From Gynurincola endophyticus (GTDB lineage Bacteria; Bacteroidota; Bacteroidia; Chitinophagales; Chitinophagaceae): 64,000 bases of DNA. The number at the start of each line of letters is the position of its first letter. The first letter of the stretch is position 1. The notes beneath the pieces were generated by a model. That model was given only the letters and a program-made list of their open reading frames with translations, was not told the DNA's origin and did not search any database. Position numbers and translations under genes: made by a program. The DNA is taken from positions 372,001-436,000 of the forward strand of contig NZ_RCWL01000003.1 of the NCBI RefSeq assembly GCF_003991195.1, read 5' to 3'. Below are positions 1 to 64,000 of this stretch, one piece after another.

Positions 1-264
1 GAATTGAGATATCCATTCTCTACGAATCCAAACTCTACTATCTTTGGTATGGTATGGTTCGAGGCCGCGAACGGCTGGTATGATTATAAGTCATACAATC
101 CGTTTAAGTTACGCCGTTCTGCAGGGGTGGGTATGCGTTTCTTCTTACCGATGTTCGGTTTGTTAGGATTTGACTATGGTGTTGGTTTTGATAGACTTAC
201 GCCAGGAAATGGCATCAAAAACGCAACCAGGTTCACCTTTATGTTAGGATTTGAACCGGAATAA
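1..264 (+). CDS. bamA: BamA/Omp85 outer-membrane assembly protein, C-terminal end (partial)
   Basis: This is the last part (about 87 residues) of an Omp85-family beta-barrel that inserts outer-membrane proteins. The frame is open from base 1 and the start lies outside the window. The visible strands alternate aromatic and glycine residues (FEAANGWYD, SAGVGMRFFLPMFGLLGFDYG), and the protein ends in a strand closing with FMLGFEPE, as expected for the final BamA strands. Two OmpH/Skp chaperone genes and murI follow, the usual Bacteroidota arrangement for the BamA locus, which supports BamA over other Omp85 paralogues. Only the tail is visible, so the POTRA domains cannot be checked. Confidence 0.85.
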   Translation, partial: ELRYPFSTNPNSTIFGMVWFEAANGWYDYKSYNPFKLRRSAGVGMRFFLPMFGLLGFDYGVGFDRLTPGNGIKNATRFTFMLGFEPE

Positions 265-292
265 CAGGTGTTCATCTTTAAATTCTTATGTT

Positions 293-811
293 ATGATGAA
301 GAAATTTTTGTTTGCTATCTGTTTTTTAACATTTGTAGGTAGTACCGGATTGTTTGCACAGCGTTATGCTATTATTGATTCTAAATATATTTTAGGAAAA
401 CTTCCGGAGTATACGGAAGCAACGGAAAAGTTGAACGCTTTTTCGCAACAGGCTGAAAAAGAAATCGGACAATTGCAGGCAAACCTCGACCGGCTTTATC
501 AGCAATATGATGCGGAAAGAGCATTGCTAAGTCCGACGCTTTTGAAAAAACGTGAAGACGAATTATTTCTAAAGGAAAAAGAAATTAAAGATCTGCAAAG
601 AAAAGTTTTTGGTTACGAAGGTGATTTGTTCAAGAAACGTCAGGAGTTAATTCAGCCGATACAGGATAAATTATATGCGGCGATTCAGAAAATTGCTACT
701 GCTCGTCAGTATGATTTTATATTAGATAAAAGCGAAGGAATAACAATTATTTTTTCCGATCCTAAACTGGATAAAAGCGAAGATATTTTAAAAGAGTTGG
801 GTGTTAAATAA
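293..811 (+). CDS. OmpH/Skp-family periplasmic chaperone (first copy)
   Basis: A 172-residue protein with a signal peptide (MMKKFLFAICFL..., predicted cleavage after GLFAQ) and a long charged helical region rich in K, E and Q, typical of Skp/OmpH, which forms a coiled-coil tentacle trimer holding unfolded outer-membrane proteins. The start is set at ATG 293 because the signal peptide begins there; the frame continues upstream into the end of bamA without signal-like sequence. It lies 28 bp after bamA and is probably co-transcribed. The C-terminal LDKSEGITIIFSDP segment belongs to the beta body domain. The substrate is inferred from the family and from linkage to bamA. Confidence 0.9.
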   Translation: MMKKFLFAICFLTFVGSTGLFAQRYAIIDSKYILGKLPEYTEATEKLNAFSQQAEKEIGQLQANLDRLYQQYDAERALLSPTLLKKREDELFLKEKEIKDLQRKVFGYEGDLFKKRQELIQPIQDKLYAAIQKIATARQYDFILDKSEGITIIFSDPKLDKSEDILKELGVK

Positions 812-876
812 ATTACAATTCACTCGGTTTTTCGAAAGTATTTCGTATTATTACTCCATAAACAATCAACCCAATA

Positions 877-901
877 ACCGATTCGTCGGTGGATTTTTTT
901 A
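877..901 (+). terminator. weak terminator-like hairpin before the second ompH gene
   Basis: Stem ACCGA (877-881), loop TTCG, stem TCGGT (886-890), followed by GGA and a T run at 894-901. The stem has only 5 bp but a stable UUCG-type loop. The T run ends 5 nt before the next start codon. Confidence 0.4.
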
Positions 902-905
902 AATT

Positions 906-1445
906 ATGAAACACATGAAAAAAGTTTTGATTGCACTCTCTATTGTATTCTTAACAGTGAGTGGTTTTGAAGCGAATGCACAAAAAATTGGTTATATCAG
1001 CGTAAATGAGGTGATCATGATCATGCCTGAAACCGCTAAAGCACAAGCACAATTAGAAGAATTCAGAAACGCTTTAATTCAAAGCGCTAATGATAAAGAA
1101 ACAGCTTTTAATGCTTCTGTTGAAAAATTCTTAGCAGACTCTTTAAAAATGACTGAAGCTCAAAAAACTGTAAAACGTCAGGATCTGATGAAGTTGCAAC
1201 AAGAGTTAAGCCAGGAAGATCAAAGAATGCAAGACCAGTTTCAAAAGAAACAACAGGAAGTAATTGCTCCTATTCAAGCTAAAGCTTTAACTACTATCCA
1301 GGCTATTGCTAAAGAAGGTAACTATACTTACGTTCTTGAAAAAGAAGCAATGATTGTTGCTCCTAATGCAGATGACTTGTTGCCTTTAGTTGCTAAAAAA
1401 TTAAGTGTAACAATTCCTGCTACCATTCAGGTAGGAAAACAATAG
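906..1445 (+). CDS. OmpH/Skp-family periplasmic chaperone (second copy)
   Basis: A 179-residue secreted protein: signal peptide MKHMKKVLIALSIVFLTVSG... cleaved near ANAQ, then KIGYISVNEVIMIMPE, the typical first strand of Skp/OmpH, and a central coiled-coil rich in Q, K and E. It is a paralogue of the preceding gene; two adjacent copies are common in Bacteroidota. ATG 915 (MKK...) is an equally plausible start. A strong intrinsic terminator follows, so the bamA-ompH-ompH unit probably ends here. Role: periplasmic holdase for outer-membrane proteins, inferred from the family. Confidence 0.9.
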   Translation: MKHMKKVLIALSIVFLTVSGFEANAQKIGYISVNEVIMIMPETAKAQAQLEEFRNALIQSANDKETAFNASVEKFLADSLKMTEAQKTVKRQDLMKLQQELSQEDQRMQDQFQKKQQEVIAPIQAKALTTIQAIAKEGNYTYVLEKEAMIVAPNADDLLPLVAKKLSVTIPATIQVGKQ

Positions 1446-1470
1446 TCAAAAAAATATATAAAGTTTCTGA

Positions 1471-1499
1471 AGCCTTCCACAATGTGGAGGGCTTTTTTT
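1471..1499 (+). terminator. intrinsic terminator after the ompH genes
   Basis: AGCCTTCCAC (1471-1480), loop AAT, GTGGAGGGCT with one G-U pair, then a run of seven T. It ends about 10 nt before the murI start codon. Confidence 0.85.
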
Positions 1500-1509
1500 A
1501 TATTGCAGC

Positions 1510-2328
1510 ATGCGTGCAATAGGTGTTTTTGATTCAGGATATGGTGGATTGACTATCTTAAAGTCTATCACTTCTGTATTACCTTCTTACGATTTTATTT
1601 ATCTCGGAGATAATGCCCGTGCTCCCTATGGTACAAGGTCGTTCGAAACAGTGTATCAATATACCTGGCAAGCTGTGCAAAAACTTTTCGCTGAAGGATG
1701 CCCTTTAGTAATCTTAGCTTGTAATACGGCTTCGGCAAAAGCATTGCGCACCATCCAGCAAAAAAATCTTCCACAACAGTACAGTAACCGTCGTGTGTTA
1801 GGAGTAATTCGTCCTACAGCAGAAGTTATCGGAAATATGACACGGTCTAATACCGTAGGTATCATGGCCACTAAAGGAACAGTTGCTTCTGAAAGTTACT
1901 TACTCGAAATTGATAAGTTCTATCCGCAAGTAAAAGTGTTGCAGCAGGCCTGTCCTTTATTTGTTCCGCTGATTGAACAGCAGGAACATCTTTCACCCGG
2001 AATGGATTACTTCTTAGAAAAATATTCGCATCAACTGATGCAACAGTCTGATCAGATAGACACTGTTTTGCTTGCCTGTACCCATTATCCCCTGATTGAA
2101 AACTCGTTAAAGAGCCATTTTCCGGAAAATGTAAAAATTGTATCGCAGGGTGATATCGTGGCAAAAAGTTTGGTAGATTATTTGAAGCGTCATCCGGAAA
2201 TAGACGAGCAATGTACCAGAAATGGAAAACGACGTTATTTTACAACAGATGATGTAGAAAGTTTTGACGCTGCAGCTTCTTTGTTTTACGGCGAGTCGAT
2301 ACAGGCGGAACACATTCATTTAACTTAA
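1510..2328 (+). CDS. murI: glutamate racemase
   Basis: A 272-residue enzyme that interconverts L- and D-glutamate in the cytoplasm, supplying D-Glu for peptidoglycan. Visible landmarks: N-terminal GVFDSGYGGLT, YLGDNARAPYG, the first catalytic cysteine in ACNTAS (about residue 74), and the second in LACTHYPL (about residue 192). Length is normal. It follows the ompH terminator by 10 nt, so it needs either read-through or a promoter within that short region; no clear promoter is visible. A lipoprotein gene begins 10 nt downstream. Confidence 0.96.
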   Translation: MRAIGVFDSGYGGLTILKSITSVLPSYDFIYLGDNARAPYGTRSFETVYQYTWQAVQKLFAEGCPLVILACNTASAKALRTIQQKNLPQQYSNRRVLGVIRPTAEVIGNMTRSNTVGIMATKGTVASESYLLEIDKFYPQVKVLQQACPLFVPLIEQQEHLSPGMDYFLEKYSHQLMQQSDQIDTVLLACTHYPLIENSLKSHFPENVKIVSQGDIVAKSLVDYLKRHPEIDEQCTRNGKRRYFTTDDVESFDAAASLFYGESIQAEHIHLT

Positions 2329-2338
2329 TGGAATTATC

Positions 2339-3220
2339 ATGAAAATTTTAAAGTATTTATTTTTACTTTCCATAGGGTTCGCTTCTTGCCAGAAAGAAGA
2401 AAGTTTCGAATTACCCGAAGAAAAAGGCGGTTTTTCCATGAAAATCGATGGTACACTTTGGAATGCAGAAAATGCACAGGCTGATTATCGCCAATCTATT
2501 CTGAGCATTATCGGAACTACCAACGATGGAAAAAGTATTGTTTTTATGATAAAAGACCCGAAAGTCGGTACTTTTTACTCCAACCCTGAACTGAGCATTG
2601 ATCCCAGCGTTGCTTTTAACGATCCGACTGCTTATTCCGATGCATCTTTTTTGATCACGCATGAAGAAGGTGATGCAGCTGTTCCTGTACTGGAAATTAC
2701 CGAGATTGATTTTGAGAAAGGGTTTTTCAGCGCCACTTTTGCTTTTGACCTGCAACTGGTAACGATTAATGGAGGCAACGGAAATGCGGGCGTAAGTATT
2801 ACCGAAGGAAAAATTACCAAGCTCTATTTTGGCTCAGACAATACTATTCCTGATGTGGAAGAAGGTGCAACAGGTGCTTCAAACTGGTCGTTTGATGGAG
2901 TGAACCGTTCAGGAGATGCTGAATTTGAAGTGGTGACTTACCAGGCTTATAAAGCAATTTCTATAACAATGGTGGATGATCAAAGAGCTCAGCAGATTAC
3001 CATCGGTATCGCTCTTAATAATGCCCAACAACCGCAAAGTTCTTCTGTAATTGCTGTGTCGGGTCCTGATAATCAGGTTTATACAGGTTTTACGGGTGTT
3101 TCTGATTTTAGTTTTGATGAAAATGCCAAAAAGTTGAAATTTAAGTTTTCAGCGGATGTAACGGATGCCGGTAACGCAATTACCAAAAGAATCACAGGAG
3201 AAGTAAATATTGGCTATTAG
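2339..3220 (+). CDS. secreted lipoprotein of unknown function (DUF6252-like)
   Basis: A 293-residue protein with a lipoprotein signal peptide and lipobox (GFASC, cysteine at about residue 17), so it should be lipid-anchored in the envelope. The mature part begins with GGFSMKIDGTLWNAENAQA, reminiscent of the Bacteroidota DUF6252-type lipoproteins, and holds a second related half (residues about 170-290), suggesting two beta-sandwich-like domains. No catalytic motif is recognisable. It lies 10 nt after murI and may be co-transcribed. Function unknown; the family assignment is from memory of sequence style and is tentative. Confidence 0.75.
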   Translation: MKILKYLFLLSIGFASCQKEESFELPEEKGGFSMKIDGTLWNAENAQADYRQSILSIIGTTNDGKSIVFMIKDPKVGTFYSNPELSIDPSVAFNDPTAYSDASFLITHEEGDAAVPVLEITEIDFEKGFFSATFAFDLQLVTINGGNGNAGVSITEGKITKLYFGSDNTIPDVEEGATGASNWSFDGVNRSGDAEFEVVTYQAYKAISITMVDDQRAQQITIGIALNNAQQPQSSSVIAVSGPDNQVYTGFTGVSDFSFDENAKKLKFKFSADVTDAGNAITKRITGEVNIGY

Positions 3221-3261
3221 GAGGCTGATCGTCAATGTGTTGTGACGATTGTTAAAAAAAA

Positions 3262-3293
3262 TTGCTTTTTTTTGAATCGTTTCCCTACCTTTG
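3262..3293 (+). promoter_or_regulatory. Bacteroidota housekeeping promoter of rpmH
   Basis: TTG at 3262-3264 (-33 element), 21-nt spacer, then TACCTTTG at 3286-3293 (-7 element). The predicted start near 3298 leaves a leader of about 100 nt with a GACCAG/CTGGTC hairpin at 3348-3366. Confidence 0.75.
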
Positions 3294-3397
3294 CCATCCT
3301 TTCACAAACCATCGGGTGTGGTGACCTGTTGGCGAAAATGGAACCAAGACCAGCTTCTCCCTGGTCGTATTTCAAAAGTGAATAAGAGATTAAAATT

Positions 3398-3553
3398 ATG
3401 AAACGTACATTTCAACCTCATCGCCGTCGTCGTAAAACAGTACACGGATTTCGTAAACGTATGCAAAGTGCAAACGGTCGTAAAGTTCTAGCTAGCCGCA
3501 GAGCAAAAGGCCGTAAAAAGTTGACTGTTTCTGACGAAAGAAAATTAAAATAG
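3398..3553 (+). CDS. rpmH: 50S ribosomal protein L34
   Basis: A short gene (51 codons) encoding the very basic L34 protein: it starts [19 protein letters not shown] and contains [22 protein letters not shown], the hallmark of the family. L34 is part of the large ribosomal subunit. Placement directly before rnpA and yidD is the widely conserved rpmH-rnpA-yidD order. A consensus promoter and a roughly 100-nt leader lie upstream, and a perfect 10-bp terminator hairpin separates it from rnpA. Confidence 0.98.
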
Positions 3554-3576
3554 TCAATTAAGCATATATCTTATTT

Positions 3577-3607
3577 TAGCCTTGTATCACTACAAGGCTA
3601 ATTTTTT
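3577..3607 (+). terminator. intrinsic terminator between rpmH and rnpA
   Basis: Perfect 10-bp stem TAGCCTTGTA (3577-3586) / TACAAGGCTA (3591-3600), loop TCAC, then A and seven T. It ends about 6 nt before the rnpA start codon; partial read-through would set a high rpmH to low rnpA ratio. Confidence 0.85.
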
Positions 3608-3613
3608 TATCAG

Positions 3614-4024
3614 ATGCCTAAGCAGTTTACTCTCAATAAAAAAGAGCGTTTAAAAAAAACGAAACTGATTGAACACCTTTTTCAATCAGGAAAAAAAATT
3701 ACTGCCTTCCCTTTACGTATGCATTATCTGTTTCCCGAACAGGCCGATGCACCTCTTCAGGCAGCTTTTAGTGCCAGTAAAAAGAACTTTAAGCGATCAC
3801 ACGAAAGAAACCTCATCAAACGGAAATTAAGAGAAGCATATCGCTTACAGAAGTTACCTTTACAAACAGAAATAGCCGGCAAAAATCAACCTTTAATTCT
3901 GTTTTTTGTTTATAATGGTAAAGAGAAGCCACCCTATGAACTAATTGCTGCTAAAATGCAGGAGTTATTAAATAAAATGCTTCTTATCGTACAAGCCCAT
4001 GAAGCGGATACTCCAAATACTTAG
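3614..4024 (+). CDS. rnpA: ribonuclease P protein component
   Basis: A 136-residue basic protein that binds RNase P RNA and helps 5' processing of tRNA precursors. The signature [13 protein letters not shown] (RNR motif, about residues 65-77) is present, with N-terminal [11 protein letters not shown] and the usual length. It follows the rpmH terminator by 6 nt and overlaps yidD by 26 nt, implying translational coupling. The C-terminal extension beyond the core ([14 protein letters not shown]) is where yidD starts in another frame. Confidence 0.95.
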
Positions 4025-4229
4025 TTATCCTTTTTTACTACTCATTCGAATTTATCAGTGGGGAATATCTCCTTTGCTCGGGCCTAAATGCCGTTATACA
4101 CCCACCTGTTCACAATATGCCTATATAGCACTTAAAAAATATGGTGTGGTAAAAGGATTGTGGCTGGCGGTTAAACGAATAGCCCGTTGCGGCCCCTGGG
4201 GTGGACATGGGCATGATCCGGTACCGTGA
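3999..4229 (+). CDS. yidD: membrane protein insertion efficiency factor YidD
   Basis: A 76-residue protein carrying the YidD signature: hydrophobic N-terminus, [23 protein letters not shown] (three cysteines, with [10 protein letters not shown] diagnostic) and a C-terminal [13 protein letters not shown]. In other bacteria YidD sits at the inner membrane and aids YidC-dependent insertion. It overlaps the end of rnpA by 26 nt. yidC is not next to it here. Confidence 0.95.
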
Positions 4230-4297
4230 ACATGAAGAGTGAAGAATTGAGAATGAAGAGTTAAGTGTTAAAAATTCTGTAGCAAGAGTAATTACAA

Positions 4298-4330
4298 CAA
4301 AAAAGCTGCTTCACTAAAAGTGAAACAGCT
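4298..4330 (-). terminator. intrinsic terminator of the 4354-4968 lipoprotein gene
   Basis: Stem 4304-4315 / 4319-4330 (12 bp, one G-U), 3-nt loop. On the minus strand the stem is followed by six T (complement of 4299-4304). A GAAGAATTGAGAATGAAG-type AT-rich repeat lies just upstream at 4234-4266. Confidence 0.8.
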
Positions 4331-4353
4331 CTCAATACCGCAAACGGTAGTAA

Positions 4354-4968
4354 TTATTTTCTTAAACGCTCCAATAACTCATCGAGCGATTTTCTTTTTT
4401 GAGGATTCGTATAGAATTTCAGAATATCCGGCGCTTTACCGTCAGATCCTGCTTCGATTTCGTAAGGAACATTTGAAAAAGGTCCGTAAACCTTCGTGTT
4501 TTCGTGATCACCTACTCTTTTAATTGCTTTAGGTACGATACTATAAGTTCTTGTTTCATCACTTACATTTTCACCCTTTAATAATTTTTGAGTAGAATCA
4601 ATCATTCTGTCAACATCATCAGCACCTAGTTTTTTAGGAGTTCCCTCATCGCCAAATGACATTTTGCTACCTACCAGCGTATCTTTCTTGAAATTGATAA
4701 TGTAATATCCCGGAGCAGTTACGTCAAAACTGATTTTTTCATCACCGATTAATACGTCAATTGAGTTTTTGCCGGCAATGTCAAACTCCTGTTCGTTGTG
4801 TTGGTTACTAGGGCTCACTGCAAAAAGAACATCAGCTTTTGTAGCATCAATCTTACCACTTGAAAAAACAACTACCTTTTTAAACTCTTTTGGAGTTTTG
4901 TCAGATTCACCGCAAGATGCTAATCCAACAGCAATCATTCCGGCCAGTAATAAATTAGAAAGTTTCAT
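4354..4968 (-). CDS. lipoprotein of unknown function
   Basis: A 204-residue lipoprotein: MKLSNLLLAGMIAVGLASC ends in a lipobox cysteine (residue 19). The start is placed at 4968 because the signal peptide begins there; the extra upstream codons of the open frame are not signal-like. The mature part holds a compact beta-rich region (IDVLIGDEKISFDVTAPGYYIINF) and a lysine/arginine-rich end. I recognise no family or catalytic motif. It is monocistronic, with its own terminator downstream and the sod terminator upstream. Confidence 0.7.
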   Translation of the reverse strand: MKLSNLLLAGMIAVGLASCGESDKTPKEFKKVVVFSSGKIDATKADVLFAVSPSNQHNEQEFDIAGKNSIDVLIGDEKISFDVTAPGYYIINFKKDTLVGSKMSFGDEGTPKKLGADDVDRMIDSTQKLLKGENVSDETRTYSIVPKAIKRVGDHENTKVYGPFSNVPYEIEAGSDGKAPDILKFYTNPQKRKSLDELLERLRK

Positions 4969-4989
4969 ATCATTGATTTTATAAGATGT

Positions 4990-5038
4990 AAAAAAGATCC
5001 CTATACAATTCACATTTTGACAGGGAACTGTATAGGGA
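4990..5038 (-). terminator. intrinsic terminator of the superoxide dismutase gene
   Basis: Long stem TCCCTATACAATTC (4998-5011) / GAACTGTATAGGGA (5025-5038) with one mismatch, followed on the minus strand by ATC and six T (4990-4997 complement). Confidence 0.75.
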
Positions 5039-5078
5039 AGCTAAGAAAAGAAAAAATATTGACTGATAGAAACAATTC

Positions 5079-5681
5079 TTATGCTTTTTCGAAACGTTCT
5101 GCAACTTTGTTCCAGTTAACAGCGTTCCAGAAAGCACTTAAATATTCCGGTCTTCTATTTTGATATTTTAAATAGTAAGCGTGTTCCCAAACGTCGCAAC
5201 CTAAAATTGGAGTACCTTTTACTTCGGCAACGTCCATTAATGGGTTATCCTGATTAGGCGTAGACGAAACTTCCAGTTTTCCGTCTTTCACAATTAACCA
5301 GGCCCAACCTGAACCAAAACGGGTTGCTCCTGCAGCATTAAATTTCTCTTTAAATGCATCAAATGAACCGAAAGTTGAATTGATTGCATCAGCTAATTTG
5401 CCGCTTGGTGTACCACCGGCTTTTGGCGCTAATGATTCCCAGAAGAAAGTATGGTTCCAGTGACCACCACCATTATTTCTTACCGCAGGAGAAATTGCAC
5501 CTGCATTTTTTACTAATTCTTCTAAGCTCTTATTCTCATTTTCTGTTCCTGCGATAGCTTTATTCAGGTTATCTACATAAGCCTGATGATGTTTTCCGTG
5601 GTGAATTTCCATGGTTTTCTCATCAATGTTCGGCTCAAGCGCATTTGTTGCGTATGGTAGAGGTGGTAATGTAAATGCCAT
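5079..5681 (-). CDS. superoxide dismutase, Fe/Mn family
   Basis: A 200-residue cytoplasmic enzyme converting superoxide to peroxide and oxygen. Metal ligands are visible as H27 ([13 protein letters not shown]), H77 (HWNHTFFW), D163 and H167 ([10 protein letters not shown]). The NNGGGH segment and the NQD tripeptide (about residues 143-145) match the positions that in E. coli MnSOD carry Gly77 and Gln146, so manganese or cambialistic use is more likely than strict iron use; this is inference. It is monocistronic with a clear promoter and terminator. Confidence 0.96.
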
Positions 5682-5729
5682 AATATTTGATTTTTACGTT
5701 TAACAATACTTGTGTATGCTTTTATAATA

Positions 5730-5760
5730 CAAATTTAAGTGCCGGAATGTTTAAAAACAA
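5730..5760 (-). promoter_or_regulatory. housekeeping promoter of the superoxide dismutase gene
   Basis: On the minus strand: TTG (5760-5758), 20-nt spacer, TAAATTTG (5737-5730). The expected leader is about 45 nt. Confidence 0.7.
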
Positions 5761-5812
5761 TAGGAGAAGCTTTATTAAATTACTAATAATTTTAATCGGT
5801 TATGCTTTTCTG

Positions 5813-6250
5813 TTATCTTTTTCCGAGGAAGAAGTCTTTCATTAACCGGGCACATTCCTCACTTAAAATTCCGTTGGTAACGGTGGTTTTCGGATGAAAA
5901 GGGTGCCGGTCTTCTGTATACTTCCTATGCCCGTTTTTAAGATCGTCAGCTCCCCAGACAATTCGTGCTACCTTACTCCAATGTAAAGCGCCGCAACACA
6001 TCAAACAAGGTTCTATCGTTACATAGAGCGTACAATTGGTAAGGTACTTGGCTCCCATATAATTGGTAGCAGCCGTGAGTGCAATCATTTCTGCATGTGC
6101 AGTCGGATCATTTAACAATTCTACCTGATTATGTCCTCTCCCGATGATCGTTTCGTTTAAAACCACAACTGCTCCAATGGGAATTTCATCGGCCTCAAAA
6201 GCCTTTTTTGCCTCATTTATTGCTTGTTGCATGAAGTACTCGTCAGTCAT
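5813..6250 (-). CDS. tadA: tRNA-specific adenosine deaminase (TadA family)
   Basis: A 145-residue zinc-dependent deaminase. Motifs: HAE at residues 52-54 (zinc His plus catalytic Glu) and PCLMC at 81-85 (C82 and C85 zinc ligands), with the N-terminal helix MQQAINEAKKAF and IPIGAVVV typical of TadA, which makes inosine at the wobble position of tRNA-Arg. The start is set at ATG 6250 (MTDEYFMQQA); the five upstream codons are not conserved-looking. A guanine deaminase or generic nucleoside deaminase of the same fold is the alternative. Confidence 0.85.
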   Translation of the reverse strand: MTDEYFMQQAINEAKKAFEADEIPIGAVVVLNETIIGRGHNQVELLNDPTAHAEMIALTAATNYMGAKYLTNCTLYVTIEPCLMCCGALHWSKVARIVWGADDLKNGHRKYTEDRHPFHPKTTVTNGILSEECARLMKDFFLGKR

Positions 6251-6403
6251 GCATCGAAGATACAAACTTCCTTGTATCTACCCGTAACCGTATCTGCTAC
6301 AATTTTTATACCCGGCTCAGTGTATTTTAGCTATATTCGGCTTGCAAAAGAAAAAGACTGAACATTTAAAATAGATATTATCTTTAATATATAAACACTT
6401 ATT

Positions 6404-7246
6404 ATGAATCAAAAGATAGTAGTTTGTGGTGCGGGAACAATGGGGCGAAGTATTGCTCAGCTGGCTGCACAAAATGGCTATTCTGTTGTTCTTTACGATT
6501 TGCAGGCCAACGCTGTTCAAACAGCACAATTAATGATAGGTGAGGATCTGGAGAGGTTAGTTGCAAAAGGAAAACTAAACGGGCAGGAAAAAGATCAGAT
6601 TACATCCCGAATCACTTATACGACAAATACCGCTGATTGTACCGGAGATCTTATAATTGAAGCAGTAGTAGAAATACTTGAAGTCAAAGTTGAGTTATTT
6701 CAATGTTTACAGAAACATAACCCACCGTCAACTATTCTGGCAAGTAATACTTCTTCTATCTCCATTGCTTCCATTGCTAATGAACTCGAACACCCTGAAA
6801 GGGTGGCCGGGTTACATTTTTTTAATCCTGCTACCATTATGAAATTGGTGGAAGTGGTAAAAACAGAGCATACCTCCCCGCAGGTAACAGACTATTTAAT
6901 GAACTTTGCCCGCTCTTTACAAAAAACACCGGTTTTATGCAGAGATGCACCGGGCTTTATAGTGAATCACGCTGCACGCCCATATTATCTGGAATCTCTT
7001 TATCTGCACAAGAAAGGAGTACCTCTTGAAATGATTGATGAGTTATTGGAACAATCAGGTTTTAAGATGGGGCCTTTCCGGTTATTAGATTTAATTGGTA
7101 ATGACATCAACTATGCAGTGAGCGATATTGTTTATCAGCAATTAGGAAAACCAAATCGTCTGCAGCCTTCCCTTATTCAAAAAGCAATGGTTGAAAAAGG
7201 ACATTTGGGAAGAAAAACCGGAAAGGGGTTTTACGATTACAAATAG
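6404..7246 (+). CDS. 3-hydroxyacyl-CoA dehydrogenase (3-hydroxybutyryl-CoA dehydrogenase-like)
   Basis: A 280-residue NAD-dependent enzyme oxidising 3-hydroxyacyl-CoA or reducing acetoacetyl-CoA. The N-terminal Rossmann motif is GAGTMGRSIAQ (residues 9-19); ASNTSSISI and LHFFNPATIMKLVEVV (catalytic His-containing segment) follow; the C-terminal 3HCDH domain contains RDAPGFIVN and GPFRLLDLIGND. Length is normal for the short single-function form (PaaH/Hbd). No other beta-oxidation gene is adjacent, so the pathway is undetermined. Compare the orphan C-terminal-domain protein at 58531. Confidence 0.9.
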   Translation: MNQKIVVCGAGTMGRSIAQLAAQNGYSVVLYDLQANAVQTAQLMIGEDLERLVAKGKLNGQEKDQITSRITYTTNTADCTGDLIIEAVVEILEVKVELFQCLQKHNPPSTILASNTSSISIASIANELEHPERVAGLHFFNPATIMKLVEVVKTEHTSPQVTDYLMNFARSLQKTPVLCRDAPGFIVNHAARPYYLESLYLHKKGVPLEMIDELLEQSGFKMGPFRLLDLIGNDINYAVSDIVYQQLGKPNRLQPSLIQKAMVEKGHLGRKTGKGFYDYK

Positions 7247-7315
7247 TCTGTAAAAAGAGGTTACATTACGGTTATGAACTATCTTCGCATAACATCGATT
7301 ACATAAATATCAGTT

Positions 7316-8308
7316 TTGACACAGAAAGTTTTAGTTACAGGAGGTACCGGCTTTTTAGGTGCATATATTTTACAGGCATTGGTTGAAAAAGGATATGCCG
7401 TAAGAGCTATTCATCGTTCGTCTAATTACCCCGACTTTATTGATGCTTCTATTAACCGGAACGTAGAGTGGGTAGAAGGAGATATATTGGATGTGGTAAG
7501 TCTTGAGGATGCAATGAAAGGAATCGATATTGTTGTACATGCAGCAGCCCTGGTTTCTTTTTACAAAAGCGACAAGAAAAAGTTGTTTAAAATCAATGTG
7601 GACGGTACTGCCAATGTCGTGAACATGGCTATTGAAAACGGCATCAAAAAAATGTATTATATCAGTTCGGTTGCTGCACTCGGAAGAACCTCTTATGGAG
7701 AGAAAGTAACCGAAGAAAAGAAATGGACGAACGCTAAAACAAATACTAATTACGCGATCAGTAAATACTATGCAGAAAGAGAAGTCTGGCGTGGAATGGG
7801 TGAAGGCATGGATGTAGTGATTCTGAATCCAAGTACGATTATCGGATACGGTGACTGGAATCATTCAAGCTGCAAAATATTCAAGACTGTTTATGAAGAA
7901 TTTCCATGGTATACCGAAGGTGTTAATGGTTTTGTATTTGTAGAAGATGTAGCTAAAGTGTTGTTGAAAATAATGCAAACAGATACTAAAAACGAAAGGT
8001 TTATTGTTAATGGAGATAACTATACTTTTCAAAACCTGTTTAATGAAATAGCGACGGCCTTCGGAAAAAAGAAACCTACGAAAAAGGCTACCCGACTAAT
8101 GGGAGTAATAGCGGCGTATGTTGAAAAAGTAAAATCTTTATTTAACAATCGCAAACCTCTTTTGACTCTTGAAACCGCAAAAGTAGCACAGAGTAAAACA
8201 TATTTTGATAATTCGAAAATATTAAAAGTATTACCAGACTTTCGTTTTACGCCGTTACAAAATGCTATTGCAATATCGGCTAAAAAATACCTGCAAAACC
8301 TGAAGTAA
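7316..8308 (+). CDS. NAD-dependent epimerase/dehydratase, dihydroflavonol reductase-like
   Basis: A 330-residue extended short-chain dehydrogenase. Features: TGGTGFLG nucleotide-binding loop (residues 8-15), VVHAAALVSF, ISSVAALG and the catalytic YAISKYYAE (YxxxK), followed by LNPSTIIG. This pattern fits the 4-reductase/3-beta-HSD group seen widely in Bacteroidota; the substrate is unknown. The only usable start before the nucleotide-binding loop is TTG at 7316, since there is no in-frame ATG. A strong bidirectional terminator follows, shared with the convergent LpxD-like gene. Confidence 0.85.
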   Translation: MTQKVLVTGGTGFLGAYILQALVEKGYAVRAIHRSSNYPDFIDASINRNVEWVEGDILDVVSLEDAMKGIDIVVHAAALVSFYKSDKKKLFKINVDGTANVVNMAIENGIKKMYYISSVAALGRTSYGEKVTEEKKWTNAKTNTNYAISKYYAEREVWRGMGEGMDVVILNPSTIIGYGDWNHSSCKIFKTVYEEFPWYTEGVNGFVFVEDVAKVLLKIMQTDTKNERFIVNGDNYTFQNLFNEIATAFGKKKPTKKATRLMGVIAAYVEKVKSLFNNRKPLLTLETAKVAQSKTYFDNSKILKVLPDFRFTPLQNAIAISAKKYLQNLK

Positions 8309-8336
8309 AAATGCTTCATTAACTTATTAAAAGAGA

Positions 8337-8390
8337 ATCCCCGCTGCTTACTCAAGGTTTAACTTTTGAATAAACAGCGGGGATTTTTAT
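8337..8390. terminator. bidirectional terminator between convergent genes
   Basis: Perfect 10-bp stem ATCCCCGCTG (8337-8346) / CAGCGGGGAT (8375-8384) with a 28-nt loop and a T run on the plus strand. It serves the epimerase gene on plus and possibly the LpxD-like gene on minus. Confidence 0.75.
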
Positions 8391-8406
8391 TTCATGAAAT
8401 GAGCTG

Positions 8407-9354
8407 TTAAAGTTTGTCTTTCAGCTTTTCCCAGATTTCAGGAATTCGTTTTATCCATACAAGTTCTTTCTTTTTTGAAAGTGCATCTTCAGCAGGATAG
8501 CCAAAATAGGTTTTGTTGCCTGCAAGAGAGGATGGTACGCCGCTTTGCGCCAACACCACAGCGTTTTCACCGATGGTTAAAGTTTTAGACACGCCAACCT
8601 GGCCCCATAAAACAACACCGTCTTCCAGCGTTGTAGCCCCTGCTATTCCTACCTGTGCGGCAATTAAACAGTTCTTGCCAATAACCGTATCGTGACCAAT
8701 ATGAACCATATTATCGAATTTAGAACCACGTCCGATCACCGTGTTATGAGTTACGCCACGATCGATGGTGCAACCCGCACCGATCTCAACATCATCTTCA
8801 ATAATCACACCTCCGCATGATTCCATGCGTTTATACCAGACCGACCTGTTCTTTTTGGTATTATAATAGAAAGCGTCAGAGCCGATTATACTGCCTGCCT
8901 GAATCACTACATTATCACCTATGGTTACATGATCCATGATGGTAACGTTTGGGTGAATACGACAATTTTTCCCGATTACAACATTCTTTCCGATATACAC
9001 GTTCGGGGCAATATAAGATCCCTGGCCTACTACTAAGGTTGAACTCACTGGTTCCTTGGTTTCGGTAAAAGGTCTGAAGTGTTGAACAATTTTTAAATAA
9101 GCTTCAAACGGTTGATCAACAATAAACAATGTTTTATCGGGAGGGAAGGAGGTTGATTGGTTGATAATGATAAAGTCAGCATCAGATTGAATACATTTAT
9201 CATAATATTTGGGATGATCTACGAATACCAGATCACCCTTTTCTACTTTATGAATTTCATTAATGCCGGTTATTAAATCAGACTTATTACCTTCAATTGT
9301 TGCACCTAAAAAATCAGCCATCCAATCGACGGTGACAGGTTGTTCAAATTTCAT
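8407..9354 (-). CDS. LpxD-like UDP-3-O-acylglucosamine N-acyltransferase
   Basis: A 315-residue left-handed beta-helix acyltransferase. The N-terminal region (residues 1-105, FLGATIEGN..., GDLVFVDHPKYY) matches the LpxD uridine-binding domain. Many hexapeptide repeats follow (IAPNVYIGKNVVIGKNCRIHP...), then the expected VHIGHDTVIGKNCLIAAQVGIAG. The C-terminal helices are shorter than in E. coli LpxD (341 residues). Bacteroidota often carry a second LpxD-like paralogue in addition to the lipid A gene, so this may be either; no lpxA/C/B genes are nearby. It acts on a UDP-amino sugar at the cytoplasmic face. Confidence 0.8.
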   Translation of the reverse strand: MKFEQPVTVDWMADFLGATIEGNKSDLITGINEIHKVEKGDLVFVDHPKYYDKCIQSDADFIIINQSTSFPPDKTLFIVDQPFEAYLKIVQHFRPFTETKEPVSSTLVVGQGSYIAPNVYIGKNVVIGKNCRIHPNVTIMDHVTIGDNVVIQAGSIIGSDAFYYNTKKNRSVWYKRMESCGGVIIEDDVEIGAGCTIDRGVTHNTVIGRGSKFDNMVHIGHDTVIGKNCLIAAQVGIAGATTLEDGVVLWGQVGVSKTLTIGENAVVLAQSGVPSSLAGNKTYFGYPAEDALSKKKELVWIKRIPEIWEKLKDKL

Positions 9355-9385
9355 AAATGTATATTTTATTCACGTTCGTGCTAAG

Positions 9386-9393
9386 CAAAGGTA
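9386..9393 (-). promoter_or_regulatory. -7 element upstream of the LpxD-like gene
   Basis: TACCTTTG on the minus strand, about 31 nt upstream of the ATG at 9354. No good TTG is seen at the expected -33 distance, so this is a half-supported promoter. Confidence 0.4.
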
Positions 9394-9600
9394 ACGTTTT
9401 GTACCTCAGAAAGAGTGGTAAGAAAATGTTAGAATCGATTGTTTTTGAATATACTTTTATGCAAAGAAGCTACAGATTTCCACAACCCTTTAAAAAATGT
9501 GAATAAAAAATATGTAGAATTTTTTTTAGAAAGAAAAAATTATTTTTAATATTGTGTAGGGAAATTATTTTCCTGTACTTACTAACCCATCTACATAATA

Positions 9601-9631
9601 AATCTCCTGAGCATTCAGGAGGTTTTTTTTT
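9601..9631 (+). terminator. terminator/attenuator-like hairpin containing an AGGAGG sequence
   Basis: Stem CTCCTGA (9604-9610) / TCAGGAG (9615-9621), extendable by A-T pairs, loop GCAT, then nine T (9623-9631). It ends 4 nt before the rluE-like start codon. No plus-strand gene precedes it for 1.2 kb. The right arm carries AGGAGG, a perfect Shine-Dalgarno sequence 13 nt from the ATG. Confidence 0.75.
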
Positions 9632-9635
9632 GCCT

Positions 9636-10232
9636 ATGCATCGCTACTTTATTATTCACAAACCCTTCAATGTTTTATCTCAATTTACCAATGAAAACGG
9701 TAAGTTGTCACTGAAAGATTTCTTTGATGTTCCATCGGATGTTTATCCAGTTGGAAGGCTTGATTATGATAGCGAAGGTTTGTTGATTTTAACAAACGAC
9801 AAGCGTTTAAACTACCAATTGTTACACCCCTCCCGCCAGCATGAAAAAGAATATTGGGTTCAGGTGGAAGGTAATGTTGCTGACAAAGACCTGGTACCTT
9901 TATTGAAAGGCGTTGAGATTAACATAAACGGTAAAAAGTATAAAACATTGCCCGCAAAAGCATCTGTACTGGATGCTTATGAAACGATTCCTGCTCGTAA
10001 TCCACCCATAAGATTTAGAAAGTCGGTACCTGATACCTGGATTCGGGTAATCATTACAGAAGGTAAAAACAGACAGGTTCGGAAAATGACCGCATCTATA
10101 GGTTTTCCTACTTTACGATTAATCAGATACCGGATAGAACGATTAACTTTAGATGGTTTGTTAAGTGGTGAAATGAGAGAACTTTCCTTAGGCGAAATTC
10201 AGTCTTTGCTCTTTTCACGACGTCAGATGTAG
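9636..10232 (+). CDS. RluE/RsuA-family pseudouridine synthase
   Basis: A 198-residue rRNA pseudouridine synthase. The catalytic aspartate lies in GRLDYDSEGLLILTND (about residues 43-58). N-terminal YFIIHKPFNVLSQFT and C-terminal ITEGKNRQVRKMTASIGFPTLRLIRYRI are diagnostic of the RsuA/RluE branch. There is no S4 domain, matching RluE, which modifies 23S rRNA. The start is ATG 9636; the longer open frame upstream would run through a terminator hairpin and does not look like protein. Name at the RluE level is by similarity of length and motifs. Confidence 0.85.
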   Translation: MHRYFIIHKPFNVLSQFTNENGKLSLKDFFDVPSDVYPVGRLDYDSEGLLILTNDKRLNYQLLHPSRQHEKEYWVQVEGNVADKDLVPLLKGVEININGKKYKTLPAKASVLDAYETIPARNPPIRFRKSVPDTWIRVIITEGKNRQVRKMTASIGFPTLRLIRYRIERLTLDGLLSGEMRELSLGEIQSLLFSRRQM

Positions 10233-10268
10233 TATTTTTTAATTACCTTGCTTTAAAATAATAAGTAT

Positions 10269-11144
10269 ATGCTAAAATCAATGACTGGTTTCGGAAGAGC
10301 TGAAGAAAGAGTAGGAGATAAAACTTTTTTAGTGGATATAAAATCATTGAATGGAAAGCAGTTCGAGCTGTCATTAAAAATGCCTGCGTTTTTAAAGCCG
10401 TTTGAATTTGAAATCAGAACTTTATTATCTGCCGAGCTGAAAAGAGGAACTGTTGATTGTACGATCAGCCTGAAAGAAAGCGGTGGTACAAAACCGGTTA
10501 GTATCAATACCGATCTGGCAAAAGCTTATTATAAACCAATCGCCGCTTTATCAAATGAATTAGGATTAGATCCATCTGCAATTCTCTCTACGCTTATTAA
10601 GCTTCCGGAAGTGATTACACCTACCGGCGAAACCCTGACTGACGATGAGTGGGAAAGCTTCAAAAAAGTGATTAAAACAGCTACAGATGACCTGAATGCA
10701 CATCGCAGCGAAGAGGGAAAAGTATTAGAAAACGATTTACTTACACGTATCAATAATATAGAAACTTTACAGGAAGAAATCAAAACATTAGAACCACTTC
10801 GTAAAGGAAAAATTAAAGATAATCTCACCAAATTACTCGAAGAAGGTGTTGGAAAAGAAAATTACGATACCAACCGTTTAGAGCAGGAGTTAATTTATTA
10901 TATTGAAAAAATTGACCTTTCAGAAGAACAGGTAAGATTAAAAAATCACTGCGACTATTTTAAGTCTATTTTGGATGAGACCGAAGAAAATAAAGGGAAA
11001 AAATTATCGTTCATTCTACAGGAAATCGGACGTGAAATCAATACGACCGGTGCAAAAGCCTATGATGCTACCATTCAAAAATGTGTAGTACAAATGAAAG
11101 ATGAATTAGAAAAAGCTAAAGAACAGATATTGAATGTTTTATAA
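10269..11144 (+). CDS. yicC: YicC-family endoribonuclease
   Basis: A 291-residue protein beginning MLKSMTGFGRAEERVGD, the signature of the YicC family, with VDIKSLNGKQFELSLKMP and a C-terminal helical part ending GAKAYDATIQKCVVQMKDELEKAKEQILNVL. E. coli YicC is an RNase implicated in small-RNA turnover. The family often neighbours gmk; that is not so here, where gldH begins 1 nt after the stop, implying an operon yicC-gldH-kinase-regulator. Length is typical. Confidence 0.92.
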   Translation: MLKSMTGFGRAEERVGDKTFLVDIKSLNGKQFELSLKMPAFLKPFEFEIRTLLSAELKRGTVDCTISLKESGGTKPVSINTDLAKAYYKPIAALSNELGLDPSAILSTLIKLPEVITPTGETLTDDEWESFKKVIKTATDDLNAHRSEEGKVLENDLLTRINNIETLQEEIKTLEPLRKGKIKDNLTKLLEEGVGKENYDTNRLEQELIYYIEKIDLSEEQVRLKNHCDYFKSILDETEENKGKKLSFILQEIGREINTTGAKAYDATIQKCVVQMKDELEKAKEQILNVL

Positions 11145-11145
11145 A

Positions 11146-11622
11146 ATGAAAAATATTTTTTTCGCCCTCTTATTAACTTCTTTTTGCGGACTTCTCAATA
11201 GTTGTCAAACAATTGATGTGTTTGAAAAAAACGTAGAAATCCCTAACTTTCAATGGTCAGGTAGCTTTCAACCGAGCATAAGCTTTGATGTGAAAGATAC
11301 CACCGCTTTCTATCATATTTATGCAGTCATTCGCCATACGGATGCTTATAAATACAAGAACCTCTGGTTAAATATTCAGTATCAGATTCCGGGTGAAGAT
11401 TCCGTAAGAAACTCAAAGGTAGAACTGATTCTGGGAGATGATGAAAAAGGGTGGACCGGGTCTGGAATGGATGATATTTTTGAACATAGAATCTTAATCG
11501 ACGCACAACCCGTTAAATTCGTAAAAGCAGGTAATTATACTTTTCAAATTGCTCAGATCATGCGTGAAGATCCATTGCTGAATGTAATGAATGCAGGTAT
11601 CAGAGTAGAAAAAATTCCTTAA
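11146..11622 (+). CDS. gldH: gliding motility lipoprotein GldH
   Basis: A 158-residue lipoprotein: signal peptide MKNIFFALLLTSFCGLLNSC with the lipobox cysteine at residue 20. The mature protein contains YHIYAVIRHTDAYKYKNLWLN, strongly reminiscent of GldH of Flavobacterium johnsoniae, and GSGMDDIFEHRI. GldH is required for gliding/type IX secretion function in flavobacteria. The start is ATG 11146, one base after the yicC stop. Conserved coupling of yicC-gldH supports the name. Whether the host actually glides cannot be told from this window. Confidence 0.88.
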   Translation: MKNIFFALLLTSFCGLLNSCQTIDVFEKNVEIPNFQWSGSFQPSISFDVKDTTAFYHIYAVIRHTDAYKYKNLWLNIQYQIPGEDSVRNSKVELILGDDEKGWTGSGMDDIFEHRILIDAQPVKFVKAGNYTFQIAQIMREDPLLNVMNAGIRVEKIP

Positions 11623-11624
11623 TA

Positions 11625-12602
11625 ATGTCGTTAGAAGAGAGAAAGAAGTTGATGAAAATCGGAGTAATGTACTGGTTTTTGTTAATCTACATTATTTCAG
11701 CCCTGGGATTCTGGTATTACTCTCTTGAAAGGCAAAATGTTCAAATGAAAAATTATCGTTTGAACGAACTGAAATTAGATGACCCGGCCTATATGGAAAA
11801 GGCAGACCGTGTAGAGGATGATCGCCGCCGCAAGAGTGCACAGTTTCTCGGAGAAGGTCTTACCTTTCTTGCTTTTATTCTCGTAGGTGCTGTATTTGTT
11901 TATAAGGCCATCCGAAAACAAATCACGCTGCAGGCACAACAGCAAAACTTTATGATGGCAATCACTCATGAGTTGAAAACTCCTATCGCTGTTGCCAAAT
12001 TAAACCTTGAAACTTTACTAAAAAGGCAGTTACCTGAAGAACAAAAACAGAAACTGCTCGATAACTCTCTAAGTGAAATAAACCGTCTGAATACACTCAC
12101 GAATAATATTCTGGTATCCGCTCAATTAGAGTCAAAAAGATATTCCCCTACCAAAGATGAGATAGACTTCAGTAACCTGGTTGATACATGTGTAGGTGGA
12201 TTTGAAACCAGATTTCCCGAAAGAGAATGGCATGTGGCAATTCATCAGGGGATAAATGTTACGGGCGACCAGCTATTGTTGCAGATTCTAATCAATAATC
12301 TGTTGGAAAACGCAATGAAATATTCTCCGAAAGACAGTGCGGTAACCTGCAATCTTAAAAAAGAGAATAATCAGGCTATTGTGGAGGTGATTGATGAAGG
12401 TCAGGGTATTCCGGATACAGAGAAAAAGAAAGTATTCACGAAGTTCTACAGAATCGGTAACGAAACCACCAGAACAGCCAAAGGAACCGGCCTGGGGCTC
12501 TTCCTTTGTCATAAAATTGCAAAAGATCATCGCGGCACCATCAGAATTAAAGATAATTCTCCAAGAGGTACTAACTTTACCATCACTTTACCTTTAGCGT
12601 AA
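11625..12602 (+). CDS. sensor histidine kinase
   Basis: A 325-residue membrane kinase. TM1 about residues 14-33, a short periplasmic loop of about 45 residues, TM2 about 78-95, a HisKA dimerisation domain with the phosphorylated His115 in AITHELKTPIAV, then HATPase_c with an N box (LINNLLENAMKYSP), DEGQGIP and GTGLGLFL. The small loop suggests sensing within or near the membrane. It starts 2 nt after gldH and is followed 5 nt later by its response regulator. The layout resembles the RprX/RprY-type pair of Bacteroides, but the identity of the signal is unknown. Confidence 0.93.
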   Translation: MSLEERKKLMKIGVMYWFLLIYIISALGFWYYSLERQNVQMKNYRLNELKLDDPAYMEKADRVEDDRRRKSAQFLGEGLTFLAFILVGAVFVYKAIRKQITLQAQQQNFMMAITHELKTPIAVAKLNLETLLKRQLPEEQKQKLLDNSLSEINRLNTLTNNILVSAQLESKRYSPTKDEIDFSNLVDTCVGGFETRFPEREWHVAIHQGINVTGDQLLLQILINNLLENAMKYSPKDSAVTCNLKKENNQAIVEVIDEGQGIPDTEKKKVFTKFYRIGNETTRTAKGTGLGLFLCHKIAKDHRGTIRIKDNSPRGTNFTITLPLA

Positions 12603-12607
12603 TAATT

Positions 12608-13309
12608 ATGAGTAAAAAGCCATCTATCTTATTAATAGAAGACGAAGAAAATTTGCATGAAGCATTGAAATTGAACCTCGAGTTGGAAGGCTACGAAGTT
12701 TCTTCAGCATTTAACGGAACGGAAGCGTTACAAAAAGTACAGGAAGAGTACTTTGATTTGTTAATTGTAGATGTAATGATCCCTGAAATAGATGGTATTA
12801 GCGTCATTGAAACTATACGTGTTCAACAAAACGAAGTACCGGTTTTAATACTGAGTGCTAAAAATACATCCTCCGATAGGGTATTGGGCCTCAAAAAAGG
12901 AGCAGATGACTATCTGACCAAACCCTTTAACCTGGAAGAGCTAATCTTACGTGTACAAAAGTTGATTAATAAGAACTTGAAAATGAATGACAAAGTAACT
13001 ATCGGAGATACTTATTCATTCGGAAGTAATTATATTGACTTCAAAGCACAGGAAGCTACTACCAAAAGCGGTGAGAAAATCCAGCTAAGTAAAAAAGAAT
13101 CAATGCTGTTAAAGCTGTTGATTGAAAATAAAAACGAAGTGGTGCCGCGAGAAAAAATCCTTCAAACGGTTTGGGGATACAACGTATATCCAACCACCCG
13201 AACCATCGATAACTTTATCCTTAGCTTCAGAAAATACTTTGAAGACGATAGCCGTAATCCCAAATATTTTCATTCGGTGCGTGGGGTGGGATACAAGTAT
13301 ACTGAATAA
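12608..13309 (+). CDS. OmpR-family response regulator
   Basis: A 233-residue DNA-binding regulator. Receiver domain 6-118 with acidic pocket (EDEE), phosphoacceptor D55 (LLIVDVMIPE), the conserved Thr/Ser position in ILSAKN and K105 (LTKPF). The winged-helix output domain about 135-232 ends RTIDNFILSFRKYFEDD...HSVRGVGYKYTE. It is paired with the preceding kinase and is the last gene of the yicC-gldH-kinase-regulator run. The stop lies 2 nt from the convergent batD stop, so no separate terminator fits between them. Confidence 0.94.
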   Translation: MSKKPSILLIEDEENLHEALKLNLELEGYEVSSAFNGTEALQKVQEEYFDLLIVDVMIPEIDGISVIETIRVQQNEVPVLILSAKNTSSDRVLGLKKGADDYLTKPFNLEELILRVQKLINKNLKMNDKVTIGDTYSFGSNYIDFKAQEATTKSGEKIQLSKKESMLLKLLIENKNEVVPREKILQTVWGYNVYPTTRTIDNFILSFRKYFEDDSRNPKYFHSVRGVGYKYTE

Positions 13310-13310
13310 G

Positions 13311-15005
13311 CTAAAGGCTCTGTGCTAACTTTTCAAAAGTCTGAAAATCCTGCCTGTTATCGGCAGTGCTGCCCAGTTGACTGAATCTACTGTATTGTGC
13401 CTTTGAATATAACTGAAGAATCTGTTCTTGCTGTAGCTGGTTAAACCCGCTCCCGGGTAAATAACTATCCAATGAGCGCTGGTTTAAAATCCGGATACCG
13501 TCTTTTTCTTCTATAATAGCCACAATATATTCCTGCAAGTTTTTGTAAAAGTTATGATAGTCGTTTTCCCAATAAGATTTTTTTACAGCATCAAATTGTA
13601 ACAGGCTTTTTGATATAGCTGCCTGACTAATCGTTTGCTGAACAACAACCGGTTTTTCAACTTTCTTTTTTCTGGAAACAAAGAATGCGATAACAAAAAT
13701 AACCGGGATTGCTAAAGCTGCCAGCCACCAGTTAAAGCCATTTGAAGCCTCTTCAATTGCTTCTCTGTTCTGAACCGCAGCAGGCAATACAGTAAGTTCA
13801 ATTTGTTCTGTACTGGTATGGAAGTACTGCTTTTTGTTAGGGTCGAAATAGCTGAATTCAATTGCCGGAATTGTTACCTTTCCTGCTTCTTTTACATAAA
13901 AAGGAATCACAAACTTTTTAGAACCCTGAAAAGGGTATTCTTCTTTTCTGTAATCGGTTTGTGTAGTACTCTGACTAACCGAAAGCTGATCGGGAACAGA
14001 CCATTCGGGTAAGTGCACCAGTGGTAAATTACCTTGTCCTTCAATAGTAACTTCTAATTGATTCAGATCTTCTGCATGTACCGTATGATTATTGACCGAC
14101 GCGTGAATTTTAAAGTTGCCTACTGCTCCATTAAAAGAGACGGGTTTGCCTTCAGACGGTAATGGCAATACTTTCACATTTAATTTGTTAGAACTAATAT
14201 TGGCTTTGTATAAAAAGTTTTCATACCTGTTTTGTTCGCGGGCTCTTCTTTGTAAAGGAATATTAGCTTCGATAGAAAGAGGCTCAATTGTCAACTCTCC
14301 TTCATGTAACGCAAAGAGATGAACAGAACGGATTTCGTTCATTGAATAGTCCTTGCCTTTATGTTGCACTACAACGGGGTCATAACGATATTGGGTGTAT
14401 TGGTCTTCCATGCTAAACCCGTTATAAGTAGCTAAACTTCCAATAGAATACTTCGCTTGCAGACGGGCATAAATTTTTATAGTAGAAAGCAGATTTTCTC
14501 CTACATAACAAGTGTTTTTATTAACCGACTGCACTAATTCGATGTTTTCTTTTACTTTCTTTTCGGGTGTTTCGTTATCACTTAATAATGAAACAGGTAC
14601 AGTCATCGCAGGATGATTACTTTTTCCGGTGCCTTTTAATACAGTTACCTGTATTGGTTGAGAGTTTACTGTAAAGCCGTCTACTACAGCTTGTGCCTTA
14701 GGAAAAACAAAGCTGCCGGTGATTAAAGGCCGAAGCGTAAAGGTTTTTGTAAATGTCAGAATCGGTTGACTATTATTAATATATTCTGTACGATAGCTTT
14801 GAAATTCATTGGTAATCTGAAACGAAAAATTATCCGGAATATCCAGTTTTGTGATTTCTTTTCCACCCTTGATCGTATATGAAATAATCAATTCTTCATC
14901 AAGTGTAATCGTTTTTTTTCTTACCTCACAAGTCATAGTAATGCCTTGCGCCCAGGTAAAGTGAACTGATAAAAACAAAACGAATAGGAGGATGTACTTT
15001 TTCAT
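13311..15005 (-). CDS. batD: BatD family protein
   Basis: A 564-residue envelope protein: signal peptide MKKYILLFVLFLSVHFTWAQ, beta-rich extracytoplasmic region with BatD features (EVRKKTITLDEELIISYTIKGG near the N-terminus, PLITGSFVFPKAQAVVDG, AGKVTIPAIEFSYFDP), a transmembrane segment at about 425-443, and a cytoplasmic helical tail. The Bat (Bacteroides aerotolerance) proteins usually sit in a moxR-DUF58-batA-batB-batC-batD cluster; none of the partners is visible here, so this is either a detached copy or a paralogue. An SDR gene ends 5 nt upstream in the same direction. Confidence 0.85.
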   Translation of the reverse strand: MKKYILLFVLFLSVHFTWAQGITMTCEVRKKTITLDEELIISYTIKGGKEITKLDIPDNFSFQITNEFQSYRTEYINNSQPILTFTKTFTLRPLITGSFVFPKAQAVVDGFTVNSQPIQVTVLKGTGKSNHPAMTVPVSLLSDNETPEKKVKENIELVQSVNKNTCYVGENLLSTIKIYARLQAKYSIGSLATYNGFSMEDQYTQYRYDPVVVQHKGKDYSMNEIRSVHLFALHEGELTIEPLSIEANIPLQRRAREQNRYENFLYKANISSNKLNVKVLPLPSEGKPVSFNGAVGNFKIHASVNNHTVHAEDLNQLEVTIEGQGNLPLVHLPEWSVPDQLSVSQSTTQTDYRKEEYPFQGSKKFVIPFYVKEAGKVTIPAIEFSYFDPNKKQYFHTSTEQIELTVLPAAVQNREAIEEASNGFNWWLAALAIPVIFVIAFFVSRKKKVEKPVVVQQTISQAAISKSLLQFDAVKKSYWENDYHNFYKNLQEYIVAIIEEKDGIRILNQRSLDSYLPGSGFNQLQQEQILQLYSKAQYSRFSQLGSTADNRQDFQTFEKLAQSL

Positions 15006-15010
15006 GATAA

Positions 15011-15712
15011 TTATAAATCGCCTAATTGTGGTCGTAATACTATTTCTTCAACACAAGCCTGTACTGATAACTTCGATGCACTGAAAATCATTTCAGCAAC
15101 ATCATCTGCCGTCATTAATCTTGATTCTTCCACTCCACTACCTTTCCATGAGTCAGTATATGCTGCTCCCGGGTAAACACCGGTTACTTTAATGCCTAAA
15201 GGCTTTAATTCTTCTCGTAGATTTTTGGTGAAGCCTGCCAGGGCAAACTTTGAAATTGAATAAGAGCCACCGTTGGCATAGGCTTGCAAAGAGGCAATCG
15301 AACACATGTTAAATATATGCCCGGATGATTGTTTTTCAAATGCAGGCATTAATGTACGAGTTAAATGATAAGCGCTGTATAAATTAGTATTAATCATGAA
15401 TTCAATCTGACCATCAGGTTCATTGTAAATAGCACCCGGCACATATGACCCTGCATTATTTACCAGGATATCTATTTTGTTAAATTCTTTTAAAATTTGT
15501 TTTCCAACATCGATCGTCGCTTTTTTATCAGAAAGATCAGCTGCATAGCTCGTTATATTCACTGTGTTCTCTTTCTGTAAGCGCTCTGTTGCAGCTGCCA
15601 GTTTTGAGGGAGTTTTGCTAATTAATATCAATTGATTTCCTTCGCGCGCAAAAGCGGAAGCAATCGCATATCCTAAGCCCGTAGAAGCCCCGGTAATCAC
15701 AACATTTTTCAT
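15011..15712 (-). CDS. short-chain dehydrogenase/reductase (SDR)
   Basis: A 233-residue classical SDR. TGASTGLGYAIA is the nucleotide-binding loop (residues 7-18), NNAG is present at about 86-89, and the catalytic Ser-Tyr-Lys set is seen in MCSIAS and YSISKFAL. The substrate cannot be deduced. The start is set at ATG 15712 (MKNVVITGAS); six more codons are open upstream but the Rossmann strand begins at once after this Met. It is probably co-transcribed with batD, whose start is 5 nt downstream. Confidence 0.88.
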   Translation of the reverse strand: MKNVVITGASTGLGYAIASAFAREGNQLILISKTPSKLAAATERLQKENTVNITSYAADLSDKKATIDVGKQILKEFNKIDILVNNAGSYVPGAIYNEPDGQIEFMINTNLYSAYHLTRTLMPAFEKQSSGHIFNMCSIASLQAYANGGSYSISKFALAGFTKNLREELKPLGIKVTGVYPGAAYTDSWKGSGVEESRLMTADDVAEMIFSASKLSVQACVEEIVLRPQLGDL

Positions 15713-15799
15713 ACAATTCACTTGATTCACTAAGATACAAAAAACGTATTACAAACCGGATTGATGTTTCTTTAACAATTACTGTCGTATCTTGCATTT

Positions 15800-16495
15800 A
15801 TGAGATACGAACATGTTTTTTTCGATTTGGATCACACTTTGTGGGATTTTGAAAGCAACGCGAAAAAAACCCTGGATGCGCTGTATAAAGACATGAACCT
15901 TGGTGCTAAGGGTGTGAGTGAGTTTGATGTTTTTTATAAACGATACTTAGTGCACAACGACAAGTTGTGGGAGAAATACCGGAATGGACAGATCCGTTCC
16001 GATGAATTACGCTGGAAGAGAATGTGGTACACGCTGTTAGACGATCGAATAGGAGATGAAAAGATGGCGAAAGAGATGGCTGCCTTCTTTTTGGAACATC
16101 TGCCGCAACGTAATATTTTATTTCCCTATACCACTGAAATTCTTACTTATCTGCAACAAAAAGGATATCACCTGCATCTGATTACAAATGGTTTTGAAGA
16201 TGTGCAATGGCATAAAATCAGAAATTCTTCTATTGATCATTTCTTTCAGCATGTGATTACTTCAGAAGCCAGTATGAGCTTAAAACCACATCCGGCTATT
16301 TTTCAGTATGCTATCAATAAAGCTGCAACCAGTTTTGAGAAAAGTATCATGATCGGCGATAATATCGAAGCAGATATTTTAGGAGCACATGGTGTGGGTA
16401 TGGATCAGGTTTTTGTAAACCATATAGGGCAGAATTCAACTTTTTCTCCTACTTATACGATCAGTCACCTGCGGCAATTAGAAGATATTTTATAA
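15800..16495 (+). CDS. YjjG-family HAD noncanonical pyrimidine nucleotidase
   Basis: A 231-residue HAD hydrolase. Motif I FFDLDHTLWDF (residues 7-17, nucleophile D9), motif II LITNGFED (about 134), motif III lysine in SLKPHPAIF, motif IV IGDNIEADILGA. DLDHTLWDFE and the helical cap match YjjG, a 5'-nucleotidase for noncanonical pyrimidine nucleotides. A TATCTTG sequence lies 5 nt before the ATG and may be a degenerate -7 element. Confidence 0.87.
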   Translation: MRYEHVFFDLDHTLWDFESNAKKTLDALYKDMNLGAKGVSEFDVFYKRYLVHNDKLWEKYRNGQIRSDELRWKRMWYTLLDDRIGDEKMAKEMAAFFLEHLPQRNILFPYTTEILTYLQQKGYHLHLITNGFEDVQWHKIRNSSIDHFFQHVITSEASMSLKPHPAIFQYAINKAATSFEKSIMIGDNIEADILGAHGVGMDQVFVNHIGQNSTFSPTYTISHLRQLEDIL

Positions 16496-16540
16496 ACCGT
16501 TTTCTGATAACTTTTAACGCTGTTATTACTTTTATAAAAA

Positions 16541-16572
16541 AAGCCTCCGCAATTTTGCGGAGGCTTTTTTAT
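16541..16572. terminator. bidirectional terminator between yjjG-like and psd genes
   Basis: Stem AAGCCTCCGC (16541-16550) / GCGGAGGCTT (16557-16566), with T runs on both strands (six T on plus; an A run at 16536-16542 gives T on minus). Confidence 0.9.
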
Positions 16573-16590
16573 CTATACAATAAGTTACGT

Positions 16591-17250
16591 TTACTTTAAT
16601 GTTGCCAGAATGGTGATACCACCTTTTACTACCTGGTTTAATTGCACATTTACTTCTGTGCCCAATGGTAAAAGTAAATCAACTCTGCTTCCGAATTTGA
16701 TAAAGCCTAATTCGTCATTTTGTTTCACTTTCTGATCAACCTGCAGGTAATTGATAATTCTTTTGGCGAGCGCACCGGCAATTTGTTTTACGAGAATTTC
16801 ACCTTTTGTGTTTTTAATCACAACAGAATGGCGTTCGTTTTCTGTAGATGATTTCGGGTGCCATGCTACCAGATATTTTCCTTTATGATATTTGTTATAA
16901 ACGACTTCTCCATCAACAGGACAATGGTTTTGGTGTACGTTTGCAGGACTCATAAACACTGAAATCTGCAAACATTGTGCTTTGAAATATTCATCATCAT
17001 AAACCTCTTCAATTACCACTACTTTACCGTCGGCAGGGCTGATCACCTTGCTTTCACCAAAAGTTTTGGTACGGTTTGGTATTCTGAAAAAAGAAATGAT
17101 GAAAAGAACTAATCCTAGTGTTGCAATAAAAATCAGCCAGCTCAACCATGGTAAAGTAGCGCTGATGAAATAGAATGATGCCAGGTTTATAATGGCAAAA
17201 ATGATAGTAGCAATTGCGATGCTTTTGTATCCTTCTCTATGGATTGTCAT
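16591..17250 (-). CDS. psd: phosphatidylserine decarboxylase proenzyme (short form)
   Basis: A 219-residue membrane enzyme making phosphatidylethanolamine. Two hydrophobic N-terminal segments (about 11-30 and 33-54) are followed by SPADGKVVVIEE, SVFMSPANVHQNHCPVDGEV and the C-terminal FGSRVDLLLP. In this short family the proenzyme is expected to self-cleave between G187 and S188, giving a pyruvoyl alpha subunit. Length fits the PSD-A type of Bacteroidota. It lies downstream of cdsA, so the CDP-diacylglycerol and PE steps are clustered; pssA is not in view. Confidence 0.93.
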   Translation of the reverse strand: MTIHREGYKSIAIATIIFAIINLASFYFISATLPWLSWLIFIATLGLVLFIISFFRIPNRTKTFGESKVISPADGKVVVIEEVYDDEYFKAQCLQISVFMSPANVHQNHCPVDGEVVYNKYHKGKYLVAWHPKSSTENERHSVVIKNTKGEILVKQIAGALAKRIINYLQVDQKVKQNDELGFIKFGSRVDLLLPLGTEVNVQLNQVVKGGITILATLK

Positions 17251-17299
17251 TATGAAAGTATTGCGTTTGAGCGAAGTTAAAAAAATATTAATAATTCTG

Positions 17300-18169
17300 C
17301 TAAGAATAGATTATCCAGCAAAATAACCAAACAAATGGTGTGGCAAAAATAAGAGAATCAAACCTGTCTAAAAAACCACCGTGCCCTGGCATCATATTAC
17401 CGCTGTCTTTTACATTAGCCATTCGTTTAAGCTTGCTTTCGAACAGGTCGCCCAGTGTACCGGCTATAGCAGCAATAGTGGCAATGATGCCCATTTCTAT
17501 GTAATCCATTTGTAAAAAATAAGCAATAGTACCTACCGTGAGTATTGCTAAGATGGCCCCTCCGGCAGTTCCTTCCCAGGTTTTTTTCGGAGAAATGGGT
17601 GAAAATGGTGTTTTTCCGATTAATGACCCCACTATATAAGCCATTGTATCATTAATCCAGATAGAAGCAATCAATACCAATGGTAAGATTCCGATGCGCA
17701 GATTTCCTTCTTCAAAGATGGTAACCGGTAAATGATAGATGTAAACCATAAAACCGATACTTAGCGAAATATAGACTAACCCGCCCAGTGAGTATAAGGT
17801 ATTTTTAGGCTGAATATGTCTTGATAACAACAGTTCGATAATTGGTAATATAAATAGCAGAATCAATGCTCCCCACCAACCGATAGCACTGATAGAAAGC
17901 TGTTGTGACTGCAATTGAGACGGCACGAAAAACAACATGATAAACCAACCCAGAAAAATTACTCCGTAACGGTGTGCGGGATGAATCTTCTTATATTCCG
18001 GGTCAATTTTTACAATTAATGACTGATACTCTTTCCAGCACCCGAAATGAATGATTGAAAAGAGTAAAATAAACGAATAGAAATTCCAGCACAACCCGAT
18101 TGCCATTACAATCACAAAAACGATTGCCGATAATGTACGGGTTTTTAAGGTATTTAGATTTAAAGCCAT
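17300..18169 (-). CDS. cdsA: phosphatidate cytidylyltransferase
   Basis: A 289-residue polytopic enzyme (about eight membrane segments) making CDP-diacylglycerol from phosphatidate and CTP. The family signature at the C-terminal side is clear: SPKKTWEGTAGG, then DLFESKLKRMANVKDSGNM followed by PGHGGFLDRFDSL. It starts 8 nt after the upstream CPBP protease gene and precedes psd by 49 nt, forming a phospholipid operon. Confidence 0.95.
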   Translation of the reverse strand: MALNLNTLKTRTLSAIVFVIVMAIGLCWNFYSFILLFSIIHFGCWKEYQSLIVKIDPEYKKIHPAHRYGVIFLGWFIMLFFVPSQLQSQQLSISAIGWWGALILLFILPIIELLLSRHIQPKNTLYSLGGLVYISLSIGFMVYIYHLPVTIFEEGNLRIGILPLVLIASIWINDTMAYIVGSLIGKTPFSPISPKKTWEGTAGGAILAILTVGTIAYFLQMDYIEMGIIATIAAIAGTLGDLFESKLKRMANVKDSGNMMPGHGGFLDRFDSLIFATPFVWLFCWIIYS

Positions 18170-18177
18170 ATCCGGTT

Positions 18178-19038
18178 TTATTCTGGTAAAGGTTCTAACT
18201 GAGCCTTCGATTTTGATTTAAACAGATAAAGAATGTAAGTAATAATAATGGCGCTGATCAGTGCAGCAAGAATAGGTACTTCAGGGTTTTTATCACCGAG
18301 GTCCGGATAATAAGAGGCAGCTACTACCTGTATTCCATTGTACACAAAGTGTGCAAATATGGGAACCCACAAGCTTCCGCTATACCAATAAAAAGCACCT
18401 AATAACACTCCCAGGAAAAAACGTGGTAAGAATCCTGCAAATTGTAAGTGAAGGGCAGAAAATATGATGGCAGAAATGATAATACCTGCCCAGGGATTTC
18501 TGGTCAGTTGTATTAATACTCTTTGCATAGCGCCTCTGAACAAAATTTCTTCTGCTATGGAAGGCACCAATGCCAATACAAAAAGATTGAACAACAGATC
18601 AAATGCATTTTCTGTATGAAGAAAAGCTTTGACTTGTGAATTAGTGGCTTCTTCCATTTGAAGAAACTTCTCAGGTAAAGGAATCATTTCATTGAGGTGA
18701 CCTAACCAAAATACAAGCGGGGCACTCACCAGAATACAAACGCCCGCCAGCGGTAAAAAACTGCTATGCTGAGGTTTTTTTAACCCTAAAAATTTTAGAT
18801 GGCCGTAATGCACGGTAAAAACAGAAAATAGAAAAGCCGGAATGATAAAAAAAGCAACAGATGAGAAAACCTGCAACCATTTAGCCTTAGTAATCATTTC
18901 TTTAGAGGTTAAATCAATCCCTCCCAGCTGATCTGCCTGAAATGTTGAGCTCAGAACCAGAAATAACTGCGGAGAAAGAATAATAAACAAAACCGCCAAT
19001 TGCTTCAAGGGAGAAACGATTTTATATTGCGAGATCAT
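18178..19038 (-). CDS. CPBP-family intramembrane glutamic endopeptidase
   Basis: A 286-residue membrane protein with about eight hydrophobic segments and the CPBP (Abi) motifs: IAEEILFRGAMQ (EExxxR, about residues 161-172), FSALHLQF (FxxxH) and PIFAHFVYNG (HxxxN). CPBP proteases are relatives of Rce1 and cleave in the membrane; the substrate is unknown. First gene of the cluster with cdsA and psd, a conserved Bacteroidota arrangement. Confidence 0.88.
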   Translation of the reverse strand: MISQYKIVSPLKQLAVLFIILSPQLFLVLSSTFQADQLGGIDLTSKEMITKAKWLQVFSSVAFFIIPAFLFSVFTVHYGHLKFLGLKKPQHSSFLPLAGVCILVSAPLVFWLGHLNEMIPLPEKFLQMEEATNSQVKAFLHTENAFDLLFNLFVLALVPSIAEEILFRGAMQRVLIQLTRNPWAGIIISAIIFSALHLQFAGFLPRFFLGVLLGAFYWYSGSLWVPIFAHFVYNGIQVVAASYYPDLGDKNPEVPILAALISAIIITYILYLFKSKSKAQLEPLPE

Positions 19039-19145
19039 ATTCTGTATGTGAATGATTTAATGCGTAATTTTGTGTTTGTGTTGTGTCTGCAAGATACACA
19101 TTATTTTAAGGGTGAGTAGCCCGTTTATATAATCGTGATAAGAGA

Positions 19146-20183
19146 ATGGTTCAAATTGGAAACATAGAATTACCTGATTTTCCGCTTTTACTGGCTCCGA
19201 TGGAAGACGTCAGTGATCCGCCCTTCAGATATGTTTGTAAACAGGAAGGTGCTGATCTCATGTACAGTGAGTTTATTTCCAGCGAAGGACTGATCAGAGA
19301 CGCCATTAAAAGTCGTCAGAAATTAGATTTCTCCGAGTTTGAACGCCCTTTCGGTATACAGATTTTCGGTGGAGATGAAGAAGCTATGGCATTGAGTGCC
19401 AGAATTGTAGATACGGTTCAGCCCGATCTGGTAGATATCAACTTTGGCTGCCCGGTTAAAAAGGTCGTTTCTAAAGGTGCCGGTGCCGCAGTGCTGAAAG
19501 ATATAGACCTGATGGTGAAGTTAACAGAAGCGGTGGTAAAATCAACTTCTCTGCCGGTTACGGTAAAAACCAGGCTCGGTTGGGATGACCAGAATAAAAA
19601 TATTCTGGAAGTAGCCGAACGATTACAGGATGTTGGTATTGCAGCACTTTCGATTCACGGACGAACCCGGGCTCAATTGTATAAAGGAGAAGCCGACTGG
19701 ACCCTGATCGGCGAAGTAAAAAATAATCCACGTATCAATATTCCTATTTTTGGCAATGGAGATATTGATTCTCCGCAGAAAGCACTGGAATACAAAAACA
19801 AATATGGTGTTGATGGCATCATGATTGGAAGGGCAGCAATTGGTTATCCCTGGATTTTCAGAGAAATCAAGGCTTTCGTAAAACAGGGCATTCTTTTGCC
19901 GTTTCCTACCGTTGAAGAACGTGTGGAAATCTGTAAAACTCATGTTCAGAAATCTGTTGAATGGAAAGGTGAAACATTGGGCATTCTGGAAATGCGCCGC
20001 CATTATACCAATTATTTAAAAGGTCTTTCACATATCAAAGAATATCGTACTAAACTGGTAACCGTTAAAACGCTGGTAGAAGTATTAGAAATACTGGAAG
20101 AAGTAAAAGAAAAATACAAGGATGTTGTGGTAGAAAGATCTTATGCCGGTTTTTCAGGCGACCAGATAAATGCTTGCGGATAA
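19146..20183 (+). CDS. dusB: tRNA-dihydrouridine synthase
   Basis: A 345-residue FMN enzyme reducing uridine in tRNA. LLAPMEDVSDPPFR, DINFGCPVKKVVSKGAGAAVL (catalytic cysteine in GCP), VKTRLGW, IHGRTRAQLYKG and GRAAIGYPWIF are classical Dus motifs in order. DusB is the usual Bacteroidota form; the exact tRNA position is by family inference. It is transcribed divergently from the CPBP gene, and an M28 peptidase follows 16 nt downstream. Confidence 0.93.
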   Translation: MVQIGNIELPDFPLLLAPMEDVSDPPFRYVCKQEGADLMYSEFISSEGLIRDAIKSRQKLDFSEFERPFGIQIFGGDEEAMALSARIVDTVQPDLVDINFGCPVKKVVSKGAGAAVLKDIDLMVKLTEAVVKSTSLPVTVKTRLGWDDQNKNILEVAERLQDVGIAALSIHGRTRAQLYKGEADWTLIGEVKNNPRINIPIFGNGDIDSPQKALEYKNKYGVDGIMIGRAAIGYPWIFREIKAFVKQGILLPFPTVEERVEICKTHVQKSVEWKGETLGILEMRRHYTNYLKGLSHIKEYRTKLVTVKTLVEVLEILEEVKEKYKDVVVERSYAGFSGDQINACG

Positions 20184-20199
20184 AAAACAAAACTAATAT

Positions 20200-21162
20200 A
20201 TGAAATCAGGAAAACTGTCTGTTTATGTACTAATAATTGCTTTAGTCAGTGTATTTGCAGCTTGCTCATCAACTAAAAAAGCGGGTTCCACTCCAAAGCT
20301 ACAAGCCGTAGATGAAACTACTTTAATGAGTCACCTGCAGTACTTGTCGTCTGACGAATTTAAAGGCCGCCTCGTAGGTTCTCCGGAAAGCGAAAAAGCA
20401 CAGGAATTTTTAATTCAGCAATTACAGTCTTTTGGTGTAAAACCATTGTTAGCTGCGTATCGTCAACCGTTCACGATGAACAGACGTAACGATACTGTAA
20501 ATAAAATTAACGCCAATAATGTGATCGGTTTAATTCCGGGAAAGAAATACAAAGATAAATACATTGTTCTTTCTGCTCACTACGATCATATCGGCGAACG
20601 TAACGGATTAATTTTTAATGGTACTGATGATAATGCCAGCGGAACCAGCGCATTAATCCAGTTTGCAAAATACTTTCAGAAAAATCAACCAGATCATAAC
20701 ATTGTAATTGCATTTTTTGATGCGGAAGAGTCAGGGTTGAGAGGTGCCAGACATTTTGTTGCCAACCTGCCGGTGGCAAAAGAACAAATCATTTTAAATG
20801 TAAATATGGATATGATCAGCCGCGATGATAACAATGACTTGTATGCTTGCGGAACGTTTCAACATCCTTTTCTGAAAACTTATATTGATCCCGTAATAGC
20901 TATTGCGCCAATCAGTATTAAATACGGATATGATGATCCATCAAACGGAGGAAGAAACGACTGGACCAGCTTATCTGATCAGGGGGCTTTCAAACAGGTA
21001 GGTATTCCGTTTATTTATTTTGGTGTAGAAGATCATGCTGATTATCACAAAGCAACCGATACGTTTGAGAAAGTAAAGAAAGAGTTTTATGTAGGAGCTG
21101 TCAGATCGATTCTGAGTTTTGTACAGTTGTTCGATAAAACATTCAAACCAACGAATTCATAA
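20200..21162 (+). CDS. M28-family metallopeptidase, lipoprotein
   Basis: A 320-residue predicted lipoprotein (VFAACSS lipobox, cysteine at about residue 22). The peptidase domain shows all M28 zinc positions: LSAHYDHIG, TDDNASGTSAL (bridging Asp), FFDAEESGLRGARHF (catalytic Glu-Glu), NMDMISRDD and the C-terminal EDHADYHKATDT. Such enzymes act as aminopeptidases outside the cytoplasm. The gene follows dusB closely and ends at a clean bidirectional terminator. Confidence 0.92.
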   Translation: MKSGKLSVYVLIIALVSVFAACSSTKKAGSTPKLQAVDETTLMSHLQYLSSDEFKGRLVGSPESEKAQEFLIQQLQSFGVKPLLAAYRQPFTMNRRNDTVNKINANNVIGLIPGKKYKDKYIVLSAHYDHIGERNGLIFNGTDDNASGTSALIQFAKYFQKNQPDHNIVIAFFDAEESGLRGARHFVANLPVAKEQIILNVNMDMISRDDNNDLYACGTFQHPFLKTYIDPVIAIAPISIKYGYDDPSNGGRNDWTSLSDQGAFKQVGIPFIYFGVEDHADYHKATDTFEKVKKEFYVGAVRSILSFVQLFDKTFKPTNS

Positions 21163-21167
21163 CTAAA

Positions 21168-21196
21168 AAACGTCTCCAACCGGAGACGTTTTTTTA
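21168..21196. terminator. bidirectional terminator after the M28 peptidase gene
   Basis: Stem AAACGTCTCC (21168-21177) / GGAGACGTTT, loop AACC, T run on plus and A run on the left for the minus strand. Confidence 0.9.
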
Positions 21197-21215
21197 TTTG
21201 CGGATAGAAAAACTC

Positions 21216-21719
21216 TTATCCAAATAATTTGGTCATAATTGATTCGAAATCGAATTTTAGTTTCGTAATTAATAAGCTGCATACAAATAGTCCTAAAACG
21301 GCTCCGTATACCCATTGTACCGGTGCATATTTTTTCTGACGTATTCTCAGAAACATAATATAAACAATCCCGACCATCATTAAAACCACGATGCCTGATC
21401 TGACAAGGCCATTTGCCCAGATAACATTAATTACTTTTTCTACAAAAGGATATCCTGCTTCACGGCTTTTGGTAAAAGATTCGTCAAACTCATTTAACAA
21501 TGCCATTGCCTTCACTTTCATCAGTAATGCAAACAGATTATAGGCTCCACCCACAAAAACAAAAACAGCCAGCGGTTTTCTGAAATTATGCTTTTTTCTA
21601 TGATGACGGAGTATGCTGAATCCTATGATAACAAGGATCAGCCAAACAACCTGAGTAGTTAAAACGGTATTGGTAAATTGTTTCTTTAGTTCAAGTATAA
21701 GCTCGGTATAGTTGATCAT
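21216..21719 (-). CDS. membrane protein of unknown function, four TM segments
   Basis: A 167-residue polytopic protein. Hydrophobic segments are at about residues 22-40, 50-68, 108-128 and 136-154, with a charged loop (ESFTKSREAGYPFVEK) between the second and third. I recognise no family. It follows the peroxidase gene by 2 nt on the same strand and belongs to a run glycerate kinase - aldehyde dehydrogenase - peroxidase - this gene, so it may take part in the same unit; its function is not evident. Confidence 0.7.
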   Translation of the reverse strand: MINYTELILELKKQFTNTVLTTQVVWLILVIIGFSILRHHRKKHNFRKPLAVFVFVGGAYNLFALLMKVKAMALLNEFDESFTKSREAGYPFVEKVINVIWANGLVRSGIVVLMMVGIVYIMFLRIRQKKYAPVQWVYGAVLGLFVCSLLITKLKFDFESIMTKLFG

Positions 21720-21721
21720 CT

Positions 21722-22306
21722 TTAACTCTTTAATGCTGCTAATATTTCTTCACTTAAAGGGGCTGTGGTAGGAGGAAAATAGTTTGCCAAATAGCCATTT
21801 TCATCTACCAGGTATTTAGAAAAGTTCCACACAGGAGCCTGATCATTCCAGCCGTTTTTAGCCGGTGTTGTTAACCATTCAAAAACTTTGTTTTGAGAAG
21901 GATGTTTAACAACGATTGACTTTGCCGCCAAAGGAAATTTTACACCGTAATTCATTTTACAAAATGCTGCAATATCGGAGTCGGTGCCCTTCTCCTGCTC
22001 CTTAAAATCGTTTGCAGGAAAGCCTATAATCGTCAATGTATCGGCAAATGCTTCGCTTAGTTTCTGTAAATCTTCATATTGTGCAGTAAATCCACAATCG
22101 GAAGCAGTGTTCACCAGTAAAATCTTTTTCCCTTTGAATACAGATAATGCCAATGATTGCTGATTGTTTAAAATAATATTCAGGTCATAAATACTTTCAG
22201 GCGGAGCTGTATGTGAGACATTACTTAAAACTCCGTCAAATTTTGCTTTACCGGCTTTCATAATCACCGGATAAAGCCATTTTTTTATTTTTTGCGCGAT
22301 CTTCAT
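21722..22306 (-). CDS. glutathione peroxidase-family thiol peroxidase
   Basis: A 194-residue thioredoxin-fold peroxidase. Peroxidatic Cys71 lies in NTASDCGFTAQYEDLQ; the Trp-Asn pair appears as VWNFSKYLV. The usual FPCNQF segment reads FPANDF, so the Gln of the classical tetrad is replaced by Asp and the resolving cysteine there is missing; another cysteine (AFCKMNYG) follows. A basic N-terminal extension of about 35 residues precedes the core. It probably reduces hydroperoxides using thioredoxin. It starts 1 nt after the aldehyde dehydrogenase stop. Confidence 0.87.
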   Translation of the reverse strand: MKIAQKIKKWLYPVIMKAGKAKFDGVLSNVSHTAPPESIYDLNIILNNQQSLALSVFKGKKILLVNTASDCGFTAQYEDLQKLSEAFADTLTIIGFPANDFKEQEKGTDSDIAAFCKMNYGVKFPLAAKSIVVKHPSQNKVFEWLTTPAKNGWNDQAPVWNFSKYLVDENGYLANYFPPTTAPLSEEILAALKS

Positions 22307-22307
22307 T

Positions 22308-23681
22308 TTACTTAATTAATAGTTTGAATAAGTTGAGTTTTCCTTCGTACGGAGGGTACTTCAGTACAGGGTCAAACCAACCCGGTGTATTTAATACGCC
22401 TTTATAATGCGAAAATACTTCAAAACTTTTTTCTCCGTGATAACTTCCTATTCCACTATGCCCACGTCCTCCAAAAGGGATATTCGGATTGGTTAAATGC
22501 CAGGCAACATTGTTAATACAAGCTCCGCCCGAAGCTACTTTGTTTAACCAGAATTGTTGGTTAGAGACAGACTCACTGAAAATATAAAAAGCCAACGGGT
22601 TAGGGTTTTGCGCAATGACTTCAAGTGCAGAACGCTTTTCTCTGAATGGAATAATGGGTAATAAGGGGCCGAATATCTCCTCCTGCATAATCGGCGACTT
22701 CATGGATACATTCGTCAGAAGAGTAGGAGAAATGTATTTGTCTGCTCTGTCAGTTACTCCACCATATAACACTTTGCCTTCCTGTAAATAACCTGCTATA
22801 CGATCGAATTGTTTATGGTTGATAATACGCCCGAAATCTTTACTGTTAAATGCGTTTTTGCCAAAAAATTTATCAATTTTTTTAATCAGTAACCGGATAA
22901 ACTCATCCATCACAGATTCGTGTACCAACAAATAATCTGGCGTTACGCACATTTGCCCGGCATTAGAAAATTTGGTAGCGGCAATTCTGTTGGCAGCAAC
23001 TTTTATATTAGCGTCTGCATCGATAACGCAAGGACTTTTACCGCCGAGTTCCAGAGTTACGGGCGTAAGTTGTTGTGCGGCCAGCTGATAAATAGTTTTA
23101 CCTACCGGTGTTGATCCTGTATAGAAGATATGGTCAAACTGAAAGTTTTCAATCATTGGTGGAATAACCGCAGCACCTTCACCTTCTACCCAAAGAATAT
23201 ATTCCGGTTCAAAATGATTGACAATGATATTACGCATCGCTTCACTGGTAGCAGGTGCCAGTTCGCTGGGTTTTAATATAATACAGTTTCCGGCTGCCAT
23301 TGCGCCGATTAATGGAGTGAACAATAACTGAAAAGGATAGTTCCAGGGAGAGATGATTAATACCACACCGAGCGGTTCGGGTTGAATAAAACTTTTAGAT
23401 GGGAAATTGAGCAGATTTGTTTTTAGCTTTTTGGGTTTCATCCACTTTTTTAAGTGCTTTATGGTGAGGCTAAGTTCATGTAATGTAAACCCTATTTCAG
23501 TGGCCCATGCTTCGGCTGCATTTTTACGTAAATCGTTGTGCAAAGCTTTCATTAAGGAGGCTTCGTTTTCTTCAATTAACCGGTGAAGTTTTTTTAATTG
23601 CTGAATACGAAAACTAAAAGGCTTTGTGCTTCCTGTTTCATAATATTTTCTGACTTCGTATAATGCGCTCAATGTTTCCAT
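22308..23681 (-). CDS. aldehyde dehydrogenase, ALDH3-like
   Basis: A 457-residue NAD(P)-dependent aldehyde dehydrogenase of the short class-3 type. ISPWNYPFQLLFTPLIGA, FTGSTPVGK (cofactor loop), LELGGKSPCVID (general-base Glu) and NAGQMCVTPDYLL (catalytic Cys) appear in order, with EEIFGPLLPI and NPNIPFGGRGHSGIG near the end. Such enzymes oxidise medium or long-chain aldehydes, including lipid peroxidation products, which fits the peroxidase next door. Its start overlaps the glycerate kinase stop by 13 nt. Confidence 0.93.
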   Translation of the reverse strand: METLSALYEVRKYYETGSTKPFSFRIQQLKKLHRLIEENEASLMKALHNDLRKNAAEAWATEIGFTLHELSLTIKHLKKWMKPKKLKTNLLNFPSKSFIQPEPLGVVLIISPWNYPFQLLFTPLIGAMAAGNCIILKPSELAPATSEAMRNIIVNHFEPEYILWVEGEGAAVIPPMIENFQFDHIFYTGSTPVGKTIYQLAAQQLTPVTLELGGKSPCVIDADANIKVAANRIAATKFSNAGQMCVTPDYLLVHESVMDEFIRLLIKKIDKFFGKNAFNSKDFGRIINHKQFDRIAGYLQEGKVLYGGVTDRADKYISPTLLTNVSMKSPIMQEEIFGPLLPIIPFREKRSALEVIAQNPNPLAFYIFSESVSNQQFWLNKVASGGACINNVAWHLTNPNIPFGGRGHSGIGSYHGEKSFEVFSHYKGVLNTPGWFDPVLKYPPYEGKLNLFKLLIK

Positions 23682-24808
23682 AAATGGTCTTTTAAATCGT
23701 TCGCTATTCGTTTGGCCAGTTCTGTTAGAAAGTGTGGCGTTTGCGAAAAGTCATTTCCGTTCTTAAAGTTACTTATAATATCGTAGGCGCTGTAAAAAGG
23801 ACTGTTATCAATATTAAAATCTTCTTGAATAACACCTGCAACTACTACCGTTTTTATATTAAAATGTTGTGCCTTTCGGGCTATTGCATACGGACCTTTA
23901 CCCTCAAGCGTTTGATTATCAAGTTTTCCTTCGCCTGTTATTAATATTTGAAATTCGGGCATTTGCTTATCTAACCCGGTATAGGTATAAAAAGTCTCAA
24001 AACCGTCTACTAATTGGGCATTGAATAAGGTTTTCATGCCTGCCGCTACTCCACCCGCAGCTCCGCCTTTTTCTATTCCGGCAATACTTTCGTAGCCATA
24101 GTATTCAAGTAAAGAGTTATATTTTTTAAAACTTCTGATCAGCAAATTTTGCATACCTGTGTCGGCCCCTTTTTGAGGGCCATAAACTTCAATGGCATTT
24201 TGTGCTCCAAGAAAAGTTGTATTTACGTCACATAATACTTTCAGTGAACAGTTTTGTAATTGTTTATCTGCACCGCTTTTATCTATTTCTGCGAGATGAA
24301 TCAAGTCTACCGGTGTACTGATTTCATTTCCGCGGTGATCAATGAATTTTACACCCAATGCCTGAGCAATGCCAATACCTCCGTCGATTGTAGCACTGCC
24401 CCCCACGCAAAGTAAAATTTCTTTGGCTTTTTTTTGCAGTGCAGCTTTGATGAGTTGGCCGGTGCCGTAAGTGGTCAGGTGGAGCGGATCTTTCTGGTCA
24501 TCGGTAATCTTGTGTAAACCGTTCGCCGCAGACAGATCTATAATGGCGAGCTCCTCTTCAGCACACCAACCCCATTCTACCAGCTCGATTACACCCAATA
24601 AGTTTTCGACCGGTGTTTTAATCAATGTTGCTTTTAGGACTGCTGCTAATAAACTGCCGGTACCGGTACCACCGTCACCAATCGGAAAACTGCGGAGCAA
24701 GCCTTTCCATTCAGCTTGTTCAAATCCGAGTTGGATTGCTTTTGCAGCTTCTGGTGCAGATAAGGAGTGTTTAAAGGCGTTAGGAGCGATTAATACATTG
24801 GTATTCAT
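23669..24808 (-). CDS. glycerate kinase
   Basis: A 379-residue kinase of the GarK/GlxK family phosphorylating glycerate. It begins MNTNVLIAPNAFKHSLSAPEAAKAIQLG, the family's N-terminal signature, then FPIGDGGTGTG, LCVGGSATIDGGIGIAQALG, GGAAGGVAAGMKTLF and LITGEGKLDNQTLEGKGP. The start is ATG 24808; the open frame extends 55 codons further but that stretch is repeat-derived intergenic DNA with no homology-like features. It overlaps the aldehyde dehydrogenase gene, suggesting one transcript for aldehyde/glycerate metabolism. Confidence 0.93.
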   Translation of the reverse strand: MNTNVLIAPNAFKHSLSAPEAAKAIQLGFEQAEWKGLLRSFPIGDGGTGTGSLLAAVLKATLIKTPVENLLGVIELVEWGWCAEEELAIIDLSAANGLHKITDDQKDPLHLTTYGTGQLIKAALQKKAKEILLCVGGSATIDGGIGIAQALGVKFIDHRGNEISTPVDLIHLAEIDKSGADKQLQNCSLKVLCDVNTTFLGAQNAIEVYGPQKGADTGMQNLLIRSFKKYNSLLEYYGYESIAGIEKGGAAGGVAAGMKTLFNAQLVDGFETFYTYTGLDKQMPEFQILITGEGKLDNQTLEGKGPYAIARKAQHFNIKTVVVAGVIQEDFNIDNSPFYSAYDIISNFKNGNDFSQTPHFLTELAKRIANDLKDHLWKH

Positions 24809-24870
24809 GAATGACAGGTGTATCCTAATAAGATACGAAAAAACGCGGAAATCTCCAAATATAAGGGAGA

Positions 24871-25017
24871 GGGGAGAGTGGAAAATTGAGAATGAAGAAT
24901 TAAGAATGAAGGGTTCTTTATTTCTCCTGTGTTTAGCAGGTAAAATTATCCCGCAAATCATGCGCTGAATCAATCATTTGAATTGCAATAATACTTACAG
25001 CGTGATCTGCGGGATAA
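24871..25017. repeat. AT-rich intergenic repeat followed by a large imperfect stem-loop
   Basis: At 24871-24913 lies a GAATTAAGAATGAAG-type repeat resembling those at 4234, 52406 and 61699. It is followed by an imperfect inverted repeat, 24946-24966 against 24998-25017 (TTATCCCGCA...GCGCTG / CAGCG...TGCGGGATAA), enclosing 31 nt. The structure sits between pheS (ending at 25036) and glycerate kinase, both on the minus strand, and has no T run; no gene is seen in the 227-bp gap. Confidence 0.55.
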
Positions 25018-25035
25018 CTTAATTTCTTAAATACC

Positions 25036-26070
25036 CTATGTATTACTCGTAAACTGTCGTAGAAAACGAACATCATTTTCACTGAACAAACGGATATCGT
25101 TGATACCGTATTTCAACATTGCCGGTCTTTCAATACCCATTCCGAATGCAAATCCGGTATACTTATTCGAATCTATACCGCAATTTTCAAGCACTTTAGG
25201 GTGTATCATTCCACAACCCAGAATTTCCAACCAACCGGTTCTTTTACAAACAGCACAACCTTCACCATGGCAAATCTGGCATTGTACATCCATTTCTGCA
25301 CTGGGTTCAGTGAATGGGAAGAAGCTCGGGCGGAAACGGATTTTGATGTTTTTACCATACATCTCCTGTACAAAGAAGTAAAGAGTTTGTTTTAAGTCGG
25401 CAAAAGAAACATTCTCGTCAACGTATAAACCTTCAATTTGATGGAAGAAGCAATGTGAACGTGCACTAACGGTTTCGTTACGATATACTCTGCCGGGGCA
25501 AATGATACGAATCGGTAAAGACTGCGTCTCCATTGCTCTGGTTTGTGTATTGGATGTATGTGTTCTGAGTAACCAATCCGGATTACGTTGGATATAAAAT
25601 GTATCCTGCATATCACGCGCCGGGTGGTGCTCTGGTAAATTTAAAGCAGTGAAATTATGCCAATCGTCCTCAATTTCAGGGCCTTCGGCCACTGAAAACC
25701 CTAATCTTTGGTAAATACTGATCACATGATCGAGAAAATGGTTGATTGGGTGGCGGGTACCTAAAGGAATGGCATCGCCAGGAAGGGTTAAGTCAACGGT
25801 GGAAGCAGCTCCCATACCAGGATTTTCCTCTAATTTTTCCTTCCAGGCAGCATATTTGTTTTCAGCAATTTGTTTGAATTCGTTCAGAATTTGCCCAAAC
25901 TCTTTTTTCTTATCTGCGGGAACGCTTTTCATCTCTCCGAAAATAGACTTCACCAATCCCTTTGCACTAAGATATTTGAGACGATAGGCTTCCAGCGCAT
26001 CTGCCCCTTCTTCTGCGGTTTTTTCAATATCCGCTTTCAAAGCGGCAATCTGTTGTAACAATGCTTCCAT
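25036..26070 (-). CDS. pheS: phenylalanine-tRNA ligase alpha subunit
   Basis: A 344-residue class II synthetase subunit charging tRNA-Phe. It has an N-terminal coiled coil (1-95), then HPINHFLDHVISIYQRLGFSVAEGPEIE, motif 2 (PGRVYRNETVSARSHCFFHQIEGLYVDE) and motif 3 (GFAFGMGIERPAMLKYGI). Cysteines in CQICHGEGCAVCKRTGW form a zinc-knuckle-like insert common in Bacteroidota PheS. The start is ATG 26070 because the coiled coil begins there and a TATCTTTG promoter box sits only 4 nt upstream. pheT is not adjacent, which is usual in this phylum. Confidence 0.96.
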   Translation of the reverse strand: MEALLQQIAALKADIEKTAEEGADALEAYRLKYLSAKGLVKSIFGEMKSVPADKKKEFGQILNEFKQIAENKYAAWKEKLEENPGMGAASTVDLTLPGDAIPLGTRHPINHFLDHVISIYQRLGFSVAEGPEIEDDWHNFTALNLPEHHPARDMQDTFYIQRNPDWLLRTHTSNTQTRAMETQSLPIRIICPGRVYRNETVSARSHCFFHQIEGLYVDENVSFADLKQTLYFFVQEMYGKNIKIRFRPSFFPFTEPSAEMDVQCQICHGEGCAVCKRTGWLEILGCGMIHPKVLENCGIDSNKYTGFAFGMGIERPAMLKYGINDIRLFSENDVRFLRQFTSNT

Positions 26071-26074
26071 GGCG

Positions 26075-26105
26075 CAAAGATAATATAAGTTCTGAACCGA
26101 TTGAA
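26075..26105 (-). promoter_or_regulatory. promoter of pheS predicting a leaderless transcript
   Basis: On the minus strand: TTC (26105-26103, one mismatch to TTG), 20-nt spacer, TATCTTTG (26082-26075), 4 nt, then the pheS ATG. The transcription start should fall at or next to the start codon. Confidence 0.5.
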
Positions 26106-26183
26106 TGGAATTCAGGGTAAAAACCGTAATTTTTGATCCGGAAAATTTACCTTCAATTTTAATATTCACTTTATCTTGCAGCC

Positions 26184-27314
26184 ATGGATTTTCTGACAGA
26201 CTTTTTAGATCCTGTTGAGTTGATGGAGATCACCCAGGATATGCAGTACAAAGACGGACAGATGGGAAAGGTGGTAGCCATTTACGACCGGGAGTTCCCT
26301 GATTTAGCAGATGTTTCTGTGGTTTTGATTGGATGCAATGAATTTCGTGGCGGCGGATTAGGCGGCAAAAAGCTGAATCCGGCCGATGAAATCAGAAAGG
26401 CGTTTTATGACCTTTACTTTTGGCATACCCAGGTTAAAATAGCAGATTTAGGCAATGTGAAAAGAGGAAAAACAACTAAAGATACTTATGCGGCACTCAA
26501 AACAGTGGTAACTGAATTGGTAGATGCAGGCAAATTAGTAGTGATTCTGGGTGGTTCGCATGACCTGACATTGGCTCAATATGCTGCTTATGCAGATAAA
26601 GAACGTATTATTGAAGCTGTATGTGTGGATGCCGCTATCAACCTTTCAATTGATTCTCCACAGCGCGATCAGAACTTCCTGATGGAAATGCTAACCGGTG
26701 AACCAAACTATTTAAGACATTATTCTCACATAGGATTCCAGTCATATTTTGTACATCCGCACATGCTCGAAACAATGGATAAGCTACGCTTCGATTGCTA
26801 TCGTGTAGGAATGGTGAAGGAAGATATTGAAGAAATGGAACCGGTAATCAGAAGCGCCAACATGATGAGTTTCGATGTAGAAGCTATTGCCAATGCATTT
26901 GCCCCTTGTAATCAGCTTACGCCGAATGGTTTAAATGGTGAAGAAGCCTGTACTTTAATGCGCCATGCAGGTATGGGTGATAAAATGAGCTCAATCGGTA
27001 TATATGGATATCGGCCCGATCTTGACAGAGATGGCCTCACCGCTAAACAAATCAGTCACATGATCTGGTATATTATCGACGGTGCTTATCGCCATCAACG
27101 CGAAGCAAAACTAACCGATCGAACATCTTTCAATGAGTATAATGTTGTGTTCGCTGAAGTGGCCACTACCTTCTTACAGAGCAAGAGAACAGGACGTTGG
27201 TGGATGCAGATGCCTGATCAACATTTTATTCCCTGCTCTTATTACGATTATAAAATAGCCAGTAACAATGATATTCCTGAGCGCTGGTTGCGTGCGCAGG
27301 AAAGAAGTATATAA
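26184..27314 (+). CDS. arginase/formimidoylglutamase-fold protein with degenerate metal site
   Basis: A 376-residue member of the ureohydrolase (arginase/HutG) superfamily. GGSHD (residues 123-127) keeps one metal-binding His, but the DAHxD motif reads D149-A-A-I-N153, losing the His and the second Asp, and the SxDxD motif reads S-F-D231-V-E233. The protein is longer than HutG and ends with an unusual basic tail. Bacteroidota proteins of this kind are often labelled formimidoylglutamase; no histidine-degradation gene is nearby and the lost ligands argue against a normal binuclear manganese enzyme. It may be a non-catalytic or divergent member. Divergent from pheS. Confidence 0.8.
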   Translation: MDFLTDFLDPVELMEITQDMQYKDGQMGKVVAIYDREFPDLADVSVVLIGCNEFRGGGLGGKKLNPADEIRKAFYDLYFWHTQVKIADLGNVKRGKTTKDTYAALKTVVTELVDAGKLVVILGGSHDLTLAQYAAYADKERIIEAVCVDAAINLSIDSPQRDQNFLMEMLTGEPNYLRHYSHIGFQSYFVHPHMLETMDKLRFDCYRVGMVKEDIEEMEPVIRSANMMSFDVEAIANAFAPCNQLTPNGLNGEEACTLMRHAGMGDKMSSIGIYGYRPDLDRDGLTAKQISHMIWYIIDGAYRHQREAKLTDRTSFNEYNVVFAEVATTFLQSKRTGRWWMQMPDQHFIPCSYYDYKIASNNDIPERWLRAQERSI

Positions 27315-27372
27315 TTTTGAAAAGAGCGCTGATCTGATTGGAAAAATGAGCAATAAAGTTTAAATTGCTTAG

Positions 27373-28686
27373 ATGAAACAATCATTTGGTTTAACCCTGA
27401 TTAGTGCTCTTTTTTTAGTTTCATGCTCCACCCAAAAAACCATCGGTAAATCTGCCAAAAAGTTTTTACTGGAAGACGAAACGCTCAAGCACGCTCACGT
27501 AGGCATCAGTGTCTACAACTCCTCAAAAGATAAAAAAATGTATCAGTATCAGGCCGATAAGTTTTTTGCGCCTGCATCGAATACAAAAATCGTTACTACC
27601 TACGCCGCACTTAAGTACCTGAACGATAGTTTACCGGGCGTTCGTTATTATGAAAATGATACGGCCGTTTATCTGGTTCCGACAGGTGACCCTACTTTTT
27701 TACACGAAGATTATACAGCCCAACCGGTATTAAATTTTCTGAAAACAGTCAATAAAAAAATATATATCACTGATGGCAACTGGAAGTCAAATGCTTTCGG
27801 ACAAGGATGGTCATGGGGTGATTACAATGCAGGTTATTCACCTGAAAGAAGTCCGATGCCTATGTACGGTAACTATCTGAAGTTTGTAAAGAAAATTACT
27901 ACAGCTGGTCAATTAGAATTCTCTGCAACTCCTGCCTATTTTTCTGCATTTACCTGGAAAACAGATGGTGGCCCGAACTTCAATGTACAAAGAAATTGGA
28001 AAGAGAATCATTTTACAATAAACAGTGGTGCCGATAGCAGTAAACGTCAGGATGTTCCTTATGTTACCAATGGAATTGAATCTGCCGTTGCCCTATTAAA
28101 GGATGTTTTAAAGAAAGACATACAGGTCATTGCATTAGATAAAATACCTTCGAAAGAATATAAAACTGTTTATTCGCAACCACTTGATTCAATGCTACGT
28201 CCCCTGATGTACAGAAGTGATAACTTCTTTGCAGAACAAACGCTGATCATGGTGGCAAATGAATTAACCGGTGAGTTAAATGACTCGAAAGGGATTAATG
28301 AACTGCGTAAAACGATTTATAAAGACGTACCGAATAACTTTCGTTGGGCAGATGGAAGCGGCCTTAGCAGATCAAATCATTTTGCCCCCAATGATTTTAT
28401 TTTCATTTTACAGGAGTTGAGAAACACTGTAGGAATGGAAAGAATTAAAAATATATTTCCACATGGTGGAGTAGGAACTTTAAGTGGTTTGTACAAAGAA
28501 ATACCCGACAAAATGTTTGCTAAAACCGGAACGCTGAACGGTGTGGTTGCTCTTAGCGGCTTTCTGGAAACTAAGAAAGGAAACAATATCGTTTTCTCCC
28601 TTTTAGTAAACAACCATCGTGGTGATGCGAATCACGTACGCCGCCAATTTCAACATTTTATCATGCATCTGTACAACAAGTATTAA
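27373..28686 (+). CDS. PBP4-type D-alanyl-D-alanine carboxypeptidase (first of tandem pair)
   Basis: A 437-residue predicted lipoprotein (LVSC lipobox, cysteine 18). Penicillin-binding motifs: SxxK as S69-N-T-K72, SxN as SDN in MYRSDNFFAEQ, and KTG in FAKTGTLNG. The order and spacing match class C PBP4/DacB enzymes, which trim or cleave peptidoglycan cross-links in the periplasm. The next gene is a close paralogue of identical length, so this is a tandem duplication. It lies 58 nt after the arginase-like gene. Confidence 0.92.
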   Translation: MKQSFGLTLISALFLVSCSTQKTIGKSAKKFLLEDETLKHAHVGISVYNSSKDKKMYQYQADKFFAPASNTKIVTTYAALKYLNDSLPGVRYYENDTAVYLVPTGDPTFLHEDYTAQPVLNFLKTVNKKIYITDGNWKSNAFGQGWSWGDYNAGYSPERSPMPMYGNYLKFVKKITTAGQLEFSATPAYFSAFTWKTDGGPNFNVQRNWKENHFTINSGADSSKRQDVPYVTNGIESAVALLKDVLKKDIQVIALDKIPSKEYKTVYSQPLDSMLRPLMYRSDNFFAEQTLIMVANELTGELNDSKGINELRKTIYKDVPNNFRWADGSGLSRSNHFAPNDFIFILQELRNTVGMERIKNIFPHGGVGTLSGLYKEIPDKMFAKTGTLNGVVALSGFLETKKGNNIVFSLLVNNHRGDANHVRRQFQHFIMHLYNKY

Positions 28687-28764
28687 ATTTCTTGTTCACT
28701 GATTAATATGTAGTATCTCTCAGTGACCAGTATTTTATCTGATTGTTTTGCTTAAACCGTTTTC

Positions 28765-30078
28765 ATGAACCGTATTACCAAACTAACTGCTTTCTGTACT
28801 TTATTACTGGCATCTTGCGCCGGTCAGAAAAACCTCAGTAAACAAGCTACACGTTTATTTGTTGAAGATGAAAGTTTAAAACATGCACACGTGGGGGTGA
28901 GTGTTTATCAGGCTTCAACCGGTAAATATCTTTATCAGCACCAGGCCGATCAGTTTTTTATACCGGCTTCTAATACAAAAATTGTTACGACTTATGCTGC
29001 TATGAAGTATTTAAAAGACAGTATCCCGGGCATCCGGTATTATGAAAATGATACCGCTGTTTTTTTACTGCCAACAGGTGACCCTACTTTATTGCATGAA
29101 GATTATAAAACCCATCCGGTTTTTGAATTCTTAAAATCAACACCCAAAAAAATATACATATCAGAAGACCAATGGAAGTCAAGAGCCTTTGGTTCTGCCT
29201 GGTCGTGGGATTATTACAGCTTCTACTATGGTGCCGAAAGAAGTCCGCTGCCTGTATATGGAAACTATATTAAATTTACCCAGCAGGAAAATGGTGGCGT
29301 CAAATCATATGTATCTGCTCCTGCCAGTCTTCCCTGGAAAGTAAATGTGAGTAAAACTGATGAGGAAAACTTTTTTGTACGTCGTGACTGGCGCGAAAAT
29401 GAATACAATGTTACTATCGGAAAAGCAACCAACCGTGCACAGGATGTACCTTATCTTACAGACGGACTCAATGCTTCTATTCAATTGCTTGAACAGGCAT
29501 TAGGTAAGAAGATGTATAAAATAAGCTTACAACAATTTCCTTCAAAAGAGTTTAAAGTGATTTATTCGCAACCACTTGATTCAATGCTACGTCCCCTGAT
29601 GTATAGAAGTGATAATTTCTTTGCCGAACAAACACTGATGATGGTGGCCAATGAACTGACAGGTGAAATGAATGATTTTAAAGCAACTGAAATGCTTAAA
29701 AAAGGCATTTATAAAACAGTACCGAACGATTTTCGTTGGGCGGATGGTAGTGGATTAAGCCGTATGAATCACTTTACACCAAATGACTTTATCGAAAAAC
29801 TCAAACTGTTTAAAGCGGATATAGGTATGGAGCGCATCCGCGCAGTTTTTCCACATGGCGGTGTGGGTACGCTAGGTTCTTTATATAAGGACATTGCAGA
29901 TAACTTACGTGCCAAAACCGGTTCATTAACGGGGGTAATTGCACTGAGCGGTTATTTAGATACTAAAAGCGGCGATCAGTTAATCTTTTCGTTGTTAGTG
30001 AATAATCACCGTGGTGATGCGGCTTATGTACGTCAGCAGTATAAAGAATTTCTGATGTATTTATATAATAATTACTAA
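28765..30078 (+). CDS. PBP4-type D-alanyl-D-alanine carboxypeptidase (second of tandem pair)
   Basis: A 437-residue paralogue of the preceding gene with the same architecture: LASC lipobox, PASNTK (SxxK), MYRSDNFFAEQTL (SxN) and LRAKTGSLTG (KTG). The two proteins align end to end and differ mainly in the middle insertion domain (about residues 130-220). A 43-bp stretch at 29561-29603 is identical to 28169-28211 of the first copy. Both sets of catalytic residues are intact, so neither looks like a pseudogene. Confidence 0.92.
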   Translation: MNRITKLTAFCTLLLASCAGQKNLSKQATRLFVEDESLKHAHVGVSVYQASTGKYLYQHQADQFFIPASNTKIVTTYAAMKYLKDSIPGIRYYENDTAVFLLPTGDPTLLHEDYKTHPVFEFLKSTPKKIYISEDQWKSRAFGSAWSWDYYSFYYGAERSPLPVYGNYIKFTQQENGGVKSYVSAPASLPWKVNVSKTDEENFFVRRDWRENEYNVTIGKATNRAQDVPYLTDGLNASIQLLEQALGKKMYKISLQQFPSKEFKVIYSQPLDSMLRPLMYRSDNFFAEQTLMMVANELTGEMNDFKATEMLKKGIYKTVPNDFRWADGSGLSRMNHFTPNDFIEKLKLFKADIGMERIRAVFPHGGVGTLGSLYKDIADNLRAKTGSLTGVIALSGYLDTKSGDQLIFSLLVNNHRGDAAYVRQQYKEFLMYLYNNY

Positions 30079-30109
30079 TCCGGAACTTTCCCATTTTTAA
30101 TGGAAGATG

Positions 30110-30374
30110 GAATTAGAAACATGAAGAAAATGAAGTTAAAATGGTGATCATCAGATAGAATAAGCCAAAGCGAAGTGGAAAGGTCTTAATGGTTAATATT
30201 TTCAGATCTCAATGGGAAACATGAAGAGAATGAAGGTATGAAGGGAAACTAGCTAATCGGCAACACTTGATTTGCTTTTTATCTTCATTTCCTTCCTGTT
30301 TAAATTGCAATCATCAGATAGAATAAGACAAAGCGCAGCATCAGGAGCTTCTTAATTTCTTAATGGTGAATTAA
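30110..30374 (-). repeat. about 1.7 copies of a roughly 165-bp intergenic repeat
   Basis: The sequence CAGATAGAATAAG occurs at 30152 (followed by CCAAAGCGAAG) and again at 30315 (followed by ACAAAGCGCAG), a spacing of 163 bp. The stretch is the reverse complement of the 167-bp tandem array at about 61185-61646, sharing segments such as TTAATATTTTCAGAT and TCAATGGGAAA. It fills the whole gap between the PBP4 pair and the YdcZ-like gene; I see no coding sequence in it. Confidence 0.7.
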
Positions 30375-30818
30375 TTATTTTTTGTTCACCAGGTAAGCTC
30401 CGGCAACCAGTAACAGCATTCCCCCCACTTTATTCCAAGAAATCTGTTGTACGGGCATTCCTAATAAACCGTAATGATCCATGATCAACGCAGTGAGGAG
30501 TTGACCGGCAATGATAATAACGAACATGTTTGAAGCACCGATATGTGAAATGGAAATGATGGTTGCCGTAACGATAAATGCTCCGAATAACCCGCCTGTA
30601 AATTTCCACCAGTCGGTTTGCAGATATTCCTGAAAAGAGGGCATGGGTTGCCTGGAAAAAAGCAGTACCAATAGTAGAGCAACAGTGCCTGCCAGAAAAG
30701 AAATAAGTGCTGCCAGTACAGGGTGGTTAAACTGAGTTCTTAATTGTGCGTTTAATCCTGATTGAACAGACATTGCTATACCCGCCAATAATGGCAGCAA
30801 ATAAAAAATCCATTTCAT
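30375..30818 (-). CDS. DMT-family inner-membrane protein (DUF606/YdcZ-like)
   Basis: A 147-residue membrane protein with five hydrophobic segments. The N-terminus FYLLPLLAGIAMSVQSGLNAQLR and the internal FLAGTVALLLVLL are typical of the YdcZ/DUF606 branch of the drug/metabolite transporter superfamily, which are half-length members that may dimerise. The substrate is unknown. The gene is isolated between a repeat region and acs. Confidence 0.8.
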   Translation of the reverse strand: MKWIFYLLPLLAGIAMSVQSGLNAQLRTQFNHPVLAALISFLAGTVALLLVLLFSRQPMPSFQEYLQTDWWKFTGGLFGAFIVTATIISISHIGASNMFVIIIAGQLLTALIMDHYGLLGMPVQQISWNKVGGMLLLVAGAYLVNKK

Positions 30819-30907
30819 AAATAAGAAGTTTAAAGCTGATGATATGGCCGGTTGAGTAAATACTTTAAGGTTTGAGGCGGGATGAAAATATTTATAAATC
30901 TAAAATA

Positions 30908-30937
30908 AAAGGCTGCGTTTGATAAACAGCAGCCTTT
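30908..30937 (-). terminator. intrinsic terminator of acs
   Basis: Stem AAAGGCTGC (30908-30916) / GCAGCCTTT (30929-30937), with a T-rich tract following on the minus strand. It lies just past the acs stop codon. Confidence 0.7.
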
Positions 30938-30943
30938 GGTTTA

Positions 30944-32857
30944 TTATAATTTTCCTTTTACTATTTCCTGAACAACTGCCGGTTCTAACAGTGCGGAAGT
31001 ATCTCCGAGATTTTCCATTTCACCTTCTGCTACTTTTCTTAGAATCCGTCGCATGATTTTACCGCTTCTTGTTTTCGGTAGCCCTTTAACAAACTGAATC
31101 TTATCCGGTTTGGCAATTGGCCCGATAATTCTGGAAACGGTAGCTGTGATATCTTTTTTGAAAAGTTCTTTATCAACCTGGTCATTGTTAAGAATTACAT
31201 AGGCGTAAATTCCCTGACCTTTTATTTCGTGGGGATAACCGACTACTGCACTTTCTACAACACCGGCGTGCATATTAATGGCATTTTCAACTTCAGCTGT
31301 TCCTATACGGTGACCGCTAACGTTTAACACATCGTCAACTCTTCCCGTAATACGGTACATACCTTCTTCGTTTCTGAACGACCCGTCGCCGGTGAAATAC
31401 TGGTTCTCATACGTGGCAAAGTAATTCGTTCTGCACCTTTCATGATCACCATAGGTGGTTCTGATCATGCCGGGCCATGGAAATTTTATGCATAGATTAC
31501 CGGTTACATTATTGCCGGTAATTTCACCTCCCTGCTCGTCGAGCAAAACGGGTTGAACTCCCGGAAGCGGATAGGTTGCGTAAGTGGGGATTCCGGGGGT
31601 AACATTTGCCATATTAGAAATAAGGATACCACCAGTTTCAGTTTGCCACCAGGTGTCTACGATGGGGCATTTTGATTTTCCGATGTGTTCGTGAAACCAG
31701 TTCCAGGCTTCTTCATTAATCGGCTCACCAACAGTTCCGAGTACACGAAGAGAAGTAAGTTTATGTTGTTGTACAGGACCAAGTCCGTATCCCATTAAAC
31801 TTCTTATTGCGGTAGGAGCAGTATAAAAAATATTTACTTTGTATTTATCTATAATGTCCCAGAATCTTCCTGCATCCGGCCAGGTTGGTACGCCTTCAAA
31901 CATGAGCGTGGTAGCACCGGCACTTAATGGTCCGTACACAATATAGCTATGCCCGGTAATCCAACCAATATCGGCTGTACAAAAGAAAATTTCACCGGGC
32001 TGATAATTGAATACATTAATAAATGAATAGTTGGTATATACCATGTATCCGCCACAGGTATGTACAACTCCTTTTGGCTTTCCGGTAGAGCCGGAAGTGT
32101 AAAGAATGAACAACATGTCTTCGGCATCCATTTCTTCGGCCGGACAATCAGCGTTTCCCTGTGTTTCTACTTTTTTAATTTCATCTTCCCACCAAACATC
32201 ACGCCCCTTGATCATCGATACCGGTGTGCGGGTACGGGTGAGTACAATAACTTTTTCAACGAATTTACATTGTACCAGCGCATCGTCGATTACAGACTTC
32301 AGCGGAATTTCTTTGTTTCCCCGGAAGGCACCGTCACAGGTAACAATAAATTTTGCATTGGCATCCTGTAACCTGTCGGCAATACTCTGGGCACTAAACC
32401 CTCCGAAAATAACAGAGTGAATAGCCCCGATTCTGGCACAGGCCAATACGGCAATCGCTAATTCAGGAACCATACCCATGTAAATACACACACGGTCACC
32501 TTTGGTAACCCCGTTATTTTTCAACACATTTGCAAATTGCATTACTTTAAGGTGCAGGTCACGATAGGTAAGCATTCGATGATGTTCTTCGGGAGAATTT
32601 GGTTCCCAGATAATAGCAGGCTTATTTCCTAATAAACCTAAATGCCTGTCTAAACAATTTTCTGTAATATTTAATTTAGCTCCTGAAAACCATTTAACAT
32701 CGGGCTCTGTAAAATTCCAGTCCAGTACTTTATCCCAACGTTTTCTCCAGTAAAAATGACCGGCGATATCGCTCCAAAATCCTTCCGGATCTGCTACACT
32801 CTTCTGATAAACACTGTCGTACTCTTCGCGAGACTGAATCTGGTAGGGATATGACAT
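30944..32857 (-). CDS. acs: acetyl-CoA synthetase
   Basis: A 637-residue AMP-forming ligase activating acetate. Core motifs: YTSGSTGKPKGVVH (P-loop-like), WWQTETGG, YFTGDGSFRNEEGMYRITGR and the C-terminal acetylation-site lysine in PKTRSGKIMRR. The start is taken as ATG 32857 (MSYPYQIQS), which matches the family N-terminus; an ATG two codons earlier is possible. It faces a metabolite:proton symporter across a gap carrying a perfect 13-bp inverted repeat, which suggests uptake and activation of a short-chain acid under shared control. Confidence 0.96.
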   Translation of the reverse strand: MSYPYQIQSREEYDSVYQKSVADPEGFWSDIAGHFYWRKRWDKVLDWNFTEPDVKWFSGAKLNITENCLDRHLGLLGNKPAIIWEPNSPEEHHRMLTYRDLHLKVMQFANVLKNNGVTKGDRVCIYMGMVPELAIAVLACARIGAIHSVIFGGFSAQSIADRLQDANAKFIVTCDGAFRGNKEIPLKSVIDDALVQCKFVEKVIVLTRTRTPVSMIKGRDVWWEDEIKKVETQGNADCPAEEMDAEDMLFILYTSGSTGKPKGVVHTCGGYMVYTNYSFINVFNYQPGEIFFCTADIGWITGHSYIVYGPLSAGATTLMFEGVPTWPDAGRFWDIIDKYKVNIFYTAPTAIRSLMGYGLGPVQQHKLTSLRVLGTVGEPINEEAWNWFHEHIGKSKCPIVDTWWQTETGGILISNMANVTPGIPTYATYPLPGVQPVLLDEQGGEITGNNVTGNLCIKFPWPGMIRTTYGDHERCRTNYFATYENQYFTGDGSFRNEEGMYRITGRVDDVLNVSGHRIGTAEVENAINMHAGVVESAVVGYPHEIKGQGIYAYVILNNDQVDKELFKKDITATVSRIIGPIAKPDKIQFVKGLPKTRSGKIMRRILRKVAEGEMENLGDTSALLEPAVVQEIVKGKL

Positions 32858-32911
32858 ATACAATTCGTTTTAAACTTGATTAGGATAATAAATATACGAA
32901 AATCAGGTGTA

Positions 32912-32952
32912 AATAAAATGCTAAGCATACTACCATGTGTTAGCATTTTATT
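32912..32952. promoter_or_regulatory. perfect 13-bp inverted repeat between acs and transporter genes
   Basis: AATAAAATGCTAA (32912-32924) is repeated in inverse as TTAGCATTTTATT (32940-32952) with a 15-nt spacer. It sits 55 nt upstream of acs and 80 nt upstream of the transporter, on the shared divergent region, and has no terminator role there. Candidate operator. Confidence 0.5.
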
Positions 32953-33031
32953 AAGTGTTGCTATATATGGTACAATAATAAATGTGTAACAATAATAGAT
33001 TAATTGAAAAAAAATGAAGTAAATTAATCGA

Positions 33032-34546
33032 ATGAAAACGACTGCTACCCCTCATAGTTCCATATGGAAAATTATAGGAGCTTCTTCTGTAGGAACTCTT
33101 ATAGAGTGGTATGACTTTTATATTTTCGGAAGTCTTGCCACAGTCATAGCCGATCAGTTTTTTCCTAAAACAAATCCCACCGCAGCTTTATTAAGTACGC
33201 TGGCAACATTTGCTGCCGGTTTTATTGTGCGTCCTTTCGGAGCATTGGTATTTGGTAGATTGGGTGATCTGATAGGGCGAAAATATACATTTTTGTTAAC
33301 CCTGGTTTTAATGGGGGGAAGTACTTTCGCTATCGGACTGATACCTGGTTATGAAAGTATCGGCTTTTTGGCACCGGTGTTGGTTTTACTACTAAGGCTC
33401 ATTCAGGGATTGGCATTAGGAGGTGAGTATGGAGGTGCTGCTACATATGTAGCCGAACATGCTCCGGATCATAAACGCGGTTTTTATACCAGTTGGATAC
33501 AAACCACTGCTACATTAGGGTTATTACTTTCTTTAAGTGTGATTTTAATTACCCGTCAGAGCCTGTCACCTGACCCGGAAATCTCAATTCAGCGATTCAA
33601 TGAATGGGGCTGGAGAATTCCTTTCTGGTTGTCTATACTTTTAGTAGTAGTAAGTATATATATACGAATGAAGATGCACGAATCACCTTTATTCAGTAAA
33701 ATCAAAGCTTCGGGTAACCTATCGAAAAACCCGTTGAAAGAAAGCTTTGGTAAAAAGGATAATCTTAAAATGGTTTTACTGGCTTTGTTTGGTGCTACGA
33801 TGGGGCAGGGTGTGGTATGGTATACCGGCCAGTTTTATGCACAGTCGTTTATTGAAACAGTATGTAAAATAGATTTTGAGCAATCCCGGATCATCCTTAT
33901 CTGGGCAATAGTAGCGGCTACCCCGTTTTTTGTAATCTTCGGAAGCTGGAGTGATAAAGTAGGGCGGAAGTGGATTATGCTGATAGGAATGTTATTGGCA
34001 GTATGTACTTACCGGCCTATTTTTAATCAGTTTATTCAATTGTCAGATGTAAATAACAAGACGGTTATAAAAGAGCAGGCCCTTATCTTAAAAGATACAA
34101 CATTTTACGAAAACGGCCAAATTATGCGCCAGCAGACTCAGATTCAATCTTATACAGATGGAACGACTGCAAAATATGTAGTGGAGTTTGTGGGAGAGCG
34201 TGAACCGATAGCAACGCTCAAGAGTAAAACACTCGGCACTTCGTCATTTGTAAAAATGATTGTTCTACTGTTTTTATTAGTGTTATATGTAACGATGGTA
34301 TACGGACCGATTGCCGCTTATCTGGTGGAAATCTTCCCAACAAAAATCAGGTATACCTCCATGTCTTTGCCTTACCATATCGGCAACGGTATTTTTGGCG
34401 GGTTAACGCCCTTCATTGCACTGCTTACAACAACGGTTTATATTAATGATCAGCTCAGTGGTTTATGGTATCCGATTATCATTGCTGCGATCTGTTTCGT
34501 AATAGGAGCCATATATATGCAAAACAAGTTTGTAGAAAAAGATTAA
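33032..34546 (+). CDS. MHS-type MFS transporter with an extra periplasmic insertion
   Basis: A 504-residue transporter of the metabolite:H+ symporter family. GTLIEWYDFYIFG (TM1), GRLGDLIGRKYTF (loop 2-3 motif), GLALGGEYGGAATYVAEHAP, and SDKVGRKWIML in the second half are diagnostic. Between TM9 and TM10 about 65 residues (roughly 333-397, NQFIQLSDVNNKTV... to ...TLKSKTLGTSS) form a soluble insertion predicted to face the periplasm. The neighbouring acs suggests acetate or another short-chain acid as substrate; this is inference. A 75-residue membrane protein follows after 4 nt. Confidence 0.87.
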   Translation: MKTTATPHSSIWKIIGASSVGTLIEWYDFYIFGSLATVIADQFFPKTNPTAALLSTLATFAAGFIVRPFGALVFGRLGDLIGRKYTFLLTLVLMGGSTFAIGLIPGYESIGFLAPVLVLLLRLIQGLALGGEYGGAATYVAEHAPDHKRGFYTSWIQTTATLGLLLSLSVILITRQSLSPDPEISIQRFNEWGWRIPFWLSILLVVVSIYIRMKMHESPLFSKIKASGNLSKNPLKESFGKKDNLKMVLLALFGATMGQGVVWYTGQFYAQSFIETVCKIDFEQSRIILIWAIVAATPFFVIFGSWSDKVGRKWIMLIGMLLAVCTYRPIFNQFIQLSDVNNKTVIKEQALILKDTTFYENGQIMRQQTQIQSYTDGTTAKYVVEFVGEREPIATLKSKTLGTSSFVKMIVLLFLLVLYVTMVYGPIAAYLVEIFPTKIRYTSMSLPYHIGNGIFGGLTPFIALLTTTVYINDQLSGLWYPIIIAAICFVIGAIYMQNKFVEKD

Positions 34547-34550
34547 TTCG

Positions 34551-34778
34551 ATGTATATGAATGCATTAAAAAAAATACTCGGAATGTTATTTATGCTGCT
34601 TTCACCTGTAGCATTATTTTATCTGGTAAAAACAGCACTTGGTGAAATGCAGGCGCATCAAAGCCTGGATGTGTATATCCAATGGAGCATTTTTGTGCTC
34701 GTGTTTGTTCCTATAATTATCGGCTTCTTTCTATTTGGCTGGTATTCATGGAAGGGAGAGTATAATGCCAAACTTTAA
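34551..34778 (+). CDS. small two-TM protein partner of the MHS transporter
   Basis: A 75-residue protein with two hydrophobic helices (about residues 9-27 and 44-66) and a short charged loop, ending WYSWKGEYNAKL. It starts 4 nt after the transporter stop and is followed by a 19-bp terminator stem, so it belongs to the same transcript. It resembles the small DUF6814-like proteins that accompany such transporters in Bacteroidota (from memory, tentative). A role as an accessory subunit is plausible but unproven. ATG 34557 is an alternative start. Confidence 0.7.
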   Translation: MYMNALKKILGMLFMLLSPVALFYLVKTALGEMQAHQSLDVYIQWSIFVLVFVPIIIGFFLFGWYSWKGEYNAKL

Positions 34779-34836
34779 TTCCAGTGTTACCCCAATATTA
34801 AAGCTGTTAACAAAAAACTAAGGTATGTTAGCATAA

Positions 34837-34881
34837 AATCCTGAGATTAAAAACATCTTTATTGTTTTTAATCTCAGGATT
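34837..34881. terminator. terminator after the transporter operon, long stem
   Basis: Perfect 19-bp stem (34837-34855 / 34863-34881) with a 7-nt loop; the stem itself ends in A-rich/T-rich arms, and there is little T run beyond it. Confidence 0.7.
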
Positions 34882-34983
34882 AAACTTTATTGAAAAGTCG
34901 TTGACTTACAACTAAATTTTCCTGATTGCGTTTTTTATACGTGATAGTATTTACATATATTTGTATCGTAAGCAAACTTATAA

Positions 34984-35370
34984 ATGCGTAGAAAAAGACC
35001 ATACGAGCAATCAATGTTTTATCATCTTTCCAGGTTGAAGGTTCCTTTGACTTATCTGATGGCATTGCTATTGGTTTGGTTATTAAATATCAACTATGTT
35101 ATTTATAAGGATAATGTTATCAATGATTTAGTATCAGAGTTGATGATTGAAGAAATTCCTGAGTCTTCTTTCCCGAATACTAATCCTGCAGGTCCGGATG
35201 AAAAATCTCCGAACGGACCTTTTTCTTTTTCTGAAGAATATATTCATGAAGGCGAATTAATGATTCACAATCATCTGATCGATGAAATCTACCTTCATAA
35301 AATTCATGCAACAGAACTTATAGAGTTATTTCACTTCGAGCTTTGGTCTCCTCCTCCTGAATTGGCATAA
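34984..35370 (+). CDS. hypothetical single-TM protein
   Basis: A 128-residue protein with a basic N-terminus (MRRKRPYEQS), one hydrophobic helix at about 20-42 (VPLTYLMALLLVWLLNINYVIY), and an acidic, His-containing extracytoplasmic part (GELMIHNHLIDEIYLHKIHATELIELFHFELW). I recognise no family. A TATATTTG -7 box at 34956-34963 lies 20 nt upstream but lacks a properly spaced TTG. It is on the same strand as the SulP gene, 178 nt upstream of it; the spacing contains a 14-bp palindrome, so joint transcription is uncertain. Confidence 0.6.
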   Translation: MRRKRPYEQSMFYHLSRLKVPLTYLMALLLVWLLNINYVIYKDNVINDLVSELMIEEIPESSFPNTNPAGPDEKSPNGPFSFSEEYIHEGELMIHNHLIDEIYLHKIHATELIELFHFELWSPPPELA

Positions 35371-35479
35371 AGGTAAAAACACCTTTATAGATCACTGTTG
35401 TTTTCCCCTAAACTCTTTACGCTTGTCGTAACGATTACTATTGTTGTCATTTGAAAAATTCCTAACCTGGGAAGCATTG

Positions 35480-35493
35480 TATGTATATACATA
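35480..35493. promoter_or_regulatory. 14-bp perfect palindrome upstream of the SulP operon
   Basis: TATGTATATACATA is its own reverse complement and lies 56 nt upstream of the SulP start codon. It could be a dimeric regulator site; AT-rich palindromes of this size can also arise by chance. Confidence 0.3.
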
Positions 35494-35548
35494 TGCTAAC
35501 GCCTATGTGGGCCCGTAAATTGGTGAAATCAGTTTTAATATCAAATAT

Positions 35549-37123
35549 ATGAGTGCAAAAAAGAAGATCGGAATATTCAGTTCATTAGGCTCTGATATTC
35601 CTTCAGCGATCGTAGTGTTTTTAGTGGCATTGCCACTTTGTTTGGGTATTGCATTGGGGTCCGGCGCGCCTTTATTTGCCGGATTGATCGGCGGTATCAT
35701 TGGTGGTATCGTGATCGGTGCCTTGTCGGGTTCTCAGTTAAGTGTGAGTGGTCCGGCAGCAGGCTTAACCTCTATTGTTATTGTTGCAATTACCAAGTTA
35801 CAGGTTTATGAAGCTTTCTTACTGGCAGTAGTGATTGCAGGTATTTTCCAGGTAATCTTAGGATTTCTGAAAGCAGGTATCCTGGGCGATTATATACCCT
35901 ATTCTGTGATTAAAGGGATGCTGGCAGCTATCGGTATTATCCTGATCATTGGTCAGGTTCCACACTTGCTGGGTTATGTGGCAGAAGATGCCAATCCCTA
36001 TGAAAGAATCTGGGAAGCCATTCTTAATTTCTCTCCGGTAGCATTAGGTATCGGCGCGCTTTCCATTGCCATTCAGTTGGTATGGGATAAGTACCTCGTG
36101 AAATTAGGAAAAGTATTCAAGCTCATTCCGGCGCCGTTGATTGTTGTACTGTTAGCAGTAGGAATCAATGAGTGGTTAAAAGAATCGAATCCTGCAACTG
36201 CACTTGATGCTACATTACTTGTGAGCATTCCTGTAGCTGAATCGTTCAACGAATTTTTGTCTTTCTTTACGCACCCAGACTTATCATATTTATCCAATTT
36301 TGCAGTATGGTCTACAGCGATTACCATCGCATTGGTAGCTTCTTTAGAAACGCTTTTGAATATTGAAGCAGCTGATGAACTGGATCCTTACCAGAGAGTA
36401 ACACCTACTAACCGCGAGTTAAAAGCTCAGGGAACCGGTAATATATTATCTGGTTTAATCGGAGGTTTGCCGTTAACCTCTGTGATTGTTCGTACTTCGG
36501 CAAACGTCAATGCCGGTGGTAAAACAAAAATGAGTGCAATCATCCACGGTTTACTGTTATTAGGATCTGTAGCCTTCATTCCTAAAATATTAAACTTAAT
36601 TCCATTGGCGGGCTTAGCAGGTATATTAATATATACAGGTTATAAATTAGCAAAACCAGCCATTTTCAAGGAAATGAAACAAAGAGGAAACGATCAGTTA
36701 ATTCCTTTTGTGATCACAATTGTGGCAATCGTGGCAACAGATTTATTAGTAGGTATCCTCATCGGTTGTGTTGTAGGATTGTTCTTTGTAATGAGAAGCA
36801 ACTTTAAATCTGCCGTTTTTGTAGTAAACGACGAAAACAGATACTTGTTCAGACTACGTAAAGACGTATCGTTCTTAAATAAACCTATCGTAAAAAGGAA
36901 ACTCGAAAAAGTACCGAAAAACTCATATGTGGTAATCGATGCTACCCGTGCCGATTATATCGATAAGGATGTTATTGAAGTGATAGAAGACTTTATTACA
37001 CACGCACCACTGAAAAACATTCAGGTAGAATTGCGTCAGAGTTTATATAAAGAACAAGGGTTTACGACGAAGGGAACAACATCTGTGACAGGAGCCATTC
37101 AAGACATGGTGAACTTAAAGTAA
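35549..37123 (+). CDS. SulP-family anion transporter with STAS domain
   Basis: A 524-residue membrane transporter. The N-terminal two thirds contain about 12-14 hydrophobic segments with SulP features: SDIPSAIVVFLVALPLCLGIALGSGAPLFAGLIGGI and SGPAAGLTSIV. A C-terminal STAS domain (about 440-520) contains SYVVIDATRADYIDKDVIEVIEDF. Two beta-carbonic anhydrases follow after 6 nt and 32 nt, so bicarbonate is the likely substrate rather than sulfate; such SulP-carbonic anhydrase pairs are known in several phyla. The gene lies 56 nt after a short palindrome. Confidence 0.9.
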   Translation: MSAKKKIGIFSSLGSDIPSAIVVFLVALPLCLGIALGSGAPLFAGLIGGIIGGIVIGALSGSQLSVSGPAAGLTSIVIVAITKLQVYEAFLLAVVIAGIFQVILGFLKAGILGDYIPYSVIKGMLAAIGIILIIGQVPHLLGYVAEDANPYERIWEAILNFSPVALGIGALSIAIQLVWDKYLVKLGKVFKLIPAPLIVVLLAVGINEWLKESNPATALDATLLVSIPVAESFNEFLSFFTHPDLSYLSNFAVWSTAITIALVASLETLLNIEAADELDPYQRVTPTNRELKAQGTGNILSGLIGGLPLTSVIVRTSANVNAGGKTKMSAIIHGLLLLGSVAFIPKILNLIPLAGLAGILIYTGYKLAKPAIFKEMKQRGNDQLIPFVITIVAIVATDLLVGILIGCVVGLFFVMRSNFKSAVFVVNDENRYLFRLRKDVSFLNKPIVKRKLEKVPKNSYVVIDATRADYIDKDVIEVIEDFITHAPLKNIQVELRQSLYKEQGFTTKGTTSVTGAIQDMVNLK

Positions 37124-37129
37124 CAACAC

Positions 37130-37756
37130 ATGAAAGCATTTGAAAAATTATTATTAGAAAATAAAGCATGGGCGTTTGAAAAGGTAGACGAAGATCCCGA
37201 CTACTTTAACCGATTGGCGCACTTACAAACTCCTGAAATATTATGGATCGGGTGTTCTGATTCGAGAGTTCCTGCGAATGAAATTACCGGAACACAACCA
37301 GGCGAAATTTTTGTACATCGCAATATCGCCAACATGGTGGTACCGAACGATCTGAACTTATTATGTGTGCTGGAATATGCAGTAATTTATCTTAAGGTTA
37401 AACACGTTATTGTGGTAGGGCACTATGCTTGTGGTGGTATTAAAGCCGCACTTAGCGATCAGAGCTTTGGTATCATTGATCAATGGATTGGCGGCATCAA
37501 AGAAGTGTATCATAACCATAAAACCGAAATTGATGCATTGGCAACCCTCGATGAAAAGGCAAATAAATTATCCGAATATAATGTTGCACAACAGGTTTTG
37601 AACGTATCAAAAACTGATGTAATTCAGCGTGTTTGGAATGATCCGACACTCACCAAACCAGAAATTCATGGTTGGGTTTATGATGTGCAGGATGGCATTT
37701 TAAAAAGAGTAATTGACCTCTCTGCCACCAGAGAAGAAAAATATACAGTACTTTAG
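37130..37756 (+). CDS. beta-carbonic anhydrase (first copy)
   Basis: A 208-residue zinc enzyme interconverting CO2 and bicarbonate. Zinc ligands C42, H98 and C101 are in IGCSDSRVPANEITG and VVGHYACGGIKAA, and the Asp-Arg dyad (D44, R46) is intact, indicating the type with an open active site. It begins 6 nt after the SulP stop, so it is translationally close to the transporter and should act on the bicarbonate it moves. A second carbonic anhydrase follows 32 nt later. Confidence 0.95.
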   Translation: MKAFEKLLLENKAWAFEKVDEDPDYFNRLAHLQTPEILWIGCSDSRVPANEITGTQPGEIFVHRNIANMVVPNDLNLLCVLEYAVIYLKVKHVIVVGHYACGGIKAALSDQSFGIIDQWIGGIKEVYHNHKTEIDALATLDEKANKLSEYNVAQQVLNVSKTDVIQRVWNDPTLTKPEIHGWVYDVQDGILKRVIDLSATREEKYTVL

Positions 37757-37788
37757 TAATAGAATTTTGTAACTCAAAATCAGTTAAC

Positions 37789-38433
37789 ATGTATACAGCG
37801 AGCGAAGCTTATATGAATTTATTGAAAAACAACGAAGATTGGGCAAATAAAAAAGTGCAGGATGACCCGGAATATTTTTCGAGATTAAAAGATTTACAAC
37901 AACCTGAATTTTTGTGGATTGGATGTTCTGATTCTCGCGTACCTGCGAATGAAATTACAGGAACACAACCTGGTGAAATATTCGTACACAGAAACGTAGC
38001 TAATCTGGTATTAAATACAGACGTAAACTTATTGAGCGTATTGGAATACTCAGTAAACGTATTAAAAGTTAAACACGTTATTGTTTGTGGTCACTATGGT
38101 TGCGGTGGTGTAAAAGCTGCTACCACTAACCACGATCACAAAATCGTGTTGAATATGTGGTTAAGAAATATCAAAGACGTGTATCGCTTCCACAGAGATG
38201 AGTTAGAAGTTTTGAATGAAGAACAAAGAGTAGACCGTCTGGTAGAATTAAATGTAGAAGAACAATTAAAAAACCTTGCTAAAACTTCTATCATTCAACG
38301 TGCATGGAAGCAACGCCAGGCGCCAACTTTACATGGCTGGGTATATAGCTTAGGAAATGGTAAAGTAAAATCGATTCTTGATATCGTTCCTGGTACAGAA
38401 ATCGATCCACTTTACACATTTGATGATCTATAG
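37789..38433 (+). CDS. beta-carbonic anhydrase (second copy)
   Basis: A 214-residue paralogue of the preceding gene with intact catalytic residues: C46, D48, R50 (IGCSDSRVPANEITG), H102 and C105 (VCGHYGCGGVKAA). The identical CSDSRVPANEITGTQPGEIFVHRN stretch in both shows recent common ancestry. It closes the SulP operon and is followed by a strong terminator. Having two anhydrases behind one transporter is unusual and may reflect heteromer formation or different localisation; neither has a signal peptide. Confidence 0.95.
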   Translation: MYTASEAYMNLLKNNEDWANKKVQDDPEYFSRLKDLQQPEFLWIGCSDSRVPANEITGTQPGEIFVHRNVANLVLNTDVNLLSVLEYSVNVLKVKHVIVCGHYGCGGVKAATTNHDHKIVLNMWLRNIKDVYRFHRDELEVLNEEQRVDRLVELNVEEQLKNLAKTSIIQRAWKQRQAPTLHGWVYSLGNGKVKSILDIVPGTEIDPLYTFDDL

Positions 38434-38480
38434 TCGAATCTATCGTGCTGTAAGGCAATTCCCAAAACAGCCCTTTGCAT

Positions 38481-38520
38481 AAAAAATGCCCTCAAAACAG
38501 TTGGTTTGAGGGCATTTTTT
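38481..38520 (+). terminator. terminator of the SulP-carbonic anhydrase operon
   Basis: Perfect 16-bp stem AAAAAATGCCCTCAAA (38481-38496) / TTTGAGGGCATTTTTT (38505-38520), 8-nt loop; the T tract is part of the right arm. Confidence 0.9.
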
Positions 38521-38529
38521 ATGGTGCAG

Positions 38530-38560
38530 TTTGAGATCGTATCGAAATTTCGTAGGTTTG
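38530..38560 (+). promoter_or_regulatory. consensus promoter of gldA predicting a leaderless transcript
   Basis: TTTG (38530-38533), 19-nt spacer, TAGGTTTG (38553-38560), then only CTAT before the gldA ATG at 38565. Both elements match the Bacteroidota consensus fully. Confidence 0.8.
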
Positions 38561-38564
38561 CTAT

Positions 38565-39482
38565 ATGTCTATTCTAGTTCAACAGCTCACAAAAAAATAT
38601 GGCGAACAAACAGCCGTTAACCAACTCTCTTTTGCTATACAGCAGGGCGAAATTGTGGGATTCTTAGGTCCGAATGGTGCCGGTAAGTCTACCACCATGA
38701 AAATGATTACCGGTTTTTTAATTCCGGATGAAGGAAACATTGAAGTGGATGGAGTGAATGTATTAGAAAATCCTACCTTAGCAAAGTCGAAAATCGGCTA
38801 TCTGCCAGAGTCGAACCCCCTTTATTATGATATGTACGTACGCGAGTACCTGACTTTCATCGCAGAAGTTCATCAGGTAAAGGAGATTAAACAACGGGTA
38901 GAGGAAGTAATTGAAATGGTTGGATTGACTCCCGAGTCAAAAAAAACGATCGGGCAACTATCGAAAGGATATAAACAAAGGGTAGGATTAGGAGCCGCAC
39001 TGATTCATGATCCGGCAGTGCTGATCCTGGATGAACCGACTACAGGTTTGGATCCAAACCAGATTATAGAAATTAGAGAGGTCATAAAACAATTAGGAAG
39101 AACAAAAACCGTTTTATTTTCTTCACATATACTGCAGGAAGTAGAAGCCATTTGCGACCGGGTAGTGATTATTAATAAAGGTAACCTGGTGGCAAATGAC
39201 CGTCTGAGTCATTTAAGATCAGAAGCCGGTAACCGCCAGGTGTTAAAAGTTTCTTTTAAAGAAGCATTGGAAGCCGCCTGGTTAGAAAGATTACCAGCTG
39301 TAACCACGGTTAATAAATTAAGTACTCACGAATGGGAAGTAACTTCTACCGTATTAGCAGAAGCCCAAAAGCAGATAATGCACCTAGCCATAGAAAATAA
39401 CCTCAACATCGTACAACTGCAGGCAGGTGAGTTGAGCCTGGAAGATATCTTCCGCCAGCTTACCGGCAGTAAACCGGTATAA
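38565..39482 (+). CDS. gldA: gliding-motility ABC transporter ATP-binding protein GldA
   Basis: A 305-residue ABC ATPase. Walker A GPNGAGKST (residues 35-43), signature LSKGYKQR (about 133), Walker B AVLILDEPTTGLDP, and H-loop SSHILQEVEA, followed by a C-terminal extension of about 85 residues. The sequence pattern from YLPESNPLYYDMYVREYL onward matches GldA of F. johnsoniae, which with GldF/GldG forms the gliding ABC transporter. gldF and gldG are not in the window, as is often the case. Transcribed from its own promoter. Confidence 0.87.
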   Translation: MSILVQQLTKKYGEQTAVNQLSFAIQQGEIVGFLGPNGAGKSTTMKMITGFLIPDEGNIEVDGVNVLENPTLAKSKIGYLPESNPLYYDMYVREYLTFIAEVHQVKEIKQRVEEVIEMVGLTPESKKTIGQLSKGYKQRVGLGAALIHDPAVLILDEPTTGLDPNQIIEIREVIKQLGRTKTVLFSSHILQEVEAICDRVVIINKGNLVANDRLSHLRSEAGNRQVLKVSFKEALEAAWLERLPAVTTVNKLSTHEWEVTSTVLAEAQKQIMHLAIENNLNIVQLQAGELSLEDIFRQLTGSKPV

Positions 39483-39513
39483 GGAGAATGATTGCTGTCA
39501 ATTATGAATTTAA

Positions 39514-40836
<1,323 letters not shown>

Positions 40837-40851
40837 TATTCCCGTATTTTT

Positions 40852-40879
40852 GTCCCCAACAACGTTGGGGACTTTTTTT
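40852..40879 (+). terminator. eno terminator abutting the divIC start codon
   Basis: Perfect 9-bp stem GTCCCCAAC (40852-40860) / GTTGGGGAC (40864-40872), 3-nt loop, then seven T (40873-40879), after which the ATG at 40880 begins immediately. A TATTTTTG box at 40845-40852 overlaps the left arm and would start a transcript inside the hairpin. Confidence 0.85.
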
Positions 40880-41179
40880 ATGAAATTTAGTTTAGGCCAT
40901 ATTCCAAAATGGGTGAAAAATCGCTACTTCATTGCTACTGCCGTATTTGTAGTATGGGTGATTTTTATCAATGAACAGAATCTGTTCACCACCTATTTTA
41001 CCTACCGTAAAGACCTCAAACAGTTCGAAAAGTCAAAAGAATACTACGAAACCGAAATTAATTCGGCCCAAGAAAAGCTCCGTCAGCTCAAATCAAACCC
41101 TGCTGCGCTCGAAAAATTTGCCCGCGAAAAGTATTTAATGAAGAAAGAAAACGAAGATTTATTTATTATCGCTGAATAA
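40880..41179 (+). CDS. septum formation initiator, FtsB/DivIC-like
   Basis: A 99-residue bitopic membrane protein: basic N-terminus, one membrane helix (about residues 16-34, FIATAVFVVWVIFINEQNLF), then a coiled coil (about 42-75) and a conserved end with LEKFAREKYLMKKENEDLFII. This is the FtsB/DivIC pattern, a divisome subunit bridging FtsL and FtsQ. The start is ATG 40880; the frame is open earlier but runs through the eno terminator. Expression must pass that terminator or start inside it. Confidence 0.88.
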   Translation: MKFSLGHIPKWVKNRYFIATAVFVVWVIFINEQNLFTTYFTYRKDLKQFEKSKEYYETEINSAQEKLRQLKSNPAALEKFAREKYLMKKENEDLFIIAE

Positions 41180-41334
41180 TCTGTTGATTATTAAAAAGTT
41201 AAATATATTTTATCTTTCCATTATTTATTTTTAATTTCAGATACAATAAGATTCATACTTTCTCGTTTATATATACGGACGGACACCGAAATTTGGACGA
41301 TTTCGGAATTATTTTAGGACTTAAATGGATATTA

Positions 41335-41565
41335 ATGACTACAAATGTAAACGTAGAAGAAATCATCGAATTCTTCTATAAAGACGCAACGCCTGCTGCT
41401 TTAGAAAGCACCGCATCGCAAATCGAAGAAGATTTTGAATTGCAGGAAGAACTGGAAAGCATTCAAAATATCGCCGATCAACTGGATGCAGAAATCGTAT
41501 CTCCACGACCGGAATTAATCTCAGCTATTTTAGATTACGCAAGAAAAACTGCTCCTTCAGTTTAA
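41335..41565 (+). CDS. small acidic conserved-type protein of unknown function
   Basis: A 76-residue, acidic, apparently cytosolic protein, mostly helical by composition (EEIIEFFYKDATPAALESTASQIEEDFELQEELESIQ). No membrane segment, no cysteine or metal motif, and no family recognised. The start is set at ATG 41335, since the upstream frame crosses a 7-bp hairpin (41286-41306). It sits between divIC and nth, all on plus. A protein-protein interaction role, for instance with a sigma or anti-sigma partner, is possible but there is no direct evidence. Confidence 0.6.
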   Translation: MTTNVNVEEIIEFFYKDATPAALESTASQIEEDFELQEELESIQNIADQLDAEIVSPRPELISAILDYARKTAPSV

Positions 41566-41568
41566 GCT

Positions 41569-41599
41569 TTGTTCTATTTTTCGAATTAATGTAAATTTG
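41569..41599 (+). promoter_or_regulatory. housekeeping promoter of nth
   Basis: TTG (41569-41571), 20-nt spacer, TAAATTTG (41592-41599). The nth ATG is at 41615, so the leader is about 10 nt; this also argues against a TTG start at 41597. Confidence 0.75.
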
Positions 41600-41614
41600 C
41601 TTTTTACTGCCGCA

Positions 41615-42268
41615 ATGACAAAGAAGCAACGTTACGATTATATTATTGAGTATTTCAAAGCAAATGCACCGGATGCTGAAACAGAATTGTTGTATGACAA
41701 CCCCTACCAGTTATTGGTGGCTGTTATCCTTTCTGCGCAATGCACCGATAAGCGGGTAAACTTAACCACTCCTGCAATTTTTAGAAAATACCCTGATGCT
41801 GAAGCATTATCGAAAACAGATTTCGATACGCTGTTTCCGCTGATCAGAAGTATTTCTTATCCCAACAATAAAACCAAACACCTGATAGGAATGGCGCAAA
41901 TGTTGGTGAAAGATTTTAACGGAGAAGTACCGCTTACTGTGGAAGAATTGATCAAATTACCCGGCGTTGGCAGAAAAACTGCTAATGTTATTACCTCCGT
42001 AGTGGATCAACAGCCGAATATGGCAGTAGATACACACGTATTCAGAGTATCGGCAAGAGTTGGTTTAACCACCAACGCAAAAACGCCATTAGCTGCTGAA
42101 AAACAATTGATAGCAAACTTTCCAAAAGAGTTAGTATATATTGCGCATCATTGGTTGATCCTGCACGGAAGATATACCTGCCTGGCCCGGTCTCCCAAGT
42201 GTAACCAATGCGGAATCACTGCTGCCTGTAAATATTACGCACAACAGCAGAAAAAACTAACCAGATAA
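41615..42268 (+). CDS. nth: endonuclease III
   Basis: A 217-residue bifunctional DNA glycosylase/AP lyase for oxidised pyrimidines. The helix-hairpin-helix LPGVGRKTANVI carries the catalytic lysine K121; the catalytic aspartate is D139 in AVDTHVFRVS. A C-terminal [4Fe-4S] site is complete: C-x6-C-x2-C-x5-C in CLARSPKCNQCGITAACKY. The start is ATG 41615 because the promoter box overlaps the six codons upstream. Monocistronic with its own promoter and terminator. Confidence 0.97.
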   Translation: MTKKQRYDYIIEYFKANAPDAETELLYDNPYQLLVAVILSAQCTDKRVNLTTPAIFRKYPDAEALSKTDFDTLFPLIRSISYPNNKTKHLIGMAQMLVKDFNGEVPLTVEELIKLPGVGRKTANVITSVVDQQPNMAVDTHVFRVSARVGLTTNAKTPLAAEKQLIANFPKELVYIAHHWLILHGRYTCLARSPKCNQCGITAACKYYAQQQKKLTR

Positions 42269-42294
42269 CTGTATAGATTTTAAAGAACTTACTG

Positions 42295-42333
42295 AAAAGA
42301 TCCCCATTACAAATGGTAATGGGGATCTTTTTT
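42295..42333 (+). terminator. intrinsic terminator of nth
   Basis: Stem AAAAGATCCCCATTAC (42295-42310) / GTAATGGGGATCTTTT (42316-42331), loop AAATG, T run continuing to 42333. Confidence 0.9.
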
Positions 42334-42401
42334 AGTATGAATGATTCATTTTAGAAGGGTCGCTAACATTTTAGCTGATTTATGGGGTCATTTTGAGCTG
42401 T

Positions 42402-43271
42402 CTAAAGATCATTAAACTTTATCAGTTGAAATTCGGGAGAGCATTCGAAAAGTTGTTTTAGTATTTGTATATGGCCTTGCCCATACAACACAAGTATGCG
42501 GTCATCTGGTGAAGTAGCAATCTGCTGTATATGACGGTAGATTCTGAGATTTCTGCTATACCAGTGCATTGCCAGTGCATCCGCCCCTCGTGTATCACCT
42601 AAAGTAAAATCTCCGACAAGGTTTATACCATATCCGCGGTTTAGTACTTTGTCAGAATTCTGATACCTGAAAATATCAAGTAATGGAGTTTTTAGTTTCA
42701 TCTCATCCACGTAATTAAAATACCTGTAATATAACTGCGTAATAGTGTCGTTATTTCTAAAATCCCAGTCTTTGTAGATACTGTCAAGAATTGGACGAAG
42801 TAAAAGAGAATCTTTTGAATTAGCTAGTGAATGAACCAAAGGCTGATCGTTCGTGCCGTATATAGTGTCAAGATGAAAGCGTTTCATTAAGCGAAATCCT
42901 ATCTGTTCAATTTCATCTTTTGCTAATTGCCGGCTTCCCTCTTTGTAGGCATCGTACTTTCTCATTAAATAACCAGTATTACGACCTGCCTCCACTGCTA
43001 TTTTGGTTGGTTTAAAGCGGGCAATATAGTCTATTAATTCATTGATTTGCAATTGTCTTTCATTGTTCATTACATCTACCTGTCTGTCTTTCGTTGTCTT
43101 ATGTGCATCTAAGTTGTAATAAGCAAAATGAAATGTTCCGACCAAAAGTACGGTAGGTTGTTTTCGATTGCCAATCAGAATGGAGTCCGGGTCAGCGATG
43201 TGCTGTGCTTTTAGCGAACTGCTCAATAGTAGGATTGTGCAGCATATAAATAAATGTATCGTATTTTTCAT
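42402..43271 (-). CDS. secreted TraB/DUF5694-like protein
   Basis: A 289-residue protein with a signal peptide (MKNTIHLFICCTILLLSSSLKAQ). LLVGTFHFAYYNLD near the N-terminus and VLYGQGHIQILKQLF near the C-terminus resemble the GxxH and GHI motifs of the TraB/Tiki erythromycin-esterase-like fold; PTKIAVEAGR fits the middle of it. Bacteroidota proteins of this type are grouped as DUF5694. The biochemical activity is unknown, possibly a metal-dependent hydrolase. It stands alone between nth and a LytS-type kinase gene. Confidence 0.7.
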   Translation of the reverse strand: MKNTIHLFICCTILLLSSSLKAQHIADPDSILIGNRKQPTVLLVGTFHFAYYNLDAHKTTKDRQVDVMNNERQLQINELIDYIARFKPTKIAVEAGRNTGYLMRKYDAYKEGSRQLAKDEIEQIGFRLMKRFHLDTIYGTNDQPLVHSLANSKDSLLLRPILDSIYKDWDFRNNDTITQLYYRYFNYVDEMKLKTPLLDIFRYQNSDKVLNRGYGINLVGDFTLGDTRGADALAMHWYSRNLRIYRHIQQIATSPDDRILVLYGQGHIQILKQLFECSPEFQLIKFNDL

Positions 43272-43402
43272 CTAACAAATCTATAGAAGACTATATTTTG
43301 CTATTTTGCAATTCGGCTAACTGTTGAAAATAATCTGTAAAAAATGCGTCACCTTTTTTGCAGATTAAAACAACGGTTTGGAAGATAGTGGAAAACGGAT
43401 AA

Positions 43403-43433
43403 CACTTATTAAGTTTAAGTAAGTGTATATTTG
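43403..43433 (+). promoter_or_regulatory. palindrome plus -7 box in front of the LytS-type kinase gene
   Basis: An imperfect palindrome CACTTA...TAAGTG (43403-43425, 8 of 11 pairs) directly abuts TATATTTG (43426-43433). Three nt later is the ATG at 43437. No TTG at -33 distance, so activation by a bound regulator would be consistent; the predicted mRNA is leaderless. Confidence 0.45.
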
Positions 43434-43436
43434 AGA

Positions 43437-44459
43437 ATGCCAGTACGTGTCTTACATTTAATTATTTACTTTTGCACGTTTTATGTTTTGTGGGATGCTG
43501 CAATAGATTTGTTTAACGGATTGCCCTTATTTACAAAGGACAGTTTCCGGCCAATGAATATTATCATAACGATTACCTCCTTTATTTCTTTCCTTCTGTA
43601 TCCTCTGACAGTGTGTTTTATACTTAGCAGGTTTGCACCACGTCGATTATTTTTATCTTTTCTGTTGATATTTATATCTATTCCGCTTATAATTTCATTC
43701 CGTTATCTGTTGCAGGAGGTGTTGGGGCCGATAATATGGGGGTTTGGAGTTTATTACGAACCTTATACATTCATTTTTTATTTCAGAGATAACCTATATT
43801 TCGCTGTGTTGTTTTCTTTATTTGGCTTTGCGTATTTTATTGTTGAATATTCACAGTATTCAATAAAACAACAGGCTGAATTATCGATGACTATTAAAGA
43901 AGCCGAACTTGCTTTATTGAAATCGCAGGTTAATCCACATTTTCTCTTTAATAATCTCAATAATATCTATGCCCTGGTCTATAGGAAAAATGAAAATGCT
44001 CTTACTGTTATCGAAATGCTTTCTTCACTTTTACGCTATGCGCTCTATGAGCAAAGAGATCAGGTAACTTTAGAAACAGAAATAGCGTATCTCAAAAATT
44101 ATATTGAACTACAACGGTTAAGAATTGATTCATCTGCAAATATTCACATTGATGTTGAGAATATAGATGGAACCTTATTGATTAGTCCACACTTATTGGT
44201 TAGTTTTTCTGAAAATGCTTTTAAACATGGCGATATGACAGATCCGGAACAACCCCTCACGGTAACCGGTTATACCGAAGACAATACATTCTTTTATCAT
44301 GTATTTAATAAGAAGAATACTTTTAACAAGCCTTCTGAAGTAGGAATCGGCCTGAGCAATGTAAAACGTAGATTGGATTTGTTATATCCCGGTAAATACA
44401 ATTTAAGTATAGCTGATGGCAAAGATGAATTCTCTATCGATTTACGAATTGAGCTATGA
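43437..44459 (+). CDS. LytS-type sensor histidine kinase
   Basis: A 340-residue membrane kinase with four hydrophobic segments (about residues 5-25, 37-60, 65-90 and 112-138), a coiled linker (SIKQQAELSMTIKEAELALLKSQVNPHF) containing the His_kinase motif NPHFLFNNLN with the phospho-His, and a C-terminal ATPase domain (SFSENAFKHG, GIGLSNVKRRLDLLY). The start is placed at ATG 43437; TTG 43431 lies inside a promoter box. The stop overlaps the following response regulator by 4 nt (ATGA), a classical two-component operon. The signal is unknown. Confidence 0.92.
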   Translation: MPVRVLHLIIYFCTFYVLWDAAIDLFNGLPLFTKDSFRPMNIIITITSFISFLLYPLTVCFILSRFAPRRLFLSFLLIFISIPLIISFRYLLQEVLGPIIWGFGVYYEPYTFIFYFRDNLYFAVLFSLFGFAYFIVEYSQYSIKQQAELSMTIKEAELALLKSQVNPHFLFNNLNNIYALVYRKNENALTVIEMLSSLLRYALYEQRDQVTLETEIAYLKNYIELQRLRIDSSANIHIDVENIDGTLLISPHLLVSFSENAFKHGDMTDPEQPLTVTGYTEDNTFFYHVFNKKNTFNKPSEVGIGLSNVKRRLDLLYPGKYNLSIADGKDEFSIDLRIEL

Positions 44460-45154
44460 CTACCATTACGAATATAATTAATTGCGCTATAGTAGATGAC
44501 GAGCCGCTTCCTGTTGACCTGTTGAGCGATTATATAAACAGGACGCCCGGTTTGCAGCTGGTATGTGTTTTCAGAAATCCGCTTGAATTGTTACAAGCTA
44601 TGGAGCAGTATAATATCCATATTTTATTTCTTGATATGCAAATGCCTGAACTGACCGGGTTTCAACTTGCAAAGCTCTTGAAAGGTAGGTGTGAATTCGT
44701 TGTTACCACTGCTTATCCAAAATATGCTTTAGAAGGTTATGAGTATGATGTGGCAGATTACCTGTTAAAGCCGTTTAGTTTTGAACGTTTTCTGGCAGCG
44801 ATTAATAAATGCAAGAAGCGCTTGTTTCAAAAGTATCCTGAAGCAAATGATGAAGTATCACATTTTTTTGTGAAAACAGGTAACCGTTTGCGAAAAGTTT
44901 ATCATAAAGAGGTACTGTATCTGGAAGCTATGCGTGATTATATTGCTATTCACTTACCTGGTGAAAAAATAATGACTCTACAAAGTCTTAGCAGTTTCGA
45001 AGAACAGTTGCCCGCAGCATTCATCAGAATTCACCGGTCTTATATTATAAACACAGAAAAAATTGTCTATGTTGAAAAGAATGCTGTAATAATTGAAAGC
45101 ACTACATTGCCTATTGGTAGTAAATATCAGCATCGCTTATCCGATATAATTTAA
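44456..45154 (+). CDS. LytTR-family response regulator
   Basis: A 232-residue regulator. Receiver domain with acidic pair DDE (14-16), phosphoacceptor D60 (ILFLDMQMPELTG), K in LLKPFSF. The C-terminal LytTR DNA-binding domain (about 132-230) contains FFVKTGNRLRKVYHKEVLYLEA and FIRIHRSYIINTEKI. Overlaps the kinase gene by ATGA. LytTR proteins bind paired short repeats; the palindrome ahead of this operon is a candidate site for autoregulation. Confidence 0.93.
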   Translation: MTTITNIINCAIVDDEPLPVDLLSDYINRTPGLQLVCVFRNPLELLQAMEQYNIHILFLDMQMPELTGFQLAKLLKGRCEFVVTTAYPKYALEGYEYDVADYLLKPFSFERFLAAINKCKKRLFQKYPEANDEVSHFFVKTGNRLRKVYHKEVLYLEAMRDYIAIHLPGEKIMTLQSLSSFEEQLPAAFIRIHRSYIINTEKIVYVEKNAVIIESTTLPIGSKYQHRLSDII

Positions 45155-45210
45155 GAAATGAGAATAATCTTATTAAAGCAGTAGTGATTGGTTCTTTTAA
45201 GATAAAATAT

Positions 45211-45240
45211 AAAAGCCCCCAACTATAGTTGAGGGCTTTT
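45211..45240. terminator. bidirectional terminator between the LytTR and korA genes
   Basis: Stem AAAAGCCCCCAACT (45211-45224) / AGTTGAGGGCTTTT (45227-45240), one mismatch, 2-nt centre. T on both flanks. Confidence 0.8.
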
Positions 45241-45255
45241 AATATGATAGCGTCT

Positions 45256-47103
45256 TTACTTCAATAATTCTTTAATGTGCTCAATCAGCTCGCCTTTTGT
45301 AATCGGTATACCCATGATTTTATTATATCCTTTGGCATCTACCAAAAACTGGTCGCGGATAATTTTGATCAGCTGACCATTGTTGATCTCCGGAATCAAT
45401 ACATGTTTAAATCCTTTGATTAATTCGCCCATATTTTTAGGGAAAGGACGCATGTAGCGCATGTGCGCATGGCTGACCTTGTATCCCTCAGCCCTTAACT
45501 CACTTACTGCGGTTTTGATAGCTCCGTATGTACTTCCCCAGCCTAATACCAATACGTCTCCGGTAGCTTCACCACTGTCGAGTTGCTGATCAGGAATATA
45601 ATCGGCAATACGGTCTATTTTTTCCTGACGGATTTTTACCATTACCTGGTGATTTTCCGGGTCGTAGCTTACGTTGCCGGTGATATTTTGTTTTTCTAAT
45701 CCTCCGATACGGTGTTCCAGACCCGGTGTTCCGGGAATTGCCCACGGACGAACCAGTTTTTCATTTCTTAAATAAGGATAGAATTTATCTTCGTTTTCTT
45801 CTAATGCTGTTTTGAATTTTACTTCAATTTTAGCGAGGTCGTCTGCTTTCGGAAACTTCCATGGTTCCGCACCATTGGCAATATAACCGTCAGAAAGTAA
45901 AATTACAGGAGTCATATGCTCCACTGCAATACGTACTGCTTCAAAAGCAACTTCAAATGCATCGCTGGGGGTGGAGGCTGATATTACAGGCATCGGACAT
46001 TCTCCGTTTCTGCCATAATAGGCCTGTAACAAATCACTTTGTTCTGTTTTAGTCGGTAAACCGGTTGACGGTCCGCCTCTCTGTACATTTACAATCACTA
46101 ATGGAATTTCAAGCATTACTGCTAAACCCATCGCCTCAGTTTTTAGAGCCATACCGGGTCCGGAAGTAGTGGTAATTCCTAATGAACCTCCATAAGCTGC
46201 GCCAATGGCAGCAGCAATACCGGCAATTTCATCTTCAGCCTGGAATGTTCTTACACCGAATGATTTATGTTTACTCATTTCGTGTAAGATGTCAGAAGCA
46301 GGAGTAATCGGATAAGTACCGAGAAATAAAGGCAATTCGGCTTTTTGCGCAGCTGCGATGAGCCCTAAAGCTAAAGATTGATTACCCATGATAGAGCGGT
46401 AAACGCCGGGTTCCATCTTTGCTTTTTCTACTTTATATCTGCTGGTGAAAGTTTCAATAGTATCGCCATAGTGATAACCGGCTTTTAATGTACGGATATT
46501 ACTTTCTAATATTTCAGCTTTTTTGCCAAACTTCTCGGTTAAGAATTTGATCGTACTGTCCAGCTCCCTGTTGAACATCCAATAGAGATAACCCAACACG
46601 AACATGTTTTTAGCACGGTCTTTTTCTTTTGTTCCTAAAGTAATGTCTTTCAGTGCTTCACGGGTCATTTTAGTGACATCCATCTTTACCAGCTCATAAC
46701 CTTCCAGACTACCGTTTTCTAATGGATTTACTCCATCCTGATAATTCGCTAAACGGAGGTTTTTGGCATCGAAACCATCGGTATTGGCAATGATTTTTCC
46801 ACCTTTTTTGAGTGATTTCAGGTTTGCTTTTAATGCCGCGGCATTCATTGCTACCAGTACATCACATTCGTCACCGGGTGTATAAATGTTATCGCTTGAA
46901 AATCTTAATTGAAATCCACTCACCCCCGGCAAAGTTCCCTGGGGCGCACGGATTTCTGCGGGGAAATCCGGAAAAGTTGCTAAATCGATGCCTAATAAGG
47001 CAGTGTTATTGGTAAACTGGCTACCCGTTAACTGCATACCATCACCGGAATCACCGGCGAATTTTATCACAACATCTTTTAAAAGAGTCTCTTGTACACT
47101 CAT
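45256..47103 (-). CDS. korA: 2-oxoacid:ferredoxin oxidoreductase, fused gamma-alpha subunit
   Basis: A 615-residue subunit of a 2-oxoacid:acceptor oxidoreductase. Residues about 1-190 are the gamma domain (VIKFAGDSGDGMQLTGSQF, TFPDFPAEIRAPQGT); residues about 230-600 are the alpha (pyrimidine-binding) domain with TYPITPASDILHEMSK, FQAEDEIAGIAAAIGAAYGG and TTSGPGMALKTEAMG. This matches the KorA type acting on 2-oxoglutarate or branched 2-oxoacids with CoA and ferredoxin. The TPP-binding beta subunit (korB), normally adjacent, is absent on both sides within the window. Downstream neighbour is convergent. Confidence 0.9.
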   Translation of the reverse strand: MSVQETLLKDVVIKFAGDSGDGMQLTGSQFTNNTALLGIDLATFPDFPAEIRAPQGTLPGVSGFQLRFSSDNIYTPGDECDVLVAMNAAALKANLKSLKKGGKIIANTDGFDAKNLRLANYQDGVNPLENGSLEGYELVKMDVTKMTREALKDITLGTKEKDRAKNMFVLGYLYWMFNRELDSTIKFLTEKFGKKAEILESNIRTLKAGYHYGDTIETFTSRYKVEKAKMEPGVYRSIMGNQSLALGLIAAAQKAELPLFLGTYPITPASDILHEMSKHKSFGVRTFQAEDEIAGIAAAIGAAYGGSLGITTTSGPGMALKTEAMGLAVMLEIPLVIVNVQRGGPSTGLPTKTEQSDLLQAYYGRNGECPMPVISASTPSDAFEVAFEAVRIAVEHMTPVILLSDGYIANGAEPWKFPKADDLAKIEVKFKTALEENEDKFYPYLRNEKLVRPWAIPGTPGLEHRIGGLEKQNITGNVSYDPENHQVMVKIRQEKIDRIADYIPDQQLDSGEATGDVLVLGWGSTYGAIKTAVSELRAEGYKVSHAHMRYMRPFPKNMGELIKGFKHVLIPEINNGQLIKIIRDQFLVDAKGYNKIMGIPITKGELIEHIKELLK

Positions 47104-47346
47104 TCTTGAAAATTATGGGCTCAAAATTACTATAAGTCTGCTGAATTGCAGCCAATATCACAGGATATACTTTTATTGACAATCCAGAACCCGAATTGTT
47201 GCCTGATTAGACAGATATTATGACAAAACCATAAGACTAACCATTCAGAAATTAAGAAATGGAGAAACGGACGCATGAGGTTTAACTTTTTTTCATAACC
47301 TGCTTAGTGCCTGAATTTCTGAATCTCTGAATGAAATCAGAACACA
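47104..47346. repeat. intergenic gap with an imperfect inverted AT-rich repeat
   Basis: ATTCAGAAATT (about 47243-47253) is repeated in inverse as AATTTCTGAAT (about 47315-47325), with further ATTCAG-like units nearby. ACCATTCAGAAATT recurs at about 53637. No gene is seen in the gap. Confidence 0.5.
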
Positions 47347-47372
47347 AAATACCCCGGATTTCCGGGGTATTT
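47347..47372 (-). terminator. intrinsic terminator of the GH3/beta-lactamase gene
   Basis: 12-bp stem AAATACCCCGGA / TCCGGGGTATTT with a very short loop, directly after the stop codon on the minus strand, T-rich beyond. Confidence 0.75.
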
Positions 47373-47373
47373 A

Positions 47374-50277
47374 TTATTTTTCAATTGCTTTATAAATAGC
47401 TTCATGCACTTTAGGCCTAACCGACATTCTCAGGAATTTACCGGTATCCGCACTGTTTACACGGTTTGATAAAAAAATGAAGATTAAATCTTTTTCAGGG
47501 TCTATCCAGATACAGGTTCCTGTGAAACCCGTATGGCCGAAAGTACTTAAACTGGCAGATGCTGTAGGGTAAGCTTCCGCTCTGGTTGCATTATCTTTTT
47601 CAGGTTTATCAAACCCTAAACCTCGTCTGCTGATCTGACTATGATAATCTGTAAAATAGTCTACTGTAGATTTTCTGAAAAAGCGTGTACCGTTCAGTTC
47701 GCCACCATTTAATAATACCTGTGCTAACACGGCGAGGTCTCCTGCATTACTGAAAAGGCCTGCATGTCCTGCTATACCGCCGAACATAGCGGCACCAGGG
47801 TCATGAACATATCCCTGAATTAACTGTCCTCTGAACATTTTTTCAGCTTCTGTAGGTGCTATATAGCTTTTAGGAAAACGCTTTAACGGATTAAAACCGG
47901 TGCTCTTCATTCCCAACGGTTCGTAAAAAGTTTTGACAGTATAATCGTTCAAACTCATTCCGGTAATAGCTTCTACTATTAACCCCAGAAAAATAAAATC
48001 ATTGTCAGAGTAAATATATTTTTTATCTTTTTCGAGTGGGCTTTGCAGAATACGTGTATACATTGTATCGATGAAATCTTTTCTCAGATACAATTGATCA
48101 GCTACCTGTATAGAACCGTCCTGCGGTTTTTGTGAAAAGTAAGGAACGGTTGCCAGTTTTGTTTTCGGATCAATGGTTTCCTGATAAAAAGGTATGAAAG
48201 ATTTAAGTCTGGCTTCGTGTAAAAGCACATCCCACAATTTTAAATTTGCTTTGTCAGACCCTTTCGTCCAGGCCAGGTAATCGCCTAATGTTTTTTGTAA
48301 ATCGAGTTTACCTTCATCGTATAATTTCATCACTGCTACTGTGGTGGCCATCACTTTTGTAATGGAAGCGAGGTCATATATTGTTTCGGGGTATACCGGA
48401 TCATTACTGATATAACTGGTTTTTCCATATCCTTTTTCAAAAATGATTTTACCGTTTTTAGCTACCAGTACAACCCCTCCCGGAATGGCTTCTTTCTGAA
48501 TTGCATCATGCATAATACTGTCGATCGAATGATTCATCTGAAAAGTATTTATGCCTACTTCAGATGGAATAACCGTTGGAAGGGCGCGCGTGGTAACAAT
48601 GCCATCTCCGGCTTTGAATGAATCACAAGCTGTAATGGGTAAACGGCCGGCAGGGTTAAATCTTCCGAGTAACAGGTCGGCTGCTGCCTGTTGAGTAAGC
48701 GGGTCGTCGTCGTAGCAGGCAATGACGGCAGTTGCACCGCAAAAATTGGATAGTGCATACGGATTGCCAAAGGCCAATGTAATGGTTTTGTGCTGTAGTT
48801 GTAATCCTAACATTAACGACAATGCCGAATGGCTGATACCATAGTTGTTTGCCGGAACACGGCTGTATTGATGCAGGCCGATTACTACTACATCGTATTG
48901 ATCTTTCAGGTATTCTAGCATTGGTTTTACCTTGCTTTGTTCCATTTTATAATCAACAAAGTAGGTATGCGCATTATAATTTTCTCTCATTTTTTGAGCG
49001 AAAACATTTTCAGCCTTTAATCCGATTCCTACATAAGCAACGCGTTTGTTCGGAAGTAGAGGAAAGATGGCCGGGTCATTATTTCGTAAAAGGGTGATCG
49101 CATTTTCAGCAATCAGCCGGCGCATATCATCTATTGAAGCATTTAAATCAGCTGTTAAGTTTTCGGTATTGATGGGTTGATAGTTGTTCAATCCTACCTG
49201 ATATTTTGCATATAAAACACGTTTCACTGCCTGATCAAGCGTTGCCCATTTCAAGCGTTTTTTGCGAATTGCTTTTTTTACTTTTTCAATCGTTAAATCT
49301 ATATCTTCCGGTAAACACAACATATCGTTTCCGGCCACCAAAGCTTCTACCGAACCTTCAGCTTCAGGAAAGTTTTTGGTCAAACCTTTCATCTCTAATC
49401 CATCCGTAACAATAATACCCTGAAAGCCTATTTCTTTTCTCAGTAAATCATTCACTGCTTTTGCTGATGTAGAAGTAGGGCGTTTTACATCTTTGTCAAT
49501 AGAAGGAACGGCCAGGTGGGCAATCATCATCGAACCAACACCGGCTTTAGATAATTCTCTGAAGGGATATAGCTCTAATGCTTCCAGTTCAGGCATTGAT
49601 TTATTAATAACGGGTAAATCGTAGTGAGAATCTACCGAAACATCTCCGTGTCCCGGAAAGTGCTTTGCAGTAGCAATGATGCCGTTATCCTGCATTCCTT
49701 TCATGTATTGAATGCCGTAAGCCGCCACTTTGTATTTATCTTCTCCGAATGACCGGTCGTTGATCACCGGATTCATCGGGTTATTGTTAACATCAATCAC
49801 CGGAGCATAATTAATATGCACGCCCATTCTTTTCAGTTGTTCGGCTACGACGCGCCCATATTCGTATATTAATGAAGGATCCTGAACGGCTCCGAGCATC
49901 ATTTGCCGGGGGAGTGATTTAACACTGTCCATCCGCATTCCTAATCCCCATTCGGCGTCTACGGCAACTATGATAGGCGTTTTTGCAAGGGCCTGCATTT
50001 CGTTTAATAAGTTAGCCTGACGAACCGGATCTCCCTGAAAGAGGCAGATTCCACCGATATTGTACTTGTCAATTGCCCGTCTCACCAGTGAATCCTGAAA
50101 AATTGCAGTACGGTTAGGACCGAGTGAGGATAAGCGCACGACCATTAATTGTCCAATTTTCTGATCATTTGTGAGCGTTTTAAACACACTGTCTACCCAT
50201 CGGGTAGCGGCGGCATCCTGGGCGATTGACGTAGCAGCAGACGCTACAAAAGCAACAATCATCAATAGTTTCTTCAT
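47374..50277 (-). CDS. GH3 (NagZ-like) beta-N-acetylglucosaminidase fused to a serine beta-lactamase-like domain
   Basis: A 967-residue secreted fusion: signal peptide MKKLLMIVAFVASAATSIAQ; GH3 domain about 25-370 with the NagZ motif KHFPGHGDVSVDSH (205-218; acid/base His-Asp) and nucleophile D292 in IIVTDGLEMKG; a GH3 C-terminal domain about 390-560; and a class C beta-lactamase/PBP-like domain about 575-960 with SxxK (SITK, near 638), YSDN (near 757) and HTG (near 912). GH3 of this type releases GlcNAc from peptidoglycan. This architecture recurs in Bacteroidota, and peptidoglycan turnover is the likely role. Own terminator; no partner gene adjacent. Confidence 0.92.
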   Translation of the reverse strand: MKKLLMIVAFVASAATSIAQDAAATRWVDSVFKTLTNDQKIGQLMVVRLSSLGPNRTAIFQDSLVRRAIDKYNIGGICLFQGDPVRQANLLNEMQALAKTPIIVAVDAEWGLGMRMDSVKSLPRQMMLGAVQDPSLIYEYGRVVAEQLKRMGVHINYAPVIDVNNNPMNPVINDRSFGEDKYKVAAYGIQYMKGMQDNGIIATAKHFPGHGDVSVDSHYDLPVINKSMPELEALELYPFRELSKAGVGSMMIAHLAVPSIDKDVKRPTSTSAKAVNDLLRKEIGFQGIIVTDGLEMKGLTKNFPEAEGSVEALVAGNDMLCLPEDIDLTIEKVKKAIRKKRLKWATLDQAVKRVLYAKYQVGLNNYQPINTENLTADLNASIDDMRRLIAENAITLLRNNDPAIFPLLPNKRVAYVGIGLKAENVFAQKMRENYNAHTYFVDYKMEQSKVKPMLEYLKDQYDVVVIGLHQYSRVPANNYGISHSALSLMLGLQLQHKTITLAFGNPYALSNFCGATAVIACYDDDPLTQQAAADLLLGRFNPAGRLPITACDSFKAGDGIVTTRALPTVIPSEVGINTFQMNHSIDSIMHDAIQKEAIPGGVVLVAKNGKIIFEKGYGKTSYISNDPVYPETIYDLASITKVMATTVAVMKLYDEGKLDLQKTLGDYLAWTKGSDKANLKLWDVLLHEARLKSFIPFYQETIDPKTKLATVPYFSQKPQDGSIQVADQLYLRKDFIDTMYTRILQSPLEKDKKYIYSDNDFIFLGLIVEAITGMSLNDYTVKTFYEPLGMKSTGFNPLKRFPKSYIAPTEAEKMFRGQLIQGYVHDPGAAMFGGIAGHAGLFSNAGDLAVLAQVLLNGGELNGTRFFRKSTVDYFTDYHSQISRRGLGFDKPEKDNATRAEAYPTASASLSTFGHTGFTGTCIWIDPEKDLIFIFLSNRVNSADTGKFLRMSVRPKVHEAIYKAIEK

Positions 50278-50404
50278 TTCTGAGCGATTTTACTACTGTA
50301 AATTAGGTAGAAACAAGCACATTGTGCGGATTTTTGTAATTATTTGCTGTATTCTTTCGGATTGAAAAGTATAAAAGATCTATAGAAATTTTGAGGAAAG
50401 GTTT

Positions 50405-50432
50405 TTGAGAGCAGTAGGATAACGTATTTTTG
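50405..50432 (+). promoter_or_regulatory. probable promoter of mutL
   Basis: TTG (50405-50407), 17-nt spacer, TATTTTTG (50425-50432), about 20 nt before the mutL start. Confidence 0.55.
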
Positions 50433-50452
50433 CCATCATAAAATTGTAACAT

Positions 50453-52405
50453 TTGTCGAATACGATTCATCTTTTACCAGATAATATAGCCAACCAGATT
50501 GCTGCAGGCGAAGTTATTCAACGACCTTCCAGCGCAGTAAAAGAGTTGTTAGAAAATGCAGTGGATGCAGGCGCTACCGAAATAAAACTGATCATTCAGG
50601 ATGCCGGTAAAGCACTGATTCAAGTGATCGATAACGGTAAGGGAATGAGTGAAGCGGATGCCCGGCTCTGTTTTGAGCGGCACGCTACTTCTAAAATTCA
50701 ACAAATTGAAGATTTGTTTAATATTAAAACCATGGGCTTCCGGGGTGAGGCATTAGCTTCAATTGCAGCAGTAGCACAGGTTGAGCTTAAAAGTAAAACA
50801 GCCGGTGCTGAACATGGGGTTTTAATCGAAGTAGAGAATAGTAAGATCATTCATGAAGAACCGGTAGCTATGAATACAGGTACCAGTATCGCCATGAAAA
50901 ATCTGTTTTTTAATATTCCTGCCCGCAGAAATTTTCTTAAAAGTAATTCTGCGGAAATGCGCCATATAGTAGATGAATTTATACGTGTAGCTTTGTCATT
51001 TCCGAATATTTTCTTTTCGTTGACTAATAACGGACAGGAAATGTTTCATCTCGAAACGGGTACGCTCAAGCAGCGCATTATTCAGCTTTTAGGCAATCAG
51101 TACAATGCAAAAGTGGTAACGGTTCAGGAAAAGACCGACTACATGAATATCTATGGTTTTGTAGGAAAACCAGCCACTGCTAAAAAAACAAGAGGCGATC
51201 AGTATTTCTTTGTCAACAACAGGTTTATCAAAAGCGGATACCTGAATCATGCCGTTATGAATGCTTTTCAGGAGTTATTACCGGCCGATAGTTTTCCGAT
51301 GTATGTACTGTTTATCGATCTTGATCCTTCTGAAGTGGATATCAACGTGCATCCCACTAAACAGGAAATTAAATTTACTGATGAAAAAATAGTGTATGCT
51401 TTTGTACAGGCTGCTATTAAACATGCGTTGGCACAGTTTAGCGTTACACCTACTTTAGAGTTTGATCTCGATCCGAATATTCAACAATTAGATGCTGTAG
51501 CAAAACCTTTCACGGAAGAACAACAATCTGCTGCCAGTGCTTCCAGTCTGGCGCAGAATTTTTCACAGAAACACCAGGCACATTTTATTCAGCCGCGATC
51601 AGATAAACCTGAAAAAAACTGGCAATCGTTTTTTACCGGTGCCGGAAGTCATACAGGGTCTGGTAAGTCATCTAATTTCCCCGATTTTCCGGCAACTTCA
51701 TCTGATAATCCGACAGGGGAAAAGTTTGAATCATTGTTAGATCAGCTGAAGAAAAATACGACCGATACTTTTGAGTATGAACAACCGGCGACCTTTAGTT
51801 ATGCCCGTACCGGACTTGCATTGGAGCTGAACGAAAGTAATCCCTGTATACAAATTCAGGGTGGTCATATACTGGCGAGTACTAACAGAGGTTTTATTGT
51901 TGTACATCAGCACTACGCACATGAACGGGTGTTGTATGAACGTTTTCAATCAAGTTCTGTTGAACGGCCGATACCTGTACAACAAAGCTTATTCCCCCTT
52001 ACTCTACATCTAAGCGTTCAGGATGCTGTTTTGTTAGAGGAATTAATCAGTGAATTATTGCCATTAGGCTATAAAATAGAACCCTTCGGGCAGCAAACAT
52101 TTTTGATTCAGGGAAGCCCGGCAGACGTAGAGGAAGGAAATGCAAAATTGATTATTGAGCAGGTTATTGAGCAGTTTAAGCATTCTACTACCGAGTATAA
52201 ACTATCTAACAGAGAAAAGTTGTTACGAACCCTGGCAAAACAACAAGCGATTAAAACAGGATCTTACTTATCAGATGTAGAAATGAAGCAGCTTGTACAA
52301 GACCTTTTAAATTGTAACCAGCCGAATGTTACTTCAGGAGGAAACCCTACCTATATCGAATTCAAAACAGATTATATCGCTCAGATGTTTAAAACAGCGA
52401 GATAG
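50453..52405 (+). CDS. mutL: DNA mismatch repair protein MutL
   Basis: A 650-residue ATPase coordinating mismatch repair. N-terminal GHKL motifs: LLENAVDAGAT, IDNGKGM, TMGFRGEALASI and GTSIAMKNLFFNIPARRNFLKS. The only usable start is TTG at 50453, as a stop lies two codons upstream. In the C-terminal dimerisation domain, the endonuclease motif DQHA(x2)E(x4)E appears as HQHYAHERVLYE (Asp replaced by His), and the late CPHGRP-like metal motif reads TSGGNP. Nicking activity is therefore doubtful. Preceded by a probable promoter. Confidence 0.95.
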   Translation: MSNTIHLLPDNIANQIAAGEVIQRPSSAVKELLENAVDAGATEIKLIIQDAGKALIQVIDNGKGMSEADARLCFERHATSKIQQIEDLFNIKTMGFRGEALASIAAVAQVELKSKTAGAEHGVLIEVENSKIIHEEPVAMNTGTSIAMKNLFFNIPARRNFLKSNSAEMRHIVDEFIRVALSFPNIFFSLTNNGQEMFHLETGTLKQRIIQLLGNQYNAKVVTVQEKTDYMNIYGFVGKPATAKKTRGDQYFFVNNRFIKSGYLNHAVMNAFQELLPADSFPMYVLFIDLDPSEVDINVHPTKQEIKFTDEKIVYAFVQAAIKHALAQFSVTPTLEFDLDPNIQQLDAVAKPFTEEQQSAASASSLAQNFSQKHQAHFIQPRSDKPEKNWQSFFTGAGSHTGSGKSSNFPDFPATSSDNPTGEKFESLLDQLKKNTTDTFEYEQPATFSYARTGLALELNESNPCIQIQGGHILASTNRGFIVVHQHYAHERVLYERFQSSSVERPIPVQQSLFPLTLHLSVQDAVLLEELISELLPLGYKIEPFGQQTFLIQGSPADVEEGNAKLIIEQVIEQFKHSTTEYKLSNREKLLRTLAKQQAIKTGSYLSDVEMKQLVQDLLNCNQPNVTSGGNPTYIEFKTDYIAQMFKTAR

Positions 52406-52440
52406 GAAGTAGATAATTAATAATTAAGAGTTAGAAGTGC
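52406..52440. repeat. short AT-rich repeat after mutL
   Basis: A degenerate GATAATTAATAATTAAGAG unit just downstream of mutL, of the type also seen at 4234, 24871, 61699 and 61772. Confidence 0.35.
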
Positions 52441-52462
52441 TGATAAATTGATTATAAAAGAA

Positions 52463-52497
52463 AACCCCGGAGTGAAAACTTCGGGGTTCATTTTTTC
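52463..52497. terminator. terminator between mutL and the second barrel gene
   Basis: Stem AACCCCGGA (52463-52471) / TTCGGGGTT (52480-52488) with one G-U pair, 8-nt loop, T run on plus to 52497; A run on the left serves the minus strand. Confidence 0.75.
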
Positions 52498-52513
52498 AAT
52501 TTATAACGAAGAA

Positions 52514-53359
52514 CTATAGAGAATTGAAACGAAGGCCAACTGTAAATGGAGTTACATCTAAATGATCTTTAAACATACTTTTGGTAGCTACTGCACCATA
52601 CAGTTTCAGGTGGCCCAGGGTTACTTCGCCTACATAAGAGATCTTAACCGGGTTTAAGTTGAAGTCAACTCTGTCTTTTGTTTTTCCACCTGGAGAAGTA
52701 ATGGTTTTTTGTTTTGCAGTGTACAAATAACCTGCTGCAATACCGGCAGAGATTCCGTAGGTTCTGCCGTTCTTTTTAGCAAAATCCCAGTTTAACATTA
52801 CAGGAACGGTTAAGTAGTCGGCACGTAATTTATTTTTGCTATAACCTCTGCTGTTGTCTAATGTAATATGATCGTATGGTTCCTCATTGAATAATACAGG
52901 TTTTTTGAATCTGTAATTATTTGACTCAATACCGATTGCATATTTTAAGTTTAGCTTATGATTAACGATGTTTACTTTTTGAGAAACAATCCACAAGTTA
53001 AAGTTGATAGACTTTCCATCTCTTAAATCTAACCAGTCTTTAGTAGCACCCGGTGCAATACCATTCGTTGGATTTTGTACGCCTGCGCCTGAATAATTTG
53101 TTTGATCACTCCAGTTGCTTATTCCAAGGTCAAATGCAAACCAGGTAGTGGCAATGTTTTTAGGTTTTCTGGGTGTAAAGTCAACCGTAACAATTGTTTT
53201 GTCATTTTTCGTTTGTGGTCCGCCGGTAGAGTCAACCGGAATAGTTCCGTTTGATTTAACAATAATGATATTTCCGATTCTTACCGTATCTGTATTCTGA
53301 GCGTCCATTTGTGATGCGAACAGTACGATTCCCATAAGGAGTAAAATTCCTTTTTTCAT
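52514..53359 (-). CDS. outer-membrane beta-barrel protein, second paralogue
   Basis: A 281-residue secreted protein: signal peptide MKKGILLLMGIVLFASQMDAQ, a short linker with VDSTGGPQ, then alternating strands (FAFDLGISNWSDQTNY, SINFNLWIVSQKVNI, LKYAIGIESNNYRF, LTVPVMLNWDF, YGISAGIAAGYLY, LYGAVATKSMF) and a final strand ending GLRFNSL, the pattern of a small outer-membrane beta-barrel. It is about two-thirds identical by eye to the gene at 53766. The start chosen (53359) matches the paralogue's MKKG start. Its 5' region contains a decayed copy of the anti-sigma gene's 3' end. No specific function known. Confidence 0.8.
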   Translation of the reverse strand: MKKGILLLMGIVLFASQMDAQNTDTVRIGNIIIVKSNGTIPVDSTGGPQTKNDKTIVTVDFTPRKPKNIATTWFAFDLGISNWSDQTNYSGAGVQNPTNGIAPGATKDWLDLRDGKSINFNLWIVSQKVNIVNHKLNLKYAIGIESNNYRFKKPVLFNEEPYDHITLDNSRGYSKNKLRADYLTVPVMLNWDFAKKNGRTYGISAGIAAGYLYTAKQKTITSPGGKTKDRVDFNLNPVKISYVGEVTLGHLKLYGAVATKSMFKDHLDVTPFTVGLRFNSL

Positions 53360-53385
53360 GATCAAAAAATTAATAAGTTAAAAGA

Positions 53386-53480
53386 TTATTTAAAATGAGT
53401 TGATTGCATTGACTTTTGTTAGATCGAAGGTTGAATGTTTCGCGATATACTTTCAGTGTTCGCTCTAACGGTAAAGCTGG
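53386..53480 (-). pseudogene. decayed duplicate of the anti-sigma gene 3' end
   Basis: This stretch aligns with the last approximately 85-90 bp of the anti-sigma gene (54630-54715): shared segments include TTATTTAAAATGA (53386-53398), TTTGTTAG, ATTTCGCG/TTTCGCG and ACTTTCA in the same order. The frame ends in the same HFK-stop but carries an internal stop (TAA) before it. It shows that the tandem duplication that made the second barrel gene carried along the end of the anti-sigma gene, which then decayed. Beyond about 53480 similarity fades. Confidence 0.65.
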
Positions 53481-53713
53481 TGTAAATAAAATCTTCAGAG
53501 TTGTGATTTGTTTTCTGAAGCGTTATTTATTGTTATACGCGTACGGAGATTGAAATGTTACAGATGACCTGAAGTTTTTTTATTTTTTTTGAGCAGTTTA
53601 ATCAGAGAGATTTTTATAGAGAAGCAGTGTTGATGAAACCATTCAGAAATTGAGGAGTTAAGAAGAATATACTTTAATTCTTCATGGGTAAAAAATAACA
53701 TCTTTAAAATGAA
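53481..53713. other. intergenic region upstream of the second barrel gene
   Basis: No gene seen. It contains a T-run-rich low-complexity stretch at about 53575-53591 and an ACCATTCAGAAATT repeat copy at about 53637, followed by an AGAATATACTTTAATTCTT near-palindrome. I find no convincing promoter for the second barrel gene. Confidence 0.4.
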
Positions 53714-53741
53714 AAACCCTGAAGCGTATTCTTCAGGGTTT
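53714..53741 (-). terminator. terminator of the sigma/anti-sigma/barrel operon
   Basis: 11-bp perfect stem AAACCCTGAAG (53714-53724) / CTTCAGGGTTT (53731-53741), loop of 6 nt, T-rich on the minus strand. It lies 25 nt past the first barrel gene stop. Confidence 0.8.
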
Positions 53742-53765
53742 CATCTTTTCAATTTTATATATGAA

Positions 53766-54608
53766 TTATAGAGAGCTGAATCGAAGTCCAACATTGAACG
53801 GAGTCAGGTCAAGATTGTTTTTGAACATACTTTTGGTAGCCATTGATCCGTACAATTGAATATGCCCGAGATTGATTTCACCTACATAAGAAATTTTGAA
53901 AGGATTCAGATTGAAGTCAACTCTGTCTTTTTGTTTACCATTTTGAGTGGTAATCGTTTTTTGTTTTGCCGTATATAAATATCCTGCGGAGATACCGGCA
54001 GATAAACCGAAGTTTTTACCTTTTTTGTTAGAGAAATTCCAGTTTAACATTACAGGAACTGTCAGGTAATCTGCACGCAATTTATTTTTGCTGTAACTGT
54101 TGGTATTGTCCATCACCAGGTGATCATAAGGTTCTTCGTTGAAGATAACCGGACGTTTGAATCTATAGTTGTTTGACTCAATACCGATCGCATATTTTAA
54201 GTTCAGGTGGTGGTTGATAATATTTACTTTCTGAGAAACAACCCATAAGTTAAAGTTGATCGACTTACCTGCTCTCAGATCTAACCAGTTGTCAGTAGCA
54301 CCCGGAGCGATACCAGTGGTTGGGTCTTGAACGCCGGCACTGGCGTAGTCGGTTTTGTCTGTCCAGTTGTTGAAACCTAAATCAAACGTAAACCAGTTGG
54401 TGGTAATGTTTTTATTCTTCTTTTTGGTTATTTCAATCACATTGCTTTCGCCACCTGATTGAGGGCCGCCGGTAGAATCAACAGGAATGCTACCTTTAGA
54501 TTTTTTTACGATAATGATATTTCCGATTCTTAACGTGTCTGCATCCTGCGCTTTTAGCTGAATAGTACACATAGCAATCCCCATCAGGAGAAAAAGTCCT
54601 TTTTTCAT
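53766..54608 (-). CDS. outer-membrane beta-barrel protein, first paralogue
   Basis: A 280-residue protein with a signal peptide (MKKGLFLLMGIAMCTIQLKAQ) and the same barrel-like architecture as the gene at 52514, ending in a C-terminal strand (GLRFSSL). It begins 21 nt after the anti-sigma stop and is thus the third gene of an operon with the ECF sigma factor, so it is the likely target or an envelope component of that regulatory system. The N-terminal linker (SKGSIPVDSTGGPQSGGES) is variable between the two. Similar to PorT-like or OMP_b-brl proteins in general layout only. Confidence 0.82.
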   Translation of the reverse strand: MKKGLFLLMGIAMCTIQLKAQDADTLRIGNIIIVKKSKGSIPVDSTGGPQSGGESNVIEITKKKNKNITTNWFTFDLGFNNWTDKTDYASAGVQDPTTGIAPGATDNWLDLRAGKSINFNLWVVSQKVNIINHHLNLKYAIGIESNNYRFKRPVIFNEEPYDHLVMDNTNSYSKNKLRADYLTVPVMLNWNFSNKKGKNFGLSAGISAGYLYTAKQKTITTQNGKQKDRVDFNLNPFKISYVGEINLGHIQLYGSMATKSMFKNNLDLTPFNVGLRFSSL

Positions 54609-54629
54609 GATTATAATAAATTAATAAGA

Positions 54630-55769
54630 TTATTTAAAATGAATAGAGTAGCTGCTGTTTTTGTTAGTACGATTCGATTTGAAAATTTCGCGCTTAACTT
54701 TCATTAGCAATCCTCTTAGCGGAATCGGGTCATCAGAGATTTCGTTATGTGCCGGCGAAAGATCATTGCTGGCCATAAGGCTTTTTAAATCTTCTAATTG
54801 TTTGTCTGCCAAAAGAGCTTCAGAATCGGTCTTAACATCAAAGCTGGCGTAAAATGACTCTTCAGTAGCTGTTGTTTGTGTTGGGGGTAGCTCCGAAGTG
54901 TTATTTGTATGTTCTACGTTTGTTGGTTCTGAAATGTTACTCTCGGTTGAAATATTTTTTTCAGAATTCTTTTCTTCAGTGGTAGCTTTTTCATTTACAC
55001 CAGGTAACTGAGATGCTTTTACAGAAGAAGATTCAATTGCAGGTTGATTTTTTGCCGGCTTTTCAGCACTTGTTTTATTATTAACTGCTATTTCTGTAGA
55101 AGGTTTTGAATCATCATTTGTAACAGCCGGTCTCGAATCCTGTTGAACAGGAGTAACCGGTTGGTTTTGATTTACCGATGAATGTGTTGTTCTGATGTCT
55201 TCCATTACTTCAGAAGGTTTCATCGGGCTAAATATATTCACCGTAATAAATAATGCCACAGCTGCTGCAATACTTAACTCCATCCAACGGGCCCTGAATA
55301 TAGAAACCGATTTGCCGGTAGATTGATATAAAGCAGCTTTATTCGGATACTCGATTTTTTCCTGTGGTAATACCGTTAAACGGTATTGCTGATGTAATTG
55401 CTGAGCATCCGTGTGTTGTGTTAAATAGGCTTCAAGAGATGTCTTTTCTTCCTTATTCAACTCATTATCTATTGAAAGGATAATTTTTTCTTCTACATTC
55501 TGATCATTAATAATGCCATCGAACTTATATAAGTTCATTTTATTAGGTAAAACAATCTCTTCCGCGGCAGGTAAGGTTAATACCGCTTCTTTCAATTGAT
55601 TCATTTCCTCCTGTAGCTCCGGATGAGCAAACAGGAATGCTTCAACTGCGGCCTGACCGGCTTCGTTCAGCTCACGGTCTACATACATCAGAAAATACAT
55701 TTCGTAATTATCTGATGTAATGATCGGAGGTTGTTGATCAGAAGATGATATGTTATTGTTATATGACAT
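54630..55769 (-). CDS. membrane anti-sigma factor with duplicated cytoplasmic domain
   Basis: A 379-residue bitopic protein. The cytoplasmic part has two related units: residues about 29-85 (YVDRELNE...PNKMNLY) and 99-142 (SIDNELNKE...YPNKAALY), each with an xDxELN start, an EAxLxxH middle and a PNKxxLY end. A membrane helix lies at about 153-171. The periplasmic part, about 175-330, is low-complexity (S, T, E, N, Q, P rich), and a folded-looking C-terminus follows. It overlaps the sigma gene by 11 nt. No zinc-binding HxxxCxxC motif is visible. Anti-sigma function is inferred from position and layout. Confidence 0.82.
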   Translation of the reverse strand: MSYNNNISSSDQQPPIITSDNYEMYFLMYVDRELNEAGQAAVEAFLFAHPELQEEMNQLKEAVLTLPAAEEIVLPNKMNLYKFDGIINDQNVEEKIILSIDNELNKEEKTSLEAYLTQHTDAQQLHQQYRLTVLPQEKIEYPNKAALYQSTGKSVSIFRARWMELSIAAAVALFITVNIFSPMKPSEVMEDIRTTHSSVNQNQPVTPVQQDSRPAVTNDDSKPSTEIAVNNKTSAEKPAKNQPAIESSSVKASQLPGVNEKATTEEKNSEKNISTESNISEPTNVEHTNNTSELPPTQTTATEESFYASFDVKTDSEALLADKQLEDLKSLMASNDLSPAHNEISDDPIPLRGLLMKVKREIFKSNRTNKNSSYSIHFK

Positions 55770-56244
55770 TAGCAGGATCTACTAAAAAGTTTTTTAATTG
55801 TAATCTGGCTCTGTGTAAATATACTTTCACCTGACTTTCACTTAACCCGGTAATTTTCCCGATCTCTTCGTATGAATATCCTTCATAATCTTTCAGCATT
55901 ACCAGCGACCGTTGGGTTTCGCTTAATCGCTGTAGGGCGATCTGAAGAACTTCTTTTAATTGATTGACCGAGCTGTGTGTTTGCCTGAGGTCTTCCGAAA
56001 AGTCATCCTTCAACTGTACGCGCTTCGATTTCCGTATATGATCGATCATTAAGTTATAAGCAACTGTAAATAAATAGCTTTTGGCTGTTGCTGACTCTAC
56101 CTGATCTTTATGAATCCAGACTTTTTCAAATGCCGACTGAACAATGTCCTGCGCATCCGATTCATGCCGAAGATTCTTCAGAATGAAGCGGTACACATTA
56201 TCCGCATAATTGGTGATTAATTCGTTATATTCTTGAACAGTCAT
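55759..56244 (-). CDS. ECF RNA polymerase sigma factor
   Basis: A 161-residue ECF sigma factor. Region 2 (about residues 8-75) includes DIVQSAFEKVWIHK and SYLFTVAYNLMIDHIRK; region 4 (about 103-155) has LSETQRSLVMLKDYEGYSYEEIGKITGLSESQVKVYLHRARLQLK with the helix-turn-helix. It overlaps the membrane anti-sigma gene downstream. Upstream lies an AAC-N16-CGT promoter of the type ECF factors recognise, implying autoregulation. The inducing signal is probably envelope-related, since a barrel gene is co-transcribed. Confidence 0.95.
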   Translation of the reverse strand: MTVQEYNELITNYADNVYRFILKNLRHESDAQDIVQSAFEKVWIHKDQVESATAKSYLFTVAYNLMIDHIRKSKRVQLKDDFSEDLRQTHSSVNQLKEVLQIALQRLSETQRSLVMLKDYEGYSYEEIGKITGLSESQVKVYLHRARLQLKNFLVDPANVI

Positions 56245-56273
56245 TTTTGAACTTCTAACAGTATATATAGATT

Positions 56274-56299
56274 ATACGAAGGTGGCTAAAAAAAGTTAC
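56274..56299 (-). promoter_or_regulatory. ECF-type autoregulatory promoter
   Basis: On the minus strand: GTAAC (56299-56295), exactly 16 nt, then CGTAT (56278-56274). The AAC-N16-CGT spacing is the classical ECF sigma pattern. It lies 30 nt upstream of the sigma factor start codon. Confidence 0.65.
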
Positions 56300-56310
56300 A
56301 GTGAAAACAA

Positions 56311-56339
56311 AAAAAGAAGCAAATTTTTTGCTTCTTTTT
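56311..56339 (-). terminator. intrinsic terminator of the small gene at 56360
   Basis: Stem AAAAAGAAGCAAA (56311-56323) / TTTTGCTTCTTTTT (56326-56339) with T run on the minus strand. It insulates the ECF promoter from the small gene upstream. Confidence 0.8.
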
Positions 56340-56359
56340 GTAATTTATTGAAAATCAAG

Positions 56360-56542
56360 TTATTTCAAATCTAAAAAAAGTCCCCTGGTTAAGATATCGG
56401 GTAAACTGGTATTGGAGCCATTCTCAATAGAATAATCATTTTCTTTCATCATCGGTAAAACTTTCGTGCAGAAATACATCATGTAGCTAAAGAAAACCAC
56501 GATGATTAACAGCGACCCTTTGATGAAATTCTTCTTGTTCAT
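56360..56542 (-). CDS. small single-TM protein
   Basis: A 60-residue protein: basic start MNKKNFIKGS, one hydrophobic helix (about residues 10-27), then a polar tail ending LTRGLFLDLK. No family recognised. Its own terminator downstream, 17 nt past the stop, argues that it is transcribed. It is divergent from kbl and upstream of the sigma-factor gene in the same direction, but the terminator separates them. It might be an unlinked small membrane protein. Confidence 0.5.
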   Translation of the reverse strand: MNKKNFIKGSLLIIVVFFSYMMYFCTKVLPMMKENDYSIENGSNTSLPDILTRGLFLDLK

Positions 56543-56651
56543 AAAAATGCTTTATTATTAAGTTAGACGCTTAATTATTCAAAAAGTTACAAGAGCGGTT
56601 AAAAAAAATGCCGAAAGGTTAAAAAAACGGCTGAACTTCAACAATAAATAC

Positions 56652-56707
56652 TTCATTTTCTTGCATTTAATCTAATCTCACCGAAATATTTCATTTTCTT
56701 ACATTTG
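56652..56707. repeat. 17-bp direct repeat in the kbl promoter region
   Basis: TTCATTTTCTTGCATTT (56652-56668) and TTCATTTTCTTACATTT (56691-56707) differ at one base, 39 bp apart (about four helical turns). The second copy ends with TACATTTG, a fitting -7 element 19 nt before the kbl ATG. Confidence 0.6.
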
Positions 56708-56726
56708 TAAACTAAATGCTTAATTC

Positions 56727-57914
56727 ATGAACGAGAACTTAGTAAAACGTATCAGTACTGAGCTGGCTGAGATAGAAGCCGCGGGTTTGTATAAAAAAGA
56801 GAGAATTATCGAATCGGCACAAGGTGCGGAGATTTTGGTAGGGGGAAAGAAAGTGTTGAACTTTTGTGCTAATAACTATCTGGGATTATCGTCACATCCG
56901 AAAGTAATTGAGGCCGCTAAGCAGTATGTTGACCATCGCGGATACGGCATGAGCAGTGTGCGTTTTATTTGTGGTACTCAGGATATTCATAAAATTCTTG
57001 AAAAAAAGATCTCCGAATTCTTAGGAACTGAAGATACTATCTTATATGCTGCAGCATTTGATGCCAATGGAGGGGTTTTTGAGCCTTTGTTTGGCGAAGC
57101 GGATGCAATTATTTCTGACGAACTGAACCATGCCTCTATTATTGATGGTGTTCGTTTGTGTAAAGCTCAGAGATATCGTTATAAACATAATGATATGGCC
57201 GACCTGGAAGCCAAACTACAGGAAACCCAATCATTAAGAAGCAGAATTATCGTAACAGACGGCTCTTTCAGTATGGACGGCACTATTGCGCAGTTAGATA
57301 AAATTGTAGCACTTGCTGAAAAGTATAACGCAGCTGTTATGATCGATGAGTGTCACTCCTCAGGATTTTTGGGAAAAACCGGAAGAGGTACGCATGAATA
57401 TCGTGGCGTTATGGGTAAAATCGATATCATAACCGGTACATTGGGTAAGGCATTAGGCGGGGCCAGTGGTGGATTTACATCCGGCAGAAAAGAAGTCATT
57501 GAAATGTTACGTCAGCGCTCACGCCCTTATTTATTCTCTAATACCGTTGCTCCAAGTATTGTCGGAGCCTCGATTGCCGTGTTGGATCTTTTGAGTGAAA
57601 CCACAGAATTGAGAGACAAGCTGGAGTTTAATACTAAATATTTCAGAGATAATATGACGAAAGCAGGGTTTGATATAAGGCCCGGCGATCACCCGATTGT
57701 TCCGATTATGTTGTATGATGCAGTGGTGGCGCAAAAGTTTGCTGCTAAATTATTGGAAGAAAGTATTTACGTAATCGGATTTTTCTATCCGGTAGTAGCG
57801 AAAGGTCAGGCTCGTATCCGTGTACAATTGAGTGCTGCGCATGATCAACACCACCTCGATAAAGCAATTGCTGCTTTTACTAAAGTAGGTAAAGAACTGG
57901 GTGTAATAAAATAA
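56727..57914 (+). CDS. kbl: 2-amino-3-ketobutyrate CoA ligase (glycine C-acetyltransferase)
   Basis: A 395-residue PLP enzyme of the alpha-oxoamine synthase family. [42 protein letters not shown] and [14 protein letters not shown] (PLP lysine) track E. coli Kbl closely, so this is the threonine-degradation enzyme rather than the related serine palmitoyltransferase. DECHSSGF replaces the DDSHAVGF segment, a common variant in this phylum. No tdh gene is adjacent. A 17-bp direct repeat lies just upstream. Confidence 0.94.
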
Positions 57915-57937
57915 TGCAGCGTCATAAGAAATAAATG

Positions 57938-57974
57938 CTAAAGGCTGTTCAAAGTTGATTTGAACAGCCTTTAG
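57938..57974. terminator. long-stem terminator between kbl and ridA
   Basis: Perfect 16-bp stem CTAAAGGCTGTTCAAA / TTTGAACAGCCTTTAG with 5-nt loop GTTGA. Convergent genes on both sides; no extra T run, the A/T arms serve both strands. Confidence 0.7.
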
Positions 57975-58028
57975 ATCACAATACGAGATTAACTGAATGG
58001 TAAACAGTAGTAAAAGTTTTTTTGCAGT

Positions 58029-58409
58029 TTATCTGGCAACAATCACACTAATCTCTACATTTACATTTTTAGGAAGGGTTTTCACGGCTACACATTCACG
58101 AGCCGGATATTCTTCCGAAAAATAACTGCCGTATACCTGATTAACTGCCGCGAAGAGGTTCATATCGCTTAAAAAAATGCTGGTTTTAACAATGTTGGAA
58201 AAACCCAATCCGGCTTCTTTTAGAATAGCCTCAATATTTTTCATCACACGGTGTGTCTCTTCCTCAACATTATCTGTTAGCAGATTACCCGTGGCAGGAT
58301 CAATAGCGATTTGCCCTGAAACAAATAAAATTCCGTTTACCTCAACCGCCTGACTGTATGGGCCAATCGGAGCAGGGGCTTCTTTGGTTTCAAATATTTT
58401 CTTTGACAT
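58029..58409 (-). CDS. ridA: RidA-family reactive intermediate deaminase
   Basis: A 126-residue trimeric-type enzyme hydrolysing reactive enamine/imine intermediates. APIGPYSQAVEVNGILFVSGQIAIDPATG is the family N-terminus, and the substrate-binding Arg is present in PARECVAVKTLPKNVNVEISVIV. It is convergent with kbl. Length and key residues are normal. Confidence 0.94.
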   Translation of the reverse strand: MSKKIFETKEAPAPIGPYSQAVEVNGILFVSGQIAIDPATGNLLTDNVEEETHRVMKNIEAILKEAGLGFSNIVKTSIFLSDMNLFAAVNQVYGSYFSEEYPARECVAVKTLPKNVNVEISVIVAR

Positions 58410-58530
58410 ATAATAAAATTTCTTGACGCAGTGATTGCAATTTACGCTATTCCATAGCTAAACTGTTAAATTATTCAACAAGAATCAGATTATTCAAAGC
58501 ATTCTTTTTTCTTTGTTTAAAATTCGACAT

Positions 58531-59178
58531 ATGAGAATCGCGATTTTAGCCGGTGAGCATCAAAAACCTGCCTTACAACAAAAGCTGAGTGCTGACTCGG
58601 TTGAGTTAATATGGGCAGACTCATTGAAGTCACTGACTGTAATAGATGCTGATCATTATTTTGATTGTCAGTTTGATCACGACAGTACCCGCACTCAACA
58701 CCTGAATAGCCTGGCGAATCACAAAAACGTTTGGGTAAATGCTGTTAGTTGGGAAAGTGCTCAGATCGGTGAAAAGCTTATTCGGTTTAACGGATGGAAT
58801 ACTTTTATCGAAAAACCCATTTGGGAAGTGGTGGCCATTGATGAGGGGGCAGCAGTTGCTGTAAAAGCGCTCATGCAATTACTGGATGCAAAGTTTCAAT
58901 TGATTCCTGACCTGGTAGGTATGATTACGCCACGCGTCGTAGCAATGTTGGTGAATGAAGCTTATTACACTTTCGAAATGGAAGTAAGTTCTAAAGAAGA
59001 AATTGATATTGCGATGAAGCTCGGAACGAATTATCCATATGGGCCTTTTGAATGGGCTGATAAAATCGGACTGAACAACATTTATGAATTGTTGAATAAC
59101 TTAGCATTGACAGACAGCAGATATACTATTTCAAAAGCATTAGCGGAAGCCGCAGGTATTAAAACATATAAGTGGTAA
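58531..59178 (+). CDS. orphan 3-hydroxyacyl-CoA dehydrogenase C-terminal-domain protein
   Basis: A 215-residue protein whose C-terminal half (about 115-215) reads as the 3HCDH dimerisation/substrate domain: DLVGMITPRVVAMLVNEAYYTFEMEVSSKEEIDIAMKLGTNYPYGPFEWADKIGL. The N-terminal half (MRIAILAGEHQKPAL..., LIWADSLKSL, YFDCQFDHD) lacks the GxGxxG cofactor loop and the catalytic His segment. It is therefore probably not a normal dehydrogenase. It ends 3 nt before tsaB and is likely co-transcribed. The start is ATG 58531; six open codons upstream are not supported. Function unknown. Confidence 0.75.
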   Translation: MRIAILAGEHQKPALQQKLSADSVELIWADSLKSLTVIDADHYFDCQFDHDSTRTQHLNSLANHKNVWVNAVSWESAQIGEKLIRFNGWNTFIEKPIWEVVAIDEGAAVAVKALMQLLDAKFQLIPDLVGMITPRVVAMLVNEAYYTFEMEVSSKEEIDIAMKLGTNYPYGPFEWADKIGLNNIYELLNNLALTDSRYTISKALAEAAGIKTYKW

Positions 59179-59181
59179 AAA

Positions 59182-59874
59182 ATGGCAGTGATATTAAACA
59201 TTGACACCACTCATGAAACAGGTAGTGTTTCGGTGGGGAAAGACGGGAAATTACTGCATGAATTAACCCATACAGAGATGAGGGATCATGCTGGTTGGCT
59301 GCAAAATGCGATAGGTTCGGTGCTGGAATTAGCAGGAGTTGCATTTTCTGACATTGATGCTATTGCAGTTACCGGTGGTCCGGGTTCATATACAGGTATC
59401 AGAGTAGGGTTAGCGAGTGCGAAAGGCCTCGCCTATGCCCTTAAAAAGCCAATGATTCAGATCAATACGTTGAAGTTAATGGCAAATACTGTACGGCTTC
59501 GTTATACTGACCATATCAGGGGCGACAATGTTTTATTGTGCCCAATGATAGATGCACGGCGGGAAGAGGTTTGGATGGGTATTTATGGGGTAAGTGGGGA
59601 GATAATCTTAACAGAAGGGCCTCAGATTTTAACAAATATTGATTTTAACAAATATTTAACAAAGGGTTCTTTATTGTTTTTTGGGTCAGGTGCCGATAAG
59701 TATAATTACTTATTCAATTCAGTAGAAAGTGAAGTTTTGTCAGGCTTTGTTTACACTGCATCTGATATGATAGATATAAGTGAAAACTATTATAAAGCTG
59801 AAAAATTTGCAGACCTCTTTTATAGTGAACCCTATTATTTAAAAGAGTTTTACACTTATTCAAAAAATAGCTGA
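59182..59874 (+). CDS. tsaB: tRNA threonylcarbamoyladenosine biosynthesis protein TsaB
   Basis: A 230-residue ASKHA-fold protein, partner of TsaD in t6A synthesis. ILNIDTTHETGSVSV, AVTGGPGSYTGIRVGLASAKGLAYAL and MIDARREEVWMGIY are TsaB hallmarks. It starts 3 nt after the orphan 3HCDH-domain gene. tsaD and tsaE are not in view. An ArsR gene follows 105 nt later, under its own promoter region. Confidence 0.94.
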   Translation: MAVILNIDTTHETGSVSVGKDGKLLHELTHTEMRDHAGWLQNAIGSVLELAGVAFSDIDAIAVTGGPGSYTGIRVGLASAKGLAYALKKPMIQINTLKLMANTVRLRYTDHIRGDNVLLCPMIDARREEVWMGIYGVSGEIILTEGPQILTNIDFNKYLTKGSLLFFGSGADKYNYLFNSVESEVLSGFVYTASDMIDISENYYKAEKFADLFYSEPYYLKEFYTYSKNS

Positions 59875-59979
59875 TATAAGTTGGTCTGTTACAAAGAGCT
59901 TCGATTAGTCTTAAAATTCTTGTAAATTTGGAGAAATGGCACTTATCCTATAACGACAATCAAAAGCTCTGATGTGCAC

Positions 59980-60333
59980 ATGAACGTAACAACTAACTAT
60001 TCCATGGTACTGAATGCCGAAGGCGTGACCGGTGAATCAGTAAAAGTGGATTTCCTAAACCTGAAAAAAGCCGCAATGATTCTGAGGGCTTTAAATCACA
60101 AACTGCGTCAGCAGATTTTAAAGCTCATAGATGAAAACAAGCGTCTAACTGTAACTGAAATTTATGTTCGTTTAAGACTCGAACAATCTGTGGCGTCACA
60201 ACACTTAGCTATTTTACGCCGTGCAGGTATTGTAAAAACGACTAGAGATGGTAAATTCATCTATTATTCGGTAAATACTGCAAGAGTAGCTTATATTATG
60301 GAGTGTGTAGACCGCCTAAATGCCCAAAACTAA
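59980..60333 (+). CDS. ArsR-family transcriptional regulator
   Basis: A 117-residue winged helix protein: LRALNHKLRQQILKLIDENKRLTVTEIYVRLRLEQSVASQHLAILRRAGIVKTTRDGKFIYYSVN is the ArsR core with the recognition helix QSVASQHLAILRRAG. There is no metal-binding CxC motif, so sensing of metals is not evident. A TAAATTTG box at 59923-59930 lies 49 nt upstream, with TTC instead of TTG at the -33 distance. The start is ATG 59980. The downstream double rhodanese gene is separated by a strong terminator. Confidence 0.9.
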   Translation: MNVTTNYSMVLNAEGVTGESVKVDFLNLKKAAMILRALNHKLRQQILKLIDENKRLTVTEIYVRLRLEQSVASQHLAILRRAGIVKTTRDGKFIYYSVNTARVAYIMECVDRLNAQN

Positions 60334-60347
60334 CAGTAAAGTTATTG

Positions 60348-60386
60348 AATATAGCCCCCGACATTGCCGGGGGCTATATTTTTTTA
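60348..60386 (+). terminator. intrinsic terminator of the ArsR gene
   Basis: 13-bp stem AATATAGCCCCCG (60348-60360) / CGGGGGCTATATT (60368-60380), 7-nt loop, T run to 60386. Confidence 0.9.
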
Positions 60387-60499
60387 TGCCTTTTTCTGCA
60401 TCCGTTTGCTTATTTATCTGACTCCTTGTTTATTTTTCCAGCTGTTTTATTTCCGTCAACTTTTGTGGTAATTTTGTGCTTCAACAGAATCAGAGTGTA

Positions 60500-61150
60500 A
60501 TGAAGGCGTTAGATATTCAAGATTTTAAAGCTTTAATAGCAGATGAAACAGTGGTATTGATTGATACCCGTCCTGCAGAAATGTTCAGTGAACAATTTAT
60601 TCCGGGTTCAATTTCAATAGGTTTGGAAGGCAGATTTTCTGAATGGAGTATTGCATTTTTTCCTCCCGATCAGAAAATAATTCTTATAATTTATCCCGGA
60701 GATGAAGCGGTGGCTTACGAATCTCTTCAGAAGTTAGGCTTCAATAATGTGTTCGGTCATTTAAACGGAGGCTTTGATACGTGGGTATCAGCTGGCGAAA
60801 GCATTGATTTATTAATCAATATTGAACCTGATGAACTGGCAATGGATATTCCTTTTGACGATAACCTGATTATTATTGATGTTCGTAAAGAGGTGGAATT
60901 TAACGAGGGCCACATCGATATCGCACAGCATATGCCATTGGTGGAGATGAGCGATCCCGGTACATTTGCTACTTTAGAAGAACACATGAACGTATATGTA
61001 TATAGCCAGCATGGCTACAGAAGTGTAATCGCAGCATCTCTAATGAAACGTCAGGGACTGCATAATATAAGAAATGTAGCAGGAGGGATGGAAGATATTT
61101 TAAAAGAAAAAAGAATCCAGATTACACAGGAAAAAAGCGGGCTTAATTAA
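60500..61150 (+). CDS. tandem rhodanese-domain protein lacking both catalytic cysteines
   Basis: A 216-residue protein of two rhodanese domains. Domain 1 (about 1-100): VLIDTRPAEMFSEQFIPGSISIG, with the catalytic loop IILIIYPGDEA, where Cys is replaced by Tyr. Domain 2 (about 110-205): IIIDVRKEVEFNEGHIDIAQHMPL, loop VYVYSQHGYRS, where the Cys position is Ser. So no persulfide can form on either site. Such inactive rhodanese folds can bind proteins or act as sensors. TAATTTTG at 60469-60476 is a possible -7 box. Start at ATG 60500. Confidence 0.88.
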   Translation: MKALDIQDFKALIADETVVLIDTRPAEMFSEQFIPGSISIGLEGRFSEWSIAFFPPDQKIILIIYPGDEAVAYESLQKLGFNNVFGHLNGGFDTWVSAGESIDLLINIEPDELAMDIPFDDNLIIIDVRKEVEFNEGHIDIAQHMPLVEMSDPGTFATLEEHMNVYVYSQHGYRSVIAASLMKRQGLHNIRNVAGGMEDILKEKRIQITQEKSGLN

Positions 61151-61184
61151 TACAGGTTTGTGTAGTTGAGTTTTATCATTAAGA

Positions 61185-61646
61185 AATTAAGATATCTCTG
61201 CCGCTTCGCTTATCTGTTAATTGCAATATAAACAGGAAGAGAATAAAGTTGAAAAGCGAATGAAGTGTTGTCTTCCGCGCTGCTTTACCTTCATTTTCTT
61301 CCTATTTCCCATTGATATCTGAAAATATTACCCATTAACGAATTAATAAGACCTTTCCGCTTCGCTTTGGCTTATTCTATCTGTTCATTGCAATTTAAAT
61401 AGAAAGAGAATAAAGTTGAAAAGCGAATGAAGTGTTGTCTTCCGCGCTGCTTTACCTTCATTTTCTTCCTATTTCCCATTGATATCTGAAAATATTACCC
61501 ATTAACGAATTAATAAGACCTTTCCGCTTCGCTTTGGCTTATTCTATCTGTTCATTGCAATTTAAATAGAAAGAGAATAAAGTTGAAAAGCGAATGAAGT
61601 GTTGTCTTCCGCGCTGCTTTACCTTCATTTTCTTCCTATTTCCCAT
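61185..61646 (+). repeat. 167-bp tandem repeat array, about 2.7 copies
   Basis: GAATAAAGTT occurs at 61241, 61408 and 61575, exactly 167 bp apart each time, and the flanking sequence matches almost perfectly between the second and third copies. The first unit is diverged at its left end (61185-61230). A homologous, inverted and more diverged set is at 30110-30374. The unit contains GCTTTTCAAC-type complementarities and C/T-rich stretches but no open reading frame of note. Confidence 0.85.
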
Positions 61647-61650
61647 TACC

Positions 61651-61810
61651 ATTTCAAACATAGGAGGAATTGAAAGTTGAAAACGGCTACGTAGGCCAAT
61701 AGAGAATTAAAAATTAAGAATGGAAAGTGAAAAACAGCTCTTTGTAATTGAACACAACAGATGAGACGTTTTAAATTATTAATTATTAATTCTCAATTCA
61801 TAATTTTCAC
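61651..61810. repeat. AT-rich repeat cluster at the end of the LpxL-like gene
   Basis: Includes GAGAATTAAAAATTAAGAAT (from 61702) and, inverted, the TTATTAATTCTCAATTCATAAT stretch (61777-61804). The latter covers the stop and last nine codons of the LpxL-like gene. Similar units occur at 4234, 24871 and 52406. No gene here besides that overlap. Confidence 0.6.
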
Positions 61811-62708
61811 TACCCGGAACAGGGGCTGTATCAATCCATTGTTTGGCGTATTCATCTTTCCACTCATGTTTCCATCTTCTATGACTCCATAACCACATCG
61901 AAGGATCGGCTTTTAACGTCTTTTCTAAAAACTTCACATAGGTGCGGGTTAATTCACCTTTTTCCATTTCGTGAATAGGTTTGCTTTGCTCGGTAAAACT
62001 AACCCGGTAAAAGCCTCTTTTGGTTTTATATATCTGTGCAAATACAACAGACATATTGGCTAATCGTGCGCCTGCTTCAGGGCCCGTTACAAAAGGGGTG
62101 GGTTTTCCGAAAAAGTTCATCCAGTGAGCTCTTTTAACATTTCCGGGTACCTGATCTGCTACCAGTGCCAATGCATACTGACGATTTCTATAAGGAATCA
62201 TCGCATTTTTCATATCCGTTGCCGGTAACATGACTCCTCCTGTTCTGGTACGAATTTTTAAAAACAATTTTTCGATTGCTTTATTTTTGATAGGCATATA
62301 AGCCACCAGCCAGGGGATGGTTGTTTGAAAAGGAACAGCAACATTCGCCATTTCCCAGTTAAAGTTATGACCAAGATGAAGCTGAAGTTTTTCTCCAGAC
62401 GTTTCTCTGGGTTTAAAAACATTCTGATCAAACTGAAACCTTTCCTGAATAAACTTATCAGAAGCTGAAATCAGCTTTATCGTTTCGATAAAATTATCAA
62501 CGAAATTTTTGTAAAACTGTCTGGCAATGGCCAGTCTTTCCTGATCTGTTTTTTCAGGAAATGCAATCTTCAGGTTACTCAATACAACATCATATCTGTA
62601 TTTGAATACATGATTCAATAAGAAAGCAATTGCATCAGATAATCTGTATAATGCCCACATTGGCAGTATAGAAAGTAGATATAAGAATCCGTACACTAAG
62701 TAATACAT
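61779..62708 (-). CDS. LpxL/HtrB-like lipid A acyltransferase family protein
   Basis: A 309-residue membrane-associated acyltransferase. It has an N-terminal hydrophobic segment (YLVYGFLYLLSILPMWALY), RYDVVLSNLKIAFPE, an HX4E motif in GHNFNWEMANV, and VADQVPGNVKRAHWMNFFGKPTPFVTGPEAGARL, typical of LpxL/HtrB proteins that add secondary acyl chains to lipid A at the inner membrane. The start is ATG 62708; a TTG seven codons earlier lies inside a TAATTTTG promoter box (62727-62734). The C-terminal residues ENYELRINN are encoded by an intergenic repeat. Bacteroidota paralogues may act on other lipids. Confidence 0.85.
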   Translation of the reverse strand: MYYLVYGFLYLLSILPMWALYRLSDAIAFLLNHVFKYRYDVVLSNLKIAFPEKTDQERLAIARQFYKNFVDNFIETIKLISASDKFIQERFQFDQNVFKPRETSGEKLQLHLGHNFNWEMANVAVPFQTTIPWLVAYMPIKNKAIEKLFLKIRTRTGGVMLPATDMKNAMIPYRNRQYALALVADQVPGNVKRAHWMNFFGKPTPFVTGPEAGARLANMSVVFAQIYKTKRGFYRVSFTEQSKPIHEMEKGELTRTYVKFLEKTLKADPSMWLWSHRRWKHEWKDEYAKQWIDTAPVPGSENYELRINN

Positions 62709-62726
62709 TGCACTATTAATTGGTGG

Positions 62727-62734
62727 CAAAATTA
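62727..62734 (-). promoter_or_regulatory. -7 element of the LpxL-like gene
   Basis: TAATTTTG on the minus strand, 18 nt from the ATG at 62708. No good -33 TTG. It argues for the ATG start, because the upstream TTG start codon would be within the promoter. Confidence 0.4.
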
Positions 62735-62782
62735 ATTAATTAGAACAACTACGGCTTTAAAGAATAGCTAAAATTATTACCA

Positions 62783-64000
62783 TCAGGAATTGATCCAGTT
62801 TTTCTCTTCCTGTACGCAGTGTTTTACTTCTACCTTTACATCAAATTTGTTTCGAAGATGCCGTGCTAAGGCATCTGCTGCATATACCGAGCGGTGCTGC
62901 CCACCGGTACAGCCGAAGTTTACCATCAAGCTGTTGAATCCGCGTTTAATATAATCCTCAACTGATATGTCTACAAGGTCAAAAACGGAATTTAAAAATT
63001 CCAGCATTTTTGTTTGTTGCTCAAGATAATCTTTTACAGGTTTGTCGCGCCCGGTAAGCGCTTTGTATTGTTGTATCCTGCCCGGATTCAGCACGCCTCT
63101 GCAATCAAATACAAAACCTCCTCCGTTGCCGCTATCGTCAGATGGAATACCTTTCTTGTATGAAAAGCTGGAAACTTTAACCACTAATGCAGTTTCTTGT
63201 GTAGCACGGGTAGGAGTAAACCTTTCTAATATATCATCACCTACACAAATCTCCAATACTTTTCTAAACTCGGGTACCGCAATACCGATACGATTGTGCT
63301 CCAGAAAATAGCGAAGGTTGATTAATGCCTGAGGAATAGAGGTCAGAAAATGTGCTTTCCGTTCAAATAATCCTCTGAAGCCATAGGCTCCCAGCACTTG
63401 TAATAAACGGATTAATACGTAACCGTTATATTGTGACTTAAATGTAGTACGCTCTACTGGTTGTTTGACTTCTTTTTCAAATGCATCAATGTAGTCGTCG
63501 AGTAAACGGTCTTTCCATTCTTGTGAAAGATTTGCTCTGGCCTGCCAGATCATACTGGCAACATCATATTGCGGAGCTCCTAACATACCACCCTGATAGT
63601 CGATAAACTTTATACTGCCTGAGTGGTCAATCAGAATATTTCTGCTTTGAAAATCTCTGAACATAAAGAATTTGTATTCGGTATGGGTGAGATAGTTACT
63701 CAAAGCTTCGAAATCGTCGATTAGTTTTTGTTTGTCGTATGGTTTTCGGAGGGCATCTAAAAAGTAGTATTTGAAATAAAGCAGATCAGCCATAATGGCT
63801 TGTTTCCCGAATTCCTGATTGGTTAAACAGCGTGTATAATCAAGTTCATGATGACCGTTAACCTGTAACCTTGCTAATTCGGCCAGTGCCTGTGCGAAAT
63901 ATTGATAAACGTCTTCCTGAAATCCTTTTTCTTCGAGAATGTTTAATAAAGAAATATTTCCAAGGTCCTGTTGAAGGTAGATATCTCTTGTTTCATTAAT
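62783..64000 (-). CDS. phosphotransferase (APH-fold) fused to RapZ C-terminal domain (partial)
   Basis: The frame is open to the window edge, so the N-terminus is missing; at least 405 residues are present. The first part is an aminoglycoside phosphotransferase-fold kinase: FMFRDFQSRNILI (catalytic loop, HxD replaced by FRD), KFIDYQGGMLGAPQYDVASM (DFG-like DYQ). The second part (about the last 130 residues) is the RapZ C-terminal domain: FSYKKGIP, FVFDCRGVLNPG, LTGRDKPVKDYLE, VNFGCTGGQHRSVYAADALARHL. RapZ senses glucosamine-6-phosphate in enterobacteria, so the fusion suggests a sugar kinase tied to sensing. No N-terminal P-loop domain of RapZ. Confidence 0.85.
   Translation of the reverse strand: MNETRDIYLQQDLGNISLLNILEEKGFQEDVYQYFAQALAELARLQVNGHHELDYTRCLTNQEFGKQAIMADLLYFKYYFLDALRKPYDKQKLIDDFEALSNYLTHTEYKFFMFRDFQSRNILIDHSGSIKFIDYQGGMLGAPQYDVASMIWQARANLSQEWKDRLLDDYIDAFEKEVKQPVERTTFKSQYNGYVLIRLLQVLGAYGFRGLFERKAHFLTSIPQALINLRYFLEHNRIGIAVPEFRKVLEICVGDDILERFTPTRATQETALVVKVSSFSYKKGIPSDDSGNGGGFVFDCRGVLNPGRIQQYKALTGRDKPVKDYLEQQTKMLEFLNSVFDLVDISVEDYIKRGFNSLMVNFGCTGGQHRSVYAADALARHLRNKFDVKVEVKHCVQEEKNWINS

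Follow-up and report, generated by a model that had tools for sequence, protein, structure and literature searches.

An ECF sigma factor, a tethered anti-sigma factor and a separate outer-membrane barrel: a conserved Chitinophagaceae module that looks like a split counterpart of Bacteroides Dma

The typical ECF sigma systems of polysaccharide and iron loci are those of FecI/FecR/FecA surface signalling. The first descriptions of Dma proteins are recent and concern gut Bacteroides, and the EcfO pair of B. fragilis is a further relative of the Dma/Das systems. In Bacteroides Dma, an anti-sigma domain, a transmembrane (TM) helix, a disordered tether and a barrel are joined in one chain beside an ECF21 sigma factor, and the loss of Dma frees sigma and raises vesiculation (PMC13088901). 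A similar pair of Phocaeicola, M0N98_03760-61, is induced by an envelope-attacking toxin (PMC9308784). The locus described here lies in a window of 64,000 nucleotides from Gynurincola endophyticus (Chitinophagaceae; contig NZ_RCWL01000003.1, positions 372,001 to 436,000; genome of 4.5 Mb) and comprises the following features, in window coordinates:

56562..56591, minus strand: further copy of the promoter motif, TGTAACTTTTTGAATAATTAAGCGTCTAAC (matrix score 22.8)
56360..56542, minus strand: candidate 60-aa ORF with one hydrophobic segment, starting 19 nt past that motif copy
56271..56300, minus strand: P1, predicted ECF promoter of the operon, TGTAACTTTTTTTAGCCACCTTCGTATAAT (matrix score 24.4; footprint)
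55759..56244, minus strand: ECF sigma factor, 161 aa (Pfam Sigma70_r2 and Sigma70_r4_2; ortholog in 60/60 neighbourhoods)
54630..55769, minus strand: anti-sigma factor, 379 aa (AlphaFold2 model, place 3' of sigma, conserved N- and C-termini)
54911..54941, minus strand: P2, promoter-like site embedded in the tether coding sequence, AGTAACATTTCAGAACCAACAAACGTAGAAC (matrix score 15.2)
53766..54608, minus strand: outer-membrane barrel 1, 280 aa (PF13568, AlphaFold2, OmpA/NspA-like fold)
53713..53742, minus strand: terminator-like hairpin 3' of barrel 1 (scores on both strands)
53532..53562, minus strand: predicted barrel 2 promoter, TGTAACATTTCAATCTCCGTACGCGTATAAC (matrix score 27.6)
53371..53528, minus strand: barrel 2 leader segment that retains a decayed copy of the anti-sigma 3' part (local alignment)
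52514..53359, minus strand: outer-membrane barrel 2, 281 aa, paralogue of barrel 1 (PF13568; 72% identity)
52463..52488, strand unassigned: hairpin in the interval separating barrel 2 from the end of mutL (scored T-rich tail on the plus strand)

A sequence-only reading of this DNA had described an ECF sigma gene overlapping a gene for a bitopic anti-sigma factor, a small outer-membrane barrel gene shortly downstream and, past a terminator, a second barrel paralogue, and all of these elements are in place. The reading frames of the sigma and anti-sigma genes overlap by 11 nt, barrel 1 starts 21 nt past the anti-sigma stop, and the hairpin separates it from barrel 2. The sigma factor consists of sigma-70 regions 2 and 4 only (Sigma70_r2, 1.5e-12, 47.6 bits; Sigma70_r4_2, 1.9e-16, 59.9 bits), within the ECF architecture of about 160-200 aa, and its TIGR02937 score (NCBIfam) exceeds the cut-off; the best NCBIfam model, NF058625 (GFO_1088/PG0214 family ECF sigma), gives 116 bits, under its 130-bit threshold. 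In the anti-sigma factor AlphaFold2 places two confident three-helix units (aa 22-62 and 92-132), a single TM helix (aa 159-180), a disordered tether of about 170 residues (about aa 183-350, pLDDT mostly under 50) and a C-terminal helix (aa 353-365). Conservation is also seen at the C-terminus, where a basic helix leads into a short strand, e.g., RGFFRKVTR...DRLLIGGLAIKLK. Against the Pfam and NCBIfam anti-sigma models the protein has weak matches (E 0.001-0.06), none of which reaches the cut-off in Pfam.

Both barrels pass the 27-bit gathering cut-off of OMP_b-brl_2 (PF13568), barrel 1 at 5.9e-13 (49.7 bits) and barrel 2 at 3.1e-9 (37.6 bits), and mature barrels begin near DTIRIGGMIIIKK. Barrel 1 is modelled with eight strands, a flexible N-terminus and a conserved short hairpin at aa 25-34 (pLDDT 87.5); its nearest solved folds are the membrane domains of OmpA and NspA (Z 13-14; best Foldseek E 4.7e-5), and a sequence search against the PDB returned no match.

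A barrel homologue was found in 138 of 147 Chitinophagaceae genomes. In 60 neighbourhoods of this family sigma and barrel were linked on one strand without exception, the anti-sigma gene being recognised between them in 59; these neighbourhoods were selected through barrel hits, thus the 60/60 speaks of linkage and not of frequency. Profile A1 of the barrel also detects relatives in other families of the class, and there the order sigma, anti-sigma, barrel was kept at 19 of 20 loci, where a single-TM protein, or an unlabelled ORF matching in size and place, was taken as the anti-sigma. The sequence-only reading had named co-occurrence in relatives as a check, and barrels unlinked to sigma as the pattern that would speak against it; the linkage is conserved in these loci, contrary to that pattern. 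The kbl gene often adjoins the module in Chitinophagaceae.

The promoter of AAC-N16-CGT type that had been proposed upstream of sigma is also present, as GTAAC-N16-CGT at 56299-56276, 31 nt 5' of the sigma ATG. The pattern GTAAC-N15..17-CGT precedes sigma in 58 of 61 genomes (shuffle mean 0.8), and in a further set of 55 genomes a weight matrix detects the P1 motif in 54, with no antisense match; this phylogenetic footprint backs the suggested autoregulation. Sigma promoters score 17.5-27.6 with the matrix. Outside the family, GCAACC-N-CGTC or GTAAC-N-CGTC stands before sigma in 8 of 17 loci (control 1). A scan for sigma-70-type promoters stayed at background level. The existence of a conserved operon of sigma, anti-sigma and barrel, preceded by a predicted ECF promoter (P1) that is likewise conserved, is well supported by sequence.

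The sequence-only reading had also pointed to a genome-wide search for the motif. The short pattern TGTAAC-N15..17-CGTA is at background level in the own genome (19 hits, against 24 for the reversed control), therefore only a longer motif informs. The strict motif TGTAACWTT-N13/14-CGTANNAY, scanned over 147 genomes, also matches sites unlinked to sigma, and a DUF2807 (head GIN/Toastrack) gene was found at 25 of the 40 second-site loci fetched. In the own genome such a site at C1:903184 (matrix score 27.6) precedes an unlinked DUF2807 gene (PF10988, 3.2e-38, 131.7 bits; cut-off 24.2 bits), and among DUF2807 homologues the motif lies upstream on the coding strand in 23 of 30, on the other strand in none; two DUF2807 paralogues of the own genome, L182 and L184, are without it. 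The presence of the predicted site upstream of this gene, here and in most relatives, is well supported. DUF2807 is a part of the Toastrack domain, which is tied to envelope-stress systems (PMC11237479), and a Porphyromonas gingivalis member is required for biofilm and attachment (PMC10949514). Another own-genome motif site, scoring 24.2, precedes a Peptidase_S41 gene. The candidate 60-aa ORF behind the further motif copy is a possible small regulon member, occurring in this genome only among the loci fetched. DUF5686 was rejected as a core target, the motif being present in 5 of 30; three genomes of a divergent clade do carry a DUF5686 motif.

From these sites we infer that the sigma factor of the module reads P1, P2, the barrel 2 promoter and the DUF2807 site. 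It is also conceivable that the motif is mainly read by another ECF sigma with overlapping specificity, so that this sigma alone would not autoregulate: several ECF paralogues are present in this genome (6 hits, E up to 1e-15), any of which could share the motif, and overlapping ECF specificities were considered likely in Flavobacterium psychrophilum (PMC9723704). Such a reading is improbable in the face of three observations. The motif stands at this sigma's own operon nearly always; the one genome checked that keeps a DUF2807 gene but has no close ortholog of this sigma and barrel (G046) shows that gene without the motif, which is present in five sigma-bearing comparison genomes, three of them picked knowing that it was there; and in the divergent clade the -10 element has changed jointly, CGATATAC being found before sigma as well as before DUF5686, OmpH-like and dehydrogenase genes, as would be expected if one sigma reads them all.

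A second site of the same type is embedded in the anti-sigma gene itself. GTAAC-N16/17-CGT occurs 5' of the barrel, within the stretch that encodes the tether, in 31 of 60 family anti-sigma genes and in 43 of 54 from further genomes, both being raw counts over genomes uncorrected for relatedness; outside the family a barrel-proximal site was seen in one locus only (L260). One may ask if such sites are a by-product of the amino-acid and codon composition of the tether, where the codon pairs GTA ACN for Val-Thr and AGT AAC for Ser-Asn are frequent, and overall the sites do score lower than P1, the own-genome P2 (15.2) falling under the sigma-promoter range. Yet shuffles of codon order with identical codon content gave a mean of 0.6 and a maximum of 4, antisense controls gave 0-1 and the N-terminal coding part of anti-sigma none, and the sites use two reading frames, which together argues for a constraint on DNA and not on protein. 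The copy duplicated before barrel 2 has, moreover, lost its protein frame while the motif was kept and improved. A purely compositional origin is thus regarded as very improbable, and P2 would be a second sigma-dependent promoter that raises barrel output above that of anti-sigma.

The leader of barrel 2 aligns locally to the anti-sigma 3' part with a score of 52, where shuffles reach no more than 41.8 and other genes give 24-31, and the homology extends into the promoter, AGTAACATTTCA...CGTAGAACATACAAATAAC of the anti-sigma gene corresponding to TGTAACATTTCA...CGTATAACAATAAATAAC 5' of barrel 2, so that the anti-sigma 3' part and the barrel were duplicated as one segment. This origin of barrel 2 is well supported, as is the subsequent course that the comparison suggests, in which the frame decayed by deletions and the promoter moved towards consensus, from 15.2 to 27.6, a score as high as that of the best sigma promoter. 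Barrel 2 has the look of a regulon member that was retained with its own promoter, and tandem barrels are also present in two relatives (G022 and G118).

Taken together, the module can be read, with moderate confidence, as a self-amplifying ECF circuit, probably watching the cell envelope, that is built as a split Dma architecture. If P1 and P2 are read by this sigma, then activation would give an excess of barrel over anti-sigma. The steps that follow are less certain: the anti-sigma tail may cross the periplasm and use the conserved basic helix and strand at its end to dock on the barrel or on adjacent outer membrane; envelope damage might alter this contact, so that anti-sigma is released or cleaved and sigma is freed; the extra barrel and the DUF2807 protein could then repair the envelope, and the switch would be reset. 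A barrel-strand matrix hints that the anti-sigma tail pairs with the N-terminal strand of the barrel: for 26 of 60 proteins the best anti-sigma match fell in the C-terminal 20 residues, against 5 of 60 with shuffled tails, at low scores.

Fused anti-sigma/barrel proteins lie beside sigma genes in relatives (L300, L301, L306, L307, L309-L313, L321, L322 and L324). The fused barrel of L301 belongs to the same Pfam family as the module barrel, and profiles of module and fused barrels are alignable (Prob 87.7, E 3.4e-6). The hhalign match of the module anti-sigma to the fused proteins is restricted to the TM segment, and we therefore propose no homology between their cytoplasmic domains. By the Rosetta-stone argument, such chains suggest that the separate anti-sigma and barrel probably act together.

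That the barrel is an output, as the sequence-only reading had supposed, is borne out by the embedded promoter and by its duplicated copy. It might be an output only, the anti-sigma tail sensing peptidoglycan, lipid, misfolded protein or a protease, and the sigma-raised dose of barrel strengthening the outer membrane in the manner of OmpA. The promoter facts fit this account equally and structural barrels of the OmpA kind have this fold, while the invariant order of sigma, anti-sigma and barrel across the class, together with the fused chains, suggests a joint function of anti-sigma and barrel; we hold the output-only account to be a real possibility, albeit a doubtful one. In the favoured circuit, in which the barrel presumably takes part in sensing, a more specific and rather unlikely version can be put forward, namely a homeostat of outer-membrane assembly: the promoter in the tether DNA would provide barrel in excess over anti-sigma and the occupancy of the tail by barrel would report barrel insertion, an arrangement conserved in Chitinophagaceae and, without the embedded promoter, class-wide.

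Beyond the sequence-only reading, the analysis adds the likeness to Dma, the embedded promoter, an account of how barrel 2 arose and, outside the window, a predicted DUF2807 target. A class-wide split version makes the sensing of outer-membrane damage in Bacteroidota open to test: deletion, overdosing and mutation can each be applied to anti-sigma and barrel separately, which the fused proteins do not allow. The module also supplies a promoter motif and a small predicted regulon that includes an uncharacterised DUF2807 protein, and it is unusual in that many genera have apparently kept a regulatory promoter within the coding sequence of a disordered segment.

With FecI/FecR/FecA signalling the module shares an ECF sigma, a single-pass anti-sigma and an outer-membrane partner. 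It differs in that no FecR domain was matched in the anti-sigma (Pfam), the partner is a predicted eight-stranded, closed-type barrel rather than a TonB-dependent receptor, and the neighbours checked encode GH3/beta-lactamase, MutL and RidA-type proteins with no linked TonB-dependent transducer; the separation from FecIR-type systems drawn earlier thus holds. RpoE/RseA likewise pairs an ECF sigma with a bitopic anti-sigma, and some targets concern the outer membrane, whereas the anti-sigma of the module has no RseA match and carries a long disordered tether; neither the operon-borne barrel nor the embedded promoter is known to have an RpoE/RseA counterpart. The outer-membrane targets seen here are the barrels, plus an OmpH-like chaperone in one relative. 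The predicted distal target also recalls the phage-shock-type systems with Toastrack domains (DUF2807/DUF2154/DUF4097; PMC11237479), although here it is a protein with a signal peptide that stands alone, without fusion to PspC or LiaF, and that would be controlled by an ECF module encoded elsewhere. The module also resembles Dma/Das: an ECF sigma adjoins an anti-sigma in which a predicted cytoplasmic domain at the N-terminus is followed by a single TM helix and a long disordered tether, and which would work with a small outer-membrane barrel, and the predicted sigma regulon is small. No C-terminal beta-barrel was found in the same polypeptide here or in the module loci read, and the module is not a Dma member because its barrel is a separate polypeptide. 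In comparison with Dma/Das, the putative anti-sigma domain is doubled, the predicted target is a DUF2807 protein and not NigD1, and the barrel, as a separate gene, could be dosed apart from anti-sigma through P2 and barrel 2. Anti-sigma and barrel together look like a split counterpart of Bacteroides Dma.

Between the sigma gene and kbl, the window carries a small ORF with its own copy of the putative ECF promoter motif (GTAAC-N15..17-CGT):

56360-56591 (-), 60-aa ORF with upstream motif copy

This copy scored a strong 22.8 in the weight-matrix scan, the predicted product has one hydrophobic segment and a hairpin lies 3' of the ORF, which none of the loci fetched from other genomes contained. 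Another gene of the window encodes a fusion protein:

47374-50277 (-), glycoside hydrolase family 3 and beta-lactamase-family serine hydrolase fusion, 967 aa

Elsewhere in the genome (contig C12, motif site at 295680), a strong motif copy (24.2) lies 21 nt upstream of the start of a Peptidase_S41 gene, which is a possible further regulon member:

L143:2953-3960, Peptidase_S41 gene

The motif precedes DUF5686 outer-membrane-type genes in a few genomes (L192, L193, L194, L173). Some other DUF5686 leaders (L420, L423) contain TGTAAC with TATTTTCGT, possibly overlapping a primary-sigma box. In one relative, the CGATATAC form of the motif precedes a further gene:

L186:775-1389 (-), OmpH/Skp-like gene

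One tandem barrel each in the relatives G022 (C1:1277787-1278587) and G118 (C1:2440031-2440294) was reported to contain an in-frame TAA, so that it may be in two pieces or a decaying copy.

ECF sigma genes also adjoin another architecture (L294, L299, L302, L304), in which an anti-sigma-like N-terminus is followed by a TM segment and, in L304, by CarboxypepD_reg-like and TonB_C domains; the other three resemble L304 as judged by eye. At L300, L301, L306, L307, L309-L313, L321, L322 and L324, the adjoining genes encode fused anti-sigma/TM/tether/barrel proteins, which span several families outside Bacteroidales-type genomes and are similar to Dma, the dual membrane-spanning anti-sigma proteins of Bacteroides.
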